A stretch of 35,194 bases of DNA from Hyphococcus sp. (GTDB taxonomy: Bacteria; Pseudomonadota; Alphaproteobacteria; Caulobacterales; Parvularculaceae). Below are positions 1-35,194 of the stretch, piece after piece (the stretch's first letter is position 1; each line of letters begins with the position of its first letter). The notes below the pieces were generated by a model that was not told the origin of the DNA, did no database searches, and saw only the letters and a program-made list of their open reading frames with translations. The stretch covers positions 1 through 35,194 of the forward strand of contig JAJFGC010000185.1 in the NCBI GenBank assembly GCA_021776345.1, given 5' to 3'. The position numbers and the translations under genes are program-made.

Positions 1-117
1 CAGCAGCATCACCGTCAAAATACCGACTGGCGCGAATATGATTACCGGAATGAGAAAATACAAAATTCGGCGCTTGAGAATAATCAAAGCGTCTTCGAGT
101 GAAAATTCGTCGCCCAT
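1..117 (-). CDS. Wzz/GumC-type polysaccharide chain-length determinant, N-terminal part only
   Basis: The first 39 codons of a leftward gene are visible; the rest lies outside the window. The start is ATG (complement of 115-117) with an AGGA ribosome-binding core just upstream. The peptide begins MGDEFSLEDALIILKRR and then enters a hydrophobic helix (about residues 18-39). A short acidic/amphipathic cytoplasmic lead, an LKRR-type basic stop and a first transmembrane helix is the usual opening of Wzz/GNVR inner-membrane proteins that set EPS chain length. The divergent neighbour is an EPS glycosyltransferase operon, which agrees. The family call rests on this short N-terminus and context, so a different single-pass EPS membrane protein is possible. 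Confidence 0.6.
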   Translation of the reverse strand, partial: MGDEFSLEDALIILKRRILYFLIPVIIFAPVGILTVMLL

Positions 118-194
118 TCCAGAGATCCTGTGTCAGTCTTCAGCGCCTAAATAATTCGCCAATATGGCTTTTATTCGGCTTCGAAGCGGTCAAA

Positions 195-210
195 TGCAAT
201 CCTCACGCCG
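195..210 (-). promoter_or_regulatory. Candidate sigma-54 (RpoN) promoter for the Wzz-type gene
   Basis: Read on the minus strand the site is CGGCGT-GAGGA-TTGCA. GG and GC are exactly 10 bases apart, as the -24/-12 elements require, and the -12 box TTGCA is a full match to the RpoN consensus TGGCAC-N5-TTGCW. The predicted transcription start is near 184, giving a leader of about 67 bases before the ATG at 117. The -24 box is imperfect (GGC retained). Confidence 0.45.
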
Positions 211-455
211 CTCTGAGGCCGCCACGGACTGTAGAAACATGCGCATTTCATCACTAAATCCGATTTTGGGCTGCATTCCGAAGTTAGCCGCCTCAATTGC
301 CGCCCGCAACCACTAGGACAGGGCGGCGCACGGCAAATTTTGTTTGTTATTGAGCCGACGGGAGCAGTTTGCGGCGGATCGCACGTTCGTCGTCGCCGAA
401 CGGCTCTCGATCTGAACCATAGGCCTCATAATTTCTTATGATTAACAGATAGTTA

Positions 456-480
456 GGTTACTTATTCTGGAAAAGTAACC
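456..480. promoter_or_regulatory. Perfect 8-bp inverted repeat, possible enhancer/operator
   Basis: GGTTACTT and AAGTAACC form perfect 8-bp arms around a 9-base spacer. There is no T-run, so it is not a terminator. Its centre (468) is about 144 bases upstream of the start predicted from the sigma-54-like site at 586-601, which is a normal distance for an upstream activating sequence bound by a bacterial enhancer-binding protein. The bound protein is unknown. Confidence 0.45.
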
Positions 481-585
481 ATGATATAGTTAAGCCGACA
501 GCGGTGTCTTGTGCGCTGGGGCATGACCAACGCCGCCGTGGATTAATTGCTTTGGACCCGTAACCCGGCCAATAAGCGGGTAAGC

Positions 586-601
586 TGGCCCAGCCCTTGC
601 T
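586..601 (+). promoter_or_regulatory. Candidate sigma-54 (RpoN) promoter for the EPS operon
   Basis: TGGCCC-AGCCC-TTGCT matches TGGCAC-N5-TTGCW with one mismatch and exact GG-N10-GC spacing. The predicted start is near 612, about 71 bases before the ATG at 683. Sigma-54 control of this kind of locus is plausible, because exosortase-type EPS loci commonly encode a PrsK/PrsR two-component pair in which PrsR is a sigma-54 activator. Confidence 0.55.
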
Positions 602-682
602 AATCTGGATCAGGTATCAGGTTCGAGAGTAGTTAACGCAAATGCTGGTTTCAGTTTGAAACGCCGCATCTGTTAACGAGTA

Positions 683-1942
683 ATGCAAAGGCGCGACACA
701 ATTATGGCGACGGCTTCGAAGGCAGACGGTCTTGTCGATGATATTGGGACAGCCTCGTCTATGGCTGGCGCATCGACAACAGACAATGCCGCCCAGCAAT
801 TGCCCCGCGATGATTTTGATCGCGATGTTTGGTGCCTTTTGGGGCTGCCGGTCGATATCGCCACTATTGACCGGGCCGTTTCAGCAATTGACGCCTCAGC
901 CCGGAGCCGGCGCAAGCTTTCCTTTGTAACGCCGAATGTGAACTGGCTTGTGCGGGCGCTTGATGATCAAACAGCCCGGCGTGAAATATTGGAGGCTGAT
1001 CTCAGCTTTATTGATGGGGCGCCTTTGGTGGCGATTGCTAAGATGCTGGATATTCCCGCGACGACACGGATCGCCGGCTCGGACATCTTCGAAGCGCTTC
1101 GCCGACGTCCTGGATTTGGCGGTCGTCGCCTTAGAGTTTTTTTCTTCGGTGGACGGGACGGCGCTGGCCAGGCAGCGCTTGAAGCCTTAAATCAAGAGGC
1201 TGGCGGCGTAGAGGCGGTGGGCCAGCTCAATCCAGGTTTCGGCGATGTTGAAAGCATGAGCACGCCTGAAATCATTAATGAAATCAATCAAGCCAATCCT
1301 GACTTCGTGGTTGTAGCGCTTGGCGCGGCCAAAGGTCAGGCGTGGATTGAGCGCAATAAAGAGCAGTTAACGGCGCCTGTCCTGTCCCATCTCGGCGCCG
1401 TGGTTGACTTCACCGCCGGCGAGATCGCCCGTGCGCCCAACATCGTAAAAAAGCTTGGCCTGGAATGGGCCTGGCGCATCAAAGAGGAACCATCACTTTG
1501 GCGGCGTTACTATCATGACGGACTGGCCCTTACCGGTATCGGGGTCAACCGGCTCGCGCCGCAGATACTGAAGGCGCGTCAGCAGACCGGGACAGAGCCA
1601 GGCAAGGCTGAACTTAATCACGATGCGCTGGCGAGCACGGTGCTATTGTCGGGGGCGATGACCCGCATCGGTCGTGACGGGTTGCGCAAGGTGTTCCGCC
1701 TTGCTGCGACGCGCGGCGCAGATGTCGTGCTCGATTTTTCGAAAATGACGCATTTCGACCGGTCATTTCTTGGTCTGGTGTTAATGCTAGAAAAACATGT
1801 CGCCAGAAATGGTCGAAAGCTTTACGTAAACGGCGCAACATCGTCGCAATGGTCAATGTTGCGCGCAAACGCTATGGAATATCCGCGGGCTGCCTCCAAT
1901 AAAGGTCAGTTCATCGAGACGACGGACGCCGTGACGGCGTAG
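683..1942 (+). CDS. WecG/TagA/CpsF-family glycosyltransferase with C-terminal STAS domain
   Basis: Residues about 50-290 match the WecG/TagA family, which transfers a sugar (often an N-acetylmannosaminyl-type residue) onto a lipid-linked acceptor at the inner face of the membrane. Visible landmarks are TPNVN (83-87), the acidic IDGAP segment (Asp111), a Rossmann-like RVFFFGG strand (151-157) and the C-terminal LGLEWAWRIKEEP signature (258-270). Residues about 313-400 form a second domain with a STAS pattern: VVLDFSKMTHFDRSFLGLVLML resembles the anti-sigma-factor-antagonist core, but the usual Asp-Ser-Ser-Gly reads Asp-Arg-Ser-Phe, so the normal phospho-serine position is Arg360. The start is uncertain: ATG at 704 (8th codon) has an AAAGG upstream and is an alternative. 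It is the first gene of a rightward EPS operon. Confidence 0.85.
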   Translation: MQRRDTIMATASKADGLVDDIGTASSMAGASTTDNAAQQLPRDDFDRDVWCLLGLPVDIATIDRAVSAIDASARSRRKLSFVTPNVNWLVRALDDQTARREILEADLSFIDGAPLVAIAKMLDIPATTRIAGSDIFEALRRRPGFGGRRLRVFFFGGRDGAGQAALEALNQEAGGVEAVGQLNPGFGDVESMSTPEIINEINQANPDFVVVALGAAKGQAWIERNKEQLTAPVLSHLGAVVDFTAGEIARAPNIVKKLGLEWAWRIKEEPSLWRRYYHDGLALTGIGVNRLAPQILKARQQTGTEPGKAELNHDALASTVLLSGAMTRIGRDGLRKVFRLAATRGADVVLDFSKMTHFDRSFLGLVLMLEKHVARNGRKLYVNGATSSQWSMLRANAMEYPRAASNKGQFIETTDAVTA

Positions 1943-1987
1943 AGGGAATATTGGTTTGGACGGGTTTAACCTACCTGGGGTGAGATA

Positions 1988-4438
1988 ATGACAACGAGAT
2001 TGGATATTATGACGACGAGAGTAAAAATACCTGTGTTCGCAAAAACAACGAATTCGTCGCGAAAGCGTACATCGATTGCGGTTATCGCTGCCCTGTCCAT
2101 GCTGTCGGCGGCCTGCTCGTCTCCGGAAGAAAAAGTCGAAAAACTTTATACCAGCGGCCAAGAGTTCCTTGAAAAGGATGAAATCGGCAAAGCCAATGTT
2201 CAATTCCAGAATGTTCTGAAAATTGATGAAACGCATGTGCCGACATTGCTTGCTTTGGCGCAAATTGCGGAACGCCGGCAAAATCTGAAAGGAATGTTCG
2301 GGCTGTATCAGCGTATCGTGCGTCTCCAGCCAGATCACATCCACGCTCATGTCCAGCTTGGAAAGCTGCACCTTATTGGCAGCGATGAAACGACGGCATT
2401 GGAATTTGCAGACAAAGCGCTTGCTTTGGAGCCTGGCAATACTGAAGCGACAGCATTGAAGTCAGGCGTATTGTTGCGGCTCGGTGATGCTGTCGGCGCC
2501 GTCAAGCTTGCACGCGCCGCGATCGCGGCTGATCCGACAAATGCAGAGGCGACGACCGTATTGGCGACCGCCCGCGGCATGGAAGACGATTTTGAAGGGG
2601 CCATCGCTGAGCTGGATCGCGCCCTGGCAATTGACCCCAAGATTGCCATCCTACAATTGTTGCGTATTCGCATCTTATCGCAGCTCGACCGAGAAGAAGA
2701 CGTGTTGGACAGTTATGCTAATCTGACGGAACTATTTCCAGAAGAGCGCGCGTATCATCGGGCATATGCAAGCGAACTGATCAAACGCAAAGAGCTTGCC
2801 GCCGCCGAAACACAGCTTCGCATCGTCGTGGATATTGCGCCGGAGGACTTAGACGCCAAGCTTGATGTCGTCCGCATAGTGAATGCGCAAAATGGGATTG
2901 AGGTCGCAGAGGCGCAATTAAGAGAGTACGTAAAGGCAGAGCCGGATAACAATGACTTGATTTTCGCACTCGCCGATCTGTTGCGCGAGCAAGGCGCTTC
3001 GGACAAGGCCTTGCCCTTGTTGCAGCCGTTGACGAAGTCAGATGATCTCAGCATTGTGTCGCGGGCAAAAAACAAGCTCGCGCTTTTGTATCTCGTAAAC
3101 GGCGAACCCGACAAAGCTGAACAGCTTGTCGAGGAAATTCTTGAAGAAGATGGCAACAACACGGAAGCGTTGATCAAGCGCGCAAGTTTCCAAATAGAAC
3201 GCGAAGAATATGATGACGCGATCGCCAACTTACGAACCGCGATTAATAACGAGCCGGATTCGATCCAAGCAATGATGTTGATGTCGAGCGCTTTTGAGCG
3301 TCAGGATAATATTGACTTTGCGCGCTCTGAACTAACAAAGGCCTTTGAAACAAGCGGCAAGCGGGCGCAGGTTGCGAATGCATATGCGAAATTTCTCGCT
3401 CGCCACGGAAATTCCAGGCGCGCTGAAAATGTTCTGGTGCAGTCACTGGCCCTGTTCCCAGGAAACAGTGACAATCTGAAACTCCTCGCCGCCTTGCGTC
3501 TTGACCTGCAAGATTGGCAAGGCGCCGAAGAGGTGGCGGCAATTCTCGACACCAACAAGGCGGCCGACGCTACTGATATTGTTCGTAACATTCGCACCGT
3601 CGCCATGAGCGGGCTTGGCGATTACGATCGGCTAATCGAGGAATTGTCGCCGCAAAATAATACGCCAATGGAAAGCCGGCCATTGGCCATGCTCGTGCGC
3701 GCTTACGTTCAAGCGGAGCGGACAGACGAGGCCGAGGCCATGCTGAAAAATGTGCTGGCGTCAGATGGAGAGAACTACGCCGCGCGTATATTGCTTGCGC
3801 AGACCCACGCCGCGCAGCAAGATACGGCAGCCGCTGAAGCCGTGTTAATCGACGCTGTTGATGCAAACCCGGCGCGTGGAGAGGCTTATGAGCTGCTCTA
3901 TCGCTACTATTTGACCGGCGGCGAGCGCGACAAGGCTGTCGCCTTGATTGACAATGGGCTTGCGAAAGCTCCCGATAGTGATGCGCTGCAGTTTTTCAAA
4001 GCGGATATCCTTCTCACCTCGGGTGAGCTTGAAAGTGCGCTGGATATATATAGCGACCTGATCGACAAGCGTCCGAACGACCGCATCGTCGCAAACAATT
4101 TTGTCAGTCTTTCGAGTGATCTACGGCAGGATACGCAAAGCAAAGCGCGTGCGCTTGAGGTCGCCAAGGTGTTGTTGGATGACGAAAATCCGCTCATCCA
4201 GGACACGGTTGGCTGGGCTTACTATCGCGCAGGCCAACATGATCGCGCCGTTGAATATTTGGCAAAAGCCGCTGAGAAGGCGGAAAACAATAGCGAGATT
4301 CTTTACCATCTGGGTGCGGCGCAAATTGCAGCAGGCAAGAGCGAGGCCGGGTCGGCAAGCCTGAATAAGGCGCTGGCGGCGGGTGGTGAAAACTTCCGAT
4401 ATGAAACTGAGGTGCGAGCCCTTCTTGAACAACAATAG
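1988..4438 (+). CDS. TPR-repeat lipoprotein of EPS/exosortase-type loci (PrsT-like)
   Basis: An 816-residue protein with a basic N-terminus, a hydrophobic stretch (about 28-42) and a lipobox-like LSAAC ending at Cys43, so it is probably exported and lipidated. The rest is a long run of tetratricopeptide repeats: 34-residue helices with repeated A-x-x-L...A...P-x-N/D patterns up to residue 800. This size and layout match the PEP-CTERM-system TPR lipoprotein PrsT (usually about 900 residues), thought to be an outer-membrane or periplasmic scaffold for polysaccharide export. A strong ribosome-binding site (GGGGTGAG) precedes this ATG; a second in-frame ATG lies at 2009. The gap to the preceding gene is 45 bp, so co-transcription is likely. 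The -3 lipobox residue is Ser rather than Leu, which is tolerated but not ideal. Confidence 0.82.
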   Translation: MTTRLDIMTTRVKIPVFAKTTNSSRKRTSIAVIAALSMLSAACSSPEEKVEKLYTSGQEFLEKDEIGKANVQFQNVLKIDETHVPTLLALAQIAERRQNLKGMFGLYQRIVRLQPDHIHAHVQLGKLHLIGSDETTALEFADKALALEPGNTEATALKSGVLLRLGDAVGAVKLARAAIAADPTNAEATTVLATARGMEDDFEGAIAELDRALAIDPKIAILQLLRIRILSQLDREEDVLDSYANLTELFPEERAYHRAYASELIKRKELAAAETQLRIVVDIAPEDLDAKLDVVRIVNAQNGIEVAEAQLREYVKAEPDNNDLIFALADLLREQGASDKALPLLQPLTKSDDLSIVSRAKNKLALLYLVNGEPDKAEQLVEEILEEDGNNTEALIKRASFQIEREEYDDAIANLRTAINNEPDSIQAMMLMSSAFERQDNIDFARSELTKAFETSGKRAQVANAYAKFLARHGNSRRAENVLVQSLALFPGNSDNLKLLAALRLDLQDWQGAEEVAAILDTNKAADATDIVRNIRTVAMSGLGDYDRLIEELSPQNNTPMESRPLAMLVRAYVQAERTDEAEAMLKNVLASDGENYAARILLAQTHAAQQDTAAAEAVLIDAVDANPARGEAYELLYRYYLTGGERDKAVALIDNGLAKAPDSDALQFFKADILLTSGELESALDIYSDLIDKRPNDRIVANNFVSLSSDLRQDTQSKARALEVAKVLLDDENPLIQDTVGWAYYRAGQHDRAVEYLAKAAEKAENNSEILYHLGAAQIAAGKSEAGSASLNKALAAGGENFRYETEVRALLEQQ

Positions 4439-4442
4439 AAAG

Positions 4443-4473
4443 GGCGTAAACCTATTCATTCTATAGGAACGCC
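4443..4473 (+). other. Two-segment RNA hairpin between the TPR and ATPase genes
   Basis: GGCGT (4443-4447) pairs with ACGCC (4469-4473), and inside it CCTAT (4451-4455) pairs with ATAGG (4463-4467) around a 7-base loop, with an AAA/A internal loop between the stems. No U-tract follows, so it is unlikely to be an intrinsic terminator. An mRNA-processing, stability or translational-control element is possible. Confidence 0.4.
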
Positions 4474-4511
4474 TGAAGCACGGGTTGGGCGCGCCGGTTT
4501 GGCAATTTGAA

Positions 4512-6629
4512 ATGTACGAACAGTTTTTTGGGCTGAGTGAAAAGCCATTTTCTATCCAACCGGACCCGTCTTTTTTATATTGGGGTCGGACGCATAGGCT
4601 TGCCTACGCCATGCTCGAATATGGCGTCCTCAATCATGCCGGGATATCCGTTATCACCGGAGAGGTCGGTTGCGGCAAGACTACTCTTATCCACCGGCTG
4701 CTTGATCAACTGTCCGACACGCATACGGTCGCGCTGCTTTCAAATATTCAGCAAGGTCGGGGCGATCTCTTAAGCTGGGTGCTGATGGGCTTTGGCGAGC
4801 CCTTTGCCGACAAAAGCCATGTCGAGCTTTTTGCTCAGCTTCAATCATTCTTTATCAGTGAATATTCCAAGGGACGCCGGGTTGTCCTTATTATTGATGA
4901 AGCGCAGAATCTGTCGACTGATATGCTGGAAGAGCTTCGGATGCTCTCCAATATCAATGCAGGCAAGGACCAACTGTTACAATTGATCCTGGTTGGGCAG
5001 CCTGAGTTGAAAGGCGTGCTGAACAAGCCGGAGCTTTTGCAGCTGGCGCAGCGTGTAGGCTCAGACTTTCACTTAACGCCTCTCAATAAAGAAGAAGTCC
5101 ACGCCTATATTGATACGCGTCTTGCGATTGCCGGCTGCCGGCGACGCGTTTTCACTGACCGTGCAATTGATCTTGTTGCTGAACAGTCAAGGGGCGTGCC
5201 GCGGGTCATCAATATTATTGCGGATACGGCTTTGGTTTATGCCTTTTCTGGGGAGGAGCTTGTCGTCGGCATTGAGACAATTCGAAATGTAGTGCGCGAC
5301 AAAACAGAGTTTGGCGTATTTGGGCTGGCGTCTGATGACGGGGCTGCGCCGCCGCTGCGACCGATGCCAGATACCGGTATTGATGCGTTTGCTGATAATT
5401 CAACCAGGCGGCCTGATCGCGATAAACGCAATGACGATCAATCTCACGGTGATACGCGTGAACCGCTTTCTTCAACGCCTCCGCGTGATGCCCCGTCACC
5501 GCGCGATGACGCCCCCGCGCCCACCGTTGCGCCGCGAGAGGTGCGTGTTGTTGCCGCCGCGGCCGATGTCAAAATGCCGGCGGCCAGGAAACTTGAGGGA
5601 GACACGCAACTCGCTACGCCGCGCGTTCAGAACGTCAAGGAAGAATCGTCCGTTTCCGGTATCGTGATCGTGGCAACGGATGCGAAGATCTCGCCCGAAG
5701 CATCTATTCGCTCGGCTGGGGACGGGCGGGCCATTGTCTTTGTCGCGGTCGGCGCAGCGCCCGAAGCCACTGCAATTGCCAAAAAAGCTGGCGCTGTTGT
5801 CGCCGAAGGGCCTGAGCGATCATTTACACCGGCGGGCCGTGCGCGAAACGCCGGCTATCGTCAGCTCAAAGAAATTGCGCCGCATCTGCAATATGTGCAG
5901 TTTATTGATTCTGATTGCGCGTTGGACCCCGACTGGATTTCGACGGCAGAGCGATTTATGGCGCGCCGCCCGGAAGTATCCATTGTTGAGGGTGCGATGG
6001 TAATGCAAGGCCGCGGGAATTCCGGCGCCCATAGAAAACACCCTGACGATGAGGGCGAAGTTCAATGCGTGAAAAGTACTGATGCATTGATCCGTGTAGA
6101 TAGTTTTGAAGCTGCCGGGGGTTTTCGCGGCGATCTCGTGACGGCGGAGACCGCTGACTTGTGTGTGCGCTTGCGCCGCCGCGGCGCCCGGATTTGGCGC
6201 CTTGATGATGACATGACCTTGTGTCGTGCGCCGTCTCGATCGCTTGGCGGCTGGTGGGCGAATAAAATTTCCCATGGGTTTGATAGCGCCTATAGCGCTT
6301 CGCTTCACGGCGGTCCGCCCGAACGACTTGGCGTCGCCGATATGGCGCTCGCCGTTATTTGGGGATTTGCATTTCCCGTTGGGGTTATCATTGCGGCTTT
6401 GCTTGGCGCGTTGATCGCCAACATGTTTGCGCCATTAACGCCGACAATTCTGGTTGTCGTTGGTATACTCGGTTTTGGCGCGGCGATTTATCTGCTTAGA
6501 ATTTTCCTGACCGCAATGCGCCGCGGCCCGTTTAAACTTTCTTCATGGCCGCTTGCATTTTCGACCGTCATCGGCCGCAGCCCCGAATTTTTGGGCGTGT
6601 GCGGGGCGTGGTTCCGTGGAAAACGCTAA
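4512..6629 (+). CDS. ExeA/XrtA-type AAA ATPase fused to a membrane-anchored GT2-like domain
   Basis: Residues 1-270 are a secretion-type AAA ATPase of the kind found beside exosortase/EPS genes. The opening MYEQFFGLSEKPF is characteristic, with Walker A GEVGCGKTT at 50-58 and Walker B VVLIIDE at 124-130. Residues about 280-380 are Pro/Asp/Arg-rich and probably disordered. Residues about 383-600 look like a compact family-2 glycosyltransferase: two short Rossmann-like strands, ARNAG (444-448) and the metal-binding-type FIDSDC (Asp466/Asp468), then ETADLCVRLRRRG. Two or more membrane helices follow (about 610-636 and 643-667). The start at 4512 is chosen by family similarity; an in-frame TTG at 4485 would add nine residues, and neither has a strong ribosome-binding site. 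Usually these two activities are separate proteins. The GT2 part is shorter than normal at its N-terminal edge, so catalytic activity is not certain. Confidence 0.83.
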   Translation: MYEQFFGLSEKPFSIQPDPSFLYWGRTHRLAYAMLEYGVLNHAGISVITGEVGCGKTTLIHRLLDQLSDTHTVALLSNIQQGRGDLLSWVLMGFGEPFADKSHVELFAQLQSFFISEYSKGRRVVLIIDEAQNLSTDMLEELRMLSNINAGKDQLLQLILVGQPELKGVLNKPELLQLAQRVGSDFHLTPLNKEEVHAYIDTRLAIAGCRRRVFTDRAIDLVAEQSRGVPRVINIIADTALVYAFSGEELVVGIETIRNVVRDKTEFGVFGLASDDGAAPPLRPMPDTGIDAFADNSTRRPDRDKRNDDQSHGDTREPLSSTPPRDAPSPRDDAPAPTVAPREVRVVAAAADVKMPAARKLEGDTQLATPRVQNVKEESSVSGIVIVATDAKISPEASIRSAGDGRAIVFVAVGAAPEATAIAKKAGAVVAEGPERSFTPAGRARNAGYRQLKEIAPHLQYVQFIDSDCALDPDWISTAERFMARRPEVSIVEGAMVMQGRGNSGAHRKHPDDEGEVQCVKSTDALIRVDSFEAAGGFRGDLVTAETADLCVRLRRRGARIWRLDDDMTLCRAPSRSLGGWWANKISHGFDSAYSASLHGGPPERLGVADMALAVIWGFAFPVGVIIAALLGALIANMFAPLTPTILVVVGILGFGAAIYLLRIFLTAMRRGPFKLSSWPLAFSTVIGRSPEFLGVCGAWFRGKR

Positions 6630-6653
6630 GCGGCGTGCGGGCGCAGCTAGACG

Positions 6654-7868
6654 ATGAAACTCGCTTATTTTATCAATCAATATCCTGGGATATCCCACAG
6701 CTTCATTCGCCGTGAGATACAGGCGTTAGAGCGCGAAAACATAGACGTCGCGCGATTCGCTATTCGCCCCTCTAAAGATGATATCATCGCAGCCGAAGAC
6801 ATCGCGGAAGCGGCCAAGACAAGGCATATCGTGACATCCGGCGGCGCTACATTGCTGGCGACGATAGCGAAGCAGGCGGTGTCGAACCCGGCCGGCGCCG
6901 TGCGCGCCTTGGGCAAGGCCTTATCGATCGGTTGGCGCTCAGAGGCGGGTTTGTTGCGTCACCTGTTTTATTTTGGTGAAGCGCTGGTTCTCGCGGACTG
7001 GCTGCGCCAAGCCAATCTACACCACGTTCATGTACATTTCGGTACAAACGCCGCCACCATCGCGATGATTGCAGCGCCGCTCGCAAATGCAACCTATAGT
7101 CTAACGGTTCATGGTCCGGAAGAATTTGAAAAACCTGCGCTGATTTCACTGTCGGAAAAAATTAAGACGGCTACTTTCACCGTTGCGATTTCTAAATTTG
7201 GCGCCAGCCAGTTGAAGAAGCTGGTCTCGCCGGACTTATGGCCGCGCATAAAGATCGTCCATTGTGGGCTTGAGCGTGATTTTTATGACAATGCTGATAA
7301 CAAGGTTATCGCTGCGCCATCATTTGTTTGCACCGGGCGGCTTTGCGCGGAAAAAGGTCAGATTGACCTTGTCGAAGCGGTTGCGCGTGTCGCCGGCAAT
7401 CACCCCGATATCAAGATAACGCTGATCGGCGATGGCCCGATGCGCGGCGCCATTGAAGATACAATCCGCAAACATGGCATTGAAAAAAATGTCATCCTGG
7501 CGGGATGGAAAACACCAAGCGAAGTGCGCGAGCATTTGCTGGGTGCGCGGGCCTTTGTTCTGCCAAGCTATGCTGAAGGGTTGCCGGTATCGATTATGGA
7601 AGCGCTGGCTTTGCGCCGGCCGGTGATCAGCACTTATGTCGCCGGCATACCCGAACTTGTCGTGCCTGATGTTTGTGGTTGGTTGACACCAGCCGGTGAT
7701 GTCGATGCGATTGCAGCTGCTTTGATCGCAGCGATGGGCGCAAGCGATGAAGTAATTGCCAGGATGGGGGAGGACGGGCGTCGACGGGTTGTTGCGGCAC
7801 ACGACATTGACGGGGAAGCAAAAAAACTTGGGGCGCATTTTTCATCCGCTTTGGAGCGAGCTTCATGA
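6654..7868 (+). CDS. Family 4 (GT-B) glycosyltransferase, EPS/colanic-acid type
   Basis: A 404-residue GT-B enzyme. The N-terminus INQYPGISHSFIRREIQALE is typical of the WcaL/AmsK-like EPS transferases. The C-terminal donor domain shows FVCTGRLCAEKG (about 224-235), the GDGP turn (259-262) and the E-x7-E motif (Glu308 and Glu316 in YAEGLPVSIME), which binds the nucleotide-sugar donor. It should add one sugar to the lipid-linked repeat unit at the cytoplasmic face of the membrane; donor and acceptor cannot be told from sequence. It begins 24 bases after the ATPase-GT2 gene and its last four bases overlap the next start (ATGA), so translational coupling is expected. Confidence 0.9.
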   Translation: MKLAYFINQYPGISHSFIRREIQALERENIDVARFAIRPSKDDIIAAEDIAEAAKTRHIVTSGGATLLATIAKQAVSNPAGAVRALGKALSIGWRSEAGLLRHLFYFGEALVLADWLRQANLHHVHVHFGTNAATIAMIAAPLANATYSLTVHGPEEFEKPALISLSEKIKTATFTVAISKFGASQLKKLVSPDLWPRIKIVHCGLERDFYDNADNKVIAAPSFVCTGRLCAEKGQIDLVEAVARVAGNHPDIKITLIGDGPMRGAIEDTIRKHGIEKNVILAGWKTPSEVREHLLGARAFVLPSYAEGLPVSIMEALALRRPVISTYVAGIPELVVPDVCGWLTPAGDVDAIAAALIAAMGASDEVIARMGEDGRRRVVAAHDIDGEAKKLGAHFSSALERAS

Positions 7869-9061
7869 GTGCTGTTTTCACAATCATGGTTTGGCTCATT
7901 GTCGTTGCGGCCGCGGCTCCAGCATTTGTGCTCTTTGTGGAAACGCTGGCGTCGTTCTTGCCGCTGGGCCGGCAAAAATCTGGGGAAACGCCGCTGTCAA
8001 TTGCTGTTGTCGTCCCGGCCCACAACGAGAGCTGTCACATCAAACAAACCCTCGATAATATTAGCGAGCAGCTTCGCGAAACGGATCGTTTGATTGTTGT
8101 CGCTGACAATTGTACAGACGATACGGCGGCAGTTGCTAAACGCTGTGGGGCCCAAATTATTATTCGCGATGCGCCTGATCGGCGCGGCAAGGGATATGCG
8201 TTACAATTTGCGATCGATCATTTGGGCGAGGCGCCGCCAGATTGCATTGTCTTTCTCGACGCGGATTGCCTGATCTCCAAAAATGCGATCCAGCAACTTG
8301 CGGCTATTGCGACCGGAAATGGGCGCCCGGCCCAGGCGCTCTATCTGATGGCGCCGCCAGAAGACCCATCGCCGCGTGACAGCGTGGCGGCCTTTGCCTG
8401 GGTGATGGTTAACCGTGTACGGATGGCCGGGCTTTCAGCTATCGGCGATGTCACTCGATTTACTGGCGCCGGCCTTGCCCTTCCTTGGGCATGCGCGCGC
8501 AAGCTCGATTTTGGCGGCGGTGATATAACAGAAGACCTCGTGATGTCGCTCAAGATGGCGAAAGCAAAAATCCCCGCGACCTTCGCGCCAACAGTGACGG
8601 TCACAAGCCGGTTTCCGGGCGCTTTTGATGCAAGCGTTACCCAGCGTGCGCGTTGGGAGCACGGCTCGCTCTCCGTATTGGCGACGCGCGCCATACCCTC
8701 GCTGGCAAGCGGCGTATCGCACGGTGATCCAAGGCTGGTCCTGTTGGCGCTTGATGCGCTCATCCCGCCGCTCGTAGTTTTGGCGGCGGTCCTCATCGCT
8801 GCTCTCTTGGTAAGCGCTGCCGCGATACCGCTGTCGGGCGCCGCGCCCTTTTTCATGGCGTTTTTCGCGGTTGGTTTATTTGCCGTCACACTGACCGCAA
8901 GCTGGATACGTTATGGGCGCGACATGTTGCCTCTCGAAAAATTGTGGGCGTTGGCGCCTTTCCTGCTGCAAAAGATCAAGATTTACGGGAATCGCGGGCG
9001 CGAATCCTCGAAAACGTGGACACGAACCGACAGGGATGGAGAGGGCGGAGAAGCTAAATGA
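7865..9061 (+). CDS. Membrane-bound family 2 glycosyltransferase
   Basis: A processive-type GT2 protein of 398 residues. An N-terminal membrane helix (about 5-30) is followed by the GT-A domain: VVVPAHNE (48-55), VVADNCTDD (78-86), the metal-binding DAD (132-134), the acceptor-side ED (223-224) and QRARWEHG (260-267), equivalent to the QxxRW region of cellulose/hyaluronan-type synthases. Two C-terminal membrane helices follow (about 298-352). It overlaps the GT4 stop by four bases. It probably extends or completes the EPS repeat unit at the inner membrane. Its short C-terminal membrane region argues against a complete synthase-plus-translocation channel. Its stop is followed by 124 bp before the next gene. 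Confidence 0.88.
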   Translation: MSAVFTIMVWLIVVAAAAPAFVLFVETLASFLPLGRQKSGETPLSIAVVVPAHNESCHIKQTLDNISEQLRETDRLIVVADNCTDDTAAVAKRCGAQIIIRDAPDRRGKGYALQFAIDHLGEAPPDCIVFLDADCLISKNAIQQLAAIATGNGRPAQALYLMAPPEDPSPRDSVAAFAWVMVNRVRMAGLSAIGDVTRFTGAGLALPWACARKLDFGGGDITEDLVMSLKMAKAKIPATFAPTVTVTSRFPGAFDASVTQRARWEHGSLSVLATRAIPSLASGVSHGDPRLVLLALDALIPPLVVLAAVLIAALLVSAAAIPLSGAAPFFMAFFAVGLFAVTLTASWIRYGRDMLPLEKLWALAPFLLQKIKIYGNRGRESSKTWTRTDRDGEGGEAK

Positions 9062-9185
9062 GCAGCATGTGCGGTTATCATTTACACTCCGTTTTAACAT
9101 CTGTGGTTATGTCCTTTAGTATGTTGAAGGGCGTACAAGACCGTGCGTTAAACCCGAAAGATTATTCTGATAGATTGGCATCGCG

Positions 9186-10013
9186 ATGAGTTATATTGAA
9201 GTCACAGATAAGCAATTTGGTTTTTTCGACGCGCTTGCGCTTCGAGAAAAAGGCTTCGATCTCAAAGATAAGTATACAGGCGCCGATCCGTTTCCACATA
9301 TTGTCATTGATGATTTTTGCTCGCCGGAAATTCTCGATGCGTGTATTGAGGCTTTTCCGCAAACGCCAGACCCTGACAGCCGCACCTTCGATCGTGATCA
9401 GGAGCGATATAAAACCAGTTTCAATCCGGACTTCATGGCGCCGCAACTACGGTCATTTTTCTACTCTCTTAATTCGCGGCCCTTCCTCCAGTTTTTAGAA
9501 AACATGACCGGTATTGAAGGGCTAATATCCGACCCTTACTTCGCCGGCGGAGGCTTTCATCAAACGAAAACGGGTGGCCATCTAAGCATACACGCCGATT
9601 TTAATTCACACCGAAAGCTGAATTTGAAGCGCAGACTAAATCTGTTGCTCTATCTCAATAAAAATTGGGAAGACGGTTATGGTGGTGAGTTAGAGTTGTG
9701 GGATACGCAGATGGCGCGCTGCGTCCAGCGCGTTGTTCCAAGCTTCAACCGCTGTGTTGTTTTTTCGACGACTGACAATAGTTATCACGGACATCCCGAT
9801 CCGATTGGACATCCGCAGGGAGAGCCGCGGCGTTCAATCGCGCTTTATTATTACACAGCGACCTGGAATGAAGCTGTACGGAAAAAAACAACACAGTTCA
9901 AGCCGCGCCCGAATTCTGGTGACAAGACTGACTGGACAATAAAACGGCGCGAATTTTTCGATAATATCATGCCGCCCATTCTTGCTCGCGCAATAAAAAA
10001 AATTCGGCGATAA
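9186..10013 (+). CDS. 2-oxoglutarate/Fe(II)-dependent dioxygenase (2OG-FeII_Oxy family)
   Basis: A 275-residue soluble protein. The double-stranded beta-helix core carries the iron ligands His136-x-Asp138 (in HLSIHADFN) and a distal His201 (NSYHGHP), followed by Arg215/Arg216 in EPRRSIALYYY, which should bind 2-oxoglutarate. The YGGELELWD segment after the first motif is typical of the prolyl-4-hydroxylase-like PF13640 group. Such enzymes hydroxylate proteins or small molecules. Lying between EPS glycosyltransferases and a secreted G8-domain protein, this one may modify a sugar precursor, an EPS protein or the neighbouring G8 protein, but the substrate cannot be read from the sequence. The 124-bp gap upstream shows no obvious promoter, so it may be read from the EPS operon. 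Confidence 0.87.
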   Translation: MSYIEVTDKQFGFFDALALREKGFDLKDKYTGADPFPHIVIDDFCSPEILDACIEAFPQTPDPDSRTFDRDQERYKTSFNPDFMAPQLRSFFYSLNSRPFLQFLENMTGIEGLISDPYFAGGGFHQTKTGGHLSIHADFNSHRKLNLKRRLNLLLYLNKNWEDGYGGELELWDTQMARCVQRVVPSFNRCVVFSTTDNSYHGHPDPIGHPQGEPRRSIALYYYTATWNEAVRKKTTQFKPRPNSGDKTDWTIKRREFFDNIMPPILARAIKKIRR

Positions 10014-10303
10014 ACAGATCGCTAAGGACCATTGCCGCCAGTGAATCGACTTTAAGACTCATTTACAAATACTTACTGCCGTAAATTTCGTCATTGATCG
10101 TTATCGTAACAGCACAAAACAGCGCAGCATTTCTAATGAAAATGTAATGCGCGTTAGCCCGTCTAGCTCAAATTGTTTGCACTGGCTTCAGGAAAAACCA
10201 ATCAAAAATTTCTACGCTCCACCTGTTGCACGAACGCATCGCGCAAGAAAATAGTTTTGGTTAATAAGGGCTCCGCACGAATTTTGCCCTCCATGTTAAT
10301 GAT

Positions 10304-13300
10304 GTGAGTAAAAGTATCATGAGTAGAAAGATTGGCGCGGGCGCTTCGCTTAATTCTCTTCTTTCAGTAAACATCAATGATTTTGTCGCTGCTCGTCAGG
10401 CTGGCGTGATAAAAGGGCCGCAGACAAATGGGCGACGCGCGAAAAAACGCGCTATGCAAAAGAAAATGGCGAATGCCAGTCTTTTAGCGCCATTATTGGC
10501 GGCTCAAGGGTGTCTAACGCTTGGGAAAGATGACGATATTCTCCTGGCGGATAATGTAGATGACACGCCGACGCCTGCTCAGCGCGGTGGTGGCTCTGCG
10601 GCGCCGGTCCCCGCGAACGGGCCCAGCCTGAACAATACGCCGATTGATGCAGATGTTGCGTTGGCCGCACAGGCTGATCATTTACATACAGAAACCGGAG
10701 AGGCGATCACCATTCCTGCGTCGCAACTGCAAGCGAATGACGTTCACGACAATTCCGGTCCGCTCGAAATTGTTCGCGTATTCGACGCCGTTAATGGCAC
10801 GCTTACGTTCAATGGTTCGATTATAGAATTTGTACCGGATGAGGGCTTTGAAGGTTCCGCCAGCTTTAAATATGAAGCACGTGACGCCAGCGGCGCCATC
10901 AGCGAAGCGATCGTTGAAATTCATGTCGGCGAAATGACCGAAGGCGGCGACCAACACGATGGCGAACATGGAGACGCGGGGCGCGACGACGATAATGGCG
11001 CTGATGAAGGCCAGGTGCATCCAGACGATGCGTCAAAGGCGGGAGAGCATATGGCGTTGTTCGGCCTGGTCCCGGTTGCTGAAGCAACGCATATTGCTGT
11101 CAACAATGGCTCCTGGTTTGATCCCAATACATGGGCCACGGGAGAGGTGCCGCCCGATGGCGCGAAAGTTCTGATCCCTGACGGTGTTACCGTAGACTAT
11201 GATGGCGAGAGTGCTGTTTCCTTATTTACGGTTCGTGTCGATGGCGCGTTAGAATTCGCCACCGATCAAGATACTTTTATGGAAGTTGACACATTGATTG
11301 TTTCCGCTTCTGGAGAGCTAATTATAGGAACGGCGGAAAATCCTGTTGCTGACGGCGTGGAAGCCGTTATCCAGATTGCCGATAACGGGCCGATTGACGT
11401 CGCCTGGGATCCAATGCTTCTTTCTCGCGGGGTCGTCAGTCATGGTACGGTCGAAATTCATGGCGCCGAAAAAGACACCTTCTTAAAAGTTGCGATCGAC
11501 GCAATGGCTGGTGACACATCCATTACCCTTGAAGCACCGCCTGATGGCTGGGCTGTTGGCGATAGGCTTGTGCTAACCGGTACGCACTTACCTGAGTTCG
11601 ATCGGGTTACTTTCGGGGAGACGCATGATGTTACGACTGAGGATGAGGAGTTGATCATCACAGCGATCGACGGCAACGTCATCAGCTTCGATCGCGCGTT
11701 GGAATTTAACCATGATACGCCCAGAGACGATCTCAAGGCCTATGTGGCGAACTACACCCGCAATGTCCGGGTCATCACGGAAAATGCGGATGATCTGCCT
11801 GTACATCAACGCGGTCATGCCATGTTCATGCACTCGGACGACATCGATGTACGGTATGCGGAGTTTACTGACTTAGGCCGGACAGATAAATCTGAACGGG
11901 CGTTTGATGTCGGCGATCTTGAAACAGTCGAATCTGATTCGAACGTCAAAGGCCGCTACTCACTTCACATTCATCGCGCTGGCGTCGCAGACCAGGACGA
12001 TCCGGCTATGCTTGTTGGCAATGCCGTATGGGGATCGCCAGGATGGGGTTTTGTCCACCACGATTCAAACGCCGTATTGTCGGACAACGCCGCCTATGAT
12101 GTCTTTGGCGCTGCCTTTGTCGCCGAAACCGGCAATGAGACAGGGCGATGGGTTCATAATATTGCGATCAAATCGATCGGCGTTGGCGGTTTTGGCGACG
12201 ATAATAACCCCAAAGTCGGCGCCGATGTTGAAGCGTTTGATTTGGGGCGTACGGGCGCAGGCTTTTGGTTCCAAGGACGGATTGTTGACGCTGTCGATAA
12301 TGTTGCGGCGAGCGTCCCCGGTGGGCATGGGTTTGTTTATTTCTCCCGCGGCTCACTCGAGGATGTAATCGGGGTCAATCCTCTAAACGCGCCGCAACCT
12401 GAAAGTTTGAATTACGTAGATGAAGCACGCATCTATCAGCCGGCTATTTCTCAATTTGTCGGTAACGAAACACTTGCCTCCGGCTCCGGGTTTTATGTCG
12501 TAAAACCCGGCCCGGTGCAGCAACATGATGTTCGCTCGGTCATTAACGATTTTACGGCCTGGGAAACCCGCTTTGGCGTTCATCTGGAATATACGGCGAA
12601 TTACACGCTGAAAGACATCGACCTCGTCGGCGCCGCAAATGGAATCAGCGGCATCAGCGCGGGACAAAATACATTCGATCTTGTTGTCAACAACGCAAAT
12701 ATTGAAGGCTTTGATGTCGGCGTCGACCTCGCGAAGTCGACGAATTTTCCCGACCATGATGGCAATTTCAACTATGTCTTTATTGATGTCAGCTTTGCTG
12801 ACACGGTTGAGAACTTCCGCAACCTTGATGGCCGTGACCAGATCCTAACCCAGGCGGATCTGACGCCTGGCAGGCTTGAATTCACCTCAGACATTCCTGA
12901 ATTTTCTCAATTTGGTACGCTGGAGGGTGAGTGGTCAATGAACCTTCCGGGTACGAAAATTGACAGCATTGGCGCTATTGAAGTTGGCTCCACGATCAAT
13001 CCACAAAGATATGTATGGGATTCCCTCTATGGCGCGGCAGAACAGGAAGGATACTGGACGTTGCCAGACGGCCGCGTTGTGATTGCATTCGAACGGTATT
13101 TTGCTGATCGTGCAACCGGAACGCTGACTAAAGAGGCAACCTTCATCGAGGTGCCCGGCGGTGTGGACCAGCTTATGAAAAATACGCAGACGGAACCAGA
13201 ATATCATGGTGTTCTGGACCTTGATAGTGAAGCGCCGGTTGTTGGCAATGATTTTGCCACCCTCAGCTCTGGCGAATCAATCACACTAGATGTTCTTGCC

Positions 13301-13504
13301 AATGATTTCGATCCAGACGGAGACCCGATTGCTGTTGACGGATTCATCCACCCCAAACATGGCAGCGTCCGTGTCAATGATGACGGCACGGTAACATATA
13401 CCGCAGATCCTAATTATACTGGCACGGACCATTTATGCTACTGGGTAGAAGACAACAACGGTAACTTCACCATGGGCGAAGTTTTCGTCACTGTTGAAGT
13501 CTAG
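10304..13504 (+). CDS. G8-domain / beta-helix protein with terminal cadherin-like domains, probably secreted
   Basis: A 1066-residue acidic protein. Order of parts: a basic, Ser/Asn-containing lead (1-57), a hydrophobic LLAPLLAAQGC stretch (60-70), a cadherin-like domain (about 112-208, with DVHDNSGPLEI and GFEGSASFKYEARD), a His/Asp/Glu-rich linker (213-250), a G8 domain (about 262-395, opening NNGSWFDPNTWATGEVP), a parallel beta-helix-like region (about 395-900) and a C-terminal cadherin-like/VCBS-type domain (about 970-1066, LANDFDPDGDPI and PNYTGTDHLCYWVEDNNGN). G8 plus beta-helix is the core of the CEMIP/TMEM2 hyaluronan-degrading family, and bacterial relatives are extracellular, so a polysaccharide-binding or polysaccharide-cleaving role is inferred. 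The start is GTG; ATG at 10319 is an alternative. The usual N-terminal signal peptide is absent. The 290 bp upstream show no gene. It ends three bases from convergent queG. Confidence 0.85.
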   Translation: MSKSIMSRKIGAGASLNSLLSVNINDFVAARQAGVIKGPQTNGRRAKKRAMQKKMANASLLAPLLAAQGCLTLGKDDDILLADNVDDTPTPAQRGGGSAAPVPANGPSLNNTPIDADVALAAQADHLHTETGEAITIPASQLQANDVHDNSGPLEIVRVFDAVNGTLTFNGSIIEFVPDEGFEGSASFKYEARDASGAISEAIVEIHVGEMTEGGDQHDGEHGDAGRDDDNGADEGQVHPDDASKAGEHMALFGLVPVAEATHIAVNNGSWFDPNTWATGEVPPDGAKVLIPDGVTVDYDGESAVSLFTVRVDGALEFATDQDTFMEVDTLIVSASGELIIGTAENPVADGVEAVIQIADNGPIDVAWDPMLLSRGVVSHGTVEIHGAEKDTFLKVAIDAMAGDTSITLEAPPDGWAVGDRLVLTGTHLPEFDRVTFGETHDVTTEDEELIITAIDGNVISFDRALEFNHDTPRDDLKAYVANYTRNVRVITENADDLPVHQRGHAMFMHSDDIDVRYAEFTDLGRTDKSERAFDVGDLETVESDSNVKGRYSLHIHRAGVADQDDPAMLVGNAVWGSPGWGFVHHDSNAVLSDNAAYDVFGAAFVAETGNETGRWVHNIAIKSIGVGGFGDDNNPKVGADVEAFDLGRTGAGFWFQGRIVDAVDNVAASVPGGHGFVYFSRGSLEDVIGVNPLNAPQPESLNYVDEARIYQPAISQFVGNETLASGSGFYVVKPGPVQQHDVRSVINDFTAWETRFGVHLEYTANYTLKDIDLVGAANGISGISAGQNTFDLVVNNANIEGFDVGVDLAKSTNFPDHDGNFNYVFIDVSFADTVENFRNLDGRDQILTQADLTPGRLEFTSDIPEFSQFGTLEGEWSMNLPGTKIDSIGAIEVGSTINPQRYVWDSLYGAAEQEGYWTLPDGRVVIAFERYFADRATGTLTKEATFIEVPGGVDQLMKNTQTEPEYHGVLDLDSEAPVVGNDFATLSSGESITLDVLANDFDPDGDPIAVDGFIHPKHGSVRVNDDGTVTYTADPNYTGTDHLCYWVEDNNGNFTMGEVFVTVEV

Positions 13505-13507
13505 CGC

Positions 13508-14626
13508 CTAACCGTTCCATTCGGCGCGTACCGTCTCGTCCACCTCGCGCACGGCATATCGTTTTTCCAATTCGGCAAAGTCGTTTTCGGCCGTCAATTG
13601 GCGGCACGCCCAGACGGCTGCGCCGCGAACAAGGGGGCTGTCGTCGTCCAGCAAATTCTCTGCGGCGCCGACTAGGTTTAGATCTTGTGAATTCCCGATC
13701 GCGATCAAGACATTTCTGACAAACCGGTCTCGCCCTGTTCGTTTGATAGGTGATCCTGAGAAAAAATCGCGAAACGACCGGTCATCGAGTGCGGCTAATT
13801 CATGCAATGGGGGGTTCTGCAATGTCTCGCGTGCATGAAAGGCGGCCTCCGACGCGGTCGATGCAAATTTGTTCCAGGGGCACACAGCGAGACAGTCATC
13901 GCATCCATAGATGCGGTTGCCCATCGCGTTGCGAAATTCGCGGGGGATCGGTCCTTTATGTTCGATGGTGAGATAAGAGATGCATCGCCGCGCATCGAGC
14001 TGATAGGGTGCTGGAAATGCGTCTGTCGGGCAGACATCAAGACAGTTCTGGCACGAGCCGCAATGATCTTCCTCCGGTTCATCGGCGTCAATATCGTGTG
14101 TGGTAAAAATTGATCCAAGAAAAAGCCATGACCCGTGTTCGCGCGAAACAAGATTGGTGTGTTTGCCTTGCCAGCCGAGGCCGGCTTTAGCCGCCAGCGG
14201 TTTTTCCATGACCGGCGCTGTATCGACAAAGACTTTTACCTCGCCGCCGGCTTGCGCAATCAACCATAGCGCCAAACGTTTCAGACGTTTTTTGACAAGG
14301 TCGTGATAGTCCTTGTTTTGCGCATAAACGGAAATTGTTCCTGATGAAGATCGCTCAAGCGCGCTTAGCGGATCTTGGTCGGGGCCGTAATTGACGCCGA
14401 GCATGATGATGGTTTTTGCTTCTGGCCAAAGCGCCTGCGGGTGGGCGCGCTGGGTCGCCCGCTCTTTCATCCAGTTCATCTCGCCGTGCCGACCAGCCGT
14501 AAGAAAATCAGAAAGGTGGTCGCCGGTATTTTTCGGCAATGACGCTGGGGCAAAGCCGACAGCGCCAAAACCGAGATTTTTAGCTTGCTCTCGCATTTGA
14601 GATTTTAAATCTTCACACGCCGTCAT
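13508..14626 (-). CDS. queG: Epoxyqueuosine reductase
   Basis: A 372-residue cytoplasmic enzyme that reduces epoxyqueuosine to queuosine in tRNA, using cobalamin and two 4Fe-4S clusters. Visible landmarks are the catalytic-Asp segment VDTAPVMEKPLA (Asp135), the first ferredoxin-like cluster CGSCQNCLDVCP (Cys189, 192, 195, 199), RRCISYLTIEHKG (Cys215) and the second set GCDDCLAVCPWNKF (Cys242, 245, 249). A HEAT-like C-terminal tail (about 300-372) is also normal. Length and motifs are complete, so it should be functional. Its ATG lies two bases past the stop of the upstream gst gene, a coupled pair often found in alphaproteobacteria. Its stop nearly meets the convergent G8 gene. Confidence 0.97.
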   Translation of the reverse strand: MTACEDLKSQMREQAKNLGFGAVGFAPASLPKNTGDHLSDFLTAGRHGEMNWMKERATQRAHPQALWPEAKTIIMLGVNYGPDQDPLSALERSSSGTISVYAQNKDYHDLVKKRLKRLALWLIAQAGGEVKVFVDTAPVMEKPLAAKAGLGWQGKHTNLVSREHGSWLFLGSIFTTHDIDADEPEEDHCGSCQNCLDVCPTDAFPAPYQLDARRCISYLTIEHKGPIPREFRNAMGNRIYGCDDCLAVCPWNKFASTASEAAFHARETLQNPPLHELAALDDRSFRDFFSGSPIKRTGRDRFVRNVLIAIGNSQDLNLVGAAENLLDDDSPLVRGAAVWACRQLTAENDFAELEKRYAVREVDETVRAEWNG

Positions 14627-14628
14627 GG

Positions 14629-15309
14629 TTAAAAATCCGGGTCGTCATAATGGCGCGGTGGTGGAAGTCCATTGATGCGGTCACGCAGGATGGGACGCAT
14701 GCTTGGTCGCGATTTAACCCTAGCATACCAATCTTTGACCATTGGAAATTTCTCCCACGGCGCCGCATCGACATAATCGATTGCTGAAATGTAAGCCGCG
14801 CCGGCGATATCGGCAGCGGTATATTTTTCACCGGCGAGCCAGGTGCGTTGTTCTAGCAACCAGTTGAAATAGTCCATATGCCAGGCAAGTGCTTCGCTGC
14901 CTTGTTTAAGACGTTCATAGTCTGGTTGGCCGCGGCGCATCAATCTCTTATCAATCCGCTCACGAACGACCAGATCGATTACCTCGTGCTCAACTTTCTG
15001 CGTGAACCAGGCGCACAGGCGCCTGACTTCCGCGCGCGCCGCAGACGTCGAGGGGTATATCGGCGTCGCCGGATAGGCATCTTCCAGATACTCAATGATC
15101 ACCATGGCGGGCGCTGCGTTAATAACCCCCTTGGTTGGCGCCTCGTCGGTCAGTACCGGCACTGTGCCCACAGGGTTAAGCGCGATCAACGATCCGTCAT
15201 CGTCCCAGGGGCGGCGTTCCACGAGCTGGGCAGGCAAGCCTTTTTCCGCAAGCGCGATCCGGACCATCCGGCAGGCGGGATCGAGGGGCATATGAAAAAG
15301 CGTCCGCAT
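14629..15309 (-). CDS. Glutathione S-transferase family protein
   Basis: A 226-residue protein with an N-terminal thioredoxin-fold domain (about 1-85; MPLDPACRMVRIALAEKG, then NPVGTVPVL with the cis-Pro used in glutathione binding, and APAMVIIEYLEDAYP). An all-helical C-terminal domain follows (about 95-220, with YTAADIAGAAYISAIDYVD around the N-capping box). It probably conjugates or reduces with glutathione in the cytoplasm; the substrate is unknown. It is transcribed leftward with queG only two bases downstream. This genetic link is common in alphaproteobacteria, but no direct role in queuosine synthesis is established. Confidence 0.93.
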   Translation of the reverse strand: MRTLFHMPLDPACRMVRIALAEKGLPAQLVERRPWDDDGSLIALNPVGTVPVLTDEAPTKGVINAAPAMVIIEYLEDAYPATPIYPSTSAARAEVRRLCAWFTQKVEHEVIDLVVRERIDKRLMRRGQPDYERLKQGSEALAWHMDYFNWLLEQRTWLAGEKYTAADIAGAAYISAIDYVDAAPWEKFPMVKDWYARVKSRPSMRPILRDRINGLPPPRHYDDPDF

Positions 15310-15393
15310 TAACCCTAACCTTGTTGGCGCTCCGCCTCGCGAAAATCCATAAACAGCTGAAACCCAATGATTTCTACACGCGATGGGTCACTT

Positions 15394-15409
15394 CGGCAAA
15401 GCAATTGCA
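15394..15409 (+). promoter_or_regulatory. Candidate sigma-54 (RpoN) promoter for the unknown membrane-protein gene
   Basis: CGGCAA-AGCAA-TTGCA keeps the exact GG-N10-GC spacing and a full TTGCA -12 box; the -24 box matches GGCA of TGGCAC. The predicted start is near 15420, about 55 bases before the ATG at 15475. Nothing in this 159-bp gap gives a better sigma-70 promoter for the rightward gene. Confidence 0.42.
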
Positions 15410-15474
15410 GTTTCATCGTTAAGGAAGTTCGAGGCGGGCAGCTTTGAAACAGATCTGAATGGGGACGGGTGACA

Positions 15475-17115
15475 ATGGCTATGGCGGGCGAAAATCGGGA
15501 TGGTGAGGACGGTTATGCCTGGCGTCGACCAGCGCCGGTAGCGCGTCAGGCGGCCATGATGATGTATTCATGGGCGGAGCCGGGTTGGGCTTTCTTGTGG
15601 TCGCTGCTTGCGGCGGCGCCGTTTGTTCTCGCCGCGGTGCTTGCCCCGGCGCTGTTAAGTTTATCCCCGACCGTCGATATGATCGCGCCAATCGCCGAAG
15701 CGCGTTCAATCGGCGCCGGCGAGGAAACTCTTCGCACTCACGCCGCGCCTCTTTATGTCCTTTTGTTATTAGCGGCGGACGTTTTTGCCGGGGCGCCAGG
15801 GCGCATTCATCTCATGGCCAAGGCTTTGAGCGCGCTTCTTGTAATTTGTCCAATGGCGTATTTTGCCTCTTCCCGGCTAGCAGTTTTGCCAGCGGTGATC
15901 ATGACTGGCGCGTTGGCGGCCTATGTCACATCACCATTCGCGGGTCCGGTTGAATTTGCCCTCGCGCTTTTCCTCGTTAACAGTTTTTGTTTTGTTGCGG
16001 CATGCGCGAATAATGGTGTTGGCCGGGCCCGCTTTGAAGGATTGACCGCTGGCTTCGGGCTTTATGCGTTGTGGCTTTTAAGCCCTGTTTTCTCGTTGGC
16101 GGGTTTTGTGGCGCTCTCGGCGTGTCCGTTTTTGTCGGGCCGGTGTGGTTTGTCCCGTTACGCCGCGACCATTGTTGCCTTTGCCGCGCTTGCGGCGCTG
16201 GCGGAGTGGCTGGCGCCGGGCCTCAATGTTGCGCGCGCTTCCGCCGCAGGTGGCGTTTTACACATCGAAACTGCGTTTTCAAACGGCCAAGGCGCGTTTG
16301 GGTTAAGCGGTATTGTCGTCAGTACGTTGCTGGTGCTGATTTCCACCTGGGTATTTGGCGGGCGCGAGCATATCCGGGCATTGCTGACGGCGCTGGCGTT
16401 GGGCGTTACTGCCTTCATCGCGGCGCGCTTGGTTGGGGCAAACCCATTGCCGATATTCGTTCTTGTCGGGGCGATTGCAGTCTTTTCCATTTCCTCGCCA
16501 TTTTATGACGGTCTGTTCCGCGATCATGACCGGGCAAGCGTATCGGTCGCCTTTACTGGGGCGGCGCTGACCTTGTTCTGGATGCTCGCAATCGCCGGGC
16601 ATTCAGTTGGTCAGTTCAGGCTTCAATTGCAGGTGGCGAATGCTGCGCCGGAAAATATCCGCACCGAGCTTGCGTTGGTGCAGCCTGGCGGTCCAACGAT
16701 TGCGCAATGGATTGAAGAGGGGCGGTTTTCGACGCCTGAAGCCCGGGAATTCCTGGCCCTGGCCCCCGTTGATCAATCGGTAATTTTGCTTGAAGCCGCA
16801 AGCCGGGCAAAAGAAATGGCCGCGACCGGCCTTGGCGTTGCCATCCTGACGGGCGCCGATACCGCGTGTGTGCTGGTCGAAAAACGCGTCTGTCACGCAA
16901 CCGGGAATGCTGCGGCGAGCAAAGCAAATGTTGTTTTTGTCCCGCGCTTCGACCTCAACCCAGCCAGCACCGAAGTCAAGGGCAGCGCGGAGGCGCTATT
17001 GTACACGGAATTCAAATTGGTTGAACAAACCGCGTTTTGGGAAATCTGGGTACGCCGCGGCGTACCCGCGCCCAAAGGTCTATTCAGGCCGAGCGCCACC
17101 GCCTTATACCGCTAA
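15475..17115 (+). CDS. Uncharacterised polytopic membrane protein with C-terminal soluble domain
   Basis: About 546 residues. I do not recognise the family. A cytoplasmic lead of about 40 residues is followed by roughly ten or more hydrophobic helices (about residues 45-380) and then a soluble C-terminal domain of about 165 residues with a VILLEAASRAKEMAATGLGVAILTG segment and two close cysteines (near ACVLVEKRVCHATG). The many-helix-plus-C-terminal-domain shape recalls GT-C glycosyltransferases, but the diagnostic Asp motif after the first helix is not clear: LSPTVDMIAPIAEA is the nearest. The start is uncertain among GTG 15469, ATG 15475 and ATG 15481; a G-rich stretch (15461-15469) favours 15475. 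A sigma-54-like site lies upstream. It ends overlapping the convergent cysQ-like stop by four bases. A role in EPS is suggested only by position and by that promoter. Confidence 0.7.
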   Translation: MAMAGENRDGEDGYAWRRPAPVARQAAMMMYSWAEPGWAFLWSLLAAAPFVLAAVLAPALLSLSPTVDMIAPIAEARSIGAGEETLRTHAAPLYVLLLLAADVFAGAPGRIHLMAKALSALLVICPMAYFASSRLAVLPAVIMTGALAAYVTSPFAGPVEFALALFLVNSFCFVAACANNGVGRARFEGLTAGFGLYALWLLSPVFSLAGFVALSACPFLSGRCGLSRYAATIVAFAALAALAEWLAPGLNVARASAAGGVLHIETAFSNGQGAFGLSGIVVSTLLVLISTWVFGGREHIRALLTALALGVTAFIAARLVGANPLPIFVLVGAIAVFSISSPFYDGLFRDHDRASVSVAFTGAALTLFWMLAIAGHSVGQFRLQLQVANAAPENIRTELALVQPGGPTIAQWIEEGRFSTPEAREFLALAPVDQSVILLEAASRAKEMAATGLGVAILTGADTACVLVEKRVCHATGNAAASKANVVFVPRFDLNPASTEVKGSAEALLYTEFKLVEQTAFWEIWVRRGVPAPKGLFRPSATALYR

Positions 17116-17927
17116 AGGGATTTTCCCTTGGCAATGAAATACGGATTGTCAAAGCCGCCGCCTTTTTTTCCGTAGGCCAATGGTTTTCCTTCCGGGTGAA
17201 CAAGAACTGTTCCGCCAGCAGCTTCAAGAACCGCCTGTCCGGCGCCAGTGTCCCACTCCATCGTTCGCCCAAAGCGCGGATAGATGTCGGCGTAGCCCTC
17301 GGCAATCAGACAAAATTTCAAGGACGATCCGGCAGCGGCAAAGTCGATGATATTTAATGTTTTAAGGTAGTCGTCGGTCTCAGGCGAGCGGTGCGATCGG
17401 CTGGCGACCGCAACAAGGCCATCCTTCGACGGGCGGCGCACCGAAATCTTGGTCTTTGCCAGCGCCTTGTCGTTATCATCAAGGAGCTGAAGCCACGCCC
17501 CTGCGCCCACGATCCCGGAATATAGTTTCTTGATTGCCGGCGCATAGACGACGCCAAGGGCAGGGCGACCATTTTTGATAAGTGCGATGTTGACGGTGAA
17601 TTCGCCGGTTTTGTTAACAAATTCTCTGGTACCGTCGAGGGGATCAACCAGGAAGAAAATGTCGTCAAGGACCGGGATAATGCCATCGGAGGCGCTTTCT
17701 TCCGCCAGGACCGGAATATCGGGCGCCAGGGCGGCAAGACCCGCCAAAATGATCTCTTCGCCCAGGCGGTCCGCCGCCGTCACGGGAGAGGCGTCATTTT
17801 TGATTTCGGTGGCGAAATCGGAGTGGTAAATTTCAAGCGCTTTGACCCCGGCGCGAAGGGCGAGTGCGCCTAAGGCGTCGATAAGCTCAAGATCATCATC
17901 AAAGGCGCTGGTCATAGGCGCGGGCAT
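17112..17927 (-). CDS. cysQ: 3'(2'),5'-bisphosphate nucleotidase (CysQ), inositol-monophosphatase family
   Basis: A 271-residue Mg-dependent phosphatase that removes the 3'-phosphate of PAP/PAPS, protecting sulfur assimilation. Numbering from the ATG at 17927, the metal-site residues are visible: Glu76-Glu77 (VLAEES), Asp95-Pro-Leu-Asp98-Gly-Thr (the family signature) and the late EWDTGAGQAVLEAAGG. The CysQ-type ending (PLAYGKKGG...NPYFIAKG) is present. The frame is open up to 18059, but the extra residues do not resemble the family and would overlap the next gene. ATG 17915 is an alternative start; neither has a clear ribosome-binding site. An SuhB-type inositol phosphatase is less likely given the length and ending. 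Confidence 0.9.
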   Translation of the reverse strand: MPAPMTSAFDDDLELIDALGALALRAGVKALEIYHSDFATEIKNDASPVTAADRLGEEIILAGLAALAPDIPVLAEESASDGIIPVLDDIFFLVDPLDGTREFVNKTGEFTVNIALIKNGRPALGVVYAPAIKKLYSGIVGAGAWLQLLDDNDKALAKTKISVRRPSKDGLVAVASRSHRSPETDDYLKTLNIIDFAAAGSSLKFCLIAEGYADIYPRFGRTMEWDTGAGQAVLEAAGGTVLVHPEGKPLAYGKKGGGFDNPYFIAKGKSL

Positions 17928-17977
17928 GGAGCAGAACGCAGTTTGTGGCAAGCCGGTCCGATTGCCGCGGTAAATGG

Positions 17978-18202
17978 TTAACGAAACGCAATAACGGTGA
18001 AGGCGGCGGTCTGTTTCGGCGTAATGCCCGTACCCGGGATAATCTCTTGAATGATCCATCCCTCGTCAGCTAATTGATTGAGCCGCTCCTGAAGGGCGGC
18101 GACGGCGGCGCGCCCGTAATCACGTTCATTTGCAAAAAGGCCAATTGGCCCCCGTTTTGCGTCCCGCCAAGTGACGTGAAAAGCTGCAAATTGTTTCGAC
18201 AT
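17978..18202 (-). CDS. Small DUF4177-like protein
   Basis: A 74-residue soluble protein starting MSKQFAAFHVTWRDAKRG. The middle and end (LQERLNQLADEGWIIQEIIPG...AFTVIAFR) follow the DUF4177 pattern: a helix ending in L-x-x-L-A-x-E-G-W followed by two beta strands. The function is unknown. The frame extends upstream to 18355, but the ATG at 18202 begins the conserved part and has an AAGG sequence upstream. A sigma-54-like site lies 42 bases upstream of this start when measured from its predicted transcription start. It may share a transcript with the cysQ-like gene, 50 bp downstream. Confidence 0.7.
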   Translation of the reverse strand: MSKQFAAFHVTWRDAKRGPIGLFANERDYGRAAVAALQERLNQLADEGWIIQEIIPGTGITPKQTAAFTVIAFR

Positions 18203-18254
18203 GGCACAAGTAACCTTTATGACGCATAAAACGCCTAGACTTTCAGCCAGTACA

Positions 18255-18270
18255 GGCAATAGCCGGGCCG
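18255..18270 (-). promoter_or_regulatory. Candidate sigma-54 (RpoN) promoter for the DUF4177-like gene
   Basis: On the minus strand the site reads CGGCCC-GGCTA-TTGCC, with exact GG-N10-GC spacing and TTGC retained. The predicted start is near 18244, 42 bases from the ATG at 18202. The -24 box differs from consensus at two positions and the final W is C, so this is the weakest of the five candidates. Confidence 0.33.
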
Positions 18271-18363
18271 AATAAGAGAACTGTAACGCTTTTTTGGTGT
18301 TTCCCTCCAGAAGTGCTTTTTCGGTGAAGTTAATATGATTACGGATTCTTTGCACAAAAAGAA

Positions 18364-18376
18364 TATGATTATCATA
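18364..18376. promoter_or_regulatory. 13-bp palindrome upstream of the priming glycosyltransferase
   Basis: TATGAT-T-ATCATA is a perfect dyad with 6-bp arms, ending 21 bases before the ATG at 18398. Its left half is part of AATATGATTA at 18362-18371, which is repeated exactly at 18332-18341, 30 bases (about three helical turns) away. This would suit an AT-rich operator covering the start region of the wcaJ-like gene. Confidence 0.4.
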
Positions 18377-18397
18377 GAATGACGAGTAGCGGGCTAC

Positions 18398-19855
18398 ATG
18401 ACTGAGACGAGTTTGAGTAACGCAAACGAATATTCCGGAGAGCCTGTCCGCCGACGGTCGTCAGCCTCGCGCGCACTGTTTGGAGATATAGTGCAGTTCA
18501 TCGATTTTCTAACGGTGATTGCGACATCGGTAGGCGTCGCGGCAATTTACCATACGTTCGCCTTGCAATCGCTGTTTGATTTCCAGTCCTATGCCGCCGC
18601 CGGGATTATCGGCGCCACAGGTCTAACTGCATTACTGCGGCGTGACGGCTACTATGAATTTGATCAGCTTTTGTTATCAACCGGCAACATCAGGGCGCTT
18701 ATTTCAAGATGGGGGCTTGTCATTCTTGGGCTTCTGGCATTCGGTTTTGCGCTTAAAATATCCGAGAATTTTTCCCGCGTGTGGCTATTTGCCTGGTCAA
18801 TCGCCACGGTGGTTGTCATTGCGACTTCCCGTCTGATTGCATCCGCATGGCTGCATAGAATGATCCGCGATGGCGGCATGTTTGCGCGGCAAATCGCTAT
18901 TGTCGGCGCGACAACGCTCGGCGTTAGATTTGCCGAACGTATTGGCGCGGCAGAGAATGGGATTTCGATTGTTGGTCTGTTTGAGGCGGGATTGCCTGAT
19001 CATGGTGATGACGACGCTGAAACCAATTCCGGAGATCTAGCGGCCCTAGAAAGAGCGGCGCGGAACGGTGAGATTGATGACATCGTTATTGCTGTCCCAC
19101 GCGCGTCGCGAGAGAATATGGATAAACTCGCGCGGCGGCTTTCTTCTTTGCCGGTATCTATTTCGATCTGTCCAAATATCCATTGGCTTGACCATACAGG
19201 CGGTGCGGTCACTCACGTTGGCAGCGCGAGGGTTCTCTCGCTCTACCGGCGCCCGCTCGAAGGCTGGGGCGGGGTTCTGAAAACCCTGGAAGATTTTATT
19301 CTGGGATTAATTTTGCTCGTCGTTGCGAGCCCGTTGCTGCTCATGATTTCTGCGGCGATCAAGCTGCAGAGCAAAGGGCCTGTGCTGTTCGTCCAGCAGC
19401 GTCATGGGTTTAACAATGCCGTCTTCAGGATCTATAAATTCCGCACAATGACGGTTGCCGAAGACGGAGACGTCGTTACGCAAGCGCAAGCGGGTGACGC
19501 CCGCATTACGCCGCTCGGGAAATTCCTCCGCCGCTATAGTCTTGATGAGCTGCCGCAACTGTTCAACGTTATTCGGGGCAATATGTCTCTGGTCGGGCCG
19601 CGGCCTCATGCACTGGCCCATAACCACCAATATGCCCAGCTGATCGAAAATTATTCCGGCCGACACAAAGTCAAGCCCGGCATCACCGGCTGGGCGCAGG
19701 TCAACGGCTATCGGGGCGAGACGTCCGAGAATGAGTTGATGGAGCAGCGGGTCAACTATGATCTCGCCTATATCGACAACTGGTCGTTATGGTTCGATTT
19801 TAAAATTTTGCTCATGACCGTGCTGGCGGTGGTTTTTCCAAAAAACGCCGTCTAG
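18398..19855 (+). CDS. Undecaprenyl-phosphate glucose phosphotransferase (WcaJ-type priming sugar transferase)
   Basis: A 485-residue polyprenyl-phosphate hexose-1-phosphate transferase that loads the first sugar onto undecaprenyl phosphate, starting EPS repeat-unit synthesis at the inner membrane. Order: four or five N-terminal membrane helices (about 30-155), a CoA-binding-like Rossmann segment (QIAIVGATTLGVRFAER, 165-181) that is usual in full-length WcaJ/GumD proteins, a re-entrant hydrophobic helix (about 298-322) and the catalytic domain. That domain has the FRIYKFRTM motif (343-351), the Asp-Glu pair in DELPQ (383-387), LVGPRPHA (398-405) and KPGITGWAQVNGYRGET. Length is normal and all key motifs are intact. 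It reads with ugd, 63 bp downstream, but is separated from the other EPS genes by about 5 kb of unrelated genes. Confidence 0.95.
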   Translation: MTETSLSNANEYSGEPVRRRSSASRALFGDIVQFIDFLTVIATSVGVAAIYHTFALQSLFDFQSYAAAGIIGATGLTALLRRDGYYEFDQLLLSTGNIRALISRWGLVILGLLAFGFALKISENFSRVWLFAWSIATVVVIATSRLIASAWLHRMIRDGGMFARQIAIVGATTLGVRFAERIGAAENGISIVGLFEAGLPDHGDDDAETNSGDLAALERAARNGEIDDIVIAVPRASRENMDKLARRLSSLPVSISICPNIHWLDHTGGAVTHVGSARVLSLYRRPLEGWGGVLKTLEDFILGLILLVVASPLLLMISAAIKLQSKGPVLFVQQRHGFNNAVFRIYKFRTMTVAEDGDVVTQAQAGDARITPLGKFLRRYSLDELPQLFNVIRGNMSLVGPRPHALAHNHQYAQLIENYSGRHKVKPGITGWAQVNGYRGETSENELMEQRVNYDLAYIDNWSLWFDFKILLMTVLAVVFPKNAV

Positions 19856-19918
19856 AAACGACAATAAGAACCCGTTGAATGCTGGCCGCCGAGGCTGGCC
19901 AAACCCCGAGGAAGCATC

Positions 19919-21238
19919 ATGCGTGTCACCATGATTGGAGCGGGATATGTCGGCCTTGTGTCCGGCGCCTGCTTTGCGGATTTCGGCCACGAGGTCGTTT
20001 GCGTCGATAAAGACGAAAGCAAAATTGCGCGGCTCGAACGAGGCGAAATGCCGATTTACGAGCCAGGGCTGGAAGCGCTGGTTTTGGAAAATGTCAAGGC
20101 CGGACGGTTGTCTTTCAGTCGCGACCTGGCGGCGTCAGCGCCGACTTCGGACGCGGTCTTCATCGCCGTCGGGACGCCGTCGCGGCGCGGTGACGGATTT
20201 GCCGACCTTTCTTATGTCCACAGCGCTGCCGAAGAAATTGCCGCCGTAATTGAGGGCTACACCGTCATTGTCAACAAATCGACGGTGCCTGTGGGAACCG
20301 GAACCGAAGTTGAGCAGATCATCAGGAAGTTTCGTCCAGAGGCTGATTTCTCCGTTGTTTCTAATCCGGAATTTCTGCGGGAGGGCGCCGCGATCACTGA
20401 TTTTAAGCATCCCGACCGGGTCGTGGTCGGCATCGAGGAAGAGCGCGCGAAAGATGTCATGCGCGAGCTTTACCGACCACTTTATTTGAATGAAACCCCT
20501 ATGATCTTTACCAATCGCACAACGTCCGAGCTTATCAAATACGCCGCTAATGCGTTTCTGGCGACCAAGATCACTTTTATCAATGAGATGGCTGACCTGT
20601 GCGAGAAAGTTGGCGCCAATGTGCAGGAAGTTGCGAGCGGCATCGGCCTGGACGGACGGATTGGGTCTAAGTTCCTGCATGCCGGGCCAGGTTATGGCGG
20701 CTCCTGCTTCCCGAAAGACACGCTCGCGTTGGTTCGGACTGCGCAAAGCAACGGCGCCCCGACCCGCATCGTTGAGGCGGTGGTTGAGATCAACGACCAG
20801 CGCAAAAAGAAGATGGCGGACCGCGTCATTGCTGCTTGCGGAGGATCGATCGACGGCAAGACGATTGCCGTTCTTGGGCTTACTTTCAAGCCGAACACGG
20901 ACGATATGCGCGACTCACCGTCCCTTGATATCGTCCCGGCGTTGCAGCAGGCGGGCGCCACTGTGCGGGCCTATGATCCTATCGGCATGAAAGAGGCGGC
21001 GACGCTTCTCGACAATGTTGAGTATGTGGAGGGCCCTTATCAAGCGATTGAAGACGCTGACGGTGTCGTTATTATCACTGAATGGGATGAGTTCCGCGCC
21101 CTTGATATCGATCGCATCAAGGAGTTGATGGCGGCGCCGGTGATGGTGGACTTGCGCAATATTTATCGACCGAAAGAAATGATCGAGCGCGGTATCGACT
21201 ACCATTCAATCGGGCGTCCAAACGTAATCGTCGTTTAA
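19919..21238 (+). CDS. ugd: UDP-glucose 6-dehydrogenase
   Basis: A 439-residue enzyme that oxidises UDP-glucose twice with NAD+ to UDP-glucuronate. The N-terminal Rossmann motif GAGYVG (7-12), TPSRRGDG, STVPVGTG (121-128), NPEFLREG, the central helix ELIKYAANAFLATKITFINE and the catalytic Cys263 in GYGGSCFPKDT are all present, followed by the C-terminal UDP-binding domain with GLTFKPNTDDMRDSPS. The start is ATG with a GAGGA ribosome-binding site. Together with the UDP-glucuronate epimerase 0.7 kb downstream on the other strand, it should supply glucuronate and galacturonate for the EPS. Its stop overlaps the stop of the convergent DUF4174-like gene. Confidence 0.97.
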   Translation: MRVTMIGAGYVGLVSGACFADFGHEVVCVDKDESKIARLERGEMPIYEPGLEALVLENVKAGRLSFSRDLAASAPTSDAVFIAVGTPSRRGDGFADLSYVHSAAEEIAAVIEGYTVIVNKSTVPVGTGTEVEQIIRKFRPEADFSVVSNPEFLREGAAITDFKHPDRVVVGIEEERAKDVMRELYRPLYLNETPMIFTNRTTSELIKYAANAFLATKITFINEMADLCEKVGANVQEVASGIGLDGRIGSKFLHAGPGYGGSCFPKDTLALVRTAQSNGAPTRIVEAVVEINDQRKKKMADRVIAACGGSIDGKTIAVLGLTFKPNTDDMRDSPSLDIVPALQQAGATVRAYDPIGMKEAATLLDNVEYVEGPYQAIEDADGVVIITEWDEFRALDIDRIKELMAAPVMVDLRNIYRPKEMIERGIDYHSIGRPNVIVV

Positions 21239-21744
21239 GCGGCGCGCAATTTTTTCAGGATAGATGATTTTGATGCTTGCGTGCGGTCAGGGGCTGCAAT
21301 GTCGAGGCGTGCGCGTTCCAGTATGTCAACGGTGAGCATCGGCGCCTCACTGCGGAAACGTGTTTTCCCGAGCGGGTCGACATAGATCAGATAAAACCCG
21401 GTGTCAGCATCAAGAGCGTGACGCAGCAATGACGAATCGAGCCACTCGATCGGATCGCCGTTTTGACGCGGTGTGTCGTCGCCATAGACCTCAATCACCG
21501 CCACGTCTTCGCGAATCAGCGCCGGAATCGCCGGTTTCAAAAGCTTGCGCTGGATACGGCACGCCGTGTGGTTTGCCGTCGGACCGATTATGAACAGGGT
21601 ATTGCGCGGGGAGAATTTCTTGACGGGATCGGCGCGCCTCAAATTGGCGCCGAGCTCCGGTAATAAATTCGGCCGAATCGACAAAATGGCCGCGATCGTT
21701 CCGAACACCAGACAGGTGGTAATGATTAAGAAGGACAGACCCAT
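21235..21744 (-). CDS. Membrane-anchored DUF4174-like protein
   Basis: A 169-residue protein with one N-terminal membrane helix (about 3-23), then an exported or cytoplasmic alpha/beta domain. The sequence LFIIGP... REDVAVIEVYGDD ... GFYLIYVDPLGKTRFRSEAPM follows the DUF4174 pattern, a thioredoxin-like fold without catalytic cysteines in which a GKDG...R segment precedes the last helix. The function is unknown. It lies between ugd and the UDP-glucuronate epimerase gene, facing ugd, and their stop codons share the TTAA at 21235-21238. Upstream lie the best sigma-54-like promoter in the window and a perfect CtrA-type box, suggesting tight developmental or nutritional control of an otherwise obscure protein. 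Confidence 0.75.
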   Translation of the reverse strand: MGLSFLIITTCLVFGTIAAILSIRPNLLPELGANLRRADPVKKFSPRNTLFIIGPTANHTACRIQRKLLKPAIPALIREDVAVIEVYGDDTPRQNGDPIEWLDSSLLRHALDADTGFYLIYVDPLGKTRFRSEAPMLTVDILERARLDIAAPDRTQASKSSILKKLRAA

Positions 21745-21800
21745 AACCGCTCTAAACTACCGTTTCGTTCTTTCCGTAGCGTAAACGCTGGGAAACGCGA

Positions 21801-21816
21801 TGCAATTGGCGAGCCA
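21801..21816 (-). promoter_or_regulatory. Strong candidate sigma-54 (RpoN) promoter for the DUF4174-like gene
   Basis: On the minus strand the site reads TGGCTC-GCCAA-TTGCA, one mismatch from TGGCAC-N5-TTGCW with exact GG-N10-GC spacing. The predicted start is near 21790, 46 bases before the ATG at 21744. It is the closest match to the RpoN consensus found in the window's intergenic DNA. Confidence 0.6.
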
Positions 21817-21870
21817 TTAAGGTTGACCGGGCGAAATCAGCGCCATTGAGCGAGGCGGCCGCCTTTATGG

Positions 21871-21886
21871 TTAAGACAAGATTAAC
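21871..21886 (+). promoter_or_regulatory. Candidate CtrA binding box
   Basis: TTAA-GACAAGA-TTAAC is a perfect match to the full CtrA consensus TTAA-N7-TTAAC, the cell-cycle regulator site of alphaproteobacteria. It lies between two leftward genes, 127-142 bases upstream of the DUF4174-like ATG and roughly 80-96 bases upstream of the start predicted from its sigma-54-like promoter. A chance match is possible because the core is only nine fixed bases. Confidence 0.45.
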
Positions 21887-21897
21887 AGACAGAGCGC

Positions 21898-22872
21898 CTA
21901 TTCAAAAGGCTTCGCCAGGCCTCGGCGCCAGGCAATAAAACGGGCGATTCCTTGTGCGAGGGTAATTTTCGGCTTGTAGCCGAGCTCGTTTCGAGCGCGA
22001 GATATGTCTGCCCAGGTGCGCTCAACATCGCCCTTCTGCATGCCAACCAAGTTTTTGCGGGCCTTAACGCCCAGTTCCTTTTCGAGAAGATCGATCAGAG
22101 TCATGAGCTTTTCGGGACGGTCATTGCCAAGATTAAACACTCGGTGAAAATCGTTTTCGCGGTCCGTCGGCAAATCATGGGCGGCGATCACGCCTTCGAC
22201 AATATCGTCAATATAAGTGAAATCCCGGCCCATATTTCCCCGATTAAAGATATCAATCGGCTCGCCCTTCAGCATCTTTTCCGTGAATATCCAATAGGCC
22301 ATATCCGGCCGGCCCCATGGTCCGTATACAGTAAAAAAACGCAATCCAGTTTGCGCCAATCCATAAAGCCTGGCGTAGGACTGTGACATCACTTCGTTGG
22401 CTTTTTTGGTGGCGCCATAAAGCGATACAGGATGGTCAGTTCGATGATCTTCCGCAAATGGAATTTGCTCATTAGCGCCGTAAATTGAAGACGAGGAGGC
22501 ATAAACGAGGTGGTTAACGCTGAGCGTTTTTGCAACTTCCAGAACCGATAAATGCCCATCCAGATTAGACCGTCCGTAAGCAAACGGGTTTTCCAGAGAA
22601 TATCGAACGCCGGCTTGCGCGGCCAGGTGAACGATCGATTTGATCCGGGCATTCTTTGCAACGGTTAAGAGCGCATCATAATCGGCAATGTCGATTTGGT
22701 GGAAGGAAAATGCGGTATTGTCTTTAAATTGTGCTAGCCGCGCATGTTTAAGTGCGGGCGTGTAATAGTCATTGAGGTTGTCGACCCCGACCACCTGATC
22801 GCCACGGGCAAGCAGACGCGCCGCGACATGAGAGCCGATAAATCCTGCTGCGCCGGTAACTAATATCGCCAT
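21898..22872 (-). CDS. UDP-glucuronate 4-epimerase (NAD-dependent SDR epimerase)
   Basis: A 324-residue extended short-chain dehydrogenase. The NAD-binding GAAGFIGS (7-14), the catalytic YGATKKANE (Tyr-x3-Lys) and a Ser-Ser-Ser triad region (VYASSSSIYG) are visible. LRFFTVYGPWGRPDMA and NRGNMGRDFTYIDDIVEG are typical of the UDP-glucuronate 4-epimerase branch rather than GalE or RmlB. It should interconvert UDP-glucuronate (made by Ugd) and UDP-galacturonate in the cytoplasm for EPS synthesis. It reads leftward, 87 bp after the MFS gene, so it could be at the end of the tetR-acyltransferase-MFS transcript or have its own promoter. Confidence 0.92.
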   Translation of the reverse strand: MAILVTGAAGFIGSHVAARLLARGDQVVGVDNLNDYYTPALKHARLAQFKDNTAFSFHQIDIADYDALLTVAKNARIKSIVHLAAQAGVRYSLENPFAYGRSNLDGHLSVLEVAKTLSVNHLVYASSSSIYGANEQIPFAEDHRTDHPVSLYGATKKANEVMSQSYARLYGLAQTGLRFFTVYGPWGRPDMAYWIFTEKMLKGEPIDIFNRGNMGRDFTYIDDIVEGVIAAHDLPTDRENDFHRVFNLGNDRPEKLMTLIDLLEKELGVKARKNLVGMQKGDVERTWADISRARNELGYKPKITLAQGIARFIAWRRGLAKPFE

Positions 22873-22959
22873 CGTCTTGTAGCCTGCGTTTGGCTGTCCC
22901 TGTTCAGGCTGTTATTGAAGCGACATAGCCCAATTGCGGTTAAGATAGAAAGAAAACTC

Positions 22960-24312
22960 TCAAGCACCGTCTTTTGCCAGAACCTCGTCATAGAGGCCAT
23001 CTTTTACTGCTCGTTTGCGGCGAAACATATAAATCGCGAGGATGATTTGAGCGACGCCAATCGCGGCAAAAAGGTCAACCGCCTCAATCGATGTTCGGGG
23101 GACCAAAAGGACAAATAGAAACCCGATGATCGCGCCTGCGGCATTCAGCATATTATTGGCGGCAAGAATACGGGCGCGGATTTGTGTTGGGGCTCTGCGT
23201 TGCGTAGCCGCTTGCAAGGGAACGACAAACACAGCTGTCGATATTGAGGCGAAGAGAAGGGCGCCGGCGAGTATATAAGCGCGCCAGTCAGTGAAAAATT
23301 CAACGGCGTTAATGAGCGGCATGTCGGCGGGCGGCGGGTAGGTCCAACTCAAAACATAAACCACAAAGGTCATAACACCGGCCATAAAAGCGCCTGTGGC
23401 GGAAAAGCCGAGCCCGCTGCGCCCTTTGGAAAGGAGCGAGGCAATAGTTGCGCCAACTGCCGCGCCGATAGCGAACAAGGCCATCATCACGGTCACCACA
23501 GTCTCATCGCCGCCAAGCGTATCGCGAACAAAGAACGGCACTGCAACGGACACCTGCGCCGCCACCAACCAGTACCATGCCACGCCGAGTACTGGCCGGG
23601 CGACGCCGCGCGATTTGAACACATATCCAAAAAGTGTGCGCGACTGGCCAACAATATTCCAGTCAATCTTGAGGTCGGGCGCGTTGGCCGGCGCTTCCGG
23701 GGCAAGCCGGATCGCAAGCCAACCGCCAAGCGCTGCGACAAAGAGGATCGTGGATACGATAACCGGGCCTTGAGGCTGGCGAATAAATAGCCCGCCAATG
23801 ACGATGCCAAGCATCACGGATACAAAAAGCCCGCCGCTGCATATCGCATTGCCGCGGACCAGCTCGGCGGCGGCCAGGTATTTGGGCATGGCGCTTGTTC
23901 TGACGGGGCTGAAAAAAGCCGATTGGGCGCCCATCAAAAACAAGGTGGTGATGAGAATAGTGCTGTTGCCAAGAAGAAAGCCGACGCCGGCGAGGATCAT
24001 CAGCAATAATTCGATGAATTTTGTCCGCCGAAACAAAAATGCCGTTTCATATTTGTCCGCAACCTGACCAGCGATGGTGGAAAACAAAAGCATTGCCAGT
24101 GGAAAAGTGAGGCCCACAATCGGCAGCGCGTCGTCATTGCCTATTAAGGGCGCGGTGATCGCGCCATAGAGCAGCGCAATCGAAAGCGCCTGCTTGAGCA
24201 TATTATCAGTAAAGGCGCCAAGACAAAGCGCTGTCCACATTGGTAAAAAGCGACGCTGGAAAAAAAGCGGCGCCTTTGGGGCTACGCTGTAATCAGCGAT
24301 CGCATCGCTCAC
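22960..24312 (-). CDS. MFS transporter, LplT-like (lysophospholipid-type)
   Basis: A 450-residue protein with about 12 membrane helices. The opening FLPMWTALCLGAFTDNMLKQAL and the IAGQVADKYETAFLFRRTKFIELL loop between helices 2 and 3 match the LplT-like branch of the major facilitator superfamily, which flips lysophospholipids inward across the inner membrane. The start is GTG at 24312 and overlaps the stop of the upstream acyltransferase gene by four bases (GTGA), so the two are translationally coupled. In enterobacteria LplT works with the acyltransferase Aas, and in some bacteria the two are fused. A lysophospholipid salvage role is therefore inferred; the substrate is not proven. Confidence 0.85.
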   Translation of the reverse strand: MSDAIADYSVAPKAPLFFQRRFLPMWTALCLGAFTDNMLKQALSIALLYGAITAPLIGNDDALPIVGLTFPLAMLLFSTIAGQVADKYETAFLFRRTKFIELLLMILAGVGFLLGNSTILITTLFLMGAQSAFFSPVRTSAMPKYLAAAELVRGNAICSGGLFVSVMLGIVIGGLFIRQPQGPVIVSTILFVAALGGWLAIRLAPEAPANAPDLKIDWNIVGQSRTLFGYVFKSRGVARPVLGVAWYWLVAAQVSVAVPFFVRDTLGGDETVVTVMMALFAIGAAVGATIASLLSKGRSGLGFSATGAFMAGVMTFVVYVLSWTYPPPADMPLINAVEFFTDWRAYILAGALLFASISTAVFVVPLQAATQRRAPTQIRARILAANNMLNAAGAIIGFLFVLLVPRTSIEAVDLFAAIGVAQIILAIYMFRRKRAVKDGLYDEVLAKDGA

Positions 24313-25085
24313 AATGGCGTACTTTTGATCGGCGCGGAGGGGTTGCTTTTCATTTCAGTCTTACCGACTTCGTTGGCGAGCAGCTCAAGTGACCGTGTTT
24401 CAATCTCATGTTCGAGACGTTTCATAAAGGGGGCTTTTTCAAGGCCGGGCTCAATCGGGTCCAGAAATTCTACAACCGCCTCGCCAGGCGTCAGGCGCCA
24501 GCTTTGTTCGGGCCAACGCAGCCCCAGATTGGTCGCCACCGGAACCGCGGCGCATTCATAGGCTTTATACATATGATAGACGCCCTTTCGGTAGCGGTGA
24601 CGCTCGCCGACCGGGGAGAGGTGACCTTCCGGGTAAATCAGTATGCGTCTGTTATGAGCCTGTGCGATTTTCAATTCCTTATCGACAAGGCGGGCTCGTG
24701 CATAAGCGCCACCGCAATTGTCGACGATGATTGCCCCCATTTTTCGCAAGATACCCCCGAGCAGGGGAAGTTTCTCGAGATGATCGCCAGTAACAAAGGC
24801 AAGATCGTAAAATTGTGAGAACATCACGATGCCGTCGCCCCAGCTTTGGTGCTTGGCGGCGATGATGCACGGACCTTTTGGCAATTTATCTTTGCCGCGC
24901 ACGATTGTTTTGATGCCGGCGATCCAGCGCATCCAAAAACACATGGTGCGCGTGTAAAAGAGGATCCAGACCATCAATGGTTTGCGGCTAGGAATCAGCA
25001 ATAATGGTAGTGCGCCAACGCCAAAGAAAATTGACGTCAACCAATAGGCGCCTTGAAAAACAGCATTGCGTAAGATTGAGAACAT
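24309..25085 (-). CDS. 1-acyl-sn-glycerol-3-phosphate acyltransferase family (PlsC-like)
   Basis: A 258-residue membrane-associated acyltransferase. One or two hydrophobic helices (about 5-45) precede the PlsC domain with KHQSWGD (the H-x4-D catalytic motif), a MGAIIVDNCGGAYAR segment (acceptor binding) and YPEGHLSPVG (EG[TH] motif III). It transfers an acyl chain to lysophosphatidate or a lysophospholipid. The frame is open for another 31 codons upstream, but the ATG at 25085 starts the conserved part (MFSILRNAVFQG) and has a GGAGGG ribosome-binding site. It lies 16 bp after tetR and overlaps the MFS gene, forming one operon. Confidence 0.92.
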   Translation of the reverse strand: MFSILRNAVFQGAYWLTSIFFGVGALPLLLIPSRKPLMVWILFYTRTMCFWMRWIAGIKTIVRGKDKLPKGPCIIAAKHQSWGDGIVMFSQFYDLAFVTGDHLEKLPLLGGILRKMGAIIVDNCGGAYARARLVDKELKIAQAHNRRILIYPEGHLSPVGERHRYRKGVYHMYKAYECAAVPVATNLGLRWPEQSWRLTPGEAVVEFLDPIEPGLEKAPFMKRLEHEIETRSLELLANEVGKTEMKSNPSAPIKSTPL

Positions 25086-25101
25086 GGGTCCGACACCCTC
25101 C

Positions 25102-25707
25102 CTATGCTTTGAGAACGGCAAGCGCCGCTTTCGACAATGCCGATTTGTGGTTGGATAAATCGCCTGCGATGCGCCCATAAACTTTGTGAAGGGCGGCCTG
25201 CATCACAACACCCAGCGCCATCGCCGCTTTCAAAGCTGGATCGCTTTGGGGTACATCACCTTTTTCCATTGCAGCGGCGATGATCTTTTCGGTCTCGCTC
25301 ACCGGATTTTTTGTATTTTTTTTTGTGCGATCGCGCGCCGAAAGAAAACGGTGCGCATTTAAAAGATGATAAGAAAAAAGCGCCCAGTCATCATCCGCCG
25401 CCGCGCAATAGGCGCCGACTATGGCTTCGGTCTGGCTCGTAATATCGGTGTGATCACTCCCGGCGCGCTCAATCGCTTCGGCCAGTCTTTCGTGGATCGC
25501 AAAAAACATCGCTTCGGCAAGCTCGGCCTTGCTGACATAGTGTCGATAGATCGCGCCTTCCGAAACGCCGCTTTTCGCCGCGATCTTTCGCGTTGTGACT
25601 GCATCGATGGCGCCGGCGGAGAATAGGGCAATTGCTGCGCGTTCAATCCGGGCCTTGGTCGTGCCATCGGCGGCGATGACGCCTCTGTCGCGGTTGAAAT
25701 CCGTCAT
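25102..25707 (-). CDS. TetR/AcrR-family transcriptional regulator
   Basis: A 201-residue repressor. The N-terminal helix-turn-helix (about 20-66) reads RIERAAIALFSAGAIDAVTTRKIAAKSGVSEGAIYRHYVSKAELAEAMF, a textbook TetR DNA-binding domain. The all-helical C-terminal domain (about 70-200) should bind an effector, which may be a lipid or acyl compound given the acyltransferase and transporter downstream in the same operon. A strong AGGAGG-type ribosome-binding site precedes the ATG. Two related operator-like palindromes lie 80-137 bases upstream, consistent with autoregulation. Confidence 0.94.
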   Translation of the reverse strand: MTDFNRDRGVIAADGTTKARIERAAIALFSAGAIDAVTTRKIAAKSGVSEGAIYRHYVSKAELAEAMFFAIHERLAEAIERAGSDHTDITSQTEAIVGAYCAAADDDWALFSYHLLNAHRFLSARDRTKKNTKNPVSETEKIIAAAMEKGDVPQSDPALKAAMALGVVMQAALHKVYGRIAGDLSNHKSALSKAALAVLKA

Positions 25708-25786
25708 TTTTGCCTCCTACGGCCTATCGAAACCTGACTGGTCAAGCGTCCAAATTCGCTCATATTGACATGTTCAGGCTGTATGT

Positions 25787-25800
25787 AAGTGAGTGTTCAC
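25787..25800. promoter_or_regulatory. TetR-operator-like site 1
   Basis: AAGTGAGTGTTCAC contains GTGA...TCAC arms and, shifted by two, a GAGTG-TT-CACTC dyad (25791-25802). It agrees at 12 of 14 positions with site 2, whose start is 44 bases away, about four helical turns. Its position 80 bases upstream of the tetR start fits repressor binding at the operon promoter. Confidence 0.55.
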
Positions 25801-25830
25801 TCTCGTGTAAGAGGCAATAAGCCAATTTGC

Positions 25831-25844
25831 AAGTGAGCGCTCAC
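25831..25844. promoter_or_regulatory. TetR-operator-like site 2
   Basis: AAGTGAGCGCTCAC contains the perfect 12-bp palindrome GTGAGCGCTCAC (25833-25844). Together with site 1 it defines a shared AAGTGAGYGYTCAC motif, probably bound by the adjacent TetR-family protein. Confidence 0.55.
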
Positions 25845-25998
25845 ACTTTTCTGGTGAGATATGCCGGCATTAAGCCTTGGATTGGGGGAGAACAAAAAGG
25901 GACAGCCAAATGACCGGGATCGGTTCGACAATCGCCAGGCTGATTATTCGCGACCGGCAGCGAGGTCCTGGTTTTGGGATCTACAATAAGACATCGCG

Positions 25999-28587
25999 CT
26001 AGGCAGCAAAGACGCCTTTGCCATCATTACGATGCTTTGCCAGGCTCGCAGATAAATTTTCGGGCCAGGTGAAGATAAATTTTGTGCCTTCACCCGGCGC
26101 GGAGTTGACACGGATTTCCCCGCCAACGCTTTCAATGTTCTTTTTCACAACAGAAAGCCCAATGCCGCTGCCTTCGACCTTGTCGCGGGTTTTTAGCGTC
26201 TGGAAAATTTGAAAAATCTTTTCCTGATGATCCTCGGCAATGCCTGGCCCGTCGTCGGCGACCGTGAATTCGAGCCAGCCATTTTGAGCGCTCACACTGA
26301 GCATAATGGCGCCGCTCGGTTTGTCATGGTGCTTAACTGCGTTTTTAATAAGGTTATAAAGGACCTGCTGAAGCGGCATTCTATTTACGGATATGTTGTC
26401 AAATTCCGGGCCGGCATCGATAGTGAAAGCCTCCGGCGCCAACACGATGTTGCTGATATCATCGACAAGCACACGCCCTGATATGAGTTCGTTGTCTTCC
26501 ATGTCTGCATTGCCCACTCTTGCATAATCCAGGAGATCATCCAGCATTTTGTTGAGACGCGCGATCCGCCCCCTAATCAGGCCGAAATTTCTTCGGCTAT
26601 CATCATCAAGGCGTTCTTCCAGATCCTCTTCAATCATGGTTGAGAGGTTACTGACGGCGCGCAAGGGACTCTTAAGGTCGTGAGAAGCAACATAGGCAAA
26701 TGAATCAAGTTCTTTATTTTTTCGCGCCAGTTCCGACATATTGGACTGGATTTGCCGTTCAGTCTTTTTGCGTTCGGTGATGTCACGGGTGGATGCGATG
26801 ACAAACGGCTCACCATCAATCTCAATTGATCGCAAACCAAGCTCTATCGGAAAGACGTCGCCATCTTTGTGAAGCGCTTCAAGTTCCATCACCTCGGTGT
26901 TGACGGTTTTGTTTTTTGCAAGGTAGATCAGATTTGAATACCCAGCTGCCTGGCCGCTGCGATGTTCTGCCGGGAAAAGCTGTGAAACGGGCTGACCCAG
27001 CATCTCATTTGCAAGATGACCGAACATGCGCTCCGCCGCAGGATTATACCGGACAATTTTTCCTTGCGGATTTGCAATGATAATTCCGTCGGAAACAGTA
27101 TCGAGAATTTTTCTTAAGCGGTGTTCACCTTCACTGGCAGTCTTTGAGTGTTGCCTGACAGAATGAACAAACAACGCAGCAATCATAATAAGGCCCGCTG
27201 AGAGCGCTCCACCTATAATGGTGATTGCCGATAGGGTAGATTTTTCCTGGGCAATATAGGCCGGTGCTGGCCATACTTTGAGGGACCAATCTGCGCCGCC
27301 AATACTCATTTTGGAATCATAGGCCCAAGCTTGTGTAAATTCTGGCGTTGCTGCTGCATGTGAATACAGTGTCATGTCTTTGTTAGTAATTGAAAACCCG
27401 TAATCTTTGAAAAATGACAAGGGCGCTGCAGCTGTTAGAAAAATATTTATGTCATAAACGCCGACGATGGTTCCAGACAGCGGGCTGTCTTCTTCGAGGG
27501 GCGCGCTTACAATAAAAACTGGTCGGTCATCTGCGGTCAGTATCTTGCCGGTAAGATGAAACCGTTCATCTGCTGTATAAGGAATGTTTTTGACCGTGAG
27601 AGAAACTGACTCGCTTGTAGCTGAGGCGTGTTGCGGTTCGACCCAAACTTGCGACCAGTCTTTGGCGAAATAGGTAAGCGAAACGAGTTCTTCGAAGTCA
27701 CGTAAGTATCGTTCAGCGTCAGTATTTGAGAGAGCTTCGACGGCAGACGCGTCAACTTGTGTGACTTCAGCCATCCGTTCCGCCAGCCGGGATAGAGCGT
27801 CCGCCCGCGCCCGAACCGCATTTTCCAAGACGGTGCTGAAGAAGGCTGTTTCATTGGTGAGTTTCGTTTGGATTAGCTCTGCATCTTGTTTTCGAATTTC
27901 TGCGGAAAGCGCCACGGAAAGATAAAATGCCGCGATGGCAAGAACGCCCCCCGCCCACAGAATGAGACGATCTCCACTCTCTGCATGATCGATGCGCCAC
28001 GTATAGACGAAAAGCGCGCTGCCAAGGAGTATGAAACCAGACGAAGTGTGAACGGCCATGCGGGTCAAGCTCGCCCATCCGTAACCGGCCTCTACGCCGA
28101 CTATGTATCCCATGAGCGCAATAAATCCGAGTACGGAAATCATGGCGGCGATCATGCGCATGATGCCAACGCGGTATTGCCCAGTGTAAACGGCGCCCAG
28201 GGCTAAAATGAACCCACTTAATGAAAAGCAAAGCGCCGTGTTTGGCGCCATGCGCCCCGGATGCGAGGCGCCGATTGTAATGTAGTGCTCCATCATCAGC
28301 TGGTCGATGCCGAGCGAAATACCGAAGACATATTGAGCGCCGGTAAGGAGACCGATCAGCGCCGCCGACCCGCCGGCGGCGAGCGCGATACGTCCTCTGC
28401 CTGTATCGAGGGCGAGAAGCCCCGCCCCGCATAACACAAATCCAAGGGCCGTATTATATTGCATGGCCACGAACTGTGGCAAAATCTGCACCAGCGCGGG
28501 CTGATGGCTGTACCAGCCAAATAGAACGATAACGCCAAGCAGAAGGGACAAGGCGGCCGCGGAACGAATGAAATACTCTGGCTTCAC
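25999..28587 (-). CDS. Orphan membrane sensor histidine kinase with 7-helix and extracytoplasmic sensor modules and PAS domain
   Basis: An 862-residue hybrid-free kinase. Residues 1-232 form about seven membrane helices of a MASE-like module I cannot name. Residues about 235-450 look like a CHASE-type extracytoplasmic sensor, ended by a further membrane helix (about 452-475). A PAS domain follows (about 488-605; ILDTVSDGIIIANPQGKIVRYN, then FVIASTRDITERKK), then the HisKA domain with the phospho-acceptor His636 in FAYVASHDLKSPLRAV, and the HATPase domain with LYNLIKNAVKHHD, DDGPGI (778-783) and GSGIGL (806-811). The H-box is of the phytochrome-like type. No receiver domain and no response regulator is next to it. 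The start is GTG (a stop codon lies three codons upstream), with no clear ribosome-binding site. Confidence 0.92.
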   Translation of the reverse strand: MKPEYFIRSAAALSLLLGVIVLFGWYSHQPALVQILPQFVAMQYNTALGFVLCGAGLLALDTGRGRIALAAGGSAALIGLLTGAQYVFGISLGIDQLMMEHYITIGASHPGRMAPNTALCFSLSGFILALGAVYTGQYRVGIMRMIAAMISVLGFIALMGYIVGVEAGYGWASLTRMAVHTSSGFILLGSALFVYTWRIDHAESGDRLILWAGGVLAIAAFYLSVALSAEIRKQDAELIQTKLTNETAFFSTVLENAVRARADALSRLAERMAEVTQVDASAVEALSNTDAERYLRDFEELVSLTYFAKDWSQVWVEPQHASATSESVSLTVKNIPYTADERFHLTGKILTADDRPVFIVSAPLEEDSPLSGTIVGVYDINIFLTAAAPLSFFKDYGFSITNKDMTLYSHAAATPEFTQAWAYDSKMSIGGADWSLKVWPAPAYIAQEKSTLSAITIIGGALSAGLIMIAALFVHSVRQHSKTASEGEHRLRKILDTVSDGIIIANPQGKIVRYNPAAERMFGHLANEMLGQPVSQLFPAEHRSGQAAGYSNLIYLAKNKTVNTEVMELEALHKDGDVFPIELGLRSIEIDGEPFVIASTRDITERKKTERQIQSNMSELARKNKELDSFAYVASHDLKSPLRAVSNLSTMIEEDLEERLDDDSRRNFGLIRGRIARLNKMLDDLLDYARVGNADMEDNELISGRVLVDDISNIVLAPEAFTIDAGPEFDNISVNRMPLQQVLYNLIKNAVKHHDKPSGAIMLSVSAQNGWLEFTVADDGPGIAEDHQEKIFQIFQTLKTRDKVEGSGIGLSVVKKNIESVGGEIRVNSAPGEGTKFIFTWPENLSASLAKHRNDGKGVFAA

Positions 28588-28701
28588 TATAATTTAGGCC
28601 GATACGCCTGTTTTGGTCGTGCAGTTAACACTTAGACCAGTTCCCGGGATGCGCCTCTCGCTGATCAACATGGACAGGGAGCATTAACAAAGCCGGAAGG
28701 G

Positions 28702-28715
28702 GCCTGAATTCAGGC
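28702..28715. promoter_or_regulatory. Perfect 14-bp palindrome GCCTGAATTCAGGC
   Basis: Fully symmetric, without a spacer, 115 bases upstream of the kinase start and 290 bases upstream of yajC. It is a plausible operator for the kinase gene; the binding protein is unknown. Confidence 0.35.
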
Positions 28716-28888
28716 GTCTGCCTCGTTGTGGATTTTCAGACATCTGTCCAGATTCCTCAAAAACAGCATCAATTTCGGGAAGACGGCTGGTTTAGGCAGA
28801 GGCTCGCCTGTCATGCGCAGCTTCTGAGGCCGTCGCGGCGTCAATGGCGCAAGGCCAAGATCAATTTACCTTTCCCCAGCCCCATGCA

Positions 28889-28916
28889 TTGCAACCGGGA
28901 AGGTGATCGTTATATA
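28889..28916 (+). promoter_or_regulatory. Sigma-70-like promoter for yajC-secD-secF
   Basis: TTGCAA (28889-28894) and TATATA (28911-28916) are 16 bases apart. This would start transcription near 28923, about 82 bases before the yajC ATG. No equally good pair was seen nearer the gene. Confidence 0.5.
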
Positions 28917-29004
28917 TCCGCCAACCCTTAGCCGGGCAGGGGCGCGGCGACAAAAAGCAACAATACGGCCCAGACGGCTGACCATTCCCGAGGAGACTTT
29001 AACG

Positions 29005-29337
29005 ATGCTGATTTCGTCCGCTCATGCTGCGGCTGCTGTGCCTGCCGCGACAAACCCGATCATGCAACTGGCGCCGCTGGTCTTTATTTTTGTGATTTTT
29101 TACTTCCTGCTGATTCGTCCGCAGATGACGGCGCGCAAAAAGCACACAGAGATGGTTTCCAATGTCCGCCGCGGCGACGTTGTTGTGACAGCCGGCGGCA
29201 TCGTCGGAAAAGTGACAAAAGTTCTCGATGGCGACGAAGTGATGGTCGAGCTTGCTGATAAGGTCGCCGTGAAGATCGTCAAGTCGACGCTGAGCGATGT
29301 GCGCACCAAGCCTGAACCCGCCGCCAACGATCAATAA
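29005..29337 (+). CDS. yajC: Preprotein translocase subunit YajC
   Basis: A 110-residue single-pass membrane protein that joins SecD and SecF in the Sec holotranslocon. One hydrophobic helix (about 19-37, APLVFIFVIFYFLLIRPQ) ends in the family hallmark LIRPQ, followed by the small beta domain RRGDVVVTAGGIVGKVTKVLDGDEVMVEL. The frame is open upstream to 28903, but the ATG at 29005 has an AGGAGA ribosome-binding site eight bases away and gives the normal length. It is the first gene of yajC-secD-secF. Confidence 0.96.
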   Translation: MLISSAHAAAAVPAATNPIMQLAPLVFIFVIFYFLLIRPQMTARKKHTEMVSNVRRGDVVVTAGGIVGKVTKVLDGDEVMVELADKVAVKIVKSTLSDVRTKPEPAANDQ

Positions 29338-29379
29338 CAGAAAGAGCGGAGCGCGTTTGTCGTTCCGGAGCGTTATCTC

Positions 29380-31014
29380 ATGCTGCAATTTTCAAAGTAT
29401 CAGACCGGCGGGATCATAGGCTTGATTGTTTTGGCGCTCGCTTTCGCCATCCCCAATTTCCTGACTGACGAAACGCGCAATAATCTTCCCGGCTTTCTGC
29501 CTAAAACCACTATCAATCTCGGCCTTGATCTTCAGGGCGGTTCTTACCTCCTTCTCGGCGTCGATACGGACAAGGTGATTGACGACCGTATGCGGTCGGT
29601 GATGTCCGACATCCGCCGGGAGTTGCGGCCGAACCGCGGGGCGGGGCGCGAACGCATTTCAGTCGAAAACCTTGCTTATAATGAAGCAACTAATGTCGTG
29701 ACCTTGCGTTTACGCGACGCCAGCGACATGGATGAAGCACGCACCCGCGTGCGTGATATCACGCGCTCCGGGCTGGGCGGCGGCCTCGGCCTCGGCGCCC
29801 GGCCATACGCCGTTTCAGTGACCGATGCCCGGATGGAAATATCCATGACGCCGGAGGCTGAACGGTTTTACTCGAGCGAGGCGGTGCGCGATTCTATCGA
29901 AGTTGTACGCCGGCGGATTGATCCCGCGGGCAACAAGGAAGTTTCCATCCAGCCACAGGGCGCCGATCGGATTGTCGTCCAGGTGCCAGGTGATGACGAT
30001 CCCGAAGCGCTAAAGAACATCATCAACCGCACCGGCCAGCTTAGTTTCCACGCTCATGATCCGACCGTGAATCCACAGGACGCGGCAGCGGGGCTGTTGC
30101 CGCCGGGCCGTATTCTTGTGCCATTTGCAGATTTGGAAGGATCGGGCGGGCCGCCACTGGTGTTGTTTGAGGATCCGGAAGTCACTGGCGATATGGTGCA
30201 GAACGCGTCAATGTCGCAAAATGTCGATGGCGGTGGTTTCCAGATCAATTTCACCTTCGACAGTCGCGGCGCCCGCCGCTTTGGCGATTATACCCGCAAT
30301 AATATCGGCGCTACGTTCGCCATCGTTCTTGATAATGAAATCATTTCCGCGCCGACGATCCAGTCCGCGATTACAGCTGGCTCTGGCCGCATCACCGGGC
30401 GCTTTTCCGCGCAGGAAGCGGCCGATACGGCGCTCCTGATCCGGTCCGGCGCGCTGCCTGCGGAACTGACAACACAGGAGCAACGATCCGTCAGCGCCCA
30501 GCTTGGCGCCGACTCAGTGCGCGCCGGCGCCATTGCGCTGATTATCGGCTTCGCCGCCGTCATCATCTATATGGTCGTCAGCTATGGCCGGTTTGGCATT
30601 TATGCCGATTTTGCCCTGATCGCGAATGTGATCTTAATTGCCGGCGTATTGTCTTTGCTCGGATCAACGCTGACGCTTCCCGGAATCGCCGGGATCGTGT
30701 TGACGATCGGCATGGCGGTTGACGCAAACGTTCTGATTTTTGAGCGTATTCGCGAAGAGCTGCGTAACGGTAAAACACCGATTAACGCGGCCGAAGTCGG
30801 CTACCAGAAAGCCTGGTCAGCAATCCTTGACGCAAACGTCACGACGTTCCTTGCGGCGTTGATTATGTTCCAGCTTGGCGCCGGCCCGGTTCGAGGGTTT
30901 GCCATCACGCTGGCGGTCGGCGTCGTCACCTCGGTCTTCACCGCTTACGTGCTGACACGGCTATTCGCCGGGGGATATCTCCTCTCCGCACGTCCAAAAG
31001 CCTTAGCGTTATAA
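29380..31014 (+). CDS. secD: Protein translocase subunit SecD
   Basis: A 544-residue inner-membrane protein using the proton gradient to pull preproteins out of SecYEG. One N-terminal membrane helix (about 8-27), the family motif LGLDLQGGSYLLLGVD, a large periplasmic P1 domain (about 35-370; SIQPQGADRIVVQVPG is characteristic) and a C-terminal bundle of five helices with GMAVDANVLIFERIREEL, the conserved Asp/Arg segment needed for function. Length and motifs are complete. Only 42 bp separate it from yajC and 12 bp from secF, so the three are co-transcribed. Confidence 0.97.
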   Translation: MLQFSKYQTGGIIGLIVLALAFAIPNFLTDETRNNLPGFLPKTTINLGLDLQGGSYLLLGVDTDKVIDDRMRSVMSDIRRELRPNRGAGRERISVENLAYNEATNVVTLRLRDASDMDEARTRVRDITRSGLGGGLGLGARPYAVSVTDARMEISMTPEAERFYSSEAVRDSIEVVRRRIDPAGNKEVSIQPQGADRIVVQVPGDDDPEALKNIINRTGQLSFHAHDPTVNPQDAAAGLLPPGRILVPFADLEGSGGPPLVLFEDPEVTGDMVQNASMSQNVDGGGFQINFTFDSRGARRFGDYTRNNIGATFAIVLDNEIISAPTIQSAITAGSGRITGRFSAQEAADTALLIRSGALPAELTTQEQRSVSAQLGADSVRAGAIALIIGFAAVIIYMVVSYGRFGIYADFALIANVILIAGVLSLLGSTLTLPGIAGIVLTIGMAVDANVLIFERIREELRNGKTPINAAEVGYQKAWSAILDANVTTFLAALIMFQLGAGPVRGFAITLAVGVVTSVFTAYVLTRLFAGGYLLSARPKALAL

Positions 31015-31026
31015 GGGGCGCGTCAG

Positions 31027-32019
31027 ATGTTTTTGAAACTCGTTCCAGATAGCACCGCCATCCAATTCACGCGCATGCGCGTTGTGGCGCTCATGGTATC
31101 GGCAGCGCTGATTGTTGGTTCGTTTGTCGCTCTGTTTACCATCGGGCTCAATTTCGGCATCGATTTCCGCGGCGGCGTCACCATAGAAGTCGTCGATGGC
31201 GAGCCGATTGACGAAGGCGCGGTGCGCGAAGCGGTCGGGGCTTTGGGGCTTGGCGATATCAGTGTGCAAGGCATTCAGGACTTTGCTGGAACCGAGCCTG
31301 CTGTTGTTGTCTTTGTCGAGCGCCAAGAAGCGACGGACCCGCAACCCAATGAAGACGGTGAGATCGACCTCGATGTCGCCAACGAAAATGCCCAGCAAGA
31401 GGCGTCAGCGCTGGTTCAGCAAACACTGAGAACGCTGCTCGGTGATGATGTCGAATTTCGAAAAATCGATGTCGTTGGCCCGACGGTTTCTGGCGAGTTA
31501 ATCCAGAAAGGCGCCATCGCGGTCGTTCTCGCGATCACGATGATGCTGATCTATATCTGGCTTCGGTTTGAGTGGCAGTTTTCGCTCGGCGCCATTGTTG
31601 CGCTGGTCCACGACGTCATCATCACGCTCGGCATGTTTGCGGTGACGCGGCTTGAATTTAACCTTGCGATTATTGCCGCGATCCTGACCATTGTCGGCTA
31701 TTCAATGAACGACACGGTCGTCGTTTATGACCGGGTGCGGGAAAATCTTCGCAAGTTCAAAAAGAAAGAGCTTTCCGACCTGCTCGACCTTTCGATCAAT
31801 GATACGCTGTCGCGAACGGTGATGACCTCGGTCACCACCTTGCTGGCGCTGGCCTCGCTCGCCGTCTTTGGCGGTGAAGTCCTGCGCGGTTTCACGTTGG
31901 CGATGATCTGGGGGATAGTAATCGGGACCTACTCCTCGATCTTTGTCGCATCGCCTTTCCTTCTAGCGACCGGCGTCAAGCGCGATTGGTCCAAACAGGC
32001 GGCACCCGCGACGCCTTAA
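31027..32019 (+). CDS. secF: Protein translocase subunit SecF
   Basis: A 330-residue partner of SecD. It has an N-terminal membrane helix (about 15-38) with NFGIDFRGGVTIEV just after it, a smaller periplasmic domain (about 45-155, with an acidic insert NEDGEIDLDVANEN) and five C-terminal helices containing GYSMNDTVVVYDRVRENLRK and the SRTVMTSVTTLLA signature. The gene ends just before a strong bidirectional terminator, closing the operon. Confidence 0.97.
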   Translation: MFLKLVPDSTAIQFTRMRVVALMVSAALIVGSFVALFTIGLNFGIDFRGGVTIEVVDGEPIDEGAVREAVGALGLGDISVQGIQDFAGTEPAVVVFVERQEATDPQPNEDGEIDLDVANENAQQEASALVQQTLRTLLGDDVEFRKIDVVGPTVSGELIQKGAIAVVLAITMMLIYIWLRFEWQFSLGAIVALVHDVIITLGMFAVTRLEFNLAIIAAILTIVGYSMNDTVVVYDRVRENLRKFKKKELSDLLDLSINDTLSRTVMTSVTTLLALASLAVFGGEVLRGFTLAMIWGIVIGTYSSIFVASPFLLATGVKRDWSKQAAPATP

Positions 32020-32036
32020 GCGCTATTGCAGGATAC

Positions 32037-32067
32037 AAAAAAAGCGGGCTTTTCAGCCCGCTTTTTT
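32037..32067. terminator. Bidirectional intrinsic terminator between secF and sodB
   Basis: A perfect stem AGCGGGCT (32043-32050) / AGCCCGCT (32055-32062) encloses a TTTC loop, with A6 before and T5-6 after, extending the pairing. The A-run and T-run let it stop transcription from both convergent genes. Confidence 0.93.
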
Positions 32068-32086
32068 GTTGCCGTATTTTTCTCGG

Positions 32087-32683
32087 CTATGCGTCTGCCA
32101 GATTCGCGTTGGCGAAATCCCAATTGATGAGATGGTCTAAAAACGCGCTCATATAATCCGGGCGCTTGTTTTGATAATCGAGATAATAAGCGTGCTCCCA
32201 GACATCCATGGTGAGGAGCGGCGTGACGCTAGGGTCGGTAAGGGGTGTTTCCGCATTCGGCGTGTTCACCACATCGAGCTTGCCGTCCCTGGCGATCAGC
32301 CAGGCCCAGCCCGACCCAAACTGGCCGCCGCCTGCGCTTGAGAAGGCTTCCTTGAAATCGTCATAGCCGCCAAAGGCGTCCTTGATCGCCGCCTCTACAT
32401 CGCCGATCGGCGCGCCGCCGCCATTGGGCGCCATTGAGTTCCAATAAAAGGTGTGGTTCCAGACTTGTGCGGCGTTGTTGAACAGGCCCTGATCTGATCC
32501 CGCAGCTTCCCGCACGATCTCTTCCAGCGAGGCGTCAGCCAGTTTCGTACCGTCAATCGCCTGATTTGTTTTATCGACATAGGCTTGGTGGTGTTTGCCG
32601 TAATGGAAGTTCAGCGTGTCTTCGGAAATATGCGGCGCCAGATCGCCTTTGCCATAGGGAAGATCGGGAAGGGTAATCGCCAT
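32087..32683 (-). CDS. sodB: Iron superoxide dismutase
   Basis: A 198-residue cytoplasmic enzyme converting superoxide to peroxide and oxygen. The metal ligands are visible: His27 (NFHYGKHHQAY), His77 (QVWNHTFYWNSM), Asp160 and His164 (DVWEHAYYLDYQNKRPDY). The active-site Gln73 in FNNAAQVWNH, rather than a Gln later in the chain, points to the iron form. The frame is open 74 codons further upstream, but the ATG at 32683 begins the family sequence MAITLPDLPY and has an AGAGG sequence upstream. It faces the secF terminator and is divergent from the next gene, 87 bp away. Confidence 0.97.
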   Translation of the reverse strand: MAITLPDLPYGKGDLAPHISEDTLNFHYGKHHQAYVDKTNQAIDGTKLADASLEEIVREAAGSDQGLFNNAAQVWNHTFYWNSMAPNGGGAPIGDVEAAIKDAFGGYDDFKEAFSSAGGGQFGSGWAWLIARDGKLDVVNTPNAETPLTDPSVTPLLTMDVWEHAYYLDYQNKRPDYMSAFLDHLINWDFANANLADA

Positions 32684-32770
32684 TAAGGAGCCTCTTTCAC
32701 TTGGTTGCTTTACATCTCGCCGACACTTAAGCATCGCCCTGTGACTGCGCAATGACGCCGGCGTTCTTGA

Positions 32771-33490
32771 ATGGATACGTACCCAACACCCTCCGCGGAT
32801 TATTGTTCCGACCTTGTTCGCAAATATGATGAGGATCGGTGGCTGGCGGCGCAGTATGCGGGCGATGCTGACACGCGCAAGCTCATCGCGCTTTATGCGT
32901 TTCATATAGAGTTGCGGAGAATTCCGGGCGTCGTTTCAGAACCGCCCTTGGGCGAAATTCGTCTGCAGTGGTATCGGGACACATTTGAAGAAATCCGCAA
33001 TGACAAGCGCCCGCGCGCGCACCCCGTTGTTGAGGAAATTGCCGCCGCCGGTCTTGCGGCGCACGAATTTCACGAGCTGATAGAAAGCGCTATCAACGCT
33101 GCCGCGCGCCCATTATATGGCGCCGGCTTTACCGATATTGACGACCTCGCCGGCTGGCTTTCGGCGCTGGAAGGGGCGTTTGACTGCCTCGCTGTGAAGC
33201 TACTTGGCGGGGACGGGGCGCTGGCGGCGGCGGCGCAAAAAGTGGGGGCTGCCTTCGCACTCGCCCGGGAGGGAAAGCACTTTGCCCCCGCGCTAGGCGA
33301 TGACGCCGCCCGAATGGCATGCGCGCTGATGGATCAAGAAAAAGCGGTTTTGTCTTCGGCGCCAGCAAATGCGGCGCCTGGGCTCGCGCATCTATGCCTG
33401 ATGACGCTTTACCTCAAAGACAAACCGTTTTTGTTTCCGATTCGCAAGCGTCTGCGGCTTTTCTCCGCCGTCGCGTTCGGACGGTTTTGA
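32771..33490 (+). CDS. Squalene/phytoene synthase-family protein, NDUFAF6-like
   Basis: A 239-residue all-helical protein. The N-terminal pattern DEDRWLAAQYA...LIALYAFHIELRRIPGVVSEPPLGEIRLQWYRDTFEEI matches the isoprenoid-synthase fold as found in mitochondrial NDUFAF6 and its alphaproteobacterial relatives. The two Asp-rich D-x3-D motifs that bind diphosphate in true squalene/phytoene synthases are not recognisable, so catalysis is doubtful and a respiratory complex I assembly role is more likely. It is shorter than true synthases (about 280-350). There is no clear ribosome-binding site at the ATG. It lies close to secDF, as is usual in alphaproteobacteria, and ends two bases from the convergent ClC gene. 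Confidence 0.85.
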   Translation: MDTYPTPSADYCSDLVRKYDEDRWLAAQYAGDADTRKLIALYAFHIELRRIPGVVSEPPLGEIRLQWYRDTFEEIRNDKRPRAHPVVEEIAAAGLAAHEFHELIESAINAAARPLYGAGFTDIDDLAGWLSALEGAFDCLAVKLLGGDGALAAAAQKVGAAFALAREGKHFAPALGDDAARMACALMDQEKAVLSSAPANAAPGLAHLCLMTLYLKDKPFLFPIRKRLRLFSAVAFGRF

Positions 33491-33492
33491 TC

Positions 33493-35127
33493 TTAGGTGT
33501 GGTGTTCGACGTGCTCGTCAATCAGCGCCTTGTTGTAGACGGCAAGCGCTTTGACGCGAGAAAGATAGCCGATGACGGTTTCCGCCTCCTCGGCGTTGAC
33601 TACCGGCAGGCCATGTTCGTTCTCCTCAGTCAGGAGGGCGAGCGCTTCGCCAAGGGATTGGCCAGCTTCCAAGCGGCTGGCTTCTTTCGAAAGCGGCGCT
33701 CCCGGCGGCATTTTTTCCATCACATCGCGCACGCGGATGGTCTGCAAAATGACCCCATGCGGTCCCTCGGAAAGATCATAACCACGCCGGGATAGCTGCC
33801 AATGGAAGAACGACTGCCCACAAAGCCATTGCGTGATCAGCGTTGCAATTGCGACCGCGACCATCAGCGAAATTGTGATGCCATATTCGCCGGTCAACTC
33901 GAAAACGATCAACGTTGTTGAAATCGGCGCACCGAGAATGGCGCCGCCAACGGCGCCCATGCCGATCATCGCATAATAAACCGGGCTTGCCGTTGCGCCG
34001 GGAACAAATTCCCCCAGGATCGCGCCAAAAGCGGCGCCGGCGAACGCGCCGATCACAAGGCCCGGTGAAAAGACGCCGCCGCCAAACCGGCACGAAAGTG
34101 TCACCGCTGTCGCAACGCCTTTGGCGAGAACAAGGACGACAAGCAACATTATTGTGTATTCCCCGGAAAGCGCATTCGTCACCGCCTCATACCCAACCCC
34201 AAAGATTTCAGGGTGAAATGCGCCGATCAGGCCGACGACGACGCCGCCAATCGGTGGGAGCAGCAAATAAGAAATATTAAATTTTTGTGCAATTTCTCGG
34301 ATATTAACAGTCATATATTCTGTAGACAGAAGAAATGCCGATGCTAGAAATCCGCATAAAACGCCAAGCGCTGCGGCCAGAGGTACGTCAATAGTCTGAA
34401 CGAGACCGTAATCGGGCGGCGCAAAAGCGGGAAAGTCGCCAAGATGGATGCGGGTGATAATTGCGGCGGCGACGCTGGCGGCGGCAATCGGCCCGAAGAT
34501 CGACAAGGCGTAGTTGCCGAGAATGACTTCGAGAGCGAAGAGGACGCCGGCAATCGGCGCATTAAAACTTGCGGAAACCGCCGCAGCGGCGCCGCATCCG
34601 AGAAGCGTGCGCCGCTGCTTGGCGTTAAATCCCATATGGCGATCGAGGAAGGACGCGATCGTCGCGCCGATATGGACAGCTGGCCCTTCGCGCCCCGCGC
34701 TGGCGCCGGCGCCCAGCGACACGGCGGAAACGGTGGCCGCCGCCAGCCCGGCGCGCAAGGAAATGCGACTGTCGCCGACGGCCCGCGCTTCAATGACATC
34801 GGCAATGGCTTGGCCGCGCCCATCTTTGAGCCAATGGAAGCGATCGGCAAGGTAAAGGAGTAAGGAGACAACGAATCCGCCAATGACCGGCGCCACCCAG
34901 GCGCGCCCAAAGTCGAGCGATGCGGCGCCGCTGGCGACGCTTGCCTCATTCGCGCCGAAAGCGACCATCGAAACTGCGTCGATCGCATATCGGAAGGCGA
35001 TGACGCCATAGGCGGCGGCGATCCCGATCACGATCGCAAAAAACCATACCCGAAGAACATCAAACGCCTGAAATTGACGCCGCAGCTTCCGCAGAAAAAT
35101 CAAAATACGCGCGATATTCCGGGACAT
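33493..35127 (-). CDS. ClC-family chloride channel with partial C-terminal CBS region
   Basis: A 544-residue membrane protein. The gating-glutamate motif GREGP (Glu147) and the chloride-filter motif GGGVFSPG (about residues 350-357) are intact, within about 11-12 hydrophobic segments. The first filter motif, normally GSGIP, is degenerate (DGRGQAIAD, 102-110). By eye, the position of the proton-glutamate of the E. coli antiporter (Glu203) is Val201 in FALEVILGN, as in gated ClC channels, suggesting a channel rather than an H+/Cl- exchanger. Only about 80 residues (about 465-544) resemble CBS sequence, roughly one repeat instead of two. It is convergent with the NDUFAF6-like gene. Confidence 0.9.
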   Translation of the reverse strand: MSRNIARILIFLRKLRRQFQAFDVLRVWFFAIVIGIAAAYGVIAFRYAIDAVSMVAFGANEASVASGAASLDFGRAWVAPVIGGFVVSLLLYLADRFHWLKDGRGQAIADVIEARAVGDSRISLRAGLAAATVSAVSLGAGASAGREGPAVHIGATIASFLDRHMGFNAKQRRTLLGCGAAAAVSASFNAPIAGVLFALEVILGNYALSIFGPIAAASVAAAIITRIHLGDFPAFAPPDYGLVQTIDVPLAAALGVLCGFLASAFLLSTEYMTVNIREIAQKFNISYLLLPPIGGVVVGLIGAFHPEIFGVGYEAVTNALSGEYTIMLLVVLVLAKGVATAVTLSCRFGGGVFSPGLVIGAFAGAAFGAILGEFVPGATASPVYYAMIGMGAVGGAILGAPISTTLIVFELTGEYGITISLMVAVAIATLITQWLCGQSFFHWQLSRRGYDLSEGPHGVILQTIRVRDVMEKMPPGAPLSKEASRLEAGQSLGEALALLTEENEHGLPVVNAEEAETVIGYLSRVKALAVYNKALIDEHVEHHT

Positions 35128-35186
35128 GATTATTCTTCAGATGATTAATAGACTTCGTTCATATCAGCATTCAGGCAGGAGTCTAA

Positions 35187-35194
35187 ATGTCACA
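35187..35194 (+). CDS. Start of a further rightward gene, cut by the window edge
   Basis: Only ATG TCA CA is visible. An AGGAG ribosome-binding site (35177-35181) five bases upstream supports a real start. It is divergent from the ClC gene. The product cannot be inferred. Confidence 0.4.

Follow-up and report, generated by a model that had tools for sequence, protein, structure and literature searches.

The two 16-mers CGGCGTGAGGATTGCA (positions 195-210, minus strand) and TGGCCCAGCCCTTGCT (positions 586-601, plus strand) are, at the level that sequence can show, real divergent sigma-54 promoters. They lie near the start of the window, which is the whole 35,194-nucleotide stretch of Hyphococcus sp. 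DNA that was analyzed. The best explanation, which is very probable, is that they are divergent RpoN promoters in a conserved Marinicaulis/Parvularculaceae regulon. The activator of this regulon would not be PrsK/PrsR and is likeliest of the type of L002, an orphan NtrC-type enhancer-binding protein (EBP) encoded in the same genome. The initial annotation had proposed sigma-54 promoters for both arms of the locus; this proposal is well supported by the conservation of the sites, the presence of rpoN, the spacing controls and the same site in front of genes of the sorting system.

Both 16-mers are found exactly at their positions and on their strands. The sigma-54 -24/-12 consensus has GG and GC 10 b apart within a TGGCACR-N4-TTGCW-like sequence. 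The GG-N10-GC geometry is exact in both 16-mers, with three mismatches at 195-210 and two at 586-601 to the full consensus. The minus-strand site faces the Wzz-type gene (ATG at 117), from which it is 77 b away, and the plus-strand site faces the WecG-STAS gene (ATG at 683). Taking the C of GC as -12 gives, by arithmetic, the leader lengths of about 67 and 71 b stated earlier.

The minus arm begins with the 5’ end of a Wzz-type chain-length determinant gene (1-117, N-terminus MGDEFSLEDALIILKRRILYF), which runs off the contig. Over the part present the protein is 77% identical to Wzz of the relative G021, which is TIGR03007-like with a score of 199.5 bits against a cut-off of 278.85. The plus arm starts with a WecG/TagA/CpsF glycosyltransferase fused to a STAS domain (683-1942; PF03808, 6.4e-43; PF13466, 6.2e-9). 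It is followed, presumably in the same operon, by a PrsT-like TPR protein (1988-4438; TIGR02917, 274.5 bits, cut-off 312.2) and by an exosortase-associated ATPase with a glycosyltransferase-like C-terminal half (4485-6629; TIGR03015, 280.5 bits, cut-off 324.5). The latter protein matches PF13401, and its C-terminal half matches PF13632 weakly and also TIGR03965. Two glycosyltransferases come next. Both proteins fall short of the curated cut-offs of the PrsT and ATPase models, so the genes represent a diverged branch of that gene set. The EPS cluster also contains a 2OG-Fe(II) oxygenase gene (9186-10013, plus strand), which only some loci have (10 rows, window included). A 1066-aa protein (10304-13504, plus strand) in the cluster has G8, CEMIP beta-helix and cadherin/Big_9 matches and is present in the loci of relatives.

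The wecG site is conserved in relatives. In the relatives search, the plus-strand site is kept in 25 of 30 loci (window included), and the five loci lacking it are the least similar. A MAFFT alignment, seen without the middle part of its output, shows a kept TGGC..TTGCT block in intergenic DNA that is otherwise little conserved. In named genomes, 41 loci were detected, belonging to Marinicaulis, Parvularcula, other Parvularculaceae, Henriciella, other Hyphomonadaceae and a few others, of which 29 have the site (30 of 42 with the window, counted as exact GGC-N7-TTGC upstream of the WecG-STAS gene). The exact pattern is found in all 29 loci of the Marinicaulis/Parvularculaceae type, a subset drawn after it was seen where the sites were. 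The remaining 13 loci (L198-L200, L202, L204-L212) include Henriciella, other Hyphomonadaceae, Parvularcula oceani and others; the site is absent in 12 of these less similar loci, and L212 has one of another form. Spacers of N3-N6 and N8-N12 match upstream of wecG in only 0-3 of the 29 loci.

The same pattern precedes further genes. Of 26 non-duplicate loci, 24 have it upstream of Wzz (L053 and L059 lack it; 0-6 at other spacings). It precedes XrtD in 12 of 12 relatives, with 0-2 at other spacings, and this count does not include the XrtD copy of the Hyphococcus sp. genome. The pattern is also exact upstream of the 548-aa protein gene (unk548) in 20 of 20 orthologs, with 0-5 at other spacings and 0 of 20 for the reversed pattern. 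In the stretches of one relative, G022, sites are present for all four genes (wecG, XrtD, Wzz and the 548-aa gene). Control genes seldom have an N7 site: TyrK 2/19, UGD 0/18, GST 0/19, QueG 0/21, G8 0/11 and WcaJ 1/18. Opposite-strand counts are high for GST (17/19) and GT356 (5/5), which is consistent with promoters of divergent neighbours. Duplicate genomes were dropped from the XrtD, Wzz, TyrK and GT356 counts, and the wecG counts keep all 41 loci and the window. All of these counts are over related sequences rather than independent events, start codons in relatives are extrapolated from tblastn alignments, and the information content of the core is 2.0 by construction since exact matches were pre-selected.

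The initial annotation counted five intergenic GGC-N7-TTGC sites, all pointing at a nearby start codon. The gene list leaves six such sites, and an automatic ORF mask leaves seven. Of the six, four have a start codon at 56-81 b; the other two, both in the gap between 18059 and 18398, are 195 and 236 b away. The conserved site of the 548-aa gene is CGGCAAAGCAATTGCA (15394-15409, plus strand). The gene (15469-17115, plus strand) is conserved with the locus and is a predicted RpoN target; it encodes a protein whose N-terminal half is hydrophobic by eye and which had no match at E 0.001 in searches of Pfam and NCBIfam. The site TGGCTCGCCAATTGCA (21801-21816, minus strand) has one mismatch to TGGCACGN4TTGCW and is a probable sigma-54 promoter of a 169-aa gene (21235-21744). 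A site at any position precedes 8 of 16 orthologs of this gene (reversed-pattern control 2/16), namely in the window, in four of its nearest relatives (at -56) and in three others at other positions. A possible sigma-54 site, CGGCCCGGCTATTGCC (18255-18270, minus strand), precedes an inositol-monophosphatase gene. The orthologs have a site in 9 of 18 cases (reversed-pattern control 1/18), with the same sequence type in the window and the five nearest relatives; the site is weaker because it is 195 b from the start codon. The WcaJ-side site at 18146-18161 has a counterpart in only 3 of 18 orthologs and was taken as chance. The additional sites are thus of three kinds: one kept throughout, two kept in part of the genus and one not conserved.

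In relatives, the exosortase at the locus is of the XrtD (VPLPA-CTERM) type. The Hyphococcus sp. genome encodes three exosortase-family proteins (L111, L112 and L113, on contigs C282, C166 and C118), of which one is an XrtD and one an XrtA over cut-off and the third is weaker. XrtD is on contig C282 (TIGR04152, 491.6 bits, cut-off 400), and a check of its upstream region found no site. In the relatives G021 and G004 an XrtD gene over cut-off lies between wecG and Wzz, and in the relatives examined the XrtD site is 82-125 b before the extrapolated start. In the window, where the contig ends within the minus arm, XrtD is not between wecG and Wzz. Among the nine matches listed for TIGR03370 (VPLPA-CTERM) in the Hyphococcus sp. 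genome, four are over cut-off and six were read as real proteins. A site lies 87 b ahead of the first start codon in one of these six genes and 55 b ahead of it in another; the remaining four have none. In G021 the gene of a 217-aa protein also lies between wecG and Wzz. Its C-terminus is VPLPA-CTERM-like by eye, the protein has no NCBIfam match, and whether its homologs have a site varies from genome to genome.

A check for rpoN found the gene once in the Hyphococcus sp. genome (TIGR02395, 437 bits, cut-off 277). It is present in 57 of 60 genomes and in all 47 with at least 90% completeness and at most 5% contamination; the three genomes without a match (G006, G019, G034) are all less than 85% complete. 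The Hyphococcus sp. genome has five strong EBPs, some of them cut by contig ends: the NtrC-type orphan L002, FlbD, a receiver-less protein (L004, contig C225), PspF and NtrX. The relative G004 is a single contig of 3,472,649 b, is 99% complete and carries the locus. Its EBPs at E<=1e-20 are four, of the L002 type, the L004 type, NtrX and a divergent PspF-like protein. All four NtrX-type proteins are without a GAFTGA loop.

One way to account for the sites would be that a loose pattern matches by chance in a genome of moderate GC content. The window has 29 matches to GGC-N7-TTGC, where shuffles predict 11.6, and 22 of the 29 are coding. Since the pattern is frequent in coding DNA, it is not by itself specific for promoters. 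Genome-wide there are 1369 matches in 3.64 Mb (772 for the reversed control). At this rate, 3.4 kb should contain about 1.3 matches, with P(>=7) = 0.0004, and the earlier figure of 0.3 by chance was an underestimate. The stricter YGGC-N7-TTGCW has four intergenic and no coding matches in the window. In 16 other stretches of the genome (285 kb) it has none in 29.8 kb of intergenic and 19 in 255 kb of coding DNA (P = 0.0001), these background stretches having been picked by contig number and earlier matches, not at random, and with L114-L117 left out. By this comparison of intergenic with coding DNA, the strict form does better than the loose one. A genome scan with TGGCACGN4TTGCW at up to one mismatch gave 20 matches, mostly coding, against 18 for the reversed control; there is no enrichment, and definition of the regulon by such a scan was dropped. 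Against chance stands the conservation at 29/29, 24/26, 20/20 and 12/12 together with the spacing controls. These comparisons already rule out the chance reading for the sites of wecG, Wzz, unk548 and XrtD, and overall it has a negligible probability. It is also highly improbable that the 16-mers are sites for another transcription factor, or another promoter type that resembles the -24/-12 consensus. Each promoter family does keep additional bases outside the core (TGGCC mostly, CGGCA, CGGCGCC), and the searches for an enhancer found none. However, a spacing of 7 (GG-N10-GC) is the only one conserved, the invariant bases are the sigma-54 core, and the sites keep roughly the same orientation and distance to the start. 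As a positive control, a one-mismatch form (TGGCACGGCATTCGCA) lies in the same genome upstream of a gene whose sequence is PspA-like.

Which protein would activate these promoters is a separate matter. The initial annotation favored PrsK/PrsR-type regulation, and the canonical PEP-CTERM control would have PrsK phosphorylate PrsR, which binds a TTTACA-ending box about 63 nt upstream and drives the promoters. The sigma-54 motif, the mean distance of 71 nt to the start and the PrsT of the published system (PMC1569441) fit the layout, and the PrsT-like and exosortase-associated ATPase genes sit in the plus-arm operon. The five-letter parts TTTAC or TTACA also occur in 6 of 19 minus-arm upstream regions. 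Against this, no PrsR (TIGR02915) exceeds the cut-off of 502.6 in 36 genomes, the Hyphococcus sp. genome included (best 380 bits; 382.5 bits for its L002 protein). This set contains 18 genomes with the locus, among them the single-contig G004; the carriers G022, G024-G027, G029 and G032 were left out of it. No PrsK (TIGR02916) is over cut-off in the Hyphococcus sp. genome (best 92 bits against 300), and no EBP was found in the 34 locus stretches or in the window. The full TTTACA, the published 3’ hexamer of the PrsR box and the only part of it that was used, is 25-100 nt upstream of the sigma-54 motif in just 1 of 66 upstream regions. The PrsK/PrsR mechanism is thus not supported and appears very unlikely. 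Activation of true sigma-54 promoters by FlbD, PspF or L004, and not by the L002 type, has a better though still minor chance of being correct. All three occur in the Hyphococcus sp. genome with GAFTGA loops, and PspF-like proteins are in all four genomes compared for EBPs. However, FlbD is absent from G004, and the PspF-like protein of G004 (L228) has 51% identity to PspF of the Hyphococcus sp. genome and a degenerate GAFTGA loop. The L004 type is in only 8 of 36 genomes (the Hyphococcus sp. genome included) and is absent in the locus carriers G012 and G021, and L004 was rejected as a dedicated activator.

After this elimination, the locus carriers share L002-type and PspF-like proteins, and the L002-type orphan is the likeliest activator. 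It has 80-83% identity in G004, G012 and G021 and a GSFTGA loop. All 29 relatives tested have it, at 57-86% identity over nearly the full length; this test left out six of the 36 genomes of the PrsR search, one of which (G012) was found separately to have it. In total the protein is present in the Hyphococcus sp. genome and all 30 relatives checked by alignment. In G004 and G021 its gene adjoins a hydrolase gene, transhydrogenase genes lie close by, and none of the eight neighbours tested in these two genomes is a kinase. The genomes G020 and G015, without a WecG-STAS match, contain the L002 type as well; therefore, the argument for it rests on elimination, not on co-variation. The protein is possibly TacA of the Caulobacterales. 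Of the four EBPs of Caulobacter, two, FlbD and TacA, have retained GAFTGA (PMC10274813).

Searches for a shared enhancer gave nothing consistent among the palindromes and dyads of 64 upstream regions. An exact inverted repeat between the two promoters (456-480, GGTTACTT-N9-AAGTAACC) was considered as an activator site and was not found in relatives. Upstream of wecG the best palindrome or dyad is in 2 of 25 regions, with shuffles reaching 3. The best minus-arm word, GGCCCGGGCC (4/19; shuffles 1-2), is the wecG promoter itself. The best unk548 palindromes (5/20; shuffles 2-3) are GC-rich words, and the unk548 dyads (10/16; shuffles 5-7) come from upstream regions that probably include coding sequence of the neighbouring GST gene. 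An EM motif search in 23 wecG upstream regions gave a TTAACCAT-like motif with a score of 67 against 46-53 in shuffles, and RTTAAY hexamers looked enriched in these regions. The signal was inconsistent in same-genome comparisons and was dropped: wecG and unk548 scored high, XrtD and Wzz low, and the G8 and unk169 controls scored high as well. The near-identical loci L102-L105 were dropped from the same-genome motif comparison.

Under the preferred reading of RpoN promoters with an L002-type activator, one promoter would fire into the Wzz arm and the other into the WecG-STAS/PrsT/ATPase/glycosyltransferase arm of the exosortase-linked EPS locus. The small regulon would also cover the 548-aa membrane protein, some VPLPA-CTERM substrates and, in relatives, the XrtD exosortase. 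RpoN-polymerase would sit closed on the promoters until an ATP-driven EBP opens them. Transcription that is RpoN-dependent and co-activated in this way would switch on polymer synthesis and protein sorting together. The activator would likeliest be the orphan NtrC-type protein with the GSFTGA loop, possibly TacA. The wider proposal is that an RpoN regulon couples XrtD, VPLPA-CTERM substrates and EPS polymerisation without PrsK/PrsR, with a housekeeping TacA-like orphan EBP in control; this is tentative and is held with somewhat less than even confidence. If such an EBP is in control, this would link the cell-development pathway of the Caulobacterales with sorting and EPS output. The sigma-54 promoters are kept across a genus-level group in which PrsR over cut-off was not found and the box is nearly absent; therefore, the control logic seems separable from the textbook activator. 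The locus also gives a short list of targets and a cultured species, Marinicaulis flavus SY-3-19, for the question of how exosortase and EPS genes are switched on.

Haft et al. (2006, PMC1569441) predicted sigma-54 motifs in front of PEP-CTERM genes and used phylogenetic profiles to link RpoN control of exosortase systems to PrsK/PrsR. In that work, PrsR motif 1 ends in TTTACA and is 32-92 nt upstream of the sigma-54 motif. The PEP-CTERM/EpsH regulon described there resembles the present one in its -24/-12 motif, at a mean of 71 nt before the starts of exosortase-system genes, and in the nearby PrsT-like TPR protein and EPS glycosyltransferases. It differs in that here PrsR (36 genomes) and PrsK (Hyphococcus sp. 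genome) are not over cut-off, the hexamer is nearly missing (1/66) and the exosortase of the locus in relatives is of the XrtD (VPLPA-CTERM) type. The sites here are mainly on core EPS and exosortase genes, whereas those of the PEP-CTERM/EpsH regulon are mainly on substrates.

For pepA of Aquincola tertiaricarbonis RN12, a -24/-12 promoter was mapped by primer extension and expression depends on rpoN1 (PMC9850573). This is likewise a -24/-12 promoter in an exosortase system; unlike here, the gene codes for a PEP-CTERM substrate and its host carries PrsK/PrsR. The downstream prsT of Aquincola seemed unaffected by rpoN1, whereas here the prsT-like gene follows the RpoN-type promoter of wecG. TacA of Caulobacter, which is in the same order, is an EBP with an intact sigma-54-interacting loop and belongs to the class of the candidate activator (PMC10274813). 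It is reported there to control stalk genes, and the orthology of the L002 type to TacA is putative. A report of RpoN control of an XrtD/VPLPA-CTERM system was not found in the literature searched. RpoN control of PEP-CTERM exosortase systems is thus already known, and the system described here would be a variant of it, an XrtD exosortase/EPS regulon that appears to work without PrsK/PrsR.
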